Positions 1 through 50,252 of a stretch of DNA of 50,252 bases are shown in pieces. A model generated the notes under the pieces. That model was not told the origin of the DNA, searched no databases, and was given only the letters and a program-made list of their open reading frames with translations. A program made the position numbers and the translations under genes. The DNA lies in the IMG/VR virus record IMGVR_UViG_3300033049_000162, positions 1 through 50,252 of that record; one strand, 5' to 3'. Each line of letters opens with the position of its first letter. Within the stretch, counting starts at the first letter, position 1. The stretch is from a virus.

Positions 1-423
1 TTCTGCACCAATATCCTTTCTTTTTGCTGTTTTTCGCTCATGACCATAAGTTTTTTGAGCGTTATACGTTGGTTGTGATTTATAAAAAACCAATGCATTT
101 TCATGCGCTCGAAGTGGTTGCAACTTAGCATTCAAGAAACCTGTCGCAGCTGGCTTTTCCCAAATCCATTCATACTTAAACAATTTAAGATTTGAGCAAG
201 CAAGTACTGCTGTGAATGGTTGAGCGCCAAATAGAACAATTGCCCCATTCGGTTTGATTACTCTCTCATATTCAGCCCACAGCGGTTCAAATGGGATAAC
301 AGCATCCCAACTGCAGCACGTTGTTCCGTATGGCAAGTCACATAGAATCATGTCTACGGTACCGCTTTCGATTTCTTTCATGCGCTCGAGACAATCACCA
401 AGCATTAGATTGAAGTCTCTCAC
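1..423 (-). CDS. Phage DNA methyltransferase (partial, runs off left edge)
   Basis: N-terminal 141 residues of an adenine-N6/cytosine-N4 type DNA methyltransferase; the C-terminus lies outside the window. The catalytic motif IV appears as DLPYGTT near residue 30, a variant of the usual DPPY. The following FGAQPF and WEKPAATGFLNAK segments are typical of small prophage methylases. The likely start is GTG at 423, which overlaps the upstream stop by four bases; ATG at 405 is the alternative. It is the last visible gene of the prophage 1 replication operon. It probably modifies phage DNA against host restriction. Family is seen in sequence, specificity unknown. Confidence 0.88.
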   Translation of the reverse strand, partial: MRDFNLMLGDCLERMKEIESGTVDMILCDLPYGTTCCSWDAVIPFEPLWAEYERVIKPNGAIVLFGAQPFTAVLACSNLKLFKYEWIWEKPAATGFLNAKLQPLRAHENALVFYKSQPTYNAQKTYGHERKTAKRKDIGAE

Positions 424-740
424 ACCCCACCCCCTACGCTTTCGATGTCTGCGATGGCTTTACGTAACTCACCAATATTTACAGTTTTATCTTTCACACC
501 TGAATTACCTAATGTCCAAGAATAGAAATGTTCATCACTTGGCGCATTAGCAACAATCTTTTTAGAGTTTTCCAAGCCATGGATTTGTACCAACTCCCAG
601 CTATCGACCAACCTTTGAAGCTCATCCTTATCATCAATGCAAGTGGACATAGCTATTTGACGCATAGTCCAACATTTAGCATTTATTAATTCATGTGACG
701 CTTTAAATCCAAACTTCCTCACAAACTCAACTGCATTCAT
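420..740 (-). CDS. Hypothetical protein between helicase and methylase
   Basis: 106 residues, not recognised. The ATG at 740 overlaps the helicase stop by four bases (ATGA), so it is translationally coupled within the replication operon. The protein is soluble and mostly alpha-helical by eye, with one cysteine-containing stretch (KCWTMRQIAMSTC) near residue 23. It ends in a glycine run. There is no signal peptide or membrane segment. Position suggests an accessory replication function, but nothing in the sequence proves this. Confidence 0.7.
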   Translation of the reverse strand: MNAVEFVRKFGFKASHELINAKCWTMRQIAMSTCIDDKDELQRLVDSWELVQIHGLENSKKIVANAPSDEHFYSWTLGNSGVKDKTVNIGELRKAIADIESVGGGV

Positions 741-2101
741 ACCAACTCCCCTTGCATCATTGCGTAATATTCAGGACTTAAATCTGCAAATGTTGAGCGA
801 GCTAAGTCGGTTGCCAATCGAACCGTACCTGTTGAGCCATTACGAGCTTTACCAATGATGATTTCAGCTGTTCCAGCCTCTTTAGATTCCTTGTTGTAAA
901 CCTCATCTCGGTAGATAAACATGATGATGTCCGCATCCTGCTCTAAATCACCTGACTCTTTTAAATCAGCGTTTACGGGACGTTTATTTGGTCTGTTTTC
1001 AAGGTTTCGATTTAATTGAGCCAAAGCAAATACTGGACATTCAAAATCACGAGCAATCTTTTTCAATTCCCCTGAAATCTCGCCAATATCTTTGTCAGAG
1101 CGACCATAATTGTTTTTAGTAAGTGGAGTTACACGCTGGATATAATCAACAAATATCGCCCCGACTTTTCCATATTCGGCTTGTACTTTTCGTGCTGATC
1201 TGCGGATTGTTGAAGTCGTTGAACGAGCATTGTCATCAATCATCAAAGGTGCTTTTTCTAAGATCATGGCAGCAGTGTTAATCTTTCCGCAGTCCTCAAT
1301 TTGAGCCTTACCACTTAGAACTTTTCGCAACTCAATTTGACCAATTCCACTAATCATGCGCTGTGCAATCTGCTTGCCTGACATCTCGATTGAAACAAAC
1401 AAAACTGGTAAACCTTGATTGACCATCATGTCTGCTGCAAAGTTCTGAGCGAGTGTGGTTTTACCCATGCTTGGGCGTGCACCGATGATGACTAAATCAC
1501 CTTTGCCAACTTCACCCAGCTTGTTATCCAACTCACAGAAGCCAGTACGAATACCGCCATCAAATGCCGTGTTGTTATGCAAAGCTGTATGTCGCTCTAA
1601 AAACTCCTTAATTGCGTCCTTAGAGAACTCATGAGCATGTTTGAGGCGATTGTCCACCGAACCTGTTTCTAAGCCACTGACGAGAGCCTGTGCACGATTT
1701 AAGGCGGTTTCAGATGTGTACGAAACCATATCCAACGCCAAAGTGCCGATTTGCTTACTCACATCTTGAATTTTTCTGCGAGTTGCAAAATCTTTGAGTT
1801 TTTTAAGGTGTGTTGGTAAAAGCGAATGAGGGCAGTAACACCCCATCAAATTGAGAATGAATTTCTCATCAACCGCATTAACTTCAACCGCATTAGCACG
1901 AATTAATTCCCAAAGCATCACCTGGTCATACGCTTCGCCTTTCACAAACTGAGATTTCACATGAGTCCAAATAATTTGATGTTGAGCTGCATAGAAATCA
2001 CACGAATCAATCTGCTCGATGTACTCATCCATGCCTTGCTCGGTACCGATCACGGTAGACAAAATCGCTTGTTCAACAGGGATAGAAAATAATTCAATCA
2101 T
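737..2101 (-). CDS. dnaB: Replicative DNA helicase, DnaB family
   Basis: 454 residues, a normal length for DnaB. The N-terminal helical domain occupies about residues 5-110 and the RecA-like motor about 170-454. Walker A is GARPSMGKTT at 207-216, Walker B AIFVDYIQ at 315-322, and the ALAQLNR motif lies at 359-365, followed by the LEQDAD segment. It would be a hexameric 5'-3' helicase opening the phage fork. The O-like initiator directly upstream, which overlaps it by four bases, would load it at the origin. This is the phage-encoded helicase arrangement of P22 (gene 12) rather than the lambda P loader. Confidence 0.95.
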   Translation of the reverse strand: MIELFSIPVEQAILSTVIGTEQGMDEYIEQIDSCDFYAAQHQIIWTHVKSQFVKGEAYDQVMLWELIRANAVEVNAVDEKFILNLMGCYCPHSLLPTHLKKLKDFATRRKIQDVSKQIGTLALDMVSYTSETALNRAQALVSGLETGSVDNRLKHAHEFSKDAIKEFLERHTALHNNTAFDGGIRTGFCELDNKLGEVGKGDLVIIGARPSMGKTTLAQNFAADMMVNQGLPVLFVSIEMSGKQIAQRMISGIGQIELRKVLSGKAQIEDCGKINTAAMILEKAPLMIDDNARSTTSTIRRSARKVQAEYGKVGAIFVDYIQRVTPLTKNNYGRSDKDIGEISGELKKIARDFECPVFALAQLNRNLENRPNKRPVNADLKESGDLEQDADIIMFIYRDEVYNKESKEAGTAEIIIGKARNGSTGTVRLATDLARSTFADLSPEYYAMMQGELV

Positions 2102-2940
2102 TGGTCCATCCCCTTGAATGATTTGCGTACGCCTTTGAATTCGGTACTTGGTGGTTGCTGTGGTTGTTCAGGTTGAGAAACTTCGGTGTACTCAGGATGC
2201 AATTTCACATGACGTTCAAACTTGTCAGAAATCCAATTTGCAAACTTGTAGAGTTTTTTTGCATCAGACAAAACTTGACCATCGAAATGAGTGTTGAATG
2301 CTCCAAGCTCAAATTCAAAACTCGGTAATCCAAAAATGAATTTTAAATTTTGACCATGCCCCTTTTGCTGAAGAACTCCGACCAACTGATTTTGATTTGG
2401 AATCCACTCGTGTTGACAAGAGAGATTCATTGATAGGTTAATTGGTAGGTTCTGTACCCCAAAATTGGGATCGTTCACGATACCGTTTTTGGGTTCGTTA
2501 CCCTCCAAAATTGGGTTCGTTTGTTCTACCGAATCAACCCCTTTTTGGGTGTGTTTAATAGCACCGTTTTGGGGTTCGTTATCTTTATCAATTAACCCTT
2601 TTTTGGGTTCGTTATAACTATCCCGATTTTGGTTTTGTCCTCTTGATTGCACACCAACTAATTTTAAAACTCGAACCTTATTTGTGGTTCCCATTTTTTT
2701 ACCAGTATCAGCAACCAATCCTAAACCGATAAGTTGATTTACGACTTTTTGAACAGTCTTGATATTCAAAACTGTGTCTTTTGCCAATCTGCTATTGCTT
2801 GGGTAGCAAGTATGGTGCTCACCTGCACGATCAGCCAATGAAAGCAAGACAAGGCGCTGTGCTGAACTTTCAACTGGTGCAGTCCACGCCCAATTTAGCG
2901 CATCAACACTCATGCGTTTGCTCCTTGTATAAATGCCCAT
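2098..2940 (-). CDS. O-like replication initiator, winged-helix domain
   Basis: 280 residues. Residues about 12-95 form a winged helix-turn-helix of the type found in phage replication proteins (NWAWTAPVESSAQRLVLLSL, then SNSRLAKDTVLNIKTVQKVV). The middle, about 105-175, is a low-complexity segment with repeated NEPK/NG units that is encoded by origin iterons. The C-terminal part probably contacts the helicase. Gene order cro-cII-O-helicase matches lambdoid phages. The 4-base overlap with dnaB suggests coupled translation. Function as origin-binding initiator is inferred from fold, position and the internal repeats. Confidence 0.85.
   Translation of the reverse strand: MGIYTRSKRMSVDALNWAWTAPVESSAQRLVLLSLADRAGEHHTCYPSNSRLAKDTVLNIKTVQKVVNQLIGLGLVADTGKKMGTTNKVRVLKLVGVQSRGQNQNRDSYNEPKKGLIDKDNEPQNGAIKHTQKGVDSVEQTNPILEGNEPKNGIVNDPNFGVQNLPINLSMNLSCQHEWIPNQNQLVGVLQQKGHGQNLKFIFGLPSFEFELGAFNTHFDGQVLSDAKKLYKFANWISDKFERHVKLHPEYTEVSQPEQPQQPPSTEFKGVRKSFKGMDQ
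2461..2638. repeat. Iteron cluster, probable prophage 1 replication origin
   Basis: Six to seven imperfect copies of TTTTGGGTTCGTTA on the plus strand, inside the initiator gene. GGG cores begin near 2467, 2491, 2513, 2547, 2572 and 2605, with a degenerate copy near 2631; spacing is 22-34 bases. Lambda also has its origin iterons inside gene O. The initiator encoded by this gene is the obvious binding partner. Repeats are seen; origin function is inferred. Confidence 0.75.
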
Positions 2941-3074
2941 AGTTCAGCCTTTGCAACTGCCACAGACTGAGCAGTCGGAAGTGAGCGCTTTTCAGCGTGT
3001 TCTTCGACTGCCTTTTGAAATAAATAAATCTTTCGCTGTAGCTCAATGTCTGTTAAAATTTTATGCATATTCAT
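2910..3074 (-). CDS. Small hypothetical protein upstream of the initiator
   Basis: 54 residues from ATG at 3074 (preceded by GAGATGG); a longer start at 3101 is possible. Its end overlaps the start of the initiator gene by about 30 bases. It is a helical, charged protein with no recognised domain. It lies between cII and the O-like gene, where small regulators often sit. Confidence 0.55.
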   Translation of the reverse strand: MNMHKILTDIELQRKIYLFQKAVEEHAEKRSLPTAQSVAVAKAELWAFIQGANA

Positions 3075-3096
3075 TTCCATCTCGTTATGAATTAAG

Positions 3097-3127
3097 ACCA
3101 CTCCAGTTACTGCTGAAGTGGTTTTTT
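3097..3127 (+). terminator. Terminator-like hairpin after cII
   Basis: Stem ACCACT/AGTGGT (3097-3102 with 3117-3122) with an inner CAG/CTG pairing, followed by six T on the plus strand. The genes here run on the minus strand, so it would stop an antisense transcript. On the minus strand the same hairpin lacks a good U-run. Confidence 0.45.
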
Positions 3128-3482
3128 AATATCCAAATTCCGCCAATCGTGGTGCGATAGACGCAAATTGATAGTCGTTAACATCACCAGAATGTGTAAT
3201 TTGCATTCGAGCTAAAAAGAAAATTGCTTCCACGAACTTCCTCTCATAACACTCGTAAGTTTCTGGAATAACTTGAACTCCAAGTTTGTCCAACATCACG
3301 CAAACAGTTTCAAGATCGGTCAAGCCATTGTTTTTACGATCATTCTTAAACTTAGATAGCCAAGATGCGTCTAATCCTAATTCGTCTGCAAGTGTGCTGT
3401 TAACTATCACTGCAAGTCGTTGCAAGATCTGTGTGTGGGTATTTCTGGCTCTTGCGCTTAATTCAATTGATACTTTGCTCAT
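3126..3482 (-). CDS. cII: CII-like transcriptional activator
   Basis: 118 residues. The N-terminal half contains a CII-type helix-turn-helix (ILQRLAVIVNSTLADELGLD, then SWLSKFKN), which resembles lambda CII in layout. It follows cro on the minus strand, as in lambda. In lambda, CII activates the establishment promoters for cI and int, and the same role is inferred here. The C-terminal 30 residues are longer than in lambda CII and not recognised. Confidence 0.75.
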   Translation of the reverse strand: MSKVSIELSARARNTHTQILQRLAVIVNSTLADELGLDASWLSKFKNDRKNNGLTDLETVCVMLDKLGVQVIPETYECYERKFVEAIFFLARMQITHSGDVNDYQFASIAPRLAEFGY

Positions 3483-3490
3483 GGTGGTTC

Positions 3491-3691
3491 CTAAGCGACA
3501 TTTGTAGTTTGTTTATGCTGATTCCATAAAGTTTCTAGATTTCTACCTAGATCGTATGAAAGACGTTTTCCGCAAGCTCCTCGCTCCAGATCACTTACAT
3601 AATTTTGTGAGCAACCAATTTCAGTGGCGATATTTGCTTGTGTTAATCCCTGTTCTTTGAGATCAGAGATCATTTTCTGCCATTGATTCAT
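3491..3691 (-). CDS. cro: Cro-like repressor (prophage 1)
   Basis: 66 residues. ATG at 3691 is chosen because it has a strong ribosome site (CCTCC on plus at 3697-3701) and gives a normal Cro length. A helix-turn-helix covers about residues 12-38 (LTQANIATEIGCSQNYVSDL). It is the first gene of the minus-strand operon, divergent from cI across the operator region 3702-3801. It should compete with CI for these sites and favour lytic growth. Confidence 0.85.
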   Translation of the reverse strand: MNQWQKMISDLKEQGLTQANIATEIGCSQNYVSDLERGACGKRLSYDLGRNLETLWNQHKQTTNVA

Positions 3692-3701
3692 ATGAACCTC
3701 C

Positions 3702-3801
3702 AATATTTTTATTAAATATATAGGTTTTCCGATATTTATACAATAGCCAAACCGATTGAAATATGTATCAGAATTCCGATAAAGCAAGTTGAGATAGATT
3801 T
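3702..3801. promoter_or_regulatory. Prophage 1 right operator with pR and pRM
   Basis: Intergenic region between divergent cro and cI. Minus-strand pR: TTGTAT (3743-3738), 17-base spacer, TATATT (3720-3715). Plus-strand pRM-like: TTGAAA (3756-3761), 16-base spacer, GATAAA (3778-3783). Two copies of the TATCGGAA half-site (minus strand, near 3736-3727 and 3782-3773) overlap these promoters. The same motif recurs at 6341-6406. Boxes and repeats are seen; assignment to CI/Cro is inferred. Confidence 0.7.
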
Positions 3802-4464
3802 ATGAGCACTTTGGGTGAAAATTTAAAGAAATTGCGTAAAGCAAAAAAAATGACCCAGAAGGAATTAGCGCAAAAGTCTGGAGTTAAACAATCGGTAATT
3901 TCCGAACTAGAAACTGGCACAGCTAAATCAACAGGTTCAATTCTTGAGCTAGCTAGCGCATTGGGCATTACCGCTGAAGATCTTAAAAAAGGTGTAGTTA
4001 GTGAATTTGACAATAACGTTGTACCTGTCACCTCAAAATTAATCCCTGTTTTATCATGGGTTCAAGCTGGATCAATGACATCTGTAGAGGAAATAAATCC
4101 ATTAGATATTTCTGAATGGTTGCCACCTTTAAGTGCTGATGATCCTGATGGTTGTTTTTATTTAAAAGTAGTTGGTATTAGTAATTCACCTACCTACATG
4201 GAGGGTGACTGTATTTTAGTAAATCCAAAATTTCAGGTGTGTGACTTAATTTCTGGAGATTTGATTGTTGTTAGAAATAACACTGATGCAACATTTAAAA
4301 AATTAGTTATTGAAAGTGATGAGCGTAAATATTTACAAGCTCTTAATCCAAACTTTCATCCTAATATTATTGAATTTGAAGAAGGAATGGTTTTAGTAGG
4401 TTTGGTAATTGATGCATTTAGACCGCTTGGTGGTTCTCGCCCTAAGCGAATGAGAAAAAGTTAG
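3802..4464 (+). CDS. cI: CI repressor with S24 autoprotease domain (prophage 1)
   Basis: 220 residues. N-terminal helix-turn-helix of the XRE/HTH_3 type at about 6-62 (MTQKELAQKSGVKQSVISEL) and C-terminal LexA/CI-type S24 domain at about 80-208. The self-cleavage site is Ala-Gly at 89-90 (VQAGSM). The catalytic pair is Ser127 (GISNSP) and Lys166 (ATFKK). It should hold the lysogenic state and be inactivated by RecA-stimulated self-cleavage during the SOS response. It leads an operon with the next three plus-strand genes, which would be expressed in the lysogen. Confidence 0.93.
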   Translation: MSTLGENLKKLRKAKKMTQKELAQKSGVKQSVISELETGTAKSTGSILELASALGITAEDLKKGVVSEFDNNVVPVTSKLIPVLSWVQAGSMTSVEEINPLDISEWLPPLSADDPDGCFYLKVVGISNSPTYMEGDCILVNPKFQVCDLISGDLIVVRNNTDATFKKLVIESDERKYLQALNPNFHPNIIEFEEGMVLVGLVIDAFRPLGGSRPKRMRKS

Positions 4465-4484
4465 ATTAGTAATTTAGGTGATAT

Positions 4485-4703
4485 ATGGACAACTTAAAAC
4501 TACCAGTTAATCAGATTATTGCTCGCATCAATGATGCTGCGACACATGGTGAAGCATTGATGCTAACAGCTGATGAAGTCAAGATTCTTTCTAAAGATAT
4601 TGGTGACAAAGTTTTCATACCTGTGCTTACAAATGAGCAAGTTATACAGCTGGTCAACGAAGGTAAGCTTGGGCAAAAGATTAATAGCGCAAAAGATAAA
4701 TAA
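4485..4703 (+). CDS. Small hypothetical protein in the cI operon
   Basis: 72 residues, start ATG 4485 twenty bases after cI. Predicted helical and soluble, with no recognised domain. It lies between the repressor and the RexA-like gene, so it would be expressed in the lysogen with them. It could be a component or regulator of the exclusion-like module; this is position only. Confidence 0.6.
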   Translation: MDNLKLPVNQIIARINDAATHGEALMLTADEVKILSKDIGDKVFIPVLTNEQVIQLVNEGKLGQKINSAKDK

Positions 4704-4752
4704 AAACTGCGAACCCGACGCAGCCCTTAGAATGATCGGGTGGAGAAAATTA

Positions 4753-5763
4753 ATGAGTAAAACTGTTACAAAAGAAAAAACTGTACATTATAAAAAAGTT
4801 GATTTATTGAGAGGAGCGAATCTTGGTCAATTACTAAAAGCTCAGCTTTTAGAAGATAAATCTTTTTATTATAAAGCTACCAATAGACAACAATTCATCT
4901 CTGCAACTAAAGATGATTTTATACTTATTAATCATGCTAGCTCGCATCAGAGCATGTTCTTTGGTGAATTAATTATTGTTGAATCAGGTAAGGCTCAAGC
5001 TGTTTTAAAAATTGATAGTGATGATGCTTCTGAATTTCCAATTAAAACCTATTTAACCGAAGATCTACCACCAGATGATGAAGATGAAGAAAAATCCAGT
5101 GATGTAGTTAGAAAGGAATTTATTGATAGCGTCCTCTATTTTGGTGTTATTGATAATCATGTTGCTATAATTCAATCTAGATCGCTTACTGCACGAATAC
5201 TAGAATCATACTTGGGATGGTTGCTTGGAGAGGCTGCTAAGGCGTTACCTGAAAACAGCGCATTAATACTAAAAGACGCTCCTAATCCAGCCATCAAAGA
5301 AAAATTGGAAAATACACCAGCAAAAACAATATCTATATCATCTGGCATAGGTTCTTGTGAGGTTCAGCCAATTCATAAAGTTGAATCAAATATTCCTGCA
5401 AAAATTGACTATAAAATTGAAGATAATGTTGTTGATGTTCTTAAATCAGCTTTTGGGGTTGATCTAGATGATTTAAAGCTTGAAGATGGATTAGATGATG
5501 CAAATCTTAAACTTAAGCTAACTCTAACTTACAACCGCAAAACATCTAAAAGTGGGCAAAAAGTAATAGATACTGTTGCATCTTCTATGCGTCACAATGA
5601 TGACTATGTCATCACATTAGAAGATGGCACAAAGGTTACAGCTGAAAATTTAAAAATGAGTGGTAAAATTCCAGTTGAAACCATTAATGACAAAGTATAT
5701 AACGAAGGCTTAAAGGTTCAGTTATATAATTGGATGACGACCAATATAAATTTTGGTGACTAA
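4753..5763 (+). CDS. RexA-like protein, candidate superinfection-exclusion sensor
   Basis: 336 residues from ATG 4753, chosen for the GGAG ribosome site just upstream; earlier in-frame starts lie inside the previous gene. Soluble, with an acidic linker near residues 115-125 (PPDDEDEE). Compared from memory with lambda RexA (279 residues), the order of segments looks alike. There is an early LGQLLKAQLL helix, a central strand-rich stretch around YFGVIDNHVAIIQSR followed by a leucine-rich helix, and a late VLKSAFGVDLDDL block leading into a long beta-rich segment. The gene occupies the rexA slot: after cI, before a four-helix membrane protein, with a terminator closing the operon. RexA is the DNA-binding sensor that activates RexB. 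The homology is a hypothesis, not a proven match. Confidence 0.55.
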   Translation: MSKTVTKEKTVHYKKVDLLRGANLGQLLKAQLLEDKSFYYKATNRQQFISATKDDFILINHASSHQSMFFGELIIVESGKAQAVLKIDSDDASEFPIKTYLTEDLPPDDEDEEKSSDVVRKEFIDSVLYFGVIDNHVAIIQSRSLTARILESYLGWLLGEAAKALPENSALILKDAPNPAIKEKLENTPAKTISISSGIGSCEVQPIHKVESNIPAKIDYKIEDNVVDVLKSAFGVDLDDLKLEDGLDDANLKLKLTLTYNRKTSKSGQKVIDTVASSMRHNDDYVITLEDGTKVTAENLKMSGKIPVETINDKVYNEGLKVQLYNWMTTNINFGD

Positions 5764-5765
5764 CT

Positions 5766-6269
5766 ATGACTAAACGCTATTTGCCGTTTTATAATAATGC
5801 TAGGTTTATTGCTTTAGTATTGGTAGCTCTTTTTGTCATTTTTTCAATAATTTTCAATTATTTGAAAATTAACATCAACATCAACTTGGTTCAATTCTCT
5901 TTTGTTTTGTTGCTTCCATTAAGTCAAATTTACTTAGCCTATAAAGGAATGCTAGATGCTCTTAAATTAGATGGCTTGAATCAATCGGAGAGAGATAGAC
6001 TAACATCTACTGTGGATATAAGAAGCAAGTCATCCTTATATGTAGCCGTGCTTTTTATTGTAATTGTATTTGGAATGTATATTCTCAATTCATTAAGCTT
6101 ACTTTCCAGTAAACATCTATTGGCCTTAATATTATCAGTTGGTTTAACATCAATATTTAGTTTTTTTCTAGCATGGAGTGATCTAAAAGAGATATCAATG
6201 TTGGAGAAAACGTTAAAGGCTCGAAAAGAATCTAGAGAGGCAAAAACTAAAGTCTTAAGCAACAAATAA
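5766..6269 (+). CDS. RexB-like four-helix inner-membrane protein
   Basis: 167 residues. Four hydrophobic segments at about 13-32, 38-58, 89-109 and 116-138, then a charged cytoplasmic tail rich in Lys and Glu. Lambda RexB is 144 residues with four membrane helices and sits in the same place, directly downstream of rexA. Here the gene starts two bases after the RexA-like stop, so expression is probably coupled, and a terminator follows. A membrane effector (channel) role is inferred from topology and position; I see no clear residue-level similarity to RexB. Confidence 0.6.
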   Translation: MTKRYLPFYNNARFIALVLVALFVIFSIIFNYLKINININLVQFSFVLLLPLSQIYLAYKGMLDALKLDGLNQSERDRLTSTVDIRSKSSLYVAVLFIVIVFGMYILNSLSLLSSKHLLALILSVGLTSIFSFFLAWSDLKEISMLEKTLKARKESREAKTKVLSNK

Positions 6270-6288
6270 ATTTTCAAATTAATTCTCT

Positions 6289-6314
6289 AACCCACCCAGC
6301 GTGGGTTTTCTTTT
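6289..6314 (+). terminator. Terminator of the cI-rexAB-like operon
   Basis: Perfect stem AACCCAC/GTGGGTT (6289-6295 with 6301-6307), five-base loop, then TTCTTTT. It lies 20 bases after the last gene of the lysogen operon and directly before the left operator. Confidence 0.85.
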
Positions 6315-6340
6315 GTCTATTAAAACATAAAAGATTCAAA

Positions 6341-6410
6341 TAATATCGGAATAAAAATAAAAATATCGGATTACCTATTGACTAACAATATCGGAAGTGC
6401 GATATTTACC
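6341..6410 (+). promoter_or_regulatory. Prophage 1 left operator and pL-like promoter
   Basis: Promoter TTGACT (6378-6383), 17-base spacer, GATATT (6401-6406). The motif TATCGGA occurs at about 6344-6350, 6364-6370 and 6389-6395. The last is half of a perfect palindrome, AATATCG-N6-CGATATT (6387-6406), that covers the spacer and -10 box. The motif is shared with the cro/cI region, so CI should shut off both arms. Layout equals lambda OL/pL. Confidence 0.8.
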
Positions 6411-6444
6411 TCATACACAAACAAACCTCCTCAGTGAGACAAAA

Positions 6445-6657
6445 ATGGATATTCAAAATTTACGCTTACAACTCCTTCAGCTTTCAGGCGGTCAAGTTGA
6501 ACACGCTCAAGCAATGGAGAAATACGTTTTAGAAGGTACTGGCTTAAATCAGCAAATGGGCGAAGCGGTAAAAACTGCGGATGTTGGTGAAGATCCAGTA
6601 GATGAAAAGTGCGGATGCTTTATCTGCCTAATCAATGAATTTCAAAAAGCTTTTTAA
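6445..6657 (+). CDS. First gene of the pL operon, hypothetical
   Basis: 70 residues. ATG 6445 is preferred because the longer reading would start inside the promoter. Helical N-terminus (DIQNLRLQLLQLSGG) and a Cys-rich end (KCGCFIC). It occupies the position of lambda N, right before a hairpin terminator, but I cannot identify an arginine-rich antiterminator motif. Confidence 0.6.
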   Translation: MDIQNLRLQLLQLSGGQVEHAQAMEKYVLEGTGLNQQMGEAVKTADVGEDPVDEKCGCFICLINEFQKAF

Positions 6658-6668
6658 TTTTAAATAAA

Positions 6669-6702
6669 AAAGCCCTCACGACTCGACATCAAAGGGCTTT
6701 TA
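6669..6702 (+). terminator. Attenuator/terminator in the early operon
   Basis: Stem AAAGCCCT/AGGGCTTT (6669-6676 with 6693-6700), 16-base loop, short T-run. It lies directly after the first pL gene, comparable to lambda tL1, so readthrough may need antitermination. Confidence 0.6.
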
Positions 6703-6721
6703 CTCAAAGAGTGAGAATATT

Positions 6722-6859
6722 ATGTCACACAAAAAACCAGAACGTCTACTGACGATAGATCAAATCGTTAAGCGAGCATTTATCCAGGATGTATTTCTTG
6801 GCTCAATCATCATCTTTTTGATCGGTGCGATGTTTTATATCGCTTTGGTAAGGGGGTGA
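6722..6859 (+). CDS. Small single-pass membrane protein
   Basis: 45 residues. A basic N-terminus is followed by one hydrophobic helix at about 25-42 (LGSIIIFLIGAMFYIAL). It ends just before the ribosome site of the next gene (AGGGGGTGAGGA). Function unknown. Confidence 0.6.
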   Translation: MSHKKPERLLTIDQIVKRAFIQDVFLGSIIIFLIGAMFYIALVRG

Positions 6860-6862
6860 GGA

Positions 6863-7117
6863 ATGGGACTCTCTAAATTTTCTGCAAACATTGCGTATAC
6901 CTCTGATGAAGGTTGTAAATACGAATTAAAATTTAAACAAAACCCTAGCACACCTGAAGCAGATAAGGTTCTGCTTGACACAATTGAGCATTTGGCTTGG
7001 ATGGGTGCAGTAGGTGGTCAAGCTGATGCAACTAAAGAAGCTTTTGAGCGAGGTCACAAGCAAGGTGTTGATCGTCGGGCTTACTTGGATGGCTTGAATA
7101 AGGAGCCACAACAATGA
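6863..7117 (+). CDS. Hypothetical early protein
   Basis: 84 residues, with a strong ribosome site GGGGGTGAGGA before ATG 6863. Soluble and acidic, not recognised. The stop overlaps the next start (ATGA at 7114), indicating an operon. Confidence 0.65.
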   Translation: MGLSKFSANIAYTSDEGCKYELKFKQNPSTPEADKVLLDTIEHLAWMGAVGGQADATKEAFERGHKQGVDRRAYLDGLNKEPQQ

Positions 7118-7509
7118 ATATGCTTTCTAATTACGCCCCTGAAGCTCCTACTTTTCAAAATCTTGTAGTTGCTGATGAGTTTGTTATCCAAGACTCAAAA
7201 GTCTATTTCTCATTAATTGTACATAACTACAGCGCTTGTTATGTGTCCGCTGTTGTTGAAGCAAATCAAACAACAAGCTCACTTGCTTGGAACAATACAA
7301 GCGATCCGCAAAATGATGTTGATGTTGATTATGACTTGCTTGAAGTAGCGACTTGGCACCGTCCTGTTGTTGAAGATTATGACGATATTTTTGCGGCTCA
7401 TGGACTTCAATTTGCACTGACAAATAGCCAAGTTTACGCACTTAATGAAATGCTTAAAGCGCATTTTGAAGAAGAAAAAGTTAATGAATTAAAAGGGATG
7501 GTGGCTTGA
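7114..7509 (+). CDS. Hypothetical early protein
   Basis: 131 residues, coupled to the previous gene by overlap. The middle is strand-rich and acidic (NDVDVDYDLLEV). There is no known domain, signal peptide or membrane segment. It directly precedes the recombination module. Confidence 0.65.
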   Translation: MNMLSNYAPEAPTFQNLVVADEFVIQDSKVYFSLIVHNYSACYVSAVVEANQTTSSLAWNNTSDPQNDVDVDYDLLEVATWHRPVVEDYDDIFAAHGLQFALTNSQVYALNEMLKAHFEEEKVNELKGMVA

Positions 7510-7701
7510 ATGGAGATACACCAAAAGCGCCAATTACTTGAAGCGTTGGACGTTTTGATTAAGCGTCCAGCTCAAGCAAATGAAAGAACACTTGCTGAGG
7601 CAATGGGTTATTTCAAGTTGCTAGTTGAGGAGGTCACACAAGGTGAAATTGTTGTCTCCTACATTGACAAAACTGCTCCCGATAACCCATTACCATTTTA
7701 A
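7510..7701 (+). CDS. Small helical protein with SSB-like C-terminal tip
   Basis: 63 residues, starting immediately after the preceding stop. Helical, ending in PDNPLPF, which resembles the DxDxPF-type tip by which bacterial SSB recruits partners. It lies just upstream of the annealing-protein/exonuclease pair. Whether the tip is functional is unknown. Confidence 0.6.
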   Translation: MEIHQKRQLLEALDVLIKRPAQANERTLAEAMGYFKLLVEEVTQGEIVVSYIDKTAPDNPLPF

Positions 7702-7712
7702 GGAATAAGAAG

Positions 7713-8642
7713 ATGAATGCACCAGTAAATACAAACCCGTTTCTACCTACAGCACCACAAAACAGCACTGTATCAACGGTTCAGTCAGATGTTCAACGCT
7801 CTGTTGCGGAAGTTCAAGCTGCTCTAGTGATTGCTAAACAATTTCCACGTAACCCAATTGAAGCTTATGACCGTGTAATGAATGCTTGTCAAAGACCGGG
7901 TTTAGCTCAATCAGCAGTTTATTCATATGCTCGTGGTGGATCATCTATATCAGGTCCATCAATTCGCCTTGCTGAAATGTTAGCTCAAAATTGGGGAAAT
8001 ATTCAGTATGGCATTCGCGAGCTATCTTCTGAAAATGGCGAATCAACAGTTGAGGCTTTTGCATGGGATGTTGAGACGAATACTCGTCAAACTAAAGTTT
8101 TCCAAGTGCCTCATAAACGATATACGCGGAATGGATCTAAAAAATTAGAAGACCCACGCGATATTTATGAACTTGTTGCAAACAATGGCGCTCGTCGTTT
8201 ACGTGCTTGCATCCTTGGGGTGATACCGGGTGATGTTGTAGATGCAGCAGTTGATCAATGCGAAAAAACCATTCACGCCTCAGCAGACACATCACCAGAA
8301 GGTGTTCAAAAATTAGTTGTTGCTTTTGAGCAGTTTAATGTCACTAAGGCAGACATTGAGGGATTTATTCAACGTCGAGTTGATGCCATCACCCCTGCCA
8401 ATGTTGTTTCCTTACGTAAAATTTTCACAAGCTTACGTGATGGTATTAGCTCACCAAAAGACTGGTTTAAGAATGCAAGTGCTGAAAAATCAGAACAGTC
8501 AGTTGCAAAGCCGAAACTTGATGACAAGGCTTTTGACGATGCTTTAGAGCAGTTAGCTTTAAACGCAATCGAAAAATCATACCTTTTAGATGGTTTTGAT
8601 TTAACAGATGCTCAAAAAATTGCTGTGGAGGCTCAAGGATGA
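7713..8642 (+). CDS. Putative phage recombination (single-strand annealing) protein
   Basis: 309 residues. Strongly phage-like: a conserved block around residues 55-90 (MNACQRPGLAQSAVYSYARG, then GPSIRLAEMLAQ) and 140-175 (DIYELVANNGARRLRACILG). I know this family from lambdoid and HK97-like phages next to YqaJ or lambda-exo nucleases. It would coat and anneal the single strands the exonuclease makes. It is not a typical RecT or lambda Bet sequence by eye, so the annealing role rests mainly on context. A small gene separates it from the exonuclease; both junctions overlap. Confidence 0.7.
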   Translation: MNAPVNTNPFLPTAPQNSTVSTVQSDVQRSVAEVQAALVIAKQFPRNPIEAYDRVMNACQRPGLAQSAVYSYARGGSSISGPSIRLAEMLAQNWGNIQYGIRELSSENGESTVEAFAWDVETNTRQTKVFQVPHKRYTRNGSKKLEDPRDIYELVANNGARRLRACILGVIPGDVVDAAVDQCEKTIHASADTSPEGVQKLVVAFEQFNVTKADIEGFIQRRVDAITPANVVSLRKIFTSLRDGISSPKDWFKNASAEKSEQSVAKPKLDDKAFDDALEQLALNAIEKSYLLDGFDLTDAQKIAVEAQG

Positions 8643-8887
8643 TTGATACACACGAACTTATTTGTCACTTATGTAATTTAGACGATAACTCTACATATGA
8701 TGAATTGGAACAGGCAATTTTTGATAACTACGAGGTGAGCATTGATGCATTCGATGCGATTGCTCATGCCTTGCTACCGCTTGTTGATGTTGGCAAGTCG
8801 GAACTAACAGGCAAAACATACAAAGGTTTTTCGGTACATACAAACGGATATGGCTTTTGGTTGTTAAAGATGGAGGTGAAGCAATGA
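8639..8887 (+). CDS. Hypothetical protein between annealing protein and exonuclease
   Basis: 82 residues, acidic, with ATGA overlaps at both ends (8639 and 8884). It is therefore translated together with the recombination genes. Not recognised. Confidence 0.65.
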   Translation: MIDTHELICHLCNLDDNSTYDELEQAIFDNYEVSIDAFDAIAHALLPLVDVGKSELTGKTYKGFSVHTNGYGFWLLKMEVKQ

Positions 8888-9543
8888 AACTATTCCGTGC
8901 CTCAAGCCTTCACAAGCTAATCGGTGAACCTAAAAAGAAAGGTGAAAGCCTTTCTGATACGGCTAAAACTGAAATCCGTTCAATTGTTAAAGAGGATTTA
9001 TTCACTTTTAAGTCGTTCACAGGCAACCAGTACACCCAAAAAGGCAATCAACTTGAAGAAATGGCAATTGAGTTGTCAGGAAAGATGCGATTTCGTGCTT
9101 ATCAAAAACATGTTGGTCGAGTTGAAAATGACTTAATCACTGGTGAGTGTGATGTGCTTGATCTTAAAAATAAATTGATCATAGACGCAAAATGCTCTTG
9201 GGATATTGGTACTCACCCATTCTTTCAAGATGAAGCTCAAGACAAAGTTAACAAAGCTGGTTATGACATTCAGATGCAGGCTTATATGTGGCTTTACGAG
9301 TGTGAGCGTGCAGAGATTGATTTCTGGTTATTCCCCTGCCCTGAAGAGTTATTGAAGCCTTACGAGGATCAAGAACAATTAATAAATTTGGTTGCTGAAA
9401 TTGATATTCGTGAACGCTTAACAACTGTAGTCATTGAACGTGATGAATCAATCATTCAGAAGATTAAAAACAAGATTCCCCTCTGCCAAGCCTATTACGA
9501 AAAGCTTTATGCAGAACGCAAACGAGGGAGATTAGTAGCATGA
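8884..9543 (+). CDS. YqaJ-type recombination exonuclease
   Basis: 219 residues from ATG 8884, which overlaps the previous stop; the longer start at 8857 lacks a ribosome site. PD-(D/E)xK nuclease core: Glu58/59 in NQLEE, Glu88-Cys-Asp90 (TGECDVLD) and Asp101-Ala-Lys103 (IIDAKCSW), followed by an IQMQAYMWL helix. Such enzymes digest one strand of linear duplex DNA. They work with an annealing protein, here probably the product of 7713-8642, in phage recombination. Confidence 0.88.
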   Translation: MKLFRASSLHKLIGEPKKKGESLSDTAKTEIRSIVKEDLFTFKSFTGNQYTQKGNQLEEMAIELSGKMRFRAYQKHVGRVENDLITGECDVLDLKNKLIIDAKCSWDIGTHPFFQDEAQDKVNKAGYDIQMQAYMWLYECERAEIDFWLFPCPEELLKPYEDQEQLINLVAEIDIRERLTTVVIERDESIIQKIKNKIPLCQAYYEKLYAERKRGRLVA

Positions 9544-9580
9544 CCCTCCTAAAACTTTGGCAAATGGCGTGGTGGTTGTG

Positions 9581-9928
9581 ATGGAAACTGTAACTTTAAT
9601 TTTTGAAGGTTATTCAGACGACACCTTTGGTGAAACTAATCATTTTAATGATGATTATGATAATTGTGCCAATGGAAAGCCGATTGAATACCTCGTGAAA
9701 TCTGGTGATATGGCTATTGTGGTTACAGGTCAACACTGCCCAAACAATAGTGGTACATGGATGATTGGTGTAGCCAACCATGATCCAAATTATGAAGATT
9801 GTGATTTCCCAAAATGGCCAATGAAACTTGAACCTCAAGATTACAGAAATGGCTTTCAACCTCGTTTAATTATAGAAGCCCCTAGCGATGTGGAAATTAA
9901 ATGCTTTCAACGAGATGAGGTGGCGTGA
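9581..9928 (+). CDS. Hypothetical early protein
   Basis: 115 residues from ATG 9581 (ribosome site GGTGG); an in-frame start at 9557 is possible. A 13-codon leader frame (9540-9581) overlaps its start and the exonuclease stop and may couple translation. Acidic, strand-rich, unrecognised. Confidence 0.6.
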   Translation: METVTLIFEGYSDDTFGETNHFNDDYDNCANGKPIEYLVKSGDMAIVVTGQHCPNNSGTWMIGVANHDPNYEDCDFPKWPMKLEPQDYRNGFQPRLIIEAPSDVEIKCFQRDEVA

Positions 9929-10191
9929 TGGAAATTAAAAGCTTAAATCTTGACGGCTCTGTTGATGAAATTGCAGAGCAATTATTCAAGCAAATGATTG
10001 GACCTATCTTTGATCACTTAGCCAAAACAGATCCAGAGTTGGCAGTTGAATTTGGTTATTGCATTGCTGGTAATGGGATCGCTTGTTATATGAACAGTCT
10101 TGAGGATGTAACTAAAGCTGAAAAATTAATTATTGATTCTACTAAATCAATGGCGGCAGATATTAAGCGCCATAGAAATAAAGTTTGTTGA
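9928..10191 (+). CDS. Hypothetical early protein
   Basis: 87 residues, start ATG 9928 overlapping the preceding stop (TGATG). Helical and acidic, with no recognised domain. Part of the early operon. Confidence 0.6.
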   Translation: MEIKSLNLDGSVDEIAEQLFKQMIGPIFDHLAKTDPELAVEFGYCIAGNGIACYMNSLEDVTKAEKLIIDSTKSMAADIKRHRNKVC

Positions 10192-10200
10192 GGTGGCGTG

Positions 10201-10911
10201 ATGATTAATATAGAAGAAGAACGCAAAGCATTTGAAATTGAGTGGATTAAATTAGGTGGGGATTTTAAAAGCTTCTCCATTATTGACAACATGTATGTAT
10301 TAATCCCAAGCATGGCAAGTGCTGATGATGTAATTAAAGAGCTTGCAGAAAGAGCAGTGAATTCAGCATTTGCACTTTGGTTGATTCAGTCAAGACAAAA
10401 GCAAGTAGTAATTGATGATTTGAATATCCAGTTGAAGGATGCCAAAGCCACCCCTGAAGGGTTTGTTTTGGTGCCAAAACTCTCAGCCAATTACTTGTTT
10501 AATCAAGTGCCTGAACTGGGCTTTAAACATCAAGATGAAAAAGACACTGTGCTCTATCATTTAAACTACATGGCTTCTGAATTTAAAGAATCTGCTAAGA
10601 ACTTTGTTGTTCTTGATCATGAAAAACAGAAGCGTTTTATTGAGGAAAGTGGTCTAAATCCATATCGCACAGACTTTCAAATTATTGAACAAACTTTAGA
10701 ACTAGTAGATCTTTTAGCATCATCAACAAATGTTTTTCAGCGTGACCCAGAAAGTAAAGTTTATCCTTTTGAATCTAAAAATCCACGTGTAATCGAATGG
10801 TGGCGCACAGCTTGTCAAATCCAAGAATTGCTTACTAATACTGATCCTGAAAATTGCGATTTTGAAAAATATAAAACAATGATCGAAGCACAGGAGCAAA
10901 GTCATGACTAA
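10201..10911 (+). CDS. Hypothetical early protein
   Basis: 236 residues, start ATG 10201 after the ribosome site GAGGTGG. Predicted helical. The segment IDDLNIQLKDAKATPEGFVL around residue 80 is a coiled-coil-to-domain linker pattern common in phage early proteins. Function unknown. The stop overlaps the next gene. Confidence 0.65.
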   Translation: MINIEEERKAFEIEWIKLGGDFKSFSIIDNMYVLIPSMASADDVIKELAERAVNSAFALWLIQSRQKQVVIDDLNIQLKDAKATPEGFVLVPKLSANYLFNQVPELGFKHQDEKDTVLYHLNYMASEFKESAKNFVVLDHEKQKRFIEESGLNPYRTDFQIIEQTLELVDLLASSTNVFQRDPESKVYPFESKNPRVIEWWRTACQIQELLTNTDPENCDFEKYKTMIEAQEQSHD

Positions 10912-11149
10912 GAAATGCGTGAACAATGGCAACTGGTTAAATATGTGTGAATCTTTAAAAGAAGTAACTACCCATCATTATGGTGATATTGAAGCTAACG
11001 TCATGACAACCTCTGATCGAAAATCCTCACGTCTTGAAATTGTCGCAGGTCGATTTAAGAAAAATCGTGTTGCTTTGAATTATTGCCCTTTCTGTGGTGT
11101 GAATATCGTGACAGAACACAAGGAGCCTGATCATGACAATTCAAACTGA
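10904..11149 (+). CDS. Small zinc-ribbon-like protein
   Basis: 81 residues, ending with CPFCGVNI near residue 66; a single Cys at about residue 13 could complete a metal site. The CPFCG knuckle recalls Lar-type restriction-alleviation proteins and other small phage zinc proteins, but one knuckle is not enough to assign a function. Confidence 0.6.
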   Translation: MTKKCVNNGNWLNMCESLKEVTTHHYGDIEANVMTTSDRKSSRLEIVAGRFKKNRVALNYCPFCGVNIVTEHKEPDHDNSN

Positions 11150-11342
11150 AGAAATCCTTGAAACGGCTCATGAAATTGCAGATCAGTTAGCACCCTTTGT
11201 AATTAGTGGTGATGAAACAACTTTGAAATTAAGCAAAAAGCAAGTTGATGATTTATACCACATTGTTGTGAATTTCATCGTAATCAATGAAGTGAATGAT
11301 TTACCTAGTGAAGTGGTTAAGAGTTTGGGAGAAATTGCATGA
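11133..11342 (+). CDS. Hypothetical early protein
   Basis: 69 residues, helical and acidic. It overlaps the previous gene by 17 bases and the next by four. Not recognised. Confidence 0.6.
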   Translation: MTIQTEEILETAHEIADQLAPFVISGDETTLKLSKKQVDDLYHIVVNFIVINEVNDLPSEVVKSLGEIA

Positions 11343-11935
11343 CCAATCAATATTCCCTAACTTGCCCTACTTGCAAAATTGAAAGACAAGTAACTAAAGA
11401 TAATTATAACTTCCACATCAGAACCAAAAGTTCAGGGCAATGTAGACCATGCCGAATCAAAGAGTTCAATTCAAGGAGTGAAAATAAAAGGGGTTATGTT
11501 AATGGCATTCCAGCCAAAAAACATCCTTATTACCACGTATGGAGAAACATGATTCGTCGGTGTTACGATCCAAAGGTTAGAAGCTACAAAGACTATGGTG
11601 GAAGAGGAATTACAATTTGCGAAGAGTGGATGGATTCAAAAGGATTTTTAACTTGGGTTGACTCTTATGGTGATATTGAGAATGGTTATGAACTTGATAG
11701 GATTAATAATGATGGAAATTATGAGCCAAGTAATTGTCGATTTATTGCAAGATCTGAAAATTGCCAGAACCGGAGATCTACTAAATTAAACTGGAAAAAG
11801 GTGCGAGAAATAAGAGATAAATTCAGAGCTAAATTGTCTATCTCTGCTATAGCAACAGAGTACTGTGTTTCAGCTTCAACTATCAGCTCAATAATTAATT
11901 ATAGAATTTGGAAAGAAGAAAAGGAGGAAGGTTGA
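11339..11935 (+). CDS. HNH homing-type endonuclease
   Basis: 198 residues. An N-terminal zinc module has Cys9, Cys12, Cys35 and Cys38. The core is WRNMIRRCYDP, then YKDYGGRGITICEEW, then ELDRINNDGNYEPSNCRF (about 118-135). This is the signature of HNH/AP2-type phage endonucleases. A C-terminal helix-turn-helix (ISAIATEYCVSASTISSI) at about 163-182 should bind DNA. These genes are often selfish homing elements. Its reading is more A/G-rich than its neighbours, fitting a mobile origin. Confidence 0.85.
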   Translation: MTNQYSLTCPTCKIERQVTKDNYNFHIRTKSSGQCRPCRIKEFNSRSENKRGYVNGIPAKKHPYYHVWRNMIRRCYDPKVRSYKDYGGRGITICEEWMDSKGFLTWVDSYGDIENGYELDRINNDGNYEPSNCRFIARSENCQNRRSTKLNWKKVREIRDKFRAKLSISAIATEYCVSASTISSIINYRIWKEEKEEG

Positions 11936-12570
11936 TGGAAGAACTGCCACACGTGATTATTCACAAGACTACGGAATACCCTACTGGCTTAAAATCAGCT
12001 AATGAAATTGCTGGACCTGATACATTGCCTTTGGAAAAACTTATTGCTTATGCTGAATCAGGGTATTTACCACATTATAGAATTGATGGTGGGGATTATC
12101 TATTTAAGGTTTCGGAAGTTAAAAGTTGGATTTCTAAAAACCTTATGGTTCGTTGCAATGGTGCTGATTTACCATTTAATTTAAAAATCACAGTGCCAGC
12201 AGAACAAATTACAGAACAAGCGCCATTTAGTATATGTAATTTGAAAGGGTTACAGCAGGTTCCCAAATACGGTTTTAACTCTGGTGTCTACTTCTTATGT
12301 TGGGGTACCGAGGTTGTATATGTTGGACAAAGCACAAATCCATCAGCACGCATTGCAAGCCATGTGTCTGAAGCTAAAAAAATATTTGATCGAGTGTATT
12401 TGTTACCAGTGCCAGAACACGATTTAAATAATGTTGAGGGTGCATTTATTGATGCACTTAAACCAAAATATCAAGGCGGTATGCGTTCTGGTAAAGGTAA
12501 GCCACTTTTACCACCAATGACACGTACCACCAAAGAGACTTTTGCAATTTATGAAATGGAGGTGAGATAA
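11935..12570 (+). CDS. GIY-YIG nuclease-domain protein with N-terminal DNA-binding region
   Basis: 211 residues; ATG 11935 overlaps the HNH stop and follows AAGGAGGAAGG. Residues about 20-70 resemble an excisionase/MerR-like winged helix (LEKLIAYAESGYLPHYRIDG). Residues 115-180 form a GIY-YIG nuclease: GVYF 117-120, VYVGQS 128-133, Arg139, His143 and Glu168. Substrate unknown. It could be a homing nuclease or an early phage enzyme. It is adjacent to an HNH nuclease and an excisionase-like gene. Confidence 0.8.
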   Translation: MEELPHVIIHKTTEYPTGLKSANEIAGPDTLPLEKLIAYAESGYLPHYRIDGGDYLFKVSEVKSWISKNLMVRCNGADLPFNLKITVPAEQITEQAPFSICNLKGLQQVPKYGFNSGVYFLCWGTEVVYVGQSTNPSARIASHVSEAKKIFDRVYLLPVPEHDLNNVEGAFIDALKPKYQGGMRSGKGKPLLPPMTRTTKETFAIYEMEVR

Positions 12571-12743
12571 TGAAATGGTACTCTATGACACAGGTTGCCA
12601 GTGAATTAGGTGTATGTCTAAATACTTTCAAAAAATACTATTTAGAGAAATATCCACCAGATCAGGAATTTGGAGTTCAAAAAAAATATACTGCATCAAC
12701 CGTGGTACGAATGAAAAAAGAAATATTAAAGGAAGGCGCTTAA
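12570..12743 (+). CDS. Excisionase-like helix-turn-helix protein (prophage 1)
   Basis: 57 residues; ATG 12570 overlaps the preceding stop (TAATG). MTQVASELGVCLNTFKKYYL at about 6-25 is a helix-turn-helix of the Xis/AlpA type. It is the last early gene and converges on the integrase, with the stop codons overlapping. It would direct excision by the integrase and perhaps repress it. Confidence 0.7.
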   Translation: MKWYSMTQVASELGVCLNTFKKYYLEKYPPDQEFGVQKKYTASTVVRMKKEILKEGA

Positions 12744-13885
12744 TTAGCGCCTTTCATCCATTTATCAACTTGTTCAGAATACCACTTCATCAACTCTACC
12801 CTTTCATCCCAATATTCAGCTCTGTTGTAAATACCGCGAATACGATCTTTAGGAACGTGAGCAATTTGATATTCAATTACATCAGGCCTGAATAGTTTTG
12901 AGTTATTGGTGTGGGTTGAGAATAAAGAGCGAAATCCATGTGTTACCATCTGACCAGCATAACCATTTCGCTTAATAATTGCTAGAATACTTTCAGAACG
13001 AACATGCTCACCATGATTGCGAGTGTGCTTAAAAATATATCCATTATCTGTCTTATGATCATATAGCTCTTTAAATAGCGAGTAAGTTTGATCAGTCAAA
13101 GGTACAACATGATCTCTACGCATTTTCATACGAGATGCTGGAATCACCCACTGTCTATTTTCTAAATCGATTTCGCCACTATCCCAACGGGATTGAAGTA
13201 ACTCAGAAATACGAACGGCTGTGTAACATGCGAGCTTAAGTGCGTGTAACAGTTCTGGTGTAACATTGCTTTGTGTTACACGCTTCCAAAATTCAGGCAT
13301 TTGCTCTGCATCAAGACTCGGCATATTACGAACGGTTTGCTGTGGGATGACATCAGAAATCAAAGTACATGGATTTTTTTGGGTATAGTCTGAAGCAATA
13401 GCAAAGTTAAAGATTTCATTTAGTAATCGAAGTGAGCGTTTAGCAGTTTCAAGTGTTCCCTTATTCACGATTTCTTTTACTTTTTTTACAATCGTTTTTC
13501 TTTCGACCTCATCAATTGGTTGATTCGAGAAATCTTCCGTAATGTAATTCAAGCGATAGATCACTGTATCTACATACTTTTTGCTCGACCATCTAGGCGT
13601 CATGAGTTTAAGCCACTCATCAATGACAGCTTTGACAGGTGGCGAGTCTAAGGTTTTGCCTTGAGCTTCTGATTTAAATTGTCTTGCCAGTTGCCGAGCA
13701 TCCTTACATCCGAGATCAGGATATTCACCGAGACTTTTTCTTGTTTGTTTACCATTTACTCGATAGGAAACAATCCATTTTTTCTTACCTGTTGGTGACA
13801 CATCAATAGATAAGCCCTCACCATCAGCAAGAGAATATCGTTGTTCTTTTGGTTTTAGACTTTTTACTTGTGAATCTGAAAGCAT
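12740..13885 (-). CDS. int: P4-type tyrosine integrase (prophage 1)
   Basis: 381 residues. An N-terminal arm-binding domain (DUF4102 type) covers about 1-80, a core-binding domain about 85-180, and the catalytic domain about 190-370. Catalytic residues: Arg225 (AVRISELL), His316 and Arg319 (HGFR), His343 and the nucleophile Tyr353 (GIYNRAEYW). The enzyme recombines attP with attB; P4-type integrases often use tRNA or tmRNA 3' ends. An ssrA 3' end lies 194 bases behind the start codon, fitting this. Transcribed away from the att site and convergent with the early operon. Confidence 0.95.
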   Translation of the reverse strand: MLSDSQVKSLKPKEQRYSLADGEGLSIDVSPTGKKKWIVSYRVNGKQTRKSLGEYPDLGCKDARQLARQFKSEAQGKTLDSPPVKAVIDEWLKLMTPRWSSKKYVDTVIYRLNYITEDFSNQPIDEVERKTIVKKVKEIVNKGTLETAKRSLRLLNEIFNFAIASDYTQKNPCTLISDVIPQQTVRNMPSLDAEQMPEFWKRVTQSNVTPELLHALKLACYTAVRISELLQSRWDSGEIDLENRQWVIPASRMKMRRDHVVPLTDQTYSLFKELYDHKTDNGYIFKHTRNHGEHVRSESILAIIKRNGYAGQMVTHGFRSLFSTHTNNSKLFRPDVIEYQIAHVPKDRIRGIYNRAEYWDERVELMKWYSEQVDKWMKGAN

Positions 13886-13894
13886 GTATCACCT

Positions 13895-13976
13895 GTTACA
13901 CGTGTGTCACTCCTGTGTAACATCATATCGTGATAGTGCATTATTCTCAAATGATGTTAGTGATAGAGTGTGATAG
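13895..13976. promoter_or_regulatory. Integrase leader with probable arm-type sites
   Basis: An inverted pair GTTACAC (13895-13901)/GTGTAAC (13915-13921) sits directly upstream of int. Three copies of GTGATAG follow at 13930-13936, 13960-13966 and 13970-13976. The position between int and the att core suggests Int/Xis arm sites and autoregulation of int. Repeats are seen; roles are inferred. Confidence 0.5.
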
Positions 13977-13988
13977 TAATTTAGGCAT

Positions 13989-14024
13989 TAAAAAAGCCCT
14001 GAAACTGTTAAATTTCAAGGCTTT
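13989..14024 (-). terminator. Terminator behind the ssrA 3' end
   Basis: Stem AAAGCC-x-TGAAA pairing with TTTCA-x-GGCTTT, followed on the minus strand by a T-run. It lies 55 bases downstream of the ssrA 3' end in the tmRNA reading direction and probably is, or copies, the ssrA terminator. Confidence 0.65.
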
Positions 14025-14078
14025 ATTAAGTTTCATGATACATCGTATAACTAAGTGACAGATCATGATTTACAAATT

Positions 14079-14106
14079 TGGTGGAGATGGCGGGAGTTGA
14101 ACCCGA
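14079..14106 (-). other. ssrA (tmRNA) 3'-end fragment, att site
   Basis: On the minus strand the 28 bases read as the T-arm (GGGTTCAACTCCC), then the 3' acceptor strand and CCA, as at the end of bacterial tmRNA. To the right of it (minus-strand upstream) no tmRNA body is present, so this is a fragment, not a working gene. Such fragments mark prophage att sites. With an integrase on its left and a second prophage on its right, it is probably the shared junction of two tandem prophages. Confidence 0.8.
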
Positions 14107-14203
14107 TCACATAAAACTCAATGAATAGCAATCCAATTACAAGCTATATAATTCAATGCTTTAGTCAATCCGTTTTTGATATTTTATCATTGCCATATAA
14201 AAG

Positions 14204-14224
14204 ATTACGTCAAAAATTACGTCA
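14204..14224. repeat. Tandem ATTACGTCA direct repeat near att
   Basis: ATTACGTCA at 14204-14212 and 14216-14224, phase 12 bases, about 100 bases from the att core on the prophage 2 side. It could be a pair of arm-type integrase sites. Too short to be sure. Confidence 0.4.
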
Positions 14225-14572
14225 GAGCTTTAGATGAAGAATTATTATAAATTTGGTGAATTGCTTGAAATTAATTGATGAACTTTTGATAAAAACTTAA
14301 CTCAGGGAAATCAATCAAAACCCATGCATAACTTTTTGGAATATTATGGTGTTTTTTAATACAAATTTCAGAAGAAAATCTTTAAAAAATAGTTTTTAAA
14401 CCTAATTTTGAACAAAAAACAACCAATCAAATTGAGCTTTAAAAAAAAATTCTTTAAACAATTACAATAAATTCATAATGTTAAATAAAAAAAATGATTC
14501 ATACATATTTCTCATTAGTCAAAATGTTATTCAATATGTTATGCGATTGAGCTATACTCAGCTTTGTAATGA

Positions 14573-14606
14573 AAAAAACCACCGAATGTTCGGTGGCCTT
14601 TATTTT
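14573..14606. terminator. Bidirectional terminator-like hairpin
   Basis: Perfect stem CCACCGAA/TTCGGTGG (14579-14586 with 14589-14596), with an A-run before and CCTTTATTTT after it. It could stop transcription in either direction. Confidence 0.7.
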
Positions 14607-14792
14607 ACTTTAGCAAGTAAAGCAATTTAATTTTTCTTGTCAGAAAATGGGTCTCAAACTAAATTCTGCAAGAAGTAACGATTAATTTAGATTAGTTGTT
14701 TTGATGCATCTTGTCAAGACTTCGAGCCTTTGTGCTTTTTTTTGCGAAAAGTGAATAGAGCATTACTCCCCCTAAATGTATAAGGAGTAATT

Positions 14793-14969
14793 ATGCGTTC
14801 AAAGCATTTAAACTATTTATTTGTGGTTGTAGTTTTAACACTAAAGTCTAGTCTTATTCACGCTCCTAATTTAGAGCAAAGACGAGCAATTAATCCACAA
14901 CTAAACACCGGCAATATAAATCTAAACTTTTCTTTTGTTAATTATATTAACAAAGAAAAAGAAACTTAA
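14793..14969 (+). CDS. Small probable secreted protein (moron candidate)
   Basis: 58 residues, with an excellent ribosome site (AAGGAG) seven bases before ATG 14793. The N-terminus (MRSKHLNYLFVVVVLTLKSS) looks like a signal peptide or membrane anchor. The rest is polar and Asn-rich. It runs opposite to the late operon and has its own terminator, typical of an independently expressed prophage cargo gene. Not recognised. Confidence 0.55.
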   Translation: MRSKHLNYLFVVVVLTLKSSLIHAPNLEQRRAINPQLNTGNINLNFSFVNYINKEKET

Positions 14970-14972
14970 TTA

Positions 14973-15008
14973 AAGAGTAAAGCCCTTTCAAATAAGGGCT
15001 TTACTCTT
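14973..15008. terminator. Strong bidirectional terminator ending the late operon
   Basis: Perfect 15-bp stem, AAGAGTAAAGCCCTT (14973-14987) pairing with 14994-15008, six-base loop. It overlaps the Rz1 stop codon and the last codons of Rz1. It ends the late operon on the minus strand and the small plus-strand gene. Confidence 0.8.
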
Positions 15009-15278
15009 CGCATCATTCAAAGCTCGACACTCATTGTATTTTGCAACAGTATCAATGATCCAAAGTGTGATTTCTTTGCCCTGCCCTGACTCAAGTTTTA
15101 AGAGTTTGGGGCAAGGTACGATCAGATTAGCTGGAATCGTCGGAGATAAGTGAGTTGATGTGCTGCAACCCTGTATCATCAATACAAACGTTGTTATAAA
15201 CAGGACGCTCAATGATCTTTTGCACTTCACGTGTAACTGTTTCGACTTTGACACGTTGCTCTGATTTAAGTTGCTCAT
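14988..15278 (-). CDS. Rz1: Rz1-like outer-membrane spanin lipoprotein
   Basis: Up to 96 residues in a second frame that begins inside Rz. It shows a lipoprotein signal (SVLFITTFVLMIQGCSTS) with the lipobox Cys near residue 38. With Rz it would bridge inner and outer membrane and fuse them at lysis. The start is uncertain; 15278 gives a long basic N-terminus. The out-of-phase overlap with Rz is the classic arrangement. The 3' end is formed by the terminator stem. Confidence 0.8.
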   Translation of the reverse strand: MSNLNQSNVSKSKQLHVKCKRSLSVLFITTFVLMIQGCSTSTHLSPTIPANLIVPCPKLLKLESGQGKEITLWIIDTVAKYNECRALNDAKSKALI

Positions 15279-15495
15279 AATCTACGCTCACTTTGTTTAT
15301 TTTGTTTTGTTTTTCGATCAATGCCTTTTGCTGATCATCTTTAAGTTTTTGGACTTTAGCTGTGCATTTCTGTTCAGCTTCTTGTAGTTTTCCACTCAAA
15401 CGATTGGTATAGGTGATTTGCACCAGATATAAAAAAATAAAGACCGCGACTGCGATCCATTTTTTATACTTCCACAAGATTATGGCTATTGGCAT
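15127..15495 (-). CDS. Rz: Rz-like inner-membrane spanin
   Basis: 122 residues from ATG 15495 (TAATG overlap with the endolysin stop; ribosome site GGGGGTG). A single N-terminal membrane segment at about 12-28 (WIAVAVFIFLYLVQI) is followed by a long periplasmic coiled coil rich in Lys, Glu and Gln. The type II inner-membrane anchor and coiled coil fit an i-spanin. It encloses the start of Rz1 in another frame. Confidence 0.85.
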   Translation of the reverse strand: MPIAIILWKYKKWIAVAVFIFLYLVQITYTNRLSGKLQEAEQKCTAKVQKLKDDQQKALIEKQNKINKVSVDYEQLKSEQRVKVETVTREVQKIIERPVYNNVCIDDTGLQHINSLISDDSS

Positions 15496-16001
15496 TACTG
15501 CACCCCCATACATTTATTGTATCTGTCTAATTGTCTGGTCCAAACGCCATAACAACCATTTGAACGTATTGAGCAATCACGCTTTGCAACGTATTTGTAT
15601 TTAAGAAGTGATGCGCATGCTTGCTTATATTGCCCTGCTTTGAGATTACGAAGCATTGATGAGCCATTCCAATTTGCTTGACCATAGTTGTATACAAAGT
15701 CCAAATACACATCATATTCAGTCTGAGTGAGCTTAACGCCCTGCAATGACTTACGGAAAGCAACCTCATCTTTAGCGATATGAGCCTTTGCAATTTGAAC
15801 AGCACGTTCTTTATTGATTGGCTTATCAGTCATTTTGACTTTTGTGCCGTTTTCATATGATGTGGACCCAATTCCGATTGTCGGTACTTTTGCACTGTCT
15901 AAATAAGGCTTTGGCTCATAGCCTTCATACTTAATTAAAGATGTAAAAAAAGCAGCACCAGCTGCTAGACCCACCACAATATATTTAGTCTTGTTTGACA
16001 T
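15495..16001 (-). CDS. SAR endolysin, GH24 lysozyme
   Basis: 168 residues. The catalytic triad of T4/P21-type lysozymes is present with exact spacing: Glu26, Asp35, Thr41 (KYEGYEPKPYLDSAKVPTIG). Residues about 7-23 (YIVVGLAAGAAFFTSLI) form a weakly hydrophobic, Gly/Ala-rich signal-anchor-release segment. The enzyme would therefore be exported by the host Sec system and held inactive in the membrane until the holin depolarises it. It cleaves peptidoglycan. Confidence 0.93.
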   Translation of the reverse strand: MSNKTKYIVVGLAAGAAFFTSLIKYEGYEPKPYLDSAKVPTIGIGSTSYENGTKVKMTDKPINKERAVQIAKAHIAKDEVAFRKSLQGVKLTQTEYDVYLDFVYNYGQANWNGSSMLRNLKAGQYKQACASLLKYKYVAKRDCSIRSNGCYGVWTRQLDRYNKCMGVQ

Positions 16002-16242
16002 TACATTTATCCTTTAAGCTTTCCAAATATGCTTTATGTTCAAGTTCGTCACGCTTATCTTTCTTACGCGCGTAATACCAGTTCATGATTAAGCCTGCAA
16101 TCGCAATCAAAATACTGAACCAAAATGCTATATCCAATGAAGCGAACCAAGCCAAAGCACCGCCTGCGCTACCTCCATATGTAATAACTTTGCCAGCCAC
16201 AACACCTGTCGAAGCTTCTACAATTTGTTGATTATCTGCCAT
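15985..16242 (-). CDS. Holin / pinholin candidate
   Basis: 85 residues with two hydrophobic stretches, about 13-33 (Gly/Ala-rich) and 37-57 (FWFSILIAIAGLIMNWYYA), then a highly charged tail. It is directly upstream of a SAR endolysin and overlaps it by 17 bases. A weakly hydrophobic first helix together with a SAR endolysin resembles the phage 21 pinholin system. It would trigger lysis by collapsing membrane potential. Confidence 0.85.
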   Translation of the reverse strand: MADNQQIVEASTGVVAGKVITYGGSAGGALAWFASLDIAFWFSILIAIAGLIMNWYYARKKDKRDELEHKAYLESLKDKCNVKQD

Positions 16243-16264
16243 TGATACCCCCGATATTTGGCAA

Positions 16265-16289
16265 TAAAAAAAGCACCCGAAGGTGCTTT
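16265..16289 (-). terminator. Terminator-like hairpin before the lysis genes
   Basis: Stem AGCACC-TTCG-GGTGCT on the minus strand (16287-16272), then a T-run. It separates the tail genes from the lysis cassette; late transcription would need antitermination to pass. Confidence 0.8.
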
Positions 16290-16480
16290 CAATTCAAATA
16301 ATATTGGTTTTCTACTAGCTCTTGATTTTTGACGAGATAACGCAGTTGCTCTATCTGATCATCTATTTGTAATACATCTTGACCTGGATCAAGATGTATT
16401 CTTTGCTTTAAAAATTCAGGGCATTCAACAACATTCAGAACGACACCTGTTTCAATACAATAAACTGCAAAATATGCCAT
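16289..16480 (-). CDS. Small hypothetical protein downstream of the tail tip gene
   Basis: 63 residues; ATG 16480 overlaps the J stop (TAATG). The start MAYFAVYCIETGVVLNVVEC is strand-rich and the rest acidic. The position suggests a tail-fibre accessory or assembly protein, but no family is recognised. Confidence 0.65.
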   Translation of the reverse strand: MAYFAVYCIETGVVLNVVECPEFLKQRIHLDPGQDVLQIDDQIEQLRYLVKNQELVENQYYLN

Positions 16481-19400
16481 TATTTCCTCATCGTCATTGC
16501 ATGGATGTAGCGTTGTGACACGTTCACATTACCGCCCGAATCTGAGCGCAACTGAAGCTCAAACGTTCCCGCAATTAAAGTTGAATCATGTCTTGAAATA
16601 TTCAAAGTTCCTGCACTTCGAGCACTTCCTCTGATCTCCACATTGTGATTGTGAATACCGTCTAGACCCATTGAAGCACTGCCAGACAGACTTAAATTAT
16701 GACTATGTGAGCCAGTTGTGTTGGTCGATCCATTGTAGCCATGATTATGTGACGACCCCGATATGGTTCCAGCTGTCGCATTTTGTGTATTGCCAGAATA
16801 TGTATGTGAATGATTTCCTGAATCAGTCATTGAGCCACTAACATTGACTGTTATACCGTGGTTGTGCTGTCCGCTGTTTTGAGTCGTGGTACCGACAGAA
16901 GCATAATCAATAAAATGTACTTCCAAATCTTCAAAGACGACAAATCCATTCTTCAGTACACGGCACAGTAACCGCTGACTAGATGTATAACCTACAAAGC
17001 TAAATACCGACCCAAAAGTTAAAATCGTATGCCCCATATCTGCTGGTACAGCCAAAGTTTGAATAGTGGTATAACTCGTACCAATGGTCAGATTCGCTTC
17101 AGCAAATGCAGAAACAGGTACTGTCACAGCATTGTCTCTAATATTCAGCGTATCTACAGCTAATTTATCAATCTGGCCATTACCTACGGCTAAATTATCA
17201 ATCTTACCTCTCGTCACAGCTAAATCATCAATTTGGCCAGTCTTTACAGCAAGCTTATCAATATGTGATGTTTTTACGGACTGATAATCCATAAACACTG
17301 ATTTCAAGTATGCAGCAACAGGAAATACAGTACCTGTGACCGGATCAGTAAATGGTGTGGTTCGGAAAATGAACGGATAAGAAACAGTTCCATTACTTCC
17401 ACTTCCAATAGCAAATGAATCAAAATTTAAAATAAATTGAGATTCAACACCATTATTTGCACCACCCCACCCTGCGATTTTTCCATTTACATCCAGCTTG
17501 ATAAATTTCTGCGCGTAAAGACCATTAACAGATTGTGTCACCTCTTGAACAGCAGCTTTATTACCATTCAATTCTGTTTGGACTGTATCGGTCCGAATGG
17601 CTTGCGCCATATCTGCTTCGATTCGTGCTGATTGTTCAGACCATACACCAGCATATCCACCTGAATTACCAATTAAATCAGACTCAGAACCAATCAATGG
17701 CGGATTGATCTGTGCATAAACACCATTCAGCATGGTTGTATTTGCAGTGACACGATTATCAACAGCAGATAATTCCGACTTGACCTGATTTAAAGCACCA
17801 GTACTTGCTTTATCATCAAGCTCCAAATTTAAAGCATCGATTAGCACCGCATTTGCATTTGATTTATCAACTGCAATTTGTGCTGAGTTTCTCACAGTTG
17901 CTAAAGCTTGATCATTCTCAACAATATAAGTATCAATCTTTTGTACAGTGGCCTTATCTCCCTCTATACGTGCTTGAACTTCTTGCTGTGCATAGGCTTG
18001 AACATCATTGACTTGAGCAACAGTTGTATCAATACGCTTACTTAAAACTAAATCTCCCTCAATCATTGCGGATTGAAGCGACCAGGTCCCTGCAAAGCCT
18101 TGATCATTGCCGATTAAATCTGTTGCTGAACCAATCATAGGAGGATTCAATTGCGCATAAACACCATCGGTTTTTTCAGCAGTCAATTTCAGATTATCTG
18201 CAACAACCTTAATTTCTGATTGTGCAGCTGCTATACCATCCTCACTAGATTTCTTAACTGTATCAACAACCTGAAGTACTGAATCATCACCATCAATAAT
18301 TTGCTGAGATAAGCCATCTTTGGCTTGTTGAATCGCGTACTGACGATCAACAATTTCTTGATTGATCAGATCCTTTGTATTCTGAATGTCCTGCTTAATT
18401 GGTCCTATTTCTGCATCTACCGCTTCAATATGATCAATCTTAGTTTGCAGATCCTGATGAAGTTGCGTTTCAGTAATCTTATTTTCCAAGATTTCCAAAA
18501 TATTCGATGCATCTGCTGAAGTGGTTGCATTAGTCCAGCTTGACCAAGGACCAATATTTCCAATTCGATCAATCAAACGGGCACGATAATATTGCTTTAG
18601 ATTTGGCTGTAATCCTTGCAATGTATGCGTTGTCGTTGGATATGCAAACAATCCCAATTGCGCAATATTACTTACGCCATCGGGTGAAACTTGAATTTCC
18701 GTATAAGCTGTATCTAATGCACCAACCGCAGGAAAACCCCAATCCAATTTGATACCAAACAAAATCCCCGTTGCATTGATGAACGCCAATGCAGGCGGTG
18801 TACCTTGCTTCCCTTTCAGCTCTGTAATGATAGAGAATGTTGGCAAAGATGCCACTTCAAAAGCATTAATCGCTGTGACTTTTGCCTGGTAATTTCCTGA
18901 ATAAATGCCTTGAACTTCAACAGAATTATTACCCGTGATTGGCAACTTAATCCAAGAGCCATCATCTTTGCGCCACTCCACCAAATACTTCACAGCACTG
19001 ATCGCTTGTGGCCAGGAGATTAACATCGTGGCAACAGTCAAGCCCTGTTGGACCATATCATCAGAAGATACTGAAACAGATTCGACAGGTGACTGAATAT
19101 TTGGATTAATGGTCGTTATTGGTCGATCATCAATAAACGTGCCTTGGTCAATCGCATCAAATTTTGCAGGATTATATTGTAAACCTGTGATCGTAAATTG
19201 ATGTGTTTCATCTCGCGTGATTGACACGACTCTAAACTTCATTGTTGCCAAGTCTTGAGCATCAACAACCCACACGTTCTGCGCTGCAACAGAATCAAAT
19301 GCAGCTACAACGGTAATCACTCTGCCATTTTTTGACTGAACAATTCGCGCCTGTGCTTTGCCATCTTCACCATTTACAACAAGACGATCACCAGCGCGAC

Positions 19401-20955
19401 AGATCACGTCATCACGATCTACAGTGATGCTTTTTAAATTTGCACTGACTGAAGAAATACGTCCGCCATTGGCACGTCCTGCAAAGATTGGATCAGCAAT
19501 TTCAATCACTTTGCCTGGGCGAGGAATAAACCCATCTAGACCGACTTTAAATGTCACTGTACGCGTTTCAAACTGTTCAGTTTTTAATGCCCAATTTCCC
19601 GCACGTTGTGCCTGACCCACTGAAGTACAACCATAGGCAGAGATGTCTAAAATTCGAATACCATATTTTGCAATTGCAGCTTCATCACGAACAATTTCAT
19701 ATTCAGTTTTATAACGATTTTCTGGATTGTCATAAGCCACTTTAGCAATGGTATGACGATCACGTGCACGTGTGCCTGAATACTCAAAACGACCATCAAT
19801 GACATTGGCACTTGTGAATGTATAAACAGTGTCTTGCGGAATATCAGCATCACAAACAATTGATTGACCATCCCAATACACATATGCTCGAAACGCGCCA
19901 GCCATTTTTGATAAAACAGACCAGGCATCATCTTGAGATTGTTCATAAACATTCAAAGTGAATCGTGGTTCTTGTCCACCTTTACCATCAGGCACAAGCT
20001 GATCACAATATTGACCCAAGCGATAAATAGACCACTTATCAATCATGGATGAATTGATGCGATTACCCAGTGCATAACGTTTCGCAGTACATGCATCATA
20101 AAAATGCCATGCAGGATTGTTCGTATAAGCACGTTTAAAAGTACCATCCCATAATCCGGTATAAATACGTGTTTCTGGGTTATAGTTGCTTGGCACGAGG
20201 ATTTCAACACCTTCACATTCAACTGCCATTTTTGCGACATTTGAAAACGTTTGCGCATCATATCGCAGACCAAGCAAAGCGGTATTAGGATAACGTAGCT
20301 TTGCATCAATCACTTCAGTGACTGCCTGCACATACATTTTATCGCTGATAAATTCTGAGTTGGTGTTTGGTGTCAAACGTCGAATACGCACTTGCCAACC
20401 CGAATCAGCTTTTGGCAATTCAATGCGGTGTGAACGCTCATAGTTGGCTGAGGTTTTATCAGAAATTTGAGTATTTAAAACTTCTGTCCACGTACCGCCA
20501 TCAGTTTGCACATCAACCGCATAACGAATGGTATATCCATTCACATCACCATTGCTTTCATTCTGTTGGCGTAATGGTCCCCAACGCAAGCGCAAACGAA
20601 CCGCATCAAGTTCTGTTTTATTAAATGCTTTGACCCAAGGCGTTTCAGACTTTAACTCAACCCCTATGGCAGTTTCAGATGAAATATCTGGAAAACCTTC
20701 AATATAAGTTTGATCGTTTGTACCTTCTCTAAAATCAACACTGACATTTTCAAAGTTCCAATTGCCATTTGCGTCCTGTAGAGGTGTGTCATCTAAAAAA
20801 ATAGATTGATAACCTTTGGATAGTCCCTTAATTGCCCCTTCAGACAAACCATAAAGGATTTTGATAAAAGTTTTAGATTGTGCTGAGTCAAGATCAATCA
20901 CTGGCTGACGTGGCTGTTGTGCCCCAGCTTTTGCGCCCTTAATTGTATTCGTCAT
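16480..20955 (-). CDS. J: Tail tip / host-specificity protein J
   Basis: 1491 residues from ATG 20955 (GAGGA six bases upstream). The N-terminal two thirds follow lambda gpJ, with a start after RQPVIDLDSAQSKTFIKILY. Fibronectin-like segments lie near 640-830. A coiled-coil stretch at about 850-1180 contains two copies of a block beginning NPPxIGSxxDLIG. Four LAV-x-x-G-x-ID repeats of ten residues lie at about 1225-1265. The end (about 1360-1445) is Gly/Ser-rich with many His-x-His pairs, as in metal-binding fibre tips. It should form the central tail fibre that binds the host receptor. Confidence 0.93.
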   Translation of the reverse strand: MTNTIKGAKAGAQQPRQPVIDLDSAQSKTFIKILYGLSEGAIKGLSKGYQSIFLDDTPLQDANGNWNFENVSVDFREGTNDQTYIEGFPDISSETAIGVELKSETPWVKAFNKTELDAVRLRLRWGPLRQQNESNGDVNGYTIRYAVDVQTDGGTWTEVLNTQISDKTSANYERSHRIELPKADSGWQVRIRRLTPNTNSEFISDKMYVQAVTEVIDAKLRYPNTALLGLRYDAQTFSNVAKMAVECEGVEILVPSNYNPETRIYTGLWDGTFKRAYTNNPAWHFYDACTAKRYALGNRINSSMIDKWSIYRLGQYCDQLVPDGKGGQEPRFTLNVYEQSQDDAWSVLSKMAGAFRAYVYWDGQSIVCDADIPQDTVYTFTSANVIDGRFEYSGTRARDRHTIAKVAYDNPENRYKTEYEIVRDEAAIAKYGIRILDISAYGCTSVGQAQRAGNWALKTEQFETRTVTFKVGLDGFIPRPGKVIEIADPIFAGRANGGRISSVSANLKSITVDRDDVICRAGDRLVVNGEDGKAQARIVQSKNGRVITVVAAFDSVAAQNVWVVDAQDLATMKFRVVSITRDETHQFTITGLQYNPAKFDAIDQGTFIDDRPITTINPNIQSPVESVSVSSDDMVQQGLTVATMLISWPQAISAVKYLVEWRKDDGSWIKLPITGNNSVEVQGIYSGNYQAKVTAINAFEVASLPTFSIITELKGKQGTPPALAFINATGILFGIKLDWGFPAVGALDTAYTEIQVSPDGVSNIAQLGLFAYPTTTHTLQGLQPNLKQYYRARLIDRIGNIGPWSSWTNATTSADASNILEILENKITETQLHQDLQTKIDHIEAVDAEIGPIKQDIQNTKDLINQEIVDRQYAIQQAKDGLSQQIIDGDDSVLQVVDTVKKSSEDGIAAAQSEIKVVADNLKLTAEKTDGVYAQLNPPMIGSATDLIGNDQGFAGTWSLQSAMIEGDLVLSKRIDTTVAQVNDVQAYAQQEVQARIEGDKATVQKIDTYIVENDQALATVRNSAQIAVDKSNANAVLIDALNLELDDKASTGALNQVKSELSAVDNRVTANTTMLNGVYAQINPPLIGSESDLIGNSGGYAGVWSEQSARIEADMAQAIRTDTVQTELNGNKAAVQEVTQSVNGLYAQKFIKLDVNGKIAGWGGANNGVESQFILNFDSFAIGSGSNGTVSYPFIFRTTPFTDPVTGTVFPVAAYLKSVFMDYQSVKTSHIDKLAVKTGQIDDLAVTRGKIDNLAVGNGQIDKLAVDTLNIRDNAVTVPVSAFAEANLTIGTSYTTIQTLAVPADMGHTILTFGSVFSFVGYTSSQRLLCRVLKNGFVVFEDLEVHFIDYASVGTTTQNSGQHNHGITVNVSGSMTDSGNHSHTYSGNTQNATAGTISGSSHNHGYNGSTNTTGSHSHNLSLSGSASMGLDGIHNHNVEIRGSARSAGTLNISRHDSTLIAGTFELQLRSDSGGNVNVSQRYIHAMTMRK
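17158..17278. repeat. 30-bp tandem repeat inside J
   Basis: Four degenerate 30-bp units begin near 17158, 17188, 17218 and 17248. They encode ten-residue repeats with the pattern IDxLAVxxGx. Such repeats occur in trimeric fibre shafts. They are coding repeats and not a CRISPR. Confidence 0.75.
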
Positions 20956-20970
20956 AAATTCCTCAAGCAT

Positions 20971-20992
20971 AAAAAAAGGCGCTTAATGCGCC
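20971..20992 (-). terminator. Terminator-like hairpin between I and J
   Basis: Stem GGCGC-TTAAT-GCGCC (20978-20992) followed on the minus strand by seven T, within the tail operon. Confidence 0.75.
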
Positions 20993-21007
20993 TGGACTCA
21001 ACTTTAT

Positions 21008-21670
21008 TCACATCATGTCTTCAGGATATTGTCCTGCTGAAACAATGAATCCACCAATCTCGCGTTTACCACGCAATACAGGTACTGGATTACCCTGGGC
21101 AATCGTTGTCACTGCACCACCAAACCCATAGTTGGCTCGATTGCCGTCTTGATTTTGATTGGCATTCGGATCAACGCTAGGTACCATCATTTGCGCAACA
21201 CCACCAATCAACATCCCTACACCAGCGCTAAATAATGTTGTCGATGTTGCGCCCCAAGCCGCCATTGAAGCTCCACCTGTGTAAAATGCAGCAACAACCA
21301 TTACCACTCCAAGCACCAGCTGCAAAGCTCCATTATCTCCACCTGCACCCATGACCCGAGGCACAATCTTGATTTCACTTGTATCAGTGATCATATCCAG
21401 TTCGGTTTCACCGATATTGTGACCCGATATGATTCGCCCACTGGATGCGTCAAAACACGCTGCTTTTTTCTTGCCACGCTGTTTGGCTTTACTGTCTGTA
21501 AAAATTGCAAAAGCTAAACCACGTTCATGCGCACCAAGCATAAAGTTTTCAAAACCATCAATCTGGGCAGATAAAGCTCGTATTGCTTCACGTGGACTTG
21601 CAACATCAAGCTTAAATTGATGACCAAACTTTTGACCCAGCACACCATAGAGCTTAATCGTTTTTAACAT
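21008..21670 (-). CDS. I: Tail assembly protein I
   Basis: 220 residues. An N-terminal ubiquitin-like strand pattern (IKLYGVLGQKFGHQFKLDV) is followed by a Gly/Ala-rich hydrophobic centre at about 115-165, and the C-terminus reads PVLRGKREIGGFIVSAGQ. This matches lambda gpI-type proteins needed for tail tip assembly. It overlaps K by 17 bases and precedes J. Confidence 0.88.
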   Translation of the reverse strand: MLKTIKLYGVLGQKFGHQFKLDVASPREAIRALSAQIDGFENFMLGAHERGLAFAIFTDSKAKQRGKKKAACFDASSGRIISGHNIGETELDMITDTSEIKIVPRVMGAGGDNGALQLVLGVVMVVAAFYTGGASMAAWGATSTTLFSAGVGMLIGGVAQMMVPSVDPNANQNQDGNRANYGFGGAVTTIAQGNPVPVLRGKREIGGFIVSAGQYPEDMM

Positions 21671-22409
21671 CTCTGTGTCTCACTGTGACAGCAACACGCT
21701 CTTGCCATTGTTGGCCAAACACTTCTCGCACTGATTTTCGGTTATATGGATGATGTAAAATCAATGTAGACCCAACGCAAGGCTCTGTTTGCTCTGAGTT
21801 CAATGAAGCATTATCCCCTAGCCAAATCACCGCATGATTGACATGTTCAGTTCGTCCTACTCGACATAACATGACGTCACCATATTGCAAATCAGTGACT
21901 TCGCTAAAACCTGCTTTACTGAAATTATCCAAATACAATGAAGCATTTCCAGCAGATTCCCACCAACGATCTAGGCGCTCAAAATTAGGCAATGCAATAT
22001 TGTATTCACGCTGATAAAAATCCCGAACAAGTGAATAACAATCTTGCCAACCATGATGATAATTTCGTCCGATCAAAGGGACTTGGTAGCCGCTAGGCTG
22101 ATACAATTGAAATTCAATATCAGGATAAGCACATATCACCCAAGGTTTTTTATGCAATTCGATTTGAATTAAGTCCAGTTCAGAAGCTTTTGCCGAAGCA
22201 TTCGGATGAGAATGCACATAGGCTTGGATTTCCCCCATATCTTCAGCGTGTGCAAGGTCCACAGGATCTATTTCAAACTGATCCTGTTGTGCTGAAATGT
22301 TTGTACAGCGAACATAAGAATTGTTGATAATCACACCGCAACATTCGATTGGATACATTTCAGCGGCATGCAAATGGATCTCTTTTTTAAGTTTTGCTGA
22401 TAGCTTCAT
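21654..22409 (-). CDS. K: Tail tip protein K: JAB/MPN protease plus NlpC/P60 hydrolase
   Basis: 251 residues, two domains. The N-terminal JAB domain has Glu22, His66, His68 and Asp79 (YVHSHPN, then SELDLIQ), the zinc-protease pattern. The C-terminal NlpC/P60 domain has Cys124 (WQDCYSLVRDFY) and His192 (NHAVIWLG). As with lambda gpK it should help assemble the tail tip and cut peptidoglycan during DNA entry. Part of the conserved M-L-K-I-J order. Confidence 0.93.
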   Translation of the reverse strand: MKLSAKLKKEIHLHAAEMYPIECCGVIINNSYVRCTNISAQQDQFEIDPVDLAHAEDMGEIQAYVHSHPNASAKASELDLIQIELHKKPWVICAYPDIEFQLYQPSGYQVPLIGRNYHHGWQDCYSLVRDFYQREYNIALPNFERLDRWWESAGNASLYLDNFSKAGFSEVTDLQYGDVMLCRVGRTEHVNHAVIWLGDNASLNSEQTEPCVGSTLILHHPYNRKSVREVFGQQWQERVAVTVRHRDVKND

Positions 22410-22412
22410 AAA

Positions 22413-23213
22413 TCACCCAATCATGTTAGCGGCAGGTTGACCACCAAAACTGCCTTCATTTTTTCGAATTTTGCAGGAACTTAAACGACCACCACATTTA
22501 TCCAATGCAGGATTATCTGTAGGTTCATTTTTCTCAGTGAACATGGCTGCACCTGTATAACCGCATTCTTCACCACGATAATCACCCATCATGCACCAGT
22601 GGCATTGACTGCTGATTTGACGCATTGGAATTCGTTGACCTTCGAAATCAATCGGATTCGACAATTCAAACGTCACTTGCTCCATGTTTTCAGAGGTTTT
22701 TTGTTCAATAAACCAAAGTTGCTTTTCAGCTTCATTGGAAGCTGTGGAATTGCCCTGACTGAAATTTTCAGCATCAAGATATTTAGCCAAGGTTTCAATG
22801 ATGGTTAGCTTTGCGCCTGCAAAATCATTGAACTGTAAACAATAAGCAGAAACCGCATTTTGAAGTCCGTCGATATTGTTCGCCATTGATAATGTTGGAC
22901 TTGATGCCTTCCCTGACGAATTCATCTCTAAGCCAGTGGCTTGAATAGACATTGCAGAAAATGTTTGACCTTGCCAAATGATATTCCGCTGCCAAACTTT
23001 CTCTGTGCCAACATCAAAAACTTTTCCAATTGAACCAGTATCCGCCCCCATCAAGGCATCTGAACCAATTGAGCTATAAATCTTTTCCCAATCTTGATAA
23101 GAGATATGCCCATGAAAACGTAAAACGCCAGCTCCTAATTTGCTGGCGTCTAATTCAAATAATGTTACGATTCCATCTGCATATAGCTTCTGAAAATCAC
23201 TGCTGAGGCTCAT
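22413..23213 (-). CDS. L: Tail tip protein L (iron-sulfur type)
   Basis: 266 residues. The C-terminal cysteines Cys204/207, Cys217, Cys240 and Cys247 match the set that binds a 4Fe-4S cluster in lambda gpL. The N-terminal part is a beta-rich baseplate-hub domain (VTLFELDASKLGAGVLRFHG). Required for tail tip assembly; placed directly upstream of K. Confidence 0.9.
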   Translation of the reverse strand: MSLSSDFQKLYADGIVTLFELDASKLGAGVLRFHGHISYQDWEKIYSSIGSDALMGADTGSIGKVFDVGTEKVWQRNIIWQGQTFSAMSIQATGLEMNSSGKASSPTLSMANNIDGLQNAVSAYCLQFNDFAGAKLTIIETLAKYLDAENFSQGNSTASNEAEKQLWFIEQKTSENMEQVTFELSNPIDFEGQRIPMRQISSQCHWCMMGDYRGEECGYTGAAMFTEKNEPTDNPALDKCGGRLSSCKIRKNEGSFGGQPAANMIG

Positions 23214-24366
23214 AAGTTACCTCATCATAAATAGGATTGCCGTTGTCATCGAGCACAGGTACATCATCAAAGATTGGGTTATTCTCACTATCAACAGCTT
23301 GCACCCATTCAAATACTGGCTCGCCTTTATCATTGATAACAGGTTGATTGCTCAAGATTGGAGTACCATTTTTATCTGTTTGAATGTGGGTAACTGGCTT
23401 TTGATATTTTTGCCCATCCACAATGACTGAATTTCCAGCATCATCAAATAGATCTTCATATTTGGTGATATAAGTCAGTTGCGGTGCATATTTCACTTGT
23501 TGAACCATTCGAGGTTGCTTTTCAGTCCGTGGTACTTTTCTGACAACAGTTTTAGCAATTGAATGAAGTCGAACATCAATCCAACGCGGTTCACCATTTG
23601 CGTTGTTTGGAATATCAATAGGCATATCTAAATTTGCAACAATATCCCCTTCATCATTTAGCTTTTTCTTGAATGTCTTAATTTCAAGATCACCATTTTC
23701 TAATGTTTGATATTCAACAGCGCAAATACGATTGCCATTACTATCTGTCGGAACCTCAATCCACCAACCTTCTTTAGCAAATCCAAGCGTATTTTTAATT
23801 AGATAATGACCAACTCCAACTTTTTCAAAAATTGGATTTTGTTCAGAAGCTTCTTCATTTGATTCAATTTTATTGGCAAATAATTGAATAACTGGTGATG
23901 CTCCTTTTAAGAAACCGTTGCTATCCTTAATCACATTTCCAGTATGATAAAATAAACGATGCCCTCCTGGTGCCCATCCATTATTCGCATCCCATGTCCT
24001 AAAACCAACTTGGTTTGTTTGGTTAAGCCCAAATAATATTTGTGATAAAGCAGAATTATCAACCCATGGAATATTTATTCCCATTCGATAAGATTGAATA
24101 TTAGACGTATCACCCGGATCTACTTCTCCAATTGCAAAAAAACGTCCCGTAAATTCTTTTTTATTGCTATTTTCAAAGCCGGTTACTTTCGAACCCACAC
24201 CAAATGCTCCAACCTCCATTACATTGCCAGCACTTGTGCCCACATAGCGACTTGCTGCATGCGTATTGTTCGTAAAGTTTTCATTTATTTTTGTGCCAGT
24301 TGAACGAAAGGTATCGCCACCAGCACCACTTGGTGCAGTGCCTAAATTAATTGTTTGATATGTCAT
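23197..24366 (-). CDS. Tail-associated protein inserted between M and L
   Basis: 389 residues, not in the lambda M-L-K-I-J order. The start (TYQTINLGTAPSGAGGDTFR, then STGTKINENFT) is a widespread phage tail-fibre N-terminus. Residues from about 250 carry repeated V-x-D-x-x-G-N-P-I-x-D units. It could be an extra fibre or a tail-tip decoration. It is flanked by a terminator-like hairpin upstream and overlaps L by 17 bases downstream. Probably acquired separately. Confidence 0.7.
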   Translation of the reverse strand: MTYQTINLGTAPSGAGGDTFRSTGTKINENFTNNTHAASRYVGTSAGNVMEVGAFGVGSKVTGFENSNKKEFTGRFFAIGEVDPGDTSNIQSYRMGINIPWVDNSALSQILFGLNQTNQVGFRTWDANNGWAPGGHRLFYHTGNVIKDSNGFLKGASPVIQLFANKIESNEEASEQNPIFEKVGVGHYLIKNTLGFAKEGWWIEVPTDSNGNRICAVEYQTLENGDLEIKTFKKKLNDEGDIVANLDMPIDIPNNANGEPRWIDVRLHSIAKTVVRKVPRTEKQPRMVQQVKYAPQLTYITKYEDLFDDAGNSVIVDGQKYQKPVTHIQTDKNGTPILSNQPVINDKGEPVFEWVQAVDSENNPIFDDVPVLDDNGNPIYDEVTYEPQQ

Positions 24367-24380
24367 GATTTTCTCACAAT

Positions 24381-24400
24381 AAAAAACCGCCTTTCGGCGG
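24381..24400 (-). terminator. Terminator-like hairpin after M
   Basis: Stem CCGCC/GGCGG with a GAAA loop on the minus strand (24400-24387), followed by six T. It separates M from the inserted fibre gene. Confidence 0.8.
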
Positions 24401-24416
24401 CTTTTGAATATTTAAT

Positions 24417-24758
24417 TTAAGGGTAAAAAACTTGGGTAAATGTTGTTGAGATTTGCCACATGCCAGCTCCCAAACTGGTGATTTGATATTCACCCGCTTT
24501 AACTCGAACCTCTCCCTCCATTGGATCGTCCCACAGAAAAGAATCAGCACCTTTATGGTCATCAAAAAAGGCTTTAATCTCTCGAATTAAAGCCTCATTA
24601 CCAGTTTTAGCAAATTGCCAAACCCCAGATTTATTGTTTATTCCAACGGACACGTTTTGCTCATAGCCATCACCAAACTTACTGGTCAATACCTTAAAGT
24701 TATTGGTCTGTGAACTATTGGCTAAATCAGGGCATATTGAAAGCTTTCTATCACTCAT
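24417..24758 (-). CDS. M: Minor tail protein M
   Basis: 113 residues from ATG 24758 (GAGG ribosome site); the longer start at 24803 overlaps the tape-measure end. The sequence around FGDGYEQNVSVGIN, then GADSFLWDDP, then YQITSLGAGMWQISTTFTQV is typical of lambda gpM-type proteins. It caps the distal tail tube at the tip. Confidence 0.88.
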   Translation of the reverse strand: MSDRKLSICPDLANSSQTNNFKVLTSKFGDGYEQNVSVGINNKSGVWQFAKTGNEALIREIKAFFDDHKGADSFLWDDPMEGEVRVKAGEYQITSLGAGMWQISTTFTQVFYP

Positions 24759-24799
24759 ACAACCTCTATAAATATTTATTAAAGCAAATGACTTAAAAA

Positions 24800-27700
24800 T
24801 CACTTTCTTTGAAAAGCTTTATCTAATGGATAACCTTGTTTCATATTCCGCTGAATCCCACGATCAACAGCCCCATCCACCATTTTTCCAATTTCAACCA
24901 ATAAGCTTCCATCAGGTCCAGTAGATGTTTGCACCTTATCGTTGCCATAATTATTAATAACGACATTGACGCCACTCCCTGCACTTTGACGCTGATTAAG
25001 ATAGTTAGTTAAATCCTTATTTTGTTGAGGATTTAACACACGTTCACCGCCATCGAGCAACCATGTACCCTCACGAGGAATATTGTCGATACCGTTATGC
25101 GCCATACCAGCCAATGCTTGAGATGCAATCAAACCAACATTCATCATCCCCATTGCTAACATAGCTTTCGAAGCAGAAACCTTTGCTCCAAAAAATGGAA
25201 TCGTAGCATCAGCTGCTACTTGCGAAGCTGCTAGTACCGCTGAAATGTACGCAGAACCCATTGCAAATGACTGTTGAGCAAGGAACATAACTTTAAAAGA
25301 TGCCGATTGTTCTCCATTGGCGTCTTTGACAGCTTGAGTGAGTTGCGAAAAAGTATTCTGCGCCTGACCCAATAAATTCCCCCAAATTGAAAGTTGATTC
25401 TCATGCTGGCTCTTAATCAAATCACTTTCCTTTTGAGAATATTCATCATCTAAAGCTGCTTTAGCTTGTAAATATTGCTCATGTGCTACCAACAACTGCG
25501 CGTTCAGTTCATTCTCATCATCAACAGCAGAAAAAATCCCTCCACGTTGTTCTGAATAAGCCTTATTCAATGCCCCCTGTTGACCGTAATACTGGTTCTC
25601 CAAATCAGTCCACGCGGCTTTATTTGGTTGATTTCTTCTATAAACATAATCAAGACTTTGATATGACATATCATCTATCTTTTGACTATTTTTCAGAAGA
25701 ACACTGTCAACTCCCATTTGATTGGCTTGTAAAAGCTTTTCTCTGGTTTCCTTGGTCAACTGATAGTTTTTTTGAATCTCTTCACGCTCACGCTTATATC
25801 TGTTAACTACAATATCAGTTTCATTGAGATATGATTCAAATGCAGACTGAACACGCTCCTCTTCCTCACGCTTCACAGCATCAATTTCTGCTTGCTTCGC
25901 ACGCTCTAAAAGTTCTAGACGTTTACTCCGCTCAGCCCCGATATACTTGGTACTCACCTGCATTAAACGAATTTCTTCATCATAACTTTCACGAATCTGT
26001 GAAATTCGATCAGTCTCAAATGCTTTGAGTTGATTAAGCTCTTGTTGGCGACTTACTTCGAGCTGTGTAACTTGCTCTTTATAAAGTACATCTTCTTGAG
26101 CTAATCGTGTTTTAAGCTGATCAGTCCCCGTATAGGCTTGCGTGATTTTATCAATACGGTCTTGATGATCCTTGGCAAGCTTTTCAGACTCTGAATAATA
26201 TTGTCTATCAACCTCTTTACGCTTTTCTGAAAGCTCAAATGCTGCCTGAGCTATATTTGCATTCTGTTGGAGAATATCAGCCTGTGTAGGCATCATAAAT
26301 GAATCATCAATAGTAGTTTTATCATTTACACCAGCAAAATATTTTGCAAATTTAGGGAAATATCCAGCAACCTCTTTCGCCTTAGAGGGTGACATTTGAC
26401 CAGCTTTGTTTCCAATGTTTCCAGCCAAATACTGTTTAGTACCTTCAATACCAGCATTCAGTGACATCATTGCCTTATCTAAGCTTCCAAACTCCTTTAT
26501 CCCTTTTGCTATAGCATCCGCTACTGCTGTCGCTTGAGCTTCAATTGAACTTCTAGAATTAAGTTTATATTCTTTACGGAAAATTCCAGTTGTCTGGAAT
26601 AATCCTGTTGCACCTGTCGGACTTTTAGCATTGAAATTGCCTCCAGACTCACCTAACACGTAGGCTGCCAATGCCCCTTTAGGAAGACCATATAAACCTT
26701 CTATTTGTGCAAAGTTGTTAGCTTTGGCAATACCTTGAACTTTTGCAATAGCTGCCAGATCCTGTTTACCAAAAGTATAATTTTTAGAATTATATCTTTT
26801 TAAAGTAGCATCAATTACATCCTGCTGAAGTGGCGTTTTATAAGCATTCCCCTCATTGGTATTGGCCTGTGCATCTGCAAGGGCATTGGCTTTCTCTGGC
26901 GTAAAGCCACGACCTACCAATTCCGAGATATATTTATCCCGCAATAGATCAGTATTTACTTGCTCGATATATTTTCTTTGCTTTTCAGTGAGATTTTGCC
27001 AAGCACTTGCTGAATCATTGACTGTTTTGGTCTGATCTTTTTGCGATTTATTGACAGAATCAGTTGCGATCTTTAAAGCATCAACAACGTTTTTCTGTGC
27101 ATCCATTTTGGACTTTGCAAGGTCTACTTTTTCTGCAAACTTAACTGTTGTTGAAATTTGCTGATCTGTATAAAGACCTAACTTAACCATACCATTTGCA
27201 AAATCTTCAGCTGAAATACTTCCCGCTTTAAACTTTGCAACAAGGTCATCAATAGCTTTAACAGCCTGCTCACTATCTGCTGAACCATATGCAATATTTA
27301 CAGCAGAATCATAAAATGCCTCTCTTGCTTTACTATAAGCCTCAACATCGTTCTGCAAATCTTTAGTTGCATCATAAGCAAATGCTTGTTGCTTTGCCCT
27401 ACTTAGTCCATTGTAATGACCAATCAAATCTGAAATTGACTTACCTTGCATATCAAATGCTTCAGTTGCATCTTGAGTTTTACGTGTCATCGCATAATAC
27501 GTTCCCCCTGCGATGGCAACCTGTACACCTAACGCAATCAATCCCAATGGACCACCAACAAGGCTTAACATTGCACCGCCCAAACCTCGGGTAACTGTGG
27601 TCAAGGTAATTGTTTCACCCGCCATACGTGCCAAAGCGATTTGATACCTTGTATATTGTATTAAACTTGCCGCAGCTTGCCCCCCAGCAATAACGAATGC

Positions 27701-28534
27701 CAAAGCTAAACGAGTTCCAATTACAGCACTTAATGCAATTGCGCCTGCTTCAATTTTGTCCCAATTCTCAATAACCAATTCAACAACAGGTACAACTTGA
27801 TTAACTAATGTTGCTTGAAGTCCCTGCCACTGTAAATCCAGAAGCTGTAAGTTAGATTTTGCTTCAGCTAAACTTTTAACCATATCATCAGACATGATCG
27901 CACCTGCTTTCTGTGCAGCATCCCCCCAAAACTTAAAACCCTCCCCATTTTTCTCCAACAATGGAATAAGCAATGATGAATCAGATATGATCTGCTCCAT
28001 ATAAAACTTCATATCATTGGTAGAAGCGCCAGCTTTCTCCAATGAGTTATAAAAAAGCTGCAATGCTTCAGGACCAGACAGTTTTTGGAATTGTTGAATC
28101 GTTACACCTACGCGTGGTGCAATATTGGTAAAAAAGTCTGCAAGAGGCCCACCACCAGTTTGCTGAAAATCACCGATACGATCCTGCATATCTTTCATTT
28201 TGTCTGCAAAAGACTCTAATGATATGCCTGCTGTTTCAGCCCCCTTGGCGTAATATTGCAATTGTGCGGTGGAAGCATTGGCAAGTTTTGAAAATTTCTG
28301 AATATCATTCCCAGCAGTAATGACTTTTTCACTATAAGCAATCACCCCTGCAACGGATAATCCCCCCATCACCACACCAAAACCTTTCACAGCAAGACTT
28401 GCAAGATCAAAAGATTCGCTGATAGCTTTGGTTGAACGACGAGTTTCGCGCTCCGCCTTGCTCAATGGCTCTGTATAACCTGAAATTCTGGCAACAAGAT
28501 CTAATGTCAAGCGCCCAAGTGATGCTGTTGCCAT
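24800..28534 (-). CDS. H: Tape measure protein with lytic transglycosylase domain
   Basis: 1244 residues. The N-terminus is typical of tape measures (LGRLTLDLVARISGYTEPLS). Hydrophobic segments lie near 270-345, with long charged coiled coils at about 770-1040. A soluble lytic transglycosylase domain lies near 590-690, with GESGGNFNAKSPTGATGLFQ containing the catalytic Glu. The C-terminal part has a hydrophobic Ala-rich segment. It sets tail length, is injected with DNA and helps cross the cell wall. Ribosome site GGAAAG precedes ATG 28534. Confidence 0.95.
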   Translation of the reverse strand: MATASLGRLTLDLVARISGYTEPLSKAERETRRSTKAISESFDLASLAVKGFGVVMGGLSVAGVIAYSEKVITAGNDIQKFSKLANASTAQLQYYAKGAETAGISLESFADKMKDMQDRIGDFQQTGGGPLADFFTNIAPRVGVTIQQFQKLSGPEALQLFYNSLEKAGASTNDMKFYMEQIISDSSLLIPLLEKNGEGFKFWGDAAQKAGAIMSDDMVKSLAEAKSNLQLLDLQWQGLQATLVNQVVPVVELVIENWDKIEAGAIALSAVIGTRLALAFVIAGGQAAASLIQYTRYQIALARMAGETITLTTVTRGLGGAMLSLVGGPLGLIALGVQVAIAGGTYYAMTRKTQDATEAFDMQGKSISDLIGHYNGLSRAKQQAFAYDATKDLQNDVEAYSKAREAFYDSAVNIAYGSADSEQAVKAIDDLVAKFKAGSISAEDFANGMVKLGLYTDQQISTTVKFAEKVDLAKSKMDAQKNVVDALKIATDSVNKSQKDQTKTVNDSASAWQNLTEKQRKYIEQVNTDLLRDKYISELVGRGFTPEKANALADAQANTNEGNAYKTPLQQDVIDATLKRYNSKNYTFGKQDLAAIAKVQGIAKANNFAQIEGLYGLPKGALAAYVLGESGGNFNAKSPTGATGLFQTTGIFRKEYKLNSRSSIEAQATAVADAIAKGIKEFGSLDKAMMSLNAGIEGTKQYLAGNIGNKAGQMSPSKAKEVAGYFPKFAKYFAGVNDKTTIDDSFMMPTQADILQQNANIAQAAFELSEKRKEVDRQYYSESEKLAKDHQDRIDKITQAYTGTDQLKTRLAQEDVLYKEQVTQLEVSRQQELNQLKAFETDRISQIRESYDEEIRLMQVSTKYIGAERSKRLELLERAKQAEIDAVKREEEERVQSAFESYLNETDIVVNRYKREREEIQKNYQLTKETREKLLQANQMGVDSVLLKNSQKIDDMSYQSLDYVYRRNQPNKAAWTDLENQYYGQQGALNKAYSEQRGGIFSAVDDENELNAQLLVAHEQYLQAKAALDDEYSQKESDLIKSQHENQLSIWGNLLGQAQNTFSQLTQAVKDANGEQSASFKVMFLAQQSFAMGSAYISAVLAASQVAADATIPFFGAKVSASKAMLAMGMMNVGLIASQALAGMAHNGIDNIPREGTWLLDGGERVLNPQQNKDLTNYLNQRQSAGSGVNVVINNYGNDKVQTSTGPDGSLLVEIGKMVDGAVDRGIQRNMKQGYPLDKAFQRK

Positions 28535-28555
28535 AATGACTTTCCTTTAGGTAAT

Positions 28556-28576
28556 AAAAAACCGCCAATCGGCGGT
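28556..28576 (-). terminator. Terminator-like hairpin before the tape measure gene
   Basis: Stem ACCGCC-AATC-GGCGGT (28561-28576), followed on the minus strand by T residues. It separates the cargo gene upstream from the tape measure gene. Confidence 0.75.
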
Positions 28577-28592
28577 TTTATAAATAATCTAG

Positions 28593-29420
28593 TTAACTAA
28601 ATGATTTTCTACATTCAAAAAATGATTGATAAGCAAAACCTTTTGAATAAGCAAACTTATCAAGTGGTTTTACAAATATTTCAGAAGCATATGCCTTATC
28701 AATTAAAAGTACTTCGTATTTTTTTAAATCACTATTTGAATAAGGAGACTGATTATTCATTTGAATCTGTGTTTCTTTAGGTATTCCAGCTTGGCGACCT
28801 TGCATCACATTTTCAGCTATATCAAATACAGTTTTACATAACAAATCGTTCTTTAAAATAGCAAGCTTCTTTTGCTCCATTTGAATTAAATCATCCTTAC
28901 TCGGAATTGAATTAGAACTTCCTAAATTTTTAAAATCATTTTCAGAGTTCCAGTTAATATTCCCAAATAAAACATCATTCGCATCTTTACTATTCTTTAA
29001 AGCTTCAATCAAATAATTATCTTTATCACCAATAAGATAAGTGTTTAAGTCATTATCCAACAAAACTACTAACATTTTTTTATTTAAATAATCATAAGCA
29101 ATATAACTTGTTAAGTTTTGATCCATAAACTTTTGGTTCTTTTGCCAAAAATATGTGGTTACAACATTGGGTTGTAAATTTTTCTTTGATAAGCATTCAC
29201 TCATATCAAAATCAGTTGCCTTTAATGTACTAAATGAGTTCAGTTTAGAATTAAGAATTTTTTTAAATCCATCATCTATCTTCATCAAGGTGAAACCACT
29301 TATTGTACATTGTGAAATTTGCTTATCAGTTAACTTATATATTTCATTAATTGATGTTAAATTTTTAGCATTTAATACTGTACAAAACCCAAACATTAAA
29401 CCAAAAAGCAATCTTTTCAT
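28593..29420 (-). CDS. Secreted cargo protein (moron) in the tail operon
   Basis: 275 residues with a signal peptide (MKRLLFGLMFGFCTVLNAKN). Four conserved-looking cysteines lie in the mature part. The C-terminal half, from LLCKTVFDIAENVMQGRQAG to the last Cys near residue 271, resembles a repeat pattern I associate with small secreted proteins of Acinetobacter prophages, but no function is known to me. Terminator-like hairpins flank it and it is more A+T-rich than the tail genes, as expected for an inserted lysogenic-conversion gene. Confidence 0.7.
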   Translation of the reverse strand: MKRLLFGLMFGFCTVLNAKNLTSINEIYKLTDKQISQCTISGFTLMKIDDGFKKILNSKLNSFSTLKATDFDMSECLSKKNLQPNVVTTYFWQKNQKFMDQNLTSYIAYDYLNKKMLVVLLDNDLNTYLIGDKDNYLIEALKNSKDANDVLFGNINWNSENDFKNLGSSNSIPSKDDLIQMEQKKLAILKNDLLCKTVFDIAENVMQGRQAGIPKETQIQMNNQSPYSNSDLKKYEVLLIDKAYASEIFVKPLDKFAYSKGFAYQSFFECRKSFS

Positions 29421-29465
29421 ATCATAAAATCCTTGATTTTAGGACACGATACTAATTTTTTTCAT

Positions 29466-29492
29466 AAAAAGAAACCGCATAATCAGCGGCTT
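29466..29492 (-). terminator. Terminator-like hairpin after the antirepressor gene
   Basis: Stem CCGC-N7-GCGG (29475-29489), extended by flanking GAA/TTC, with T residues following on the minus strand. Confidence 0.6.
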
Positions 29493-29509
29493 CAATACTT
29501 GCTATTTGA

Positions 29510-30157
29510 CTAAATCCCTCGCCAACTCAGCTGACCAAGCAAAGGCAATAACTCACCATCAAGCTCCAATGACTTTTCCATCTTGTCCAATTGACGCAAA
29601 AACAGCTCTAACTCTTGACGAATGGTCTGACAGTCACGCTTAACTACATCCAGATCTCTACGACGAATCGCAGTCACATTATTGGCATCACGCACAATCA
29701 AGGTGCCATCATTTTTATTTTCAATAAAATACTTACCCTCTGCTTTAGGCAAGTACATCATATTTTGATTCGGTGTAAATTGTTGAGGTTGAGGCAGTGT
29801 CTTAGTCGCTTGATGAAAATAACTGTCCTCAAGCTGTTCAAATACTTCCCATGCATGATCCGTGTCTAACATTTTGGCATGACGTGCTGCACCTCGTTCA
29901 GTCCATAAAATCAAGTGCTTTGCATTTGGACTGACTAAGTGACTTTGAGTTACCTTGTCCTTAAATTCTCTTAGTACAGCACCTTCAATTTTAAAAAAAT
30001 GCTTTCCCTCAATAAATTTAGTTTTATTTCGATTAAAATTCTTCTTAATATTATCCGCTACAGTTTCATACAACTGCGCTAAAAGCTCTGTAGTTACAAC
30101 AGGAACATTTTTAAAAAGAATAACCTGATTATTAGATGTAGAAATTCGTGTATTCAT
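29510..30157 (-). CDS. ORF6N-domain antirepressor-like protein
   Basis: 215 residues from ATG 30157 (GGGAG ribosome site). An ORF6N DNA-binding domain covers about residues 8-110 (PVVTTELLAQLYETVADNIK, then KFIEGKHFFKIEG, then LILWTERGAARHAKMLDT). A charged coiled coil lies near 165-205. Such proteins act as phage antirepressors or regulators. The start codon lies inside a 17-bp palindrome and the leader contains a C4-like structured RNA. It interrupts the lambda order between GT and the tape measure gene. Confidence 0.85.
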   Translation of the reverse strand: MNTRISTSNNQVILFKNVPVVTTELLAQLYETVADNIKKNFNRNKTKFIEGKHFFKIEGAVLREFKDKVTQSHLVSPNAKHLILWTERGAARHAKMLDTDHAWEVFEQLEDSYFHQATKTLPQPQQFTPNQNMMYLPKAEGKYFIENKNDGTLIVRDANNVTAIRRRDLDVVKRDCQTIRQELELFLRQLDKMEKSLELDGELLPLLGQLSWRGI

Positions 30158-30166
30158 AATGAATAC
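30150..30166. promoter_or_regulatory. Palindrome covering the antirepressor start codon
   Basis: Perfect palindrome GTATTCAT-A-ATGAATAC with the ATG (minus 30157-30155) at its centre. It could be an operator for autoregulation or an RNA hairpin hiding the start codon. Confidence 0.6.
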
Positions 30167-30200
30167 TCCCAGAGAGAAGGAATTTTTCACCACCAAATTT

Positions 30201-30295
30201 AAGGCTAAAAAATTGGGTGGCGGATTAAGTAGGATTAGCCTTACCAGTCTCTAGGAAATCTGGCGCACCGAAGTGCTCCTACCTAACCCACCATA
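30201..30295 (-). ncRNA. C4-like antisense RNA candidate in the antirepressor leader
   Basis: On the minus strand a closing helix of 13 pairs (30289-30277 with 30234-30222, two G-U pairs) encloses two hairpins: GCAC-UUCG-GUGC (30276-30265) and a CCAG/CUGG hairpin (30263-30244). A segment AAGGCUAA (30242-30235) is fully complementary to UUAGCCUU (30208-30201) nearer the gene. This closed multi-hairpin fold plus a complementary target upstream of an antirepressor is how C4 RNA of phages P1/P7 is organised. Pairing is seen; identity is inferred. Confidence 0.6.
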
Positions 30296-30334
30296 GCAGG
30301 CACTTTCTACAGGGCGTAAAAAGCTATAGGCATT

Positions 30335-30352
30335 AAAAAACCGCCAAGCGGT
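30335..30352 (-). terminator. Terminator-like hairpin upstream of the C4-like RNA
   Basis: Stem CCGC-CAA-GCGG (30341-30351), with six T following on the minus strand. It separates the GT chaperone gene from the antirepressor unit. Confidence 0.7.
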
Positions 30353-30360
30353 CTTTTGGT

Positions 30361-30505
30361 CTAGAGAATTGATTGGAGGCTAATCCAAGCATCAGATTTT
30401 GCTGATGCATTTTTAAAGTAGCTTGGATTTATCACAATGTCAATTCACCTATGCGAAATCAAAGTTTACTTAATTTTAATTATAAAATCTAACTAAAATT
30501 AATAT
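30361..30505. other. Intergenic stretch with nested inverted repeats
   Basis: No gene seen. ATCCAAGC (30383-30390) pairs with GCTTGGAT near 30421-30428, enclosing GCATCAG-N6-CTGATGC. A nine-base segment GGCTAATCC (30378-30386) is complementary to a part of the C4-like RNA at 30232-30240. Confidence 0.45.
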
Positions 30506-31263
30506 TTATTGCGCAATCGCAAATAATGCTTCAAATAAATCTACTTCGACTTCTTCAGGCTGATCCTCATGAGGCATTAATGTAATCGGATTAATACGAT
30601 GTTTTGCCTCAACCTTGCCATTATGATAGAAAGCCATTAGATCACCTATTGCCTGCTCGACACGACGACCAATATTGAAGCTACCTCGACGTTGCCGATA
30701 AGCTCGCCAAATCGCAATTTCTTTTAAACTTATTTTTTCGGATGCTTCTTCAAGGGTTCGTCCACCGACTCCGTTGAGGACAAGCTCGCAGAGGAGTTCA
30801 CACTGGTCGAGTTCTTCGTCCGAGACTTTCCCATAAAGTTGTTAATATCATCAGCAAGTTTATAAAGTGCAGCGATAAAGGCTGGATCAGAGTCATAAAC
30901 ATCTTGAACCGATTCAAAAAATGGGGAACCTTTTGCATCTTCACAAATACAGCCAATCAATTGAGAAGCTTGCAAACGATCCGAATCAACAGACTTCAAT
31001 TCTGACTTTTCAATGTCGTCATAATTGATGTCCCATTCATAGGCTTTGGCAACATCACGACCCGCTTTAAAACTCAAACGCTTGATGAATACCTGACCTT
31101 CAAGTTCAACCTGTTCATCCACTTTTAACTTAGAATTTTGGGTTAAATCAATCAGATCAAGAATATTTTGCTCAGTCGCAATGACCGACCATTTAAGTGT
31201 GTGCTCGACTGGAGCACCCGCTTTGGTGATCTTTTTCGCTTTTTTAAAATCTACTATAGCCAT
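30506..31263 (-). CDS. Tail assembly chaperone GT (-1 frameshift product)
   Basis: About 252 residues made by -1 frameshifting at GGGAAAG (30832-30826), the same slippery heptamer lambda uses for G-T. Residues 1-146 are shared with G. The T part continues VSDEELDQCELLCELVLNGV and holds EIAIWRAYRQRRGSF, typical of T-domain proteins, ending at TAA 30508-30506. The chaperone pair coats the tape measure during tail assembly and is absent from virions. It directly precedes, after an inserted cassette, the tape measure gene. Confidence 0.88.
30730..31263 (-). CDS. G: Tail assembly chaperone G
   Basis: 177 residues from ATG 31263 (the longer frame start at 31290 lies in a hairpin). Acidic N-terminal domain about 1-145 (MAIVDFKKAKKITKAGAPVE). 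After the slippery site the zero frame continues with a Ser/Thr-rich tail (NSTSVNSSASLSSTESVDE) and ends KKHPKK. This is the major product; a minority of ribosomes shift frame to make GT. Confidence 0.88.
   Translation of the reverse strand: MAIVDFKKAKKITKAGAPVEHTLKWSVIATEQNILDLIDLTQNSKLKVDEQVELEGQVFIKRLSFKAGRDVAKAYEWDINYDDIEKSELKSVDSDRLQASQLIGCICEDAKGSPFFESVQDVYDSDPAFIAALYKLADDINNFMGKSRTKNSTSVNSSASLSSTESVDEPLKKHPKK
30826..30832 (-). other. -1 ribosomal frameshift site GGGAAAG
   Basis: Zero-frame codons are ATG GGA AAG, so the heptamer fits X-XXY-YYZ. Slipping one base back opens a 106-codon frame with clear T-like sequence. Identical to the lambda site. Confidence 0.88.
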
Positions 31264-31272
31264 TTTATACTC

Positions 31273-31300
31273 GAAAAAAATTAGCCCCAAAATTGGGGCT
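31273..31300 (-). terminator. Terminator-like hairpin between tail tube and G
   Basis: Stem AGCCCCAA-AA-TTGGGGCT (31283-31300), followed by T-rich sequence on the minus strand just ahead of the G start. Confidence 0.75.
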
Positions 31301-31305
31301 ATGAA

Positions 31306-31779
31306 TTAAGGGGTAGTGTCACGCAAAATTGTAGTGACCGAACTTGTGCGAACCAATGGAAATGCATAGGTCCAAACATCATTATCTGCCATTGTCGGAG
31401 CAGCTTTGTTTAAGTAGCCTGTAAAGGTCACCCAGTTACGCGTTTTCGGCAATGTCACGACACCAGTACCCACTGTAACAGTCGGTTCTGCCCCATCACC
31501 TTTATCACCCACAAACCATTTCAACTCTTGCCCTGATTCAGCAAGCTCTAAAATATTGGCATGTGATGCATTTTCATCATCCAACTGAACAGTTAAACTC
31601 CCCTCACCTGGATCAATTACCCCCTTTTCATAGGACTTTTCATCAGCATCACGACAAGTCACATCAATTTTAGAAGTTGAGTCTTGACCCAAATCCACAT
31701 TTTTATAACAACTGAAACGCACAATTGCTGCGCCAACCAAGGCATAAATTTTTGTGCCTTGCGATTTAATACGTGCCAT
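31306..31779 (-). CDS. V: Major tail tube protein
   Basis: 157 residues, ribosome site GAGGAG before ATG 31779. Beta-rich throughout, e.g. GSLTVQLDDENASHANILEL and NWVTFTGYLNKAAPTM, the pattern of siphovirus tail tube subunits (lambda V/HK97 gp12 type). Placed between the tail-completion genes and the G chaperone. Many copies should stack to form the tail. Confidence 0.85.
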   Translation of the reverse strand: MARIKSQGTKIYALVGAAIVRFSCYKNVDLGQDSTSKIDVTCRDADEKSYEKGVIDPGEGSLTVQLDDENASHANILELAESGQELKWFVGDKGDGAEPTVTVGTGVVTLPKTRNWVTFTGYLNKAAPTMADNDVWTYAFPLVRTSSVTTILRDTTP

Positions 31780-31810
31780 GAGTAGCTACTCCTCAATTAT
31801 TTTCAGGCAT

Positions 31811-31834
31811 AAAAAAAGCAGTCTTAAAGACTGC
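31811..31834 (-). terminator. Terminator-like hairpin before the tail tube gene
   Basis: Stem GCAGTCT-TAA-AGACTGC (31818-31834), with seven T following on the minus strand. Confidence 0.75.
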
Positions 31835-31851
31835 CTAGAAAAATTTTAAAA

Positions 31852-32193
31852 TTAATCAGAATCGATGAGCCAGACCGCTTCAAAACTCATTGAACTGGAG
31901 CCTTGAGCCGGAATACCTGTATTTAAGAAACCAGAAATATTACAGTGCTTTTTTAAGATTGAACGGACAGCAACATAAGCCTTATGTGCTTCGCTTTCCG
32001 ACTTACCATAACAATTGACTTGAAAATAAATGCGGTCCACTGTTGATGGTTCATCTTTATCGTTTAATGCCTCACCACCTGTCAAAAACCATGTGACATA
32101 AGGATATGTAACCTCCTCGGGTGCAAGATCACGATAAATTCGATCAGCTACAAGGGTATTTTCAACACTCAGCACATTAAAAATAGGAATCAT
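31852..32193 (-). CDS. Tail completion/terminator protein (DUF3168-like)
   Basis: 113 residues. The layout DRIYRDLAPEEVTYPYVTWF, then DRIYFQVNCYGKSESEAHKA is that of HK97 gp11/DUF3168-type proteins that close the tail end. It overlaps the upstream gp10-like gene by four bases and follows the usual connector order. Confidence 0.8.
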   Translation of the reverse strand: MIPIFNVLSVENTLVADRIYRDLAPEEVTYPYVTWFLTGGEALNDKDEPSTVDRIYFQVNCYGKSESEAHKAYVAVRSILKKHCNISGFLNTGIPAQGSSSMSFEAVWLIDSD

Positions 32194-32693
32194 AACTTCG
32201 CCAACTCCTTATCGATTTCAGTGCTAAAAATGCCCGCAAAATCATTGGTGATTGTATTTACATTGTTTTGCAATGATGGACGCATAAATGGTCGGGCAAT
32301 CATATTCTGTGTACCGAATTCAAGAAATCTCCAATAGAAAGTATCTCCACCAGGGTTTTGCTTATCACCATCAGTTTTATATTTTTTGCCAGCTAATCCT
32401 TTTCGAACATTATCTTTAGATTTCACATATGATTTTGCACCACCACGAATGCCGACTCTCATCTTGACATTATTACCAGTTATTTTACCTGTCCTAACGA
32501 CAATATTTTTCCAAATCCGTTCAGGACTTTTCAAATCATCCAATTGTTTTGCTTGTGCTACTGCACTTTTACGGACAATAGCCATAGCTCGCTTAGCTGC
32601 CCTACTAGCCGCACGTTTAGCAGCCTTACCATTAGATAAAAGCTCTAACTTAGCCTCAACCTCATCCAAACCATGAATATATTGCTCTGCCAT
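32190..32693 (-). CDS. HK97 gp10-like head-tail/tail component
   Basis: 167 residues from ATG 32693 (GGGGGTG ribosome site). Very basic Ala/Arg-rich N-terminal helices (AAKRAASRAAKRAMAIVRKS), then FYWRFLEFGTQNMIARPFMR near residue 125, the hallmark of the HK97 gp10 family. It acts in joining tail and head. Confidence 0.9.
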   Translation of the reverse strand: MAEQYIHGLDEVEAKLELLSNGKAAKRAASRAAKRAMAIVRKSAVAQAKQLDDLKSPERIWKNIVVRTGKITGNNVKMRVGIRGGAKSYVKSKDNVRKGLAGKKYKTDGDKQNPGGDTFYWRFLEFGTQNMIARPFMRPSLQNNVNTITNDFAGIFSTEIDKELAKL

Positions 32694-32696
32694 CAA

Positions 32697-33047
32697 TCAC
32701 CCCCATTCTTTTAACCCTTCAGCTAAATTCAAAGTGAGATATTCACGACGGCTATCGAGGTCATGTTTTGGAGCACCATCTATTCGGTATAACTTACCGT
32801 CAAACTTCACTCGCATTGTTGTATCAATTTGAGCAGATTTTGAGGAATAACGTATAAGCGCCCGAGCTTGCATTGTGCCTTGCACAGCACGATCCGCAAT
32901 AATATCTCGGGTAGATAAATCAGACACATCTGACCATACTGTTATGAAGTCTTCCCAAACATCACCTGTTTGCATACCAGCTTGATCACGACCACCTGAA
33001 ACAAGTTTTTGAATCGTGATTCTGTGGCGTAATTTTCCAGCTTGCAT
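32697..33047 (-). CDS. Head-tail adaptor (stopper) protein
   Basis: 116 residues. LRHRITIQKLVSGGRDQAG at the start, then EDFITVWSDVSDLSTRDIIA, the typical opening of SPP1 gp16/HK97 gp9-type adaptors. It ends next to the gp10-like gene. Forms a ring between portal and tail. Confidence 0.9.
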   Translation of the reverse strand: MQAGKLRHRITIQKLVSGGRDQAGMQTGDVWEDFITVWSDVSDLSTRDIIADRAVQGTMQARALIRYSSKSAQIDTTMRVKFDGKLYRIDGAPKHDLDSRREYLTLNLAEGLKEWG

Positions 33048-33050
33048 AGA

Positions 33051-33329
33051 CTAATCATCCCGAAATTGTGGTTTAGGTTCCTGCTCTTGCTCTTCTTCAC
33101 CAATCAAATCAATCAGGCTTTGAACTTGATTCATCAACTGACTGTTCTGGTCCACGATTGAAATCAGCTGTTGATTCTGTGTGCTCATCACTTGGTTTTG
33201 TGTGGCTATCACTTGATTCTGTGCTGTCATTGCTTCCAGCAACTTGAGGACTGTTTCGTTGCACGAGCATTCGCCAAGATTTTTTTGCTGCTTCGAGTTG
33301 TTCTCTGATCCATTCACGTCTTTTCTCAC
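33051..33329 (-). CDS. Gln-rich coiled-coil protein, overlaps next gene out of frame
   Basis: Up to 92 residues from GTG 33329, in a different frame from 33109-33345. A Gln/Asn-rich heptad stretch runs from about residue 32 (MTAQNQVIATQNQVMSTQNQ) to an acidic tail (GEEEQEQEPKPQFRDD). It may be a separate overlapping gene, or the C-terminal half of the upstream frame joined by a +1 shift at an A7 run. Confidence 0.45.
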   Translation of the reverse strand: MRKDVNGSENNSKQQKNLGECSCNETVLKLLEAMTAQNQVIATQNQVMSTQNQQLISIVDQNSQLMNQVQSLIDLIGEEEQEQEPKPQFRDD

Positions 33330-33345
33330 ATCCTAAACAGGTCAT
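33109..33345 (-). CDS. Small CxxC head-module protein
   Basis: 78 residues. The start MTCLGCEKRREWIREQLEAA resembles small Cys-x-x-Cys proteins found in this position in HK97-like head operons. After KKSW the sequence becomes low-complexity, rich in Ser, Asp and Glu. That tail is encoded by the same DNA as the coiled coil in the other frame, so one of the two reading frames may not be used there. Confidence 0.5.
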   Translation of the reverse strand: MTCLGCEKRREWIREQLEAAKKSWRMLVQRNSPQVAGSNDSTESSDSHTKPSDEHTESTADFNRGPEQSVDESSSKPD

Positions 33346-33368
33346 TTTTGATATGCCTCATAAGTAAA

Positions 33369-33650
33369 TTACAGCACCAAAGGCGTGTAATACGGATTAA
33401 GCAAAGCCAATACTGGCTCAGGTAAGAAATTGCCATTGGATGGCATTTCTTTTTCAATACCGCGGTATTTGTCGTAATAACCACACAACAAAAGAATTGC
33501 TCTCTGTTGCACTTTATTTTCAGCATCAAACTTGGTTTTCACATGGTCCTTTACAGCCTGCTCTGATGTATCAAGCAACATCTGTAAATCTTCCTGATCA
33601 AAACCTTCGTCATATCTTAAATGTCGAGCAACATCATTCACTGTCAGCAT
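33369..33650 (-). CDS. Head-tail connector protein (HK97 gp6-like)
   Basis: 93 residues from ATG 33650 (GGAGATAATA before it), overlapping the portal end by 17 bases. MLTVNDVARHLRYDEGFDQE, then a helix ending LLCGYYDKYRG, matches the gp6/DNA-packaging connector family. It forms the first ring beneath the portal. Confidence 0.85.
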   Translation of the reverse strand: MLTVNDVARHLRYDEGFDQEDLQMLLDTSEQAVKDHVKTKFDAENKVQQRAILLLCGYYDKYRGIEKEMPSNGNFLPEPVLALLNPYYTPLVL

Positions 33651-34908
33651 TATTATCTCCTGTAGATTTTCCAGAATTTCCAGCAAATGGATCATCCTTG
33701 GCATCACGTTTAGACAATGCTTCGAGTGAAAAGTTTTGTTGTTGCATATAAACAGAATCACCACCAGCAACAGGGCTGTAATTAAACTGATTTCGAGCTT
33801 CATTTGGGGAAATAATGCCACCCTTGACACCAACAGAATAAAAATTCATTTGTGACATTGAATCCATTCGCAACAATGTTGATAGATCTAGAAAGACTTC
33901 ATAACCTTTAGCTTTTAAATCAAATGCATCATCAAAACAGTTTTCTATGGCTTCGATAGGACTTTGCAAACAACTGTTAAGATATATCCGTTCTAGATCC
34001 TCAACTTTTTGTCCTTGAGGAATACTACCAATAGCAACTTTCCAAGGAGGCACGTTAAATACTGAACAACAAATTTCTGCTGACCATTTATGCTGCTCAA
34101 TCATTTGAGCATCCGCAGCAGGCATTGCCATCGAGATATATTTAACATCTCCACCCATAACAGCAGTTTTACCAACATTTTCACCAGAATAATTCAAATC
34201 CCAAGCCTCTTTAATTTTCTTGGCATCTTCATCATTTATTTTTCCTGGCATTGTCAAAATTCCACCTGGTCGACCATTGTTGGCGAAGAATTTTGCACCA
34301 TATTTTTGAATTGCCACTCCCTGTGTGGCAGATAATCCACAAGCAACTACTGGACTAATACCAACTAAAGGATGGTATAAACAATTCCAACGGTCATGAA
34401 TAATTTCGCTGGCTGGCAAAATAAGAGATTCACCTTGCTTTGCAAGTTTATCTATACCAATTCGATAGAATACATCACCTTCATCACTCACAAGCGGTGT
34501 TACATTATCCGGGTTCAATACAATGAGTTGCTCAATATCCCCTTTAAAATTGCGAAGTTTTAAAACATAAGTATTACCGCGTGTCACCTTAGAAATAATG
34601 TAATATTCAAGGAATTGTTGCATCGTTTGAAAATGATTAGGCTTTTCAAAGAATGGCAGGTTTATATCCTTTGTTTTAACCCACACGCCATTTTCTTTTT
34701 TGCGTAATTCGAGCGGTAATTTTCCAATATCCTTTGAAATTATAGAAATGCATGAAAATACAGCATGAAATTTCAAAATATCTTCATGTTTAAGCTCAAC
34801 ATTCCGCTGCCACGCACCCATGAATGATTCAAGAATTCGCCAACCGCCACTACCACCGGCAACAGGTGACATAGACTTATTGCGAAATATTTTGCTCAAA
34901 AGCCCCAT
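33634..34908 (-). CDS. Portal protein, HK97 type
   Basis: 424 residues. A start with GLLSKIF, then AVFSCISIISKDIGKLPLEL near residue 50, GNTYVLKLRNFKG, and a stem region with NVPPWKVAIG and a following EARNQFN are all portal landmarks. It forms a dodecamer at one vertex, through which DNA is packed and ejected, and docks the terminase. Confidence 0.95.
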   Translation of the reverse strand: MGLLSKIFRNKSMSPVAGGSGGWRILESFMGAWQRNVELKHEDILKFHAVFSCISIISKDIGKLPLELRKKENGVWVKTKDINLPFFEKPNHFQTMQQFLEYYIISKVTRGNTYVLKLRNFKGDIEQLIVLNPDNVTPLVSDEGDVFYRIGIDKLAKQGESLILPASEIIHDRWNCLYHPLVGISPVVACGLSATQGVAIQKYGAKFFANNGRPGGILTMPGKINDEDAKKIKEAWDLNYSGENVGKTAVMGGDVKYISMAMPAADAQMIEQHKWSAEICCSVFNVPPWKVAIGSIPQGQKVEDLERIYLNSCLQSPIEAIENCFDDAFDLKAKGYEVFLDLSTLLRMDSMSQMNFYSVGVKGGIISPNEARNQFNYSPVAGGDSVYMQQQNFSLEALSKRDAKDDPFAGNSGKSTGDNNADSE

Positions 34909-35148
34909 TTACTCACCTTTTTGTGCAGATTTTTTCCCATTTTTGACCTGATCAACAGGATCAACAGGATCAACAGGATCAACAGGATCAACAGGATCAA
35001 CAGGATCAACAGGATCAACAGGTTGATTATCACCAACCAATTCAGCAACTTTCATTTTGATCAAGATATTTGCTTCATAATCTTGCAAATCATGGACACT
35101 ACCCGCTGGACCAGAACATAAATCACTCAAAAACTTAACTTTTGGCAT
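34909..35148 (-). CDS. Small head protein with VDP tandem repeats
   Basis: 79 residues. The N-terminal 42 residues are a compact domain (MPKVKFLSDLCSGPAGSVHD) common in head operons between capsid and portal. The rest is a tandem run of Val-Asp-Pro units followed by a Lys-rich end. The repeat should make an extended, acidic linker. Role in the capsid unknown. Confidence 0.7.
   Translation of the reverse strand: MPKVKFLSDLCSGPAGSVHDLQDYEANILIKMKVAELVGDNQPVDPVDPVDPVDPVDPVDPVDPVDQVKNGKKSAQKGE
34950..35021. repeat. Eight perfect 9-bp tandem repeats
   Basis: GATCAACAG repeated eight times without mismatch (34950-35021), in frame with the small head protein and encoding VDP. Perfect short tandem repeats change length easily by slippage, always in frame here. 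Confidence 0.95.
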
Positions 35149-35162
35149 ATTTTCTACTCAAC

Positions 35163-35187
35163 AAAAAAGCCCCTAAAATTAGGGGCT
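35163..35187 (-). terminator. Terminator-like hairpin after the capsid gene
   Basis: Stem AGCCCCTA-AAAT-TAGGGGCT (35168-35187), with six T following on the minus strand. Confidence 0.8.
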
Positions 35188-35207
35188 TTGGCATTAAAAT
35201 AAACTGT

Positions 35208-36530
35208 TTAGTACTGAATATAACCAGCTGCTTTCCCACGTGGTTTCCAACGGATAAAACGCTCACCACGAATAGCAATCAAATCATCTTGATACGTACT
35301 GATCCACTTTGGAGCTACATCAGTGCCTACGTTAATTGATGCTTCAGAGCTGATCGCAAAATCCACACCGCCATCATCGGCAAGCAAAATTTGTGATGGC
35401 AACACCAGAACAATTTTGTCAGCACATGCAGCAGAAATTTCAACTGGTAACGTTAATAGCTCTTTTGCGCCATTCAAATTCATACCTTCAAAATATTTTT
35501 TGCCTAGCGCATCACGCAATACACTTAACTGAGCAGCACGTGTTTCAGACATCACCCAGCTTGCACCATCCAAGGTAAGTCCTGCATCAAGGACACTTTG
35601 AATTACTGCCAATAAATCTGCTTCAATGGCTGCACCAGAAACACCTGAGCTTGGAATAGCAGCTACACCATTTAAGATAGATGCAGGACTATCTGTGGAT
35701 TCCGCTTTGGTTGGATCAAAAAACTGAGCATCAATAAATGTTGCAGTGGCCTTAAGTAAATCATCCAGTACCAGACCATCAGCTTTAGGATTAGAAAAAC
35801 GCACTAATTCTTCTGAAAGCATAACGATACCAGCAACTTTAGATTTCGTTAATGTCATACTACCAAAGGTAGGATTAGTTACAGGCTTGGTTTTGGCTTC
35901 ACCTACCCAATTGACTGTAGATGCACCTGTTTGAGAAGGCACTTTAATGTTAAATGGCACTCCACGCATACGCCCAGCCAACTTATCTACAGCTGTTTTA
36001 CCACGTAATAATTCAATAAATTCGCCAGATAAAACCTGAAAATCTACCAAAGATGCCCCAAAAGTTGGTTCAGTAGTTGTACCAACTAAAGCTTTTTGAG
36101 TAACTGCATTTTTAATAATTTCTGGTGCATTCCAAGAATCCAGTACTTGAGATGCGGTAACAGCTCCTTTACTTAGTGCTGCAACAGCTTGGGCTTTAAC
36201 TGCAATCGCATAACCAATCCCTTTAGGTAAAGCACTTTCAGTTTTGATTGCTTCTTTACCCTGTGTTGTATCTTTACCTTCTTTTGGATTAGCCCCTACA
36301 ACAGGTGTTGTGGTATCAGCTAATTCATCCTGAGACTTTTTAAGATCCTCAAGACGTTTAAGATTTAAACGCAGATTTTCAAGCTCTGATTCAAACCCCT
36401 TAATGGCTGTTTCATCTTCTCCTTCTGGCGTTTTACCATCTTTCAGACACTTTTCCATGACACCTGTCATTTTCTTTTCAGTATCTTTGATCGTTTCTTT
36501 GATCTTGTCGATATGTTCTTGCAAAGTCAT
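35208..36530 (-). CDS. Major capsid protein, HK97 fold
   Basis: 440 residues. An N-terminal coiled-coil delta (scaffold) domain covers about 1-125 (LQEHIDKIKETIKDTEKKMT) and should be removed by the protease encoded upstream. The mature HK97 fold follows, with SGEFIELLRGKTAVDKLAGR, then NWVGEAKTKPVTNPTF, and the C-terminal FIRWKPRGKAAGY. ATG 36530 overlaps the protease stop (ATGA). Confidence 0.95.
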   Translation of the reverse strand: MTLQEHIDKIKETIKDTEKKMTGVMEKCLKDGKTPEGEDETAIKGFESELENLRLNLKRLEDLKKSQDELADTTTPVVGANPKEGKDTTQGKEAIKTESALPKGIGYAIAVKAQAVAALSKGAVTASQVLDSWNAPEIIKNAVTQKALVGTTTEPTFGASLVDFQVLSGEFIELLRGKTAVDKLAGRMRGVPFNIKVPSQTGASTVNWVGEAKTKPVTNPTFGSMTLTKSKVAGIVMLSEELVRFSNPKADGLVLDDLLKATATFIDAQFFDPTKAESTDSPASILNGVAAIPSSGVSGAAIEADLLAVIQSVLDAGLTLDGASWVMSETRAAQLSVLRDALGKKYFEGMNLNGAKELLTLPVEISAACADKIVLVLPSQILLADDGGVDFAISSEASINVGTDVAPKWISTYQDDLIAIRGERFIRWKPRGKAAGYIQY

Positions 36531-37153
36531 ACGAGTTTTACTCCAGTAGATTTAAACTTAGGTGAATCAAGCAGCTTTACCCCACCCAATTTAGGTACTG
36601 GAGCTGCTGGTTGTTGTGAAACAGGTGATTTACATGGCAAAGATTTTTCTTTGTCATTGTCAGATAACTGTTTTTGTTCAGGATGGCAAAGTGATTTAAT
36701 ACCTGTAATTGTTGCCTCTTGATTGGCTGGAATGGTTACAGCTGAAAGCTCATACCAATCCCATTTAATGAACTTGTAGCCCCAAGTTCCTTGAATATCT
36801 GCCATTTCAAGACCACGAAACCCAATGGATAAACCACGCACTAGACCTGTTTTAATACTGTCCCAAGCCTCTTGTAGTCGTTTTTTTAATTCATCAGATT
36901 CCACATCATCTGGCTTAACAAGTTGAATAACGACCTTTATGCCATCATCAGTGACTTGAGCCTCTGTTACATTTCCAATCGGCTGTCGTTTATCGTGTTG
37001 CCACAGGAATGGCACAGGCAATGTAAATTGCGCACCTTTAGGCTCAACAACATCATCAACACGGTCAGGCGTAGGTGTGGTTGCTATACCCTCAAGCTTC
37101 CACTCGTCATCATTCACTGACTTGACCTCAAGCAAGCTATAAGCAAGCTTCAT
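36527..37153 (-). CDS. Prohead protease (S78, HK97 type)
   Basis: 208 residues from ATG 37153 (AGGAG upstream). Catalytic His53 in FLWQHDKRQPIG and Ser109 in VRGLSIGFRG. The fold up to about residue 150 is the U35/HK97 protease; a Pro/Lys-rich tail follows. It cuts the capsid delta domain and itself during maturation. Placed before the capsid gene as usual. Confidence 0.93.
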   Translation of the reverse strand: MKLAYSLLEVKSVNDDEWKLEGIATTPTPDRVDDVVEPKGAQFTLPVPFLWQHDKRQPIGNVTEAQVTDDGIKVVIQLVKPDDVESDELKKRLQEAWDSIKTGLVRGLSIGFRGLEMADIQGTWGYKFIKWDWYELSAVTIPANQEATITGIKSLCHPEQKQLSDNDKEKSLPCKSPVSQQPAAPVPKLGGVKLLDSPKFKSTGVKLV

Positions 37154-37163
37154 TGTTTTTCTC

Positions 37164-37346
37164 CTAATTTTTACTACGCTGTAAGCCTGCTTTGAGTGAA
37201 TCCAACTTTTCACAAGCCAAAAAAAATCGCTCATCAATGTGAGCGACCTCTTGTTCTGATTTGCCTGAGGTTGTACAGGCTCCCAAATGGGAAATTTCAT
37301 GTTGAAGATGAATCATCTCCAATTTTATTCTTTCATTTCGTGTCAT
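37164..37346 (-). CDS. Small coiled-coil protein between terminase and protease
   Basis: 60 residues, overlapping the terminase stop by four bases. Predicted helical (RIKLEMIHLQHEISHLGACT). A small ORF is common here in head operons; function unknown. Confidence 0.6.
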   Translation of the reverse strand: MTRNERIKLEMIHLQHEISHLGACTTSGKSEQEVAHIDERFFLACEKLDSLKAGLQRSKN

Positions 37347-39034
37347 AAAAAATACACTCCAAAACTTTGACTTGCTGGTTCTGGGTTTAGGGACATCAAA
37401 GCTGTGGCATTTAAACTTGCAATGAATGGATCTATTTTAGCTTTACCACTTTCTTGCTTAGTCACCAGCAAATTATTTCCGCTGACTTTACAACGCACAT
37501 TACCCACTACCCAATTCATCATGGGCTGACCTGCATGCAAAAACTTTCCTTCCGCTATTTTCCGCTCAAGTGTTATCGTTGGTGCAGACAGCTTCCATCC
37601 CTGCTGAATACCAATCAATAATTCAAAAGGAATACCCGATTCCAACAAACCATCTTGTAATGATGGCATTCCTTCTTTATCTAAGCCTATTGCAAACTTT
37701 TCAGGAAACTTCCCTGCATCATATATTTTTTTGAGAATCCCCCCAGCTTGCTTAACATCATCACCAATTTTCTCGACGATAACCAAGTCACCTTGTTTAG
37801 CAAAATCTTGCAATGCTGGTGCGATTTCTTTACGACGATCTAGAGCAATTGGATGAACCCAGGCACGATTCCAGCCATACCATATCGATGAATCTTTTTT
37901 GTCACGCCCGATCAAAGCCATACCGAACAAATCATCCAACCCACCACCATCTAACCCACCAACAATGACATCACACAGATCAATTAACTTTTCAATATTT
38001 AACCGATCTTTATATTCTGCCATCTGCCAGAAATCAGCACCTGACCACCGATTAGCGCGGAGCATCATGCCAATTTCTACATTCAAATGCTTAGCAAGAA
38101 AGTCGCGCTTTTCTGTTTCACCCGCATCAACCGCTTTTTGAAACTCAGTTACTAGATAATCAAGATCAACAGAAGCTCCAAGATTCGGATTGGTAATATA
38201 AAAATTCTCAGGTAACAAATGCAGATCATTTTCTAAATATTCTTTCGGGAATTCAAACAACAATGGCAAGAATGTTGGATCAATTTTCGTTCCATCTCGC
38301 ACATCACGGCTATAGTCTAATAATTGTTTAAATACACCCTGTGGCTGTTCATCTGACATTGTTGAAAGATAAATTACGCAACCTTCAGGTCTACTAACTA
38401 GACCACCTTTTGCTTCACGAAACATTGATGCTGCTTTTGGCCGTTTACCAAAAATCCAAACCTCATCAAACAAAATCCATGACGCTTTTTTACCTGCCGA
38501 TGCATCACTATCTGCTGCAACGACCTTAAGAACAGCGTGAGTGCCAAGATGCGTGACCGTTTTTGTATGCTCAGACACATTCATCATGCCACGCAGCTCT
38601 TCATCTTCACGAATGAAGTCACGGATCGGATTAAATGAATTGTCTGCAACTTCCTTTGTCGGAGCAATAATAATCAGCTCGGCAGAATTTCGAGAATTCA
38701 GTAACAAAGCAGTCAGCATGATGCCTGCCGCAATCGTTGATTTCGTATTTTTCTTTGAAATGAGCAAGAAAAATTCACGAATCAAACGCTTTTTTAGTAC
38801 TGGATCATAAGCGCCAAAAATCACGCGAACAAACCCTAGCACCCAATCTAATGTGACATCACCCATTTTTGGGCTACCCATCACATCAACTAGAATTAAA
38901 TCTTTAAAAATTCGTTCAGCAATATCAGCAACATGAGGAAATAATGGCTCACATGGCAACAAACTACGCTTTTCCACAATTCGCAACGCCCAGTCTGGGC
39001 ATGCTGTTGTCCAAACTGGAGGCATTACGGTCAT
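37343..39034 (-). CDS. terL: Terminase large subunit
   Basis: 563 residues. The ATPase has Walker A-like SKKNTKST at 93-100 and Walker B ILFDE at 187-191 (SWILFDEVWIFG). The RNase H-like nuclease begins near residue 355 with DVIVGGLDGGGLDDLFG. It pumps DNA into the prohead and cuts it at genome ends. Directly follows terS; HK97-like family, so cos cutting is likely. Confidence 0.95.
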   Translation of the reverse strand: MTVMPPVWTTACPDWALRIVEKRSLLPCEPLFPHVADIAERIFKDLILVDVMGSPKMGDVTLDWVLGFVRVIFGAYDPVLKKRLIREFFLLISKKNTKSTIAAGIMLTALLLNSRNSAELIIIAPTKEVADNSFNPIRDFIREDEELRGMMNVSEHTKTVTHLGTHAVLKVVAADSDASAGKKASWILFDEVWIFGKRPKAASMFREAKGGLVSRPEGCVIYLSTMSDEQPQGVFKQLLDYSRDVRDGTKIDPTFLPLLFEFPKEYLENDLHLLPENFYITNPNLGASVDLDYLVTEFQKAVDAGETEKRDFLAKHLNVEIGMMLRANRWSGADFWQMAEYKDRLNIEKLIDLCDVIVGGLDGGGLDDLFGMALIGRDKKDSSIWYGWNRAWVHPIALDRRKEIAPALQDFAKQGDLVIVEKIGDDVKQAGGILKKIYDAGKFPEKFAIGLDKEGMPSLQDGLLESGIPFELLIGIQQGWKLSAPTITLERKIAEGKFLHAGQPMMNWVVGNVRCKVSGNNLLVTKQESGKAKIDPFIASLNATALMSLNPEPASQSFGVYFL

Positions 39035-39484
39035 TTAATTTCTCAACTGATTTTCTAATGTTGCAAACTTACCTGCTTTCGCAGCTTCTTGAGCATCATT
39101 TTCCTTTTGCTCTTTCTTGCCTTTTTCTGCAATTTTACCTGTTTCATATGGCAGCGCTGCTTTGGCTGCTTCAATACGTATCTTGCGATCAATTGCAGGA
39201 TTCTTATAAATATATTGCAAAAACTCTAACGAACTGTTTATATTCTCCATGTCCTTAGATTCTGCATTTATTGCAGCTTGACCAAGTGGCATATGAGCAA
39301 TACCCCCGCCCCCCCTTAAATTCAAGCTCGCCAGATATGCAACTACCTCGGGATTTTCAGCTAACTGACTTCCACGACTAGCCGCTGACCCTTTTGAATA
39401 GCCAGCCAACTCAGCTGCTTCCTTATTTGACTTGCCCTGCATTTTCGCCTGGGCAAAAGCTTTCATCTTTTCAGTTAAAGCCAT
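39035..39484 (-). CDS. terS: Terminase small subunit
   Basis: 149 residues from ATG 39484 (GAGGTG upstream). An N-terminal helix-turn-helix (MQGKSNKEAAELAGYSKGSA) at about 15-34 recognises the packaging site; a helical oligomer core and an Ala/Lys-rich C-terminus follow. It would bind repeated sequence in the region just upstream (39500-39750). Confidence 0.88.
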   Translation of the reverse strand: MALTEKMKAFAQAKMQGKSNKEAAELAGYSKGSAASRGSQLAENPEVVAYLASLNLRGGGGIAHMPLGQAAINAESKDMENINSSLEFLQYIYKNPAIDRKIRIEAAKAALPYETGKIAEKGKKEQKENDAQEAAKAGKFATLENQLRN

Positions 39485-39574
39485 ATTCACCTCAAAACGT
39501 CAAAAAATTAAGATATTTATCTGATTTTCAAAAAAGTTTATTTACTTTTTCCTCAAATGAGATTTTTTTTATAA

Positions 39575-39738
39575 ATGAGAGAGGCGGCGGTGTCCGCTGG
39601 TAGTACCTTAAAAATTTTTTGATACCCCCCACCGAGCTTTTTTATGCACCATTTTGGTGCAATATCTATTTTATTAAAATGTTCCACGAATATCTTAATA
39701 AAATAGATATTAAGGGCTTGTTCCACGGAAAAGCCCTG
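39575..39738. other. Candidate cos/packaging region with three hairpins
   Basis: Between terS and the next gene. The G+C-rich GAGGCGGCGGTGTCCGC (39581-39597) recalls lambda cosN. Then come hairpin TGCACC/GGTGCA (39645-39661), a perfect 17-bp inverted repeat (39661-39677 with 39695-39711) with GTTCCACG in its loop, and stem AGGGCTT/AAGCCCT (39713-39737) with GTTCCACG again in its loop. Location just upstream of terS is where lambda-like phages keep cos. Structure is seen; cos function is inferred. Confidence 0.5.
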
Positions 39739-39770
39739 TCAATATTTAATTAACTACACTTGGATTTTTA

Positions 39771-39926
39771 TTAAAGTTGTTGATGCTGAAGCTTCCAAGC
39801 CATATGGACCATCTGGACAGCAAGTAATCGGTAGATGTCACCATCTTTCAAGAATAATGCATCACCATGTTTGTAGCGCATATTTGTATAGAAATACTGG
39901 CTTTCAAACCACTCTTCAAATGTCAT
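39771..39926 (-). CDS. Small hypothetical protein
   Basis: 51 residues, ATG 39926 overlapping the HNH stop (ATGA), so translated with it. MTFEEWFESQYFY is an opening I associate with small phage proteins near terminase. Aromatic-rich, no motif. Function unknown. Confidence 0.6.
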   Translation of the reverse strand: MTFEEWFESQYFYTNMRYKHGDALFLKDGDIYRLLAVQMVHMAWKLQHQQL

Positions 39927-40237
39927 CGTATCATCATCCCTGCTTTGCTTTCTTCAGCTGACTTTTCGTCATGACAAACTTTGCAAAGTGACTGAAGATT
40001 ATCTAAATCATCAGTACCACCTTGCGCCTTATTCACAATGTGATCACACTCAAGATCCATCGTAATGCGACCACATCGGCAGCATATCCATTGATCACGC
40101 TCATGGACCTGTTGTTTAATTCTGCGCCATGGTCTACCGCCACGACCTTGCCCATAGTTTTCTTGTTTGGGCAAGGTCGCCTGATTACTTTTTAAGGATG
40201 GCAGCGAGCTACCCAGCTTTGCTAATCGTTGTGTCAT
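39923..40237 (-). CDS. HNH endonuclease next to terminase
   Basis: 104 residues from ATG 40237. Full HNH core: CCRCGRI, LECDHIV, NLQSLCKVCHDEKS, with two Cys pairs for zinc. HNH proteins beside terminase (HK97 gp74 type) take part in DNA cleavage and packaging. TGATG overlap with the preceding gene. Confidence 0.9.
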   Translation of the reverse strand: MTQRLAKLGSSLPSLKSNQATLPKQENYGQGRGGRPWRRIKQQVHERDQWICCRCGRITMDLECDHIVNKAQGGTDDLDNLQSLCKVCHDEKSAEESKAGMMIR

Positions 40238-40596
40238 CACTTCACCGTATACAGTGTTCCAAGCACCGCCTTTGGAATTGGATTTAATATATTTAATTCA
40301 ATATTGCCCTGAACTCGTTGATAGCAACCGTCACATAAAGCTTGCCAATTATTAATATCCCAAAATAATACTTGGCTGGTCCCAGGTGACTGTATATGCG
40401 CAACATGTTCTGCAATGTTTTTATATTTACGTTTTGCACAATCTTGGCAAACAGGATTTACAAGCAAATATTCTGAACATGCTTTTTTCCAAAGCTTACT
40501 CTTATCAGTTTGAATTTTCTCTTTAGCACGTTGTTGTTGCTCAACATTTTGTTCATGTTGCTCCCAGAAATCCTCCCGCTTTTTTTTGGAAGACAT
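40237..40596 (-). CDS. Second HNH-like zinc protein
   Basis: 119 residues. Contains VNPVCQDCAKR, then AEHVAHI, then NNWQALCDGCYQR: the zinc pairs and first His of an HNH fold, but the last His-containing element reads CDGCYQ. It may be an active variant or a structural partner of the HNH protein that follows. First gene after the late terminators. Confidence 0.75.
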   Translation of the reverse strand: MSSKKKREDFWEQHEQNVEQQQRAKEKIQTDKSKLWKKACSEYLLVNPVCQDCAKRKYKNIAEHVAHIQSPGTSQVLFWDINNWQALCDGCYQRVQGNIELNILNPIPKAVLGTLYTVK

Positions 40597-40629
40597 ATGA
40601 ATTCACCTATCAAATGATTATCCACAATA

Positions 40630-40671
40630 AAAAAAACCTGTATGTTTGCACGGTTCACACAAACATACAGG
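40630..40671 (-). terminator. Strong terminator at the start of the late operon
   Basis: Perfect 12-bp stem CCTGTATGTTTG/CAAACATACAGG (40637-40648 with 40660-40671), eight T following on the minus strand. Second of two tandem terminators downstream of the late promoter candidate. Confidence 0.85.
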
Positions 40672-40673
40672 CA

Positions 40674-40698
40674 TAAAAAAACCATCTTTTCAGATGGT
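40674..40698 (-). terminator. First tandem terminator behind the late promoter
   Basis: Stem ACCATCT-TTTC-AGATGGT (40681-40698), with seven T following on the minus strand. With the hairpin at 40630-40671 it resembles lambda tR', which Q overrides. Confidence 0.8.
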
Positions 40699-40759
40699 TA
40701 GCTAAGATAAGCCTCAGTGTTTCAACTACAGCACTAAATACAGTTATCCATTGTGGTAA

Positions 40760-40788
40760 AAATTAACTTAAATTTGGTTTTTTGTCAA
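40760..40788 (-). promoter_or_regulatory. Candidate late promoter (pR'-like)
   Basis: Perfect TTGACA (40788-40783), 17-base spacer, TAATTT (40765-40760) on the minus strand. It lies directly after the Q-like gene and about 60 bases before tandem terminators, as in lambda. The weak -10 box lowers confidence. Confidence 0.55.
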
Positions 40789-40797
40789 TTGCAAAGT

Positions 40798-41271
40798 TTA
40801 CTTAATTTTATAAATCTGAAAAATAATCTTGTCCTCTCCTTCAGCCAATTGCTCATTCAAGTCTACAAGTACAAATGCAATATGGTGATTCAAATGATTA
40901 CGAACTACTGTTCTACTCCAACCACAAATTATTCCCCGATTTCTTTCAGTTGAAGTGTAATTCGCAGGTACCAAACAGAATTCAGTCAAAGCAACAAGAA
41001 CAACAGCATATTGATAGTCAATATCTAAATCAGCATCAAGAAATCTTTGACGATATTTTGAGATCAATATTTTGCTGAATTTTTCAACATTTTGATTTGT
41101 ATTTGCTCCAAAATATTTTAAACGAATCAAGTTATCTTGAAGTTGAGATAATTTCGCATAGCTCATTGCAAGCAATACATCTTGTGCAGTGAGTTGTTGC
41201 ACACCTCCATCAATCCGATCTGCTTCATAATTAATTGTTCTTGGATTTAATAACCGTAAAAACTTTTCCAT
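40798..41271 (-). CDS. Putative Q-type late antiterminator
   Basis: 157 residues, last gene before the late promoter candidate and tandem terminators, which is exactly the Q position. The N-terminus (MEKFLRLLNPRTINYEADRI) and basic, helical middle fit phage antitermination proteins in general terms, but I recognise no defining zinc motif. The assignment rests mainly on location. Confidence 0.5.
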   Translation of the reverse strand: MEKFLRLLNPRTINYEADRIDGGVQQLTAQDVLLAMSYAKLSQLQDNLIRLKYFGANTNQNVEKFSKILISKYRQRFLDADLDIDYQYAVVLVALTEFCLVPANYTSTERNRGIICGWSRTVVRNHLNHHIAFVLVDLNEQLAEGEDKIIFQIYKIK

Positions 41272-41274
41272 AAT

Positions 41275-41664
41275 TCAAACTCCGTGTGAACGTGTGAATA
41301 ATGTGGGAATAAAATTTAAAAGTCGTTCACATGGTAAGCTATTGTTTTTATATTTAATTTTATTAAATGTGAATGAGTGAATAATAAAATATACGCGCAC
41401 GCGAAGAAAAAAAGCAGAAATAAGGGTTGAAATAGAAGTTGATATAAAACAGAGGGAATGAAAATAAATTCTCACGTATGCGCGAGAAAATTTATTCACT
41501 CGTTCACATTGCACATTTTTACTATTATTAATCAGTACATTACCGTGTGAACGAACGTGTGAACGAGGATTTTTGTCATTCCCATCGTTCACATCTAATA
41601 GCGTACAAGCTATTGTTTTACTGAAAAAATCAGCAGTATTTAATTTATCATGCGGTAAGAACAT
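41275..41664 (-). CDS. Doubtful gene spanning the iteron region
   Basis: 129 codons from ATG 41664, with a good ribosome site (AAGGAGTTCC). The first 35 residues look protein-like (MFLPHDKLNTADFFSKTIAC), but the rest is the translation of repeated origin-like DNA and is rich in Ser, Phe and Ile. It overlaps the helicase end. It may be a real small protein with an uninformative tail, or only a leader. Confidence 0.35.
   Translation of the reverse strand: MFLPHDKLNTADFFSKTIACTLLDVNDGNDKNPRSHVRSHGNVLINNSKNVQCERVNKFSRAYVRIYFHSLCFISTSISTLISAFFLRVRVYFIIHSFTFNKIKYKNNSLPCERLLNFIPTLFTRSHGV
41284..41594. repeat. GTGTGAACG iteron cluster, probable prophage 2 origin
   Basis: Copies of (A/C)GTGTGAACGA or its complement at 41284-41292, 41292-41299, 41324-41332, 41367-41376, 41493-41509 (two), 41544-41554, 41556-41566 and 41586-41594, in both orientations. 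Next to them lies a P4-alpha-like helicase/primase pair. P4 alpha binds short GTGAAC-containing iterons, as I recall. Repeats are seen; origin function is inferred. Confidence 0.65.
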
Positions 41665-43462
41665 TTGGAACTCCTTTTTCAAATTCATTCACACCAATGC
41701 CGTACCAGTCCATTGCATTTTCACCAGCGGGGCATTCATTTACGCACACAATTAGTGATTGCTCTTCCTCACGACCATATCTCCAACGCTGTTTTTCAAG
41801 CAATTTTATCCCATCAATTTTCTTCATGTCTTCAGTAAATTTTCGATACGAATATTTGTGCTCCAATGTAGATGATGCCCATTCTTTGTATGAGTCATAT
41901 AACTGCCTTGCCTTGCAATTGACATACTTATATTTGGTTTCTCCAGCAACCCATTCATCAATAAAAACTTCGATGGACCGCTTACTTGCATTCATTAACG
42001 CCTTTTTTGCTTCCGTGATTGGTGGCTTATCATGCTTAAAACCATCTAGTGAGTAGGTCATCAAGTATGTATAAAATGCATCCAATCCATCTGACGCTAT
42101 TTCGCTATATACTTGTTCACTTAACTTTTCATCCAATTTATTCGCAGGTGCAATCACAAACCATCGGCGAGCCTCACCGTGTAAAGGAAAAGGGATATTC
42201 TCATTTGAAGCAAATGCCATATTAAAATAAGCAGGAACCTGTTTCTGAGGACGTTGCTTCTCATTAATCGTCACACTTTTAGCAGTAATTAAGGCATTTA
42301 GATAAGGTGTAACGTTGTATTTAGTAGCGTTTGTTGCAATTTCTTCACCAAAGATAAAAGCAGCATTATTTAGCCATCCATTGAACTGTGGACTTTCAAG
42401 CTCTTGTGATGTGATTACGCGGTGATATTTCCCATAAATTCCACCCATAACCTTTTCAAATAAGGTCGTTTTACCCGATCCTTGAATATGACTTGCCATC
42501 AGTACCGCACTATGTGCCTTTTGCCCTTCGTTTTGAAGCGGAAATGCAAGCCATTGAATTAACCATTTTTCAATATCAAGATCTCCATTACACAAACACC
42601 AAATCATTTTCAAAATTCCAGCACATCGTGACCGTACATCTGAAAATTCATACGGATTCCCGTCTTGATCCAGCAACCCTTTGACTGCATACCCCTCAAA
42701 TGTGTTGATGTAATTTGGGTCAATGTCAATTTTTCGCGTCGGATCAAAGATCAATTTTTCATAATCAATTTCACTTCGAGTCGGACTTTCAATCCATTTT
42801 TTATATTCATTCGGATACATAAGCTGAGAAGCCGACCAAGACACTACTCGATTCAACGACTTGTCATATAAAAATGTTTCACCTTTAAGCAAAATACAAT
42901 TTTTACTCATATTAGGGGCAACATGCCCAGCATCTTCAATTAATAATTTTTCAACTTCATCTTTTTCAAGCGTTTTGCGGTCATCATGGGCATACCAAAC
43001 TTTAAAGATGCTACTCAATGTATGTTTAAGAGAAGAAATCTTAAATTTATGATTTGTTTTTAAATCAAATGCATCATTACTACATGCAATCACAGCATAT
43101 CTATCCAATGCATTTTTTAGTTTAGCTTCAGGGCTATTTGGGTCAAGAACCCTAAAATCTCCTTCACCAATTGTTGTTTGCTGACTTTTCTGAGTAGGAT
43201 CATTCATTGGTGGTGCAAAATCTAATTTAAAATCACTATCGGATTTGTCGATAGCTACATCATTTCCTGACAATTGCCCCAAAGTTTGGTCGGCTGAATC
43301 TAAGGGGTGTGGGGAAACAGCAAAAGCAGAAAGTTGAGATGAAATTCCGCTCTCAATCTGCTCGCGCACCGCTTCAAGCCCGCGTAGCACATGCAAATCA
43401 TTAAAATCAGATGGTGGCTTTGATGTTGCTGTTGGCTGCTCAATAATTTCTTGGTCACTCAT
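41648..43462 (-). CDS. SF3/D5-like replication helicase (P4-alpha C-terminal type)
   Basis: 604 residues. An Asp/Ser-rich N-terminal region to about 120, then a helicase with Walker A GSGKTT near 326-331, Walker B FIFGEE, sensor-like NMAFASNEN and an arginine finger region ARRWFVIAPA. The C-terminal 100 residues look like a winged helix. It overlaps the primase gene by four bases; together they form the two halves of a P4-alpha-like replication enzyme. It probably acts at the adjacent iterons. Confidence 0.9.
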   Translation of the reverse strand: MSDQEIIEQPTATSKPPSDFNDLHVLRGLEAVREQIESGISSQLSAFAVSPHPLDSADQTLGQLSGNDVAIDKSDSDFKLDFAPPMNDPTQKSQQTTIGEGDFRVLDPNSPEAKLKNALDRYAVIACSNDAFDLKTNHKFKISSLKHTLSSIFKVWYAHDDRKTLEKDEVEKLLIEDAGHVAPNMSKNCILLKGETFLYDKSLNRVVSWSASQLMYPNEYKKWIESPTRSEIDYEKLIFDPTRKIDIDPNYINTFEGYAVKGLLDQDGNPYEFSDVRSRCAGILKMIWCLCNGDLDIEKWLIQWLAFPLQNEGQKAHSAVLMASHIQGSGKTTLFEKVMGGIYGKYHRVITSQELESPQFNGWLNNAAFIFGEEIATNATKYNVTPYLNALITAKSVTINEKQRPQKQVPAYFNMAFASNENIPFPLHGEARRWFVIAPANKLDEKLSEQVYSEIASDGLDAFYTYLMTYSLDGFKHDKPPITEAKKALMNASKRSIEVFIDEWVAGETKYKYVNCKARQLYDSYKEWASSTLEHKYSYRKFTEDMKKIDGIKLLEKQRWRYGREEEQSLIVCVNECPAGENAMDWYGIGVNEFEKGVPNVLTA

Positions 43463-44367
43463 ACTGACTCCACTGTTTCAAATTTGGGTAAAATCACAAT
43501 ACCGCCAGTCGCAGCCAAAGCTTTATTAGCAGCTTTCAGTCCCGCATCTGGAGGATTTGAATGACTGTCGTCATCAGCACAAAATACAAACTGAGCATTT
43601 GGATATTTCTTTCTGAATTGTTTAGCGACTTTGTCGATGTTGCTTGACTGAAATGTTACAACTGTGGCGCGTCCTGTTGCTTCAAAAACGCTTGCACCTG
43701 TGGCATAACCCTCAACAAAACAAATAATCTGATTTGGTGCCGTAATTTGACCAATCAGAAAAAAACAGTCATTAATACGTCCACCAGGTAAATATGGCTT
43801 ATGTCCATCTGCATGGATTTCTTGAATATTCCAAATTTTGTCGTCTATATCGAAAAGCGGAATAACCAAATTCCCCTTTCCATTGACTTTACAGCCATGA
43901 TTAAGGACTTGCTTGCGTTCTAAATATGGGCAGTCACGGTCTACAGATTTGTATGACCATGTCCGTTTTGCACGCTTGGCTGCCGCTTCACGTTCTTTCT
44001 CTTCTTTTTGAGCTTGTTCCAGCTGTAAACGCTCGGATTTTTCACGCCATTTTTTTCGATCTTCTTCAGTCACTTTACTTTCAGCAGAAAGCCCTAATAC
44101 AGCGCCAACTTCTTTTAAAACTTCTGAATATTTCAAGCCTCTTGATTTTTCTACTAAAGAAAACCCATCACCTGCACCACATTGGTTACAAATCCATGTT
44201 CCTTTTCCCTGTTGATCATCAAACCTAAAACGATCTTTACCCCCGCAGATCGGGCAAGGACCATGTGTATTTTTATTACGTGGAACCTCAATCCCAAATG
44301 CTGGAAATATACAATCACGCCAACGCCCAATTGCTGCATCTCGAACTTGATCAAATGTTAGAGCCAT
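43459..44367 (-). CDS. Primase with P4-type zinc finger and Toprim domain
   Basis: 302 residues from ATG 44367. Zinc finger Cys38, Cys41, Cys60, Cys63 (GPCPICGGKDRFRF, then WICNQCGAGDG), a charged coiled coil near 105-135, and Toprim with CFVEGYATGAS near 215 and CADDDSH near 265. It should make RNA primers at the prophage 2 origin, together with the SF3 helicase encoded next. Confidence 0.93.
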   Translation of the reverse strand: MALTFDQVRDAAIGRWRDCIFPAFGIEVPRNKNTHGPCPICGGKDRFRFDDQQGKGTWICNQCGAGDGFSLVEKSRGLKYSEVLKEVGAVLGLSAESKVTEEDRKKWREKSERLQLEQAQKEEKEREAAAKRAKRTWSYKSVDRDCPYLERKQVLNHGCKVNGKGNLVIPLFDIDDKIWNIQEIHADGHKPYLPGGRINDCFFLIGQITAPNQIICFVEGYATGASVFEATGRATVVTFQSSNIDKVAKQFRKKYPNAQFVFCADDDSHSNPPDAGLKAANKALAATGGIVILPKFETVESV

Positions 44368-44369
44368 AT

Positions 44370-44879
44370 TCAATGATCCTCATGTTTGAGATCATTTTCA
44401 GATTTCTTACGTGCCAAATTTTTCAACGTTGCCACCGCACTGATCAGTTCCATGGCATGCTTTTCAATCATTGCCATTTCAACATCTGTAATGATGTGAT
44501 CTTTTAACGACTCACTTAAACCATTAAAAAGTTCACCAACCTTATTCGAGACTTCGCCAATGTTTGCGAGAAATGAACAGTCTCCAATAATTTCAAAATT
44601 AGGATATTGATAAATTGCAACATTCTCATACATCGAAGCCATGCTTTGTAAAATGCGAATATCTTTTGTATATGACGCAATCGCTTCAATTTGCTCAGGT
44701 TTTAAATGAAATTGATCATTATTGACATCAACTGCTTTGCTAAATGTCATTGAATTGAATCCATATATTTCAGCTATTGCTGACTTACTTCCATGTCTGT
44801 CTTTGCAAGCACGATATAAAGCAACATCCAGCGGAAGCACAGCATGCTCTGCTGCATAATTTGATAAAAATGATTTCAT
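44370..44879 (-). CDS. CII-family regulator (Phage_CP76-like)
   Basis: 169 residues from ATG 44879 (GGGAG upstream). ALYRACKDRHGSKSAIAEIY near residue 20 is the start of a helix-turn-helix typical of the CP76/CII regulator family; a long helical C-terminal half follows. Lies after cro and before the replication genes, the CII position. Confidence 0.75.
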   Translation of the reverse strand: MKSFLSNYAAEHAVLPLDVALYRACKDRHGSKSAIAEIYGFNSMTFSKAVDVNNDQFHLKPEQIEAIASYTKDIRILQSMASMYENVAIYQYPNFEIIGDCSFLANIGEVSNKVGELFNGLSESLKDHIITDVEMAMIEKHAMELISAVATLKNLARKKSENDLKHEDH

Positions 44880-44897
44880 ATCCAATTTGCTCCCATT

Positions 44898-45113
44898 TTA
44901 GATATTACTTTGTTGAGCACTTAACTGTAGATTTACAAGCATGTGCTGAGCCTGTTGTAACTCAGCAGCTTTTTTATGAATTTGATATTCACGTAATTCA
45001 GGAATGTTCTGTTCATTCCAGCCTGAAATAGCTGCGTTTGTAATACCGAGAAGATCTGCCAATTCGTAATTAAATCTACAGTTCAACAGTTTTTTAGCAT
45101 CATCTAATGTCAT
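44898..45113 (-). CDS. cro: Cro-like repressor (prophage 2)
   Basis: 71 residues. FNYELADLLGITNAAISGWN at about 14-33 is the YdaS/Cro helix-turn-helix. First gene of the rightward operon, divergent from cI across the operators at 45127-45191. Confidence 0.85.
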   Translation of the reverse strand: MTLDDAKKLLNCRFNYELADLLGITNAAISGWNEQNIPELREYQIHKKAAELQQAQHMLVNLQLSAQQSNI

Positions 45114-45126
45114 GTTGGTCTCAAAA

Positions 45127-45191
45127 ATTAAGATAACTTAATTTATTAAACCCAATTTAACTTTCTACGTCAAGAATTAAGATAAGTTAAT
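45127..45191. promoter_or_regulatory. Prophage 2 right operator and pR
   Basis: Palindromes ATTAAG-ATAA-CTTAAT (45127-45142) and ATTAA-GATAAG-TTAAT (45176-45191), with a partial copy near 45153-45163. Minus-strand promoter TTGACG (45173-45168), 17-base spacer, TTTAAT (45150-45145) lies between them. CI/Cro binding is inferred. Confidence 0.8.
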
Positions 45192-45221
45192 TTATATATT
45201 CGATCATTAAAGGTTCTTTTT

Positions 45222-45863
45222 ATGGAAACTGTAGGCACTAGAATTAAAAAGCTGCGTAAACAGAAGAAATTTACTCTGAAAGAACTTGCATCAAAAGTAG
45301 GTGTTTCGGATGTTTCAATATCTAATTGGGAAAATGATGTTAATACGCCCAAGCATGAACATTTAACTTTACTTGCACCAAATCTCGATACAACTATTGA
45401 TTTTATTATGTATGGGAAAACTGAAGATATTGAGAATGTATCAGACTTCAGACCAGTAACCAGAATGTTACCAGTTTTGACTTATATTCAATGCGGAACA
45501 ATGACTAACGTTAAAAGCATTGCACCTCATGAAATTGAAATGTGGTTACCTGCACCGCCTGATGCTAGTAAAAATAGTTTCTATTTAATCTGTCAAGGTA
45601 TTAGTAATGCACCAGAATTTAAGGATGGTGATTTTGTTTGTATAAATCCAGATATACCCTTCGATAATGTTCAGCATGGGGAAATGATTGCGGTATGTCA
45701 GGATGATGAGGCTACTTTTAAGGCTCTAGTAAGAGAATTTAACAGCTTACATTTGAAGGCATTAAATGAGAATTTCCATCCTAATATCATCCCATTGAAA
45801 GAAGATTTTATTTACAAAGGTAAATATGTTGGAAAATTTACTCCACCCAAAAAATTTATTTAA
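45222..45863 (+). CDS. cI: CI repressor with S24 domain (prophage 2)
   Basis: 213 residues. Helix-turn-helix at about 18-38 (FTLKELASKVGVSDVSISNW), S24 domain about 80-205. The cleavage site is Cys-Gly at 91-92 (IQCGTM) instead of Ala-Gly. Catalytic Ser128 (GISNAP) and Lys167 (TFKAL). C-terminal domain is related to CI of prophage 1, while the DNA-binding part differs. A terminator follows at once, so no rex-like genes are present here. Confidence 0.93.
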   Translation: METVGTRIKKLRKQKKFTLKELASKVGVSDVSISNWENDVNTPKHEHLTLLAPNLDTTIDFIMYGKTEDIENVSDFRPVTRMLPVLTYIQCGTMTNVKSIAPHEIEMWLPAPPDASKNSFYLICQGISNAPEFKDGDFVCINPDIPFDNVQHGEMIAVCQDDEATFKALVREFNSLHLKALNENFHPNIIPLKEDFIYKGKYVGKFTPPKKFI

Positions 45864-45876
45864 TTCTTTTTTAAAT

Positions 45877-45900
45877 AAGCCTGCATATGCAGGCTTTTTT
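45877..45900 (+). terminator. Terminator of cI (prophage 2)
   Basis: Stem AAGCCTGCA-TA-TGCAGGCTT (45877-45896) followed by T-run. Confidence 0.9.
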
Positions 45901-45930
45901 GTACCTCAAAAATCATAGACTTCAAAAAAT

Positions 45931-45998
45931 ATTAACTTGTCTTAATTTTTATGTTGACAATAAAATTAAGTTGTCTTAATTTAATTAAACAAATTAAG
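45931..45998 (+). promoter_or_regulatory. Prophage 2 left operator and pL
   Basis: TTGACA (45954-45959), 17-base spacer, TAATTT (45977-45982). Operator palindrome ATTAAG-TTGT-CTTAAT (45965-45980) covers the spacer; a one-mismatch copy ATTAAC-TTGT-CTTAAT lies at 45931-45946 and a weak half at 45993. The same motif stands upstream of cro. Confidence 0.8.
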
Positions 45999-46015
45999 TT
46001 TTCTTTGAGGCAACC

Positions 46016-46336
46016 ATGAATAAATCTTCGTCTAAAACTAAGCCGACAAGCTTTGATAAAACTGTATATGCACGTTTACACGCTGATGACTTTGCTCAAC
46101 CAGCAGTGAATGATCACTGGTTCTACAAAAACAAGGCTGTCGCACAAATTTCCTCAGCTGTGAAAGCTATTCGCAATGCAACTAATCAACACGATTTCAG
46201 CACAGCTATCGCTCAAGCAAATGCATTTCTTGATGCAGCATATGACTATGAATTTATTGACTTAACAGATAAGTCAAAATGGTTGTATGAAATTGCTCAA
46301 GCCACTCGTGTCCAAACGATTGGAGAGCATCAATGA
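46016..46336 (+). CDS. First early-left gene, hypothetical
   Basis: 106 residues. ATG 46016, just downstream of pL (ribosome site GAGGC). Basic N-terminus, then helical with many Ala residues. Not recognised. The stop overlaps the next start. Confidence 0.65.
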   Translation: MNKSSSKTKPTSFDKTVYARLHADDFAQPAVNDHWFYKNKAVAQISSAVKAIRNATNQHDFSTAIAQANAFLDAAYDYEFIDLTDKSKWLYEIAQATRVQTIGEHQ

Positions 46337-46671
46337 ACAAAAAGAGTAAGGCTCTGAATATTTCAAAATCTCAGAAAGATTTTGCACCTGAAGTACCTGA
46401 ACAATCAGTAATTGACACATGGCCAAAGCTCCAGCGCAAACCTCACACGATCAAAATCAATGGCTTTGATGTTCCTGCTCCCTTTAATCCAAATTTTGGT
46501 GAAGATTACTTTTGGATTAACCCATCAAGTAAAGATGGATTTTCTAGCGACATTTGGGCAAATGAAGAAAGTGATCAATATACATCTACATTTGGCGTAT
46601 GGCGTACAGAAAATGAAATAAAACAAGTTGTTACCGCTTATAGAAAATTAATTGGAGCTGCTCATGACTAA
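46333..46671 (+). CDS. Hypothetical early protein
   Basis: 112 residues, ATGA overlap with the previous gene. Basic start and an aromatic middle (FGEDYFWINPSSKDGFSSDI). No known domain. Confidence 0.65.
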   Translation: MNKKSKALNISKSQKDFAPEVPEQSVIDTWPKLQRKPHTIKINGFDVPAPFNPNFGEDYFWINPSSKDGFSSDIWANEESDQYTSTFGVWRTENEIKQVVTAYRKLIGAAHD

Positions 46672-46753
46672 GTTTGATTTTATTGTCGGCACTGTAATGG
46701 CTTTTATTCTCATTGCAGCTTTCATTGCAGTTGATTACATGGAGAAACTTTAA
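46664..46753 (+). CDS. Tiny single-pass membrane protein
   Basis: 29 residues, mostly one hydrophobic helix (FIVGTVMAFILIAAFIAV). It overlaps the genes on both sides (ATG 46664 inside the preceding gene, TAATG at 46751-46755), which supports real translation. Function unknown. Confidence 0.55.
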   Translation: MTKFDFIVGTVMAFILIAAFIAVDYMEKL

Positions 46754-47247
46754 TGCGCTCTAATATTGATCACGATGTATTCGCCAAAAAATTGCAGTCA
46801 ATTGAGCTGGCCAACCAAGTTGAAGAGTTTTTAAAGAGCCAAAATCTTGAAGAGCCTGTTCAAATTCCGTTTGGTCATTCTGAGTATTTGAATACATGTA
46901 AGAAAAATGGTGTTGATCCTTACACGTTCTCTTTACGTTCAATTATGACTCATTCAGTAGAGCAAACCCATGCAGAAAAAAAGAATAATTCTGCAAAGCA
47001 AAAATCCGAAACAAACAATTCAACTTACACGCCAGACAATAGCTCAAATCGTCGGGAGTTTAATCGCAAGGCACGCGAGTTAGCCTGGATAAGTGGTCAA
47101 AAAAAGTTTGTTGGTAAATGTCAAAAACATGGTGAGCAATATTTCAATATTCGCAAACAAGGCAAAGACCAACTTTGTAGCATTTGCCAACGTGAATTTA
47201 CTCGAAATCAGAATCAAAAACGAAAAAAATTAAAGGTGACTGCATGA
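46753..47247 (+). CDS. Hypothetical early protein with C-terminal zinc-like motif
   Basis: 164 residues. A polar Asn/Ser-rich linker lies near 75-100. The C-terminus has CQKHGEQYFNIR, then LCSICQRE, a possible four-ligand zinc site found in other phage early proteins, followed by a Lys/Arg-rich end that may bind nucleic acid. The stop overlaps the excisionase-like gene. Confidence 0.65.
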   Translation: MRSNIDHDVFAKKLQSIELANQVEEFLKSQNLEEPVQIPFGHSEYLNTCKKNGVDPYTFSLRSIMTHSVEQTHAEKKNNSAKQKSETNNSTYTPDNSSNRREFNRKARELAWISGQKKFVGKCQKHGEQYFNIRKQGKDQLCSICQREFTRNQNQKRKKLKVTA

Positions 47248-47603
47248 ATAATGAAATTCTAGAAGCCCTTATTGAACTTGGCTTAACACCAATTGACTGG
47301 GTAGATGCATGCCAGTTTGAGAAACTAACAGGAATTGAAGAGCAAAAACTCACGCATCGTCGCAAGAAATGGCCTGAAGATTTGGTATGGGCCAAACAAG
47401 ACGGAAACATTTATTATTCTATTCGAGGTTACAATCAATGGTTGACAGATCAGGCACAGAATCGCTACCAACAGGCATCCGCATCCGTGAAGGATCAATC
47501 CAAATCTACTTTATGTGTAAACGCCAACGGTACGAAATCACGCTCCCGCACCCGCCCACTGCGCAAGGTATTAGCGCAGCCGTTAAAATTAGAAGTGATC
47601 TAA
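47244..47603 (+). CDS. Excisionase-like protein overlapping int
   Basis: 119 residues. The first 75 look like a phage excisionase/winged helix (DWVDACQFEKLTGIEEQKLT, then WPEDLVWAKQDGNIYYSIRG). The last 50 share DNA with the start of int in another frame and are low-complexity (SRSRTRPLRK). Xis genes overlapping int are known from lambda. Confidence 0.65.
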   Translation: MNNEILEALIELGLTPIDWVDACQFEKLTGIEEQKLTHRRKKWPEDLVWAKQDGNIYYSIRGYNQWLTDQAQNRYQQASASVKDQSKSTLCVNANGTKSRSRTRPLRKVLAQPLKLEVI

Positions 47604-48601
47604 TTACAAAAGCTAAATGGGGTGTCTTGACTGAACAAGACATCTCAGAAGCGAGAGGATATGAATTTGAAGATGAATATGTAATCGTTGAAAATTCTGT
47701 GCTATTCCAAGAAATAGCACAAAAATATTTAAAGTTTTTAACATGTGGTGAAGGTTCAAAAAATGATTATAGAAAAATTCTGCAACATCACTGGATGCCC
47801 TATTTTGCGTTAACTCCAATAGCTCGTATAAGGACTGAAGATATTGAAGAAGTCATATTTGATCGTGATTTTCAAACAGCCAAAACGCTAAATAATTGTT
47901 TAACACCATTGCGTGGTGTATTTGATACTGCGTTAAAAAATCGAGATATTTCTGAAAACCCTACCGATAATATTAAAAATCGTAAAGTTCAAGTGGATAT
48001 ACCTGATCCATTTTCCCGTAAAGAAATGAACGCTTTATTAGAATGGCTTGATAAAAATTTGAAAGGAGAAGACCGATTTTATTATTGGTATTATGAACTT
48101 GCGTTCTGGACTGGTTGCCGCCCCTCAGAAATGATTGCATTACGTGAATCAGATATAGATTGGTTTAACAAAACATTTCGGATCAACAAAAGCCGTGTCC
48201 GTGGAGTTGAAAAAAATGTAACAAAGACTAAAAATGTTCGAGAGATCTATTTAAATGATAGATCGGAACGTGCTCTAAAAGAATTAATTAATTTCAAAAA
48301 CGTACATACTTATAAAAGTACTTATTTGATGTTATGTCCTGAAACTAAAGAGCCATTTTATAATGAAAAACCGCCAAGACTACGTTTGAATGAAGCGATG
48401 AAAGGATGCAAGATCCGTCATCGACCAGCTTATAACGCTAGGCATACTTATGCAACTATGTTGCTTATGGATGGAGTGAATCCAGTGTTTGTTGCAAATC
48501 AACTTGGTCACAGTATATCTATGCTTGAAAAACGTTATGCGAAATGGATTCATGGTGAACAAAATAGAATTGAAATAGCAAAACTAAATACTCAGTCTTA
48601 A
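47438..48601 (+). CDS. int: Tyrosine integrase (prophage 2)
   Basis: 387 residues from ATG 47438; the longer start at 47387 would lengthen the overlap with xis. Arm-binding domain about 10-65 (DUF3596-like, LPTGIRIREGSIQIYFMCKR), core-binding about 85-190, catalytic about 195-385. Catalytic Arg228 (TGCRPSEM), Arg335 (NARHTYAT), His358 (LGHS) and Tyr367 (KRYAKW). The first box II His is replaced by Tyr/Asn context, as in some phage integrases. Unlike int of prophage 1 it is not P4-type. Confidence 0.93.
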   Translation: MVDRSGTESLPTGIRIREGSIQIYFMCKRQRYEITLPHPPTAQGISAAVKIRSDLITKAKWGVLTEQDISEARGYEFEDEYVIVENSVLFQEIAQKYLKFLTCGEGSKNDYRKILQHHWMPYFALTPIARIRTEDIEEVIFDRDFQTAKTLNNCLTPLRGVFDTALKNRDISENPTDNIKNRKVQVDIPDPFSRKEMNALLEWLDKNLKGEDRFYYWYYELAFWTGCRPSEMIALRESDIDWFNKTFRINKSRVRGVEKNVTKTKNVREIYLNDRSERALKELINFKNVHTYKSTYLMLCPETKEPFYNEKPPRLRLNEAMKGCKIRHRPAYNARHTYATMLLMDGVNPVFVANQLGHSISMLEKRYAKWIHGEQNRIEIAKLNTQS

Positions 48602-48610
48602 AGACTGAGT
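48590..48610. repeat. Perfect palindrome over the int stop codon
   Basis: ACTCAGTCTT-A-AAGACTGAGT, ten-base arms, with the int TAA at its centre (48599-48601). It may act as a terminator without U-run, or be linked to attachment. Its central 15 bases also occur at 31819-31833. Confidence 0.7.
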
Positions 48611-48677
48611 AAAAGATTATTGACTTAAAATTCTAATCATTCAAAATCTAAATAATTTAAAAAATGTCAATTTCAAA

Positions 48678-50252
48678 ATGTCAAATTCCAAAAGAGATAA
48701 TTTTACAGATAAAACTATAAGCATACTTCGCCGCAGAGTAGGCAATATGTGTTCTAACCCAACTTGCTATAAACATACAGTAGAGGCTCATTCTACAAAT
48801 GTAGAAAAGGTTATTGACACGGGAATAGCTGCTCATATTTGTGCAGCTGCAATTAATGGTCCTCGTTATGATGAATCTATGACCACTGATGCAAGAAAAC
48901 ATATTAGTAATGCTATTTGGCTTTGTGCGCATTGCTCTATTAAAATTGATCGAGAACCTTCTGCCTACCCAATAGCTTTACTAAAAAAATGGAAAGAAAT
49001 TGCAGAAAATCGAATTTCTTTAAACTCTAATCAAAGACTTTTAACTGAACAAGAAGCAGAATATAAAGTTAATCAATCTTTCCTTCAAAGCTTGGGATTA
49101 AGTATTCCTGAAAAATTTAATACATCTTTATCGGGAATATCTAAAGCAGTGAATCAATATTTTCACCATCTCGATCCTCGTCTAAATATTAAATATTCAT
49201 ATATCAATGGTATAAACAATTTTCAGATTAGTTCATTACAATCTGAAACTGATGATCCAATCATAATAAAATTCAACCCTGAATGTAATAACGAATTTAA
49301 TATAAAAATCAATGACTTCATTAATCATGGTCAACCTGTTAAATTCAATATTACTGAGCTTTCAAGCAATTCAGTTGGGCTGAATAATATTTTCCCACAA
49401 ACCGATATGCTTGGTACAGTAACAATTAGTCCTCATAAAAATTTAAAAGCTAATATTGAGATATTAGATTTTGATGATAATATATTAGTTGAATTCGAAG
49501 ATAATTTATACATTGGTAATTCTACATTTTCATTTAAATCTGAAAAATTTGGAGGATTATTAACACTTAATATTGATCAAGCTAAATTTAAAAAAGAAGA
49601 ATATAGAGAAGAAACAACAATATTATTAAATTATAAAATTTGGGATTATCAAGATTTACAGTCTTTAAAATATTTTACACAAATTTATAGAATATTTGAA
49701 AAAATGAAAGCTTCTGGTACTATCAAACTTAATATAATTATTGATGGAATTGTCTATTTCTCATCAGAAAACTCATTAGAAAACGATAAATTTAACTCAT
49801 TATTATCTTTACTTTCATACACTTACTATTCAAGAATATTATGTAAAACATTAGATTTAAGTATTTCTTTTGATAGTTCGTATTCATTTCTGGCTGAAGA
49901 ACATCAAGATATTTACGATACTGTAATGGTAATTAAAGATACAAATAGTAAAGATCCATTTATCCAAAAATTAAAATTCAGTTCATTGAAATACTTTGAT
50001 CCAAAAAATATAAAAGATGGATTAGAAATCTCATTTAATAAAGAATATTTAATCAATATAAATAATATTTTTAACCATAAGATAAATAAAAGTCTATTTA
50101 TAACACATACATTTTTAAATTTAAAAAAAGAAGTACTATATTCGTTCAAAAATTCAAAACATTATTATGATATTGAATTTGATAATTCAGATAAATCTGG
50201 AACATATATCCGCAGTAGTTCCTTAAAAAATCCTTTAAATGATTCTGTATAG
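48678..50252 (+). CDS. HNH-domain cargo protein, candidate anti-phage effector
   Basis: 524 residues; the stop codon is the last three bases of the window. N-terminal HNH-type domain at about 14-110: Cys25/Cys30, AAHI with His53, GPRYD, Asn78 and WLCAHC (Cys83, Cys86) followed by KIDRE. This N-terminal module with the GPRYD block occurs, as far as I know, in several defence-associated proteins. The remaining 400 residues are beta-rich, very A+T-rich in DNA and unrecognised. The gene is separate from the phage operons, beyond int toward the attachment end, where prophages carry cargo. Confidence 0.75.
   Translation: MSNSKRDNFTDKTISILRRRVGNMCSNPTCYKHTVEAHSTNVEKVIDTGIAAHICAAAINGPRYDESMTTDARKHISNAIWLCAHCSIKIDREPSAYPIALLKKWKEIAENRISLNSNQRLLTEQEAEYKVNQSFLQSLGLSIPEKFNTSLSGISKAVNQYFHHLDPRLNIKYSYINGINNFQISSLQSETDDPIIIKFNPECNNEFNIKINDFINHGQPVKFNITELSSNSVGLNNIFPQTDMLGTVTISPHKNLKANIEILDFDDNILVEFEDNLYIGNSTFSFKSEKFGGLLTLNIDQAKFKKEEYREETTILLNYKIWDYQDLQSLKYFTQIYRIFEKMKASGTIKLNIIIDGIVYFSSENSLENDKFNSLLSLLSYTYYSRILCKTLDLSISFDSSYSFLAEEHQDIYDTVMVIKDTNSKDPFIQKLKFSSLKYFDPKNIKDGLEISFNKEYLININNIFNHKINKSLFITHTFLNLKKEVLYSFKNSKHYYDIEFDNSDKSGTYIRSSSLKNPLNDSV

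Follow-up and report, generated by a model that had tools for sequence, protein, structure and literature searches.

The analysed DNA, a stretch of 50,252 nucleotides covering positions 1 to 50,252 of the virus record IMGVR_UViG_3300033049_000162 (the window), very probably carries a C4/antirepressor immunity module of the P1 type from a temperate Acinetobacter phage (estimated probability about 85%). An antisense RNA of the C4 family was found between two copies of its own target words, one copy inside an isrK-type RNA and the other in the leader of an antirepressor gene, ant. The record also carries an integrase and two CI-like repressors, and the phage is therefore regarded as temperate. 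The first-pass annotation of this DNA had proposed a C4-like antisense RNA upstream of an ORF6N antirepressor and gave no strand. Every element of the isrK-C4-ant module was located on the minus strand.

A search with the Rfam C4 model (RF01695, release 15), which the first-pass annotation had suggested, resulted in a match over the full model at 30298-30213 (minus strand). The score of 68.3 bits was well above the gathering score of 45, with an E-value of 2.8e-11. Folded alone, the same segment had a minimum free energy of -38.5 kcal/mol compared to -23.7 +/- 3.4 kcal/mol for dinucleotide shuffles (z = -4.37), and none of 200 shuffles was as good. The closed helix described previously was recovered, with 17 pairs and not the 13 that had been counted, and it encloses two hairpins, one with a UUCG loop, as had been reported. 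The eight-base complementarity noted before, AAGGCUAA (30242-30235) with UUAGCCUU (30208-30201), was exact and reaches nine bases when extended, UAAGGCUAA with UUAGCCUUA. A chance hairpin accompanied by chance complementarity was considered and rejected as extremely improbable, because of the Rfam E-value and the fold z-score, and it is refuted by the covariation of the words described below. Three features had been missed: a pairing b'-b2 over the Shine-Dalgarno sequence of ant, an upstream isrK element with its own terminator and, ahead of it, the target copies a1 and b1, and a hairpin displaying a2 by use of the 3' end of C4 itself. The elements of the locus are as follows:

30415-30443, minus strand: promoter-like element TTGACA-17-TACTTT, predicted from the sequence, with a start expected near 30408.
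30334-30408, minus strand: isrK-type RNA with two hairpins, target-copy words and a terminator (RF01394, 54.0 bits, gathering score 50, full model).
30377-30385, minus strand: a1, GAUUAGCCU, complement of C4 a', within isrK hairpin 2; covaries in 116 of 119 loci.
30361-30367, minus strand: b1, UCUCUAG, complement of C4 b', followed by the isrK terminator; 96 of 119 loci.
30213-30298, minus strand: C4 antisense RNA (RF01695, 68.3 bits; fold z -4.37).
30216-30292, minus strand: predicted mature C4, GGUGGG...CCACC, 77 nt, with ends taken from the annotated P1 C4.
30248-30256, minus strand: b', UCCUAGAGA, in the loop of the third (last) C4 hairpin, from the C4 alignment and the sequence.
30233-30243, minus strand: a', UAAGGCUAAUC, at the C4 junction, from the C4 alignment and the sequence.
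30200-30208, minus strand: a2, UUAGCCUUA, target of a' in the ant leader; nine exact pairs, 103 of 119 loci.
30188-30222, minus strand: alternative hairpin CGCCACC...GGUGGUG with a2 in the loop, competing with the C4 closing helix; -13.4 kcal/mol.
30167-30175, minus strand: b2, UCUCUGGGA, target of b', overlapping the Shine-Dalgarno sequence; nine pairs with b', one of them G-U.
30166-30170, minus strand: Shine-Dalgarno sequence GGGAG of ant, 8 nt before the AUG at 30157.
29510-30157, minus strand: ant, ORF6N antirepressor of 215 amino acids (PF10543, PHROG and identity to AnrP; activity predicted).

The hexamers of the promoter-like element are identical in L003, one of the two nearest viral homologues, and the isrK of the Salmonella prophage Gifsy-1 has a TTGACA upstream of its TATATT. 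A consensus promoter scan did not flag the element at 30415-30443, the -10 rule of the scan being missed. The predicted mature C4 has the same length as P1 C4, and GGU is present at the cut site expected in the window. The words a' and b' can pair with a2 and b2, and b2 coincides with the ribosome-binding site of the gene downstream, as expected of a C4 RNA. For b2 in the window, five bases match b' exactly and the nine pairs need one G-U. As judged from its position over the Shine-Dalgarno sequence, b'-b2 is the part expected to do the repressing.

The identification of an ORF6N antirepressor downstream of C4 was upheld. The ant product matched Pfam PF10543 (ORF6N) with 70 bits and the PHROG category 'anti-repressor', and was 50% identical to Gifsy-1 AnrP over 172 residues. 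The gene is embedded in a tail operon, as had also been stated, between the tail assembly chaperone and tape measure genes. ant starts 58 nt after C4, and the icd gene found in this interval in P1 immI is absent. A protein-coding leader equivalent to orf45 or icd was considered and rejected, as the frame is closed in the window: the orf45 frame reads AUG GUG GGU UAG, with a stop after three codons, and the Gifsy-1 trait of an orf45 frame coupled to the antirepressor is not present. ORF6N homologues in the phages BUCTT11, qsb1, Attikon1, TCUAN1 and ENT39118 had no C4 or isrK within 700 nt, and the RNA thus accompanies one branch of the ORF6N proteins and not all of them.

Other features of the surrounding operon were observed. 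A slippery GGGAAAG is located at 30826-30832 (minus strand) in the tail assembly chaperone gene (31263-30506), where a -1 shift, comparable to that of the lambda G/GT pair, gives a product of 252 residues that ends shortly before the isrK promoter. The gene at 28593-29420 (minus strand), between ant and the tape measure gene, has a signal-peptide-like N-terminus, and a reading frame of 79 residues in the structural region (34909-35148, minus strand) contains a run of VDP repeats.

C4 loci for comparison were obtained from Acinetobacter genomes, a sample of the class, P1 and Gifsy-1. The C4 model was used to gather relatives because protein-pattern scans for ant gave few loci. C4 was found in 146 of 176 Acinetobacter genomes and in 24 of the 369 genomes sampled from the class. 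In the two nearest viral homologues, L002 and L003, a' is AAGUCCAA and both a1 and a2 are UUGGACU, while b' is CUGUUGA and both b1 and b2 are UCAACAG. The window differs from these loci on both sides of all four pairings. A word match was defined as an exact match of at least seven bases between the a' or b' of a locus and its own targets, and was scored in 119 non-redundant loci. Matches to the locus's own word were found for a1 in 116, a2 in 103, b1 in 96 and b2 in 88 loci, compared to highest counts of 38, 31, 28 and 25, respectively, in 5000 random re-pairings. The window locus is outside the 88 b2 matches, having five exact bases only and needing a G-U pair. Duplex energies for 91 loci concurred: for each pairing, none of 2000 permutations was as good, and control stretches 90 nt downstream gave no signal in this test. 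Since words are shared among related loci, the re-pairing counts do not represent independent events, and the number of types is a better guide. About 25 a2 types were distinguished (27 by simple counting, a few of which are the same word in another register), together with 64 different b2 words, and b2 was located on the Shine-Dalgarno sequence in nearly all loci. Covariation in homologous leaders, proposed as a check in the first-pass annotation, was present both in L002 and L003 and in the set of 119 loci. At the level of sequence comparison, this indicates that one three-part RNA code recurs with some 25 specificities.

In all nine ORF6N-type loci, a hairpin with a2 in its loop can form between the C4 3' end (CGCCACC or CACCACC) and GGUGGUG or GGUGGCG beyond a2, with energies of -13.4 to -18.1 kcal/mol; the value for the window is -13.4 kcal/mol. 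One pair of this hairpin is compensatory, being A-U in Gifsy-1 and Hafnia, G-C in PhiR12_3 and Actinobacillus, and G-U in the window. In a comparison of 103 loci, the hairpin arms fitted their own partner best (none of 5000 swaps was as good), with a small gain of -6.65 versus -5.71 kcal/mol. Because the a2 hairpin shares its bases with the closed C4 helix, the two are alternatives of which a transcript can form only one; the C4 helix was favoured over the a2 hairpin when the RNA was folded in isolation.

The following circuit can be proposed for the locus. A single transcript starting near 30408 would comprise isrK with a1, b1 and the terminator, followed by C4, a2, b2 and ant. Where transcription continues past the terminator, C4 would fold and be excised from the transcript as the 77-nt RNA. 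On the ant leader, the a'-a2 pairing would serve as the address and b'-b2 would cover the Shine-Dalgarno sequence, and no antirepressor would then be made in the lysogen. Transcripts ending at the isrK terminator would give a short RNA showing both target words, which could soak up C4 and free ant when transcription rises. Ant is predicted to act on one of the two CI-like repressors of the phage. The circuit itself is of a known kind, and the newer reading would be that of IsrK as a C4 decoy. The wider proposal is that IsrK-type RNAs, including Gifsy-1 IsrK, are decoys of the C4 on the same transcript, that antisense, target and terminated mimic form a three-part circuit with about 25 address types, and that the 3' end of C4 chooses between the closed C4 and display of a2. 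This proposal is put forward at about even odds.

The CI-like repressors have S24 peptidase domains, are encoded at 3802-4464 and 45222-45863 (both plus strand) in the one record, and are 41% identical. An operator-like palindrome, AATTAAGNNAACTTAATT, occurs four times in the surroundings of the CI-like gene at 45222 (45126-45192 and 45930-45981), and a weak copy with three mismatches is located at 30458-30475, upstream of the isrK promoter. A search for operators common to the CI-like repressors and the isrK promoter returned this weak site and two sites in L003. The distance of the sites to the promoter is not kept, and a shared operator of the CI-like repressors and the isrK promoter therefore remains a lead suggested by the sequence. 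In the P1 record AF234172, a C1 operator is annotated at the c4 promoter.

Experimental data bearing on the proposed circuit are available for Gifsy-1, where the locus was studied as isrK-orf45-anrP by Hershko-Shalev et al. 2016 (PMC4825925). These authors described an RNA, orf45'/STnc1160, which is about 80 nt long and arises by processing of the read-through transcript. Their text does not use the term C4 RNA; sequence comparison identified orf45'/STnc1160 as a C4. All 12 checked bases of the published numbering fitted one start site only (the next best site fitted 7), which places C4 at nucleotides 103-186, G28A and G31A in a1, and C159U and C162U in a'. Reporter values were 4 for the wild type, 484 for C162U and 926 for C159U, and the double mutants G28A/C162U and G31A/C159U reached 224 and 327 (PMC4825925). 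The double mutants restore a1-a' but leave a2 unmatched, so derepression is expected if C4 acts via a2 and b2, and this was observed. IsrK supplied in trans gave 114- to 171-fold activation, and none if it carried G28A or G31A (PMC4825925).

In the model of Hershko-Shalev et al., the isrK segment pairs in cis with the RNA that follows it to form an inactive leader, the short IsrK opens this leader in trans, translation of orf45 is coupled to that of the antirepressor, and no separate antisense RNA takes part. Mutant and native-gel data in Gifsy-1 (PMC4825925) support the model, and the a1-a' pairing on which it draws is present in the window too. However, the window lacks an open orf45 frame, double mutants restoring a1-a' only partly regain repression (PMC4825925), and the covarying a2 and b2 words are left unexplained. 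An explanation of the window locus by pairing in cis is thus considered improbable.

Two further results from Gifsy-1 bear on the role of IsrK. Constitutive orf45/STnc1160 made the growth arrest and toxicity caused by IsrK stronger, not weaker (PMC4825925), which is evidence against a simple decoy. Furthermore, G28A in a1 raised anrP translation in cis (PMC4825925), an effect that a plain decoy does not predict and that a termination effect at a1b1 could explain. Such an effect would resemble the P4 system, with C4 pairing to the nascent a1b1 and raising termination at the isrK terminator, and control would then be mainly of transcription. According to PMC4825925, this is how the P4 CI RNA operates with seqA and seqC, and cis changes in a1 raise expression in Gifsy-1 (PMC4825925). 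Among the target words, a1 and b1 are retained best (116 and 96 of 119 loci), which points in the same direction. Control mainly of transcription is nevertheless rather unlikely, since b2 lies on the Shine-Dalgarno sequence in nearly all loci and the effect of Gifsy-1 IsrK was 139-fold on translation compared to 8-fold on transcription (PMC4825925). A termination role of the C4-a1b1 pairing could act together with the block of translation in the P1-type module.

High expression and apparent processing at a GGW motif have been described for the C4-like RNAs of A. baumannii (PMC5320573), and it has been proposed that they are host-adapted small RNAs with targets in trans. At the position of this motif, the window has GGU. 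Acinetobacter genomes can indeed contain many C4-like RNAs, with a maximum of about 20, and some of these RNAs are without a2 and b2 in cis. The copy in the window lies next to ant with all of its cis targets present, most other copies have theirs as well, and a host-adapted role is a very improbable explanation for the window copy. At most of the Acinetobacter C4 loci examined, cis targets were found with no recognised antirepressor adjoining. One Acinetobacter genome (G072) has 20 dispersed C4 copies. Many copies in the genus precede a very short reading frame and not an antirepressor, and several loci have kept a1 and b1 and lost a2 and b2, some of them upstream of apparent TetR-type regulators. 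At eight loci, C4 modules were observed upstream of antirepressors or regulators of the unrelated families AntA, Bro-N, Rha and ORF6N.

With the P1-type reading, an immunity circuit known from textbooks would also govern an ORF6N antirepressor located in the tail operon of an Acinetobacter phage. Reading IsrK as a decoy would offer a simple, testable account of how it switches on anrP, and two short words may predict which prophages can silence each other's antirepressor. Beyond the addition of another C4 module, the contribution would lie in considering C4, isrK and the C4-like RNAs of A. baumannii together.

Among the known systems, Gifsy-1 of Salmonella (NC_010392) is the nearest studied relative, in which isrK, C4, a2, b2 and anrP, an ORF6N antirepressor gene, follow each other as in the window. 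In Gifsy-1, the orf45 frame is open over C4 and the locus adjoins the Q gene, whereas the window has no orf45 and the module is located in a tail operon. The c4-icd-ant region of P1 (immI, AF234172) has a1, b1, C4 (77 nt), a2 and b2 in the order of the window, and the P1 C4 matched RF01695 with 68.8 bits. In its GenBank record, a1 and b1 are annotated as putative ahead of C4, and a2 and b2, which follow C4, are marked as repression sites. As cited in PMC5320573, P1 C4 is processed by RNase P, with b' pairing to the ribosome-binding site and a' to sequence upstream of it. P1 differs in having icd between C4 and ant, and its ant1/ant2 are arranged otherwise than ant of the window. Rfam calls c4-a1b1 and no isrK in P1, and isrK but no c4-a1b1 in the window. 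The c4-a1b1 model (RF03163) matched in P1 and Gifsy-1 and gave no match at E-values up to 1 in 29500-30800 of the window, though the a1 and b1 words are present there. In Gifsy-1, c4-a1b1 overlaps isrK, and a link between C4 and isrK is therefore implicit in Rfam; no paper stating it was found in the literature search. The P4 CI RNA, as described in PMC4825925, is like the window C4 a processed antisense RNA between two target copies, but with seqA and seqC it controls termination in the replication operon and not an antirepressor; the likeness is drawn from this published description. Group 1 of the C4-like sRNAs of A. baumannii AB5075 (PMC5320573) shares both RNA family and genus with the window C4, whereas the AB5075 RNAs were described as host sRNAs with possible trans targets. 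The comparison brings together work on P1 C4, on the IsrK of Gifsy-1 and on the abundant C4-like RNAs found in A. baumannii, three subjects without cross-reference to each other in the literature searched.
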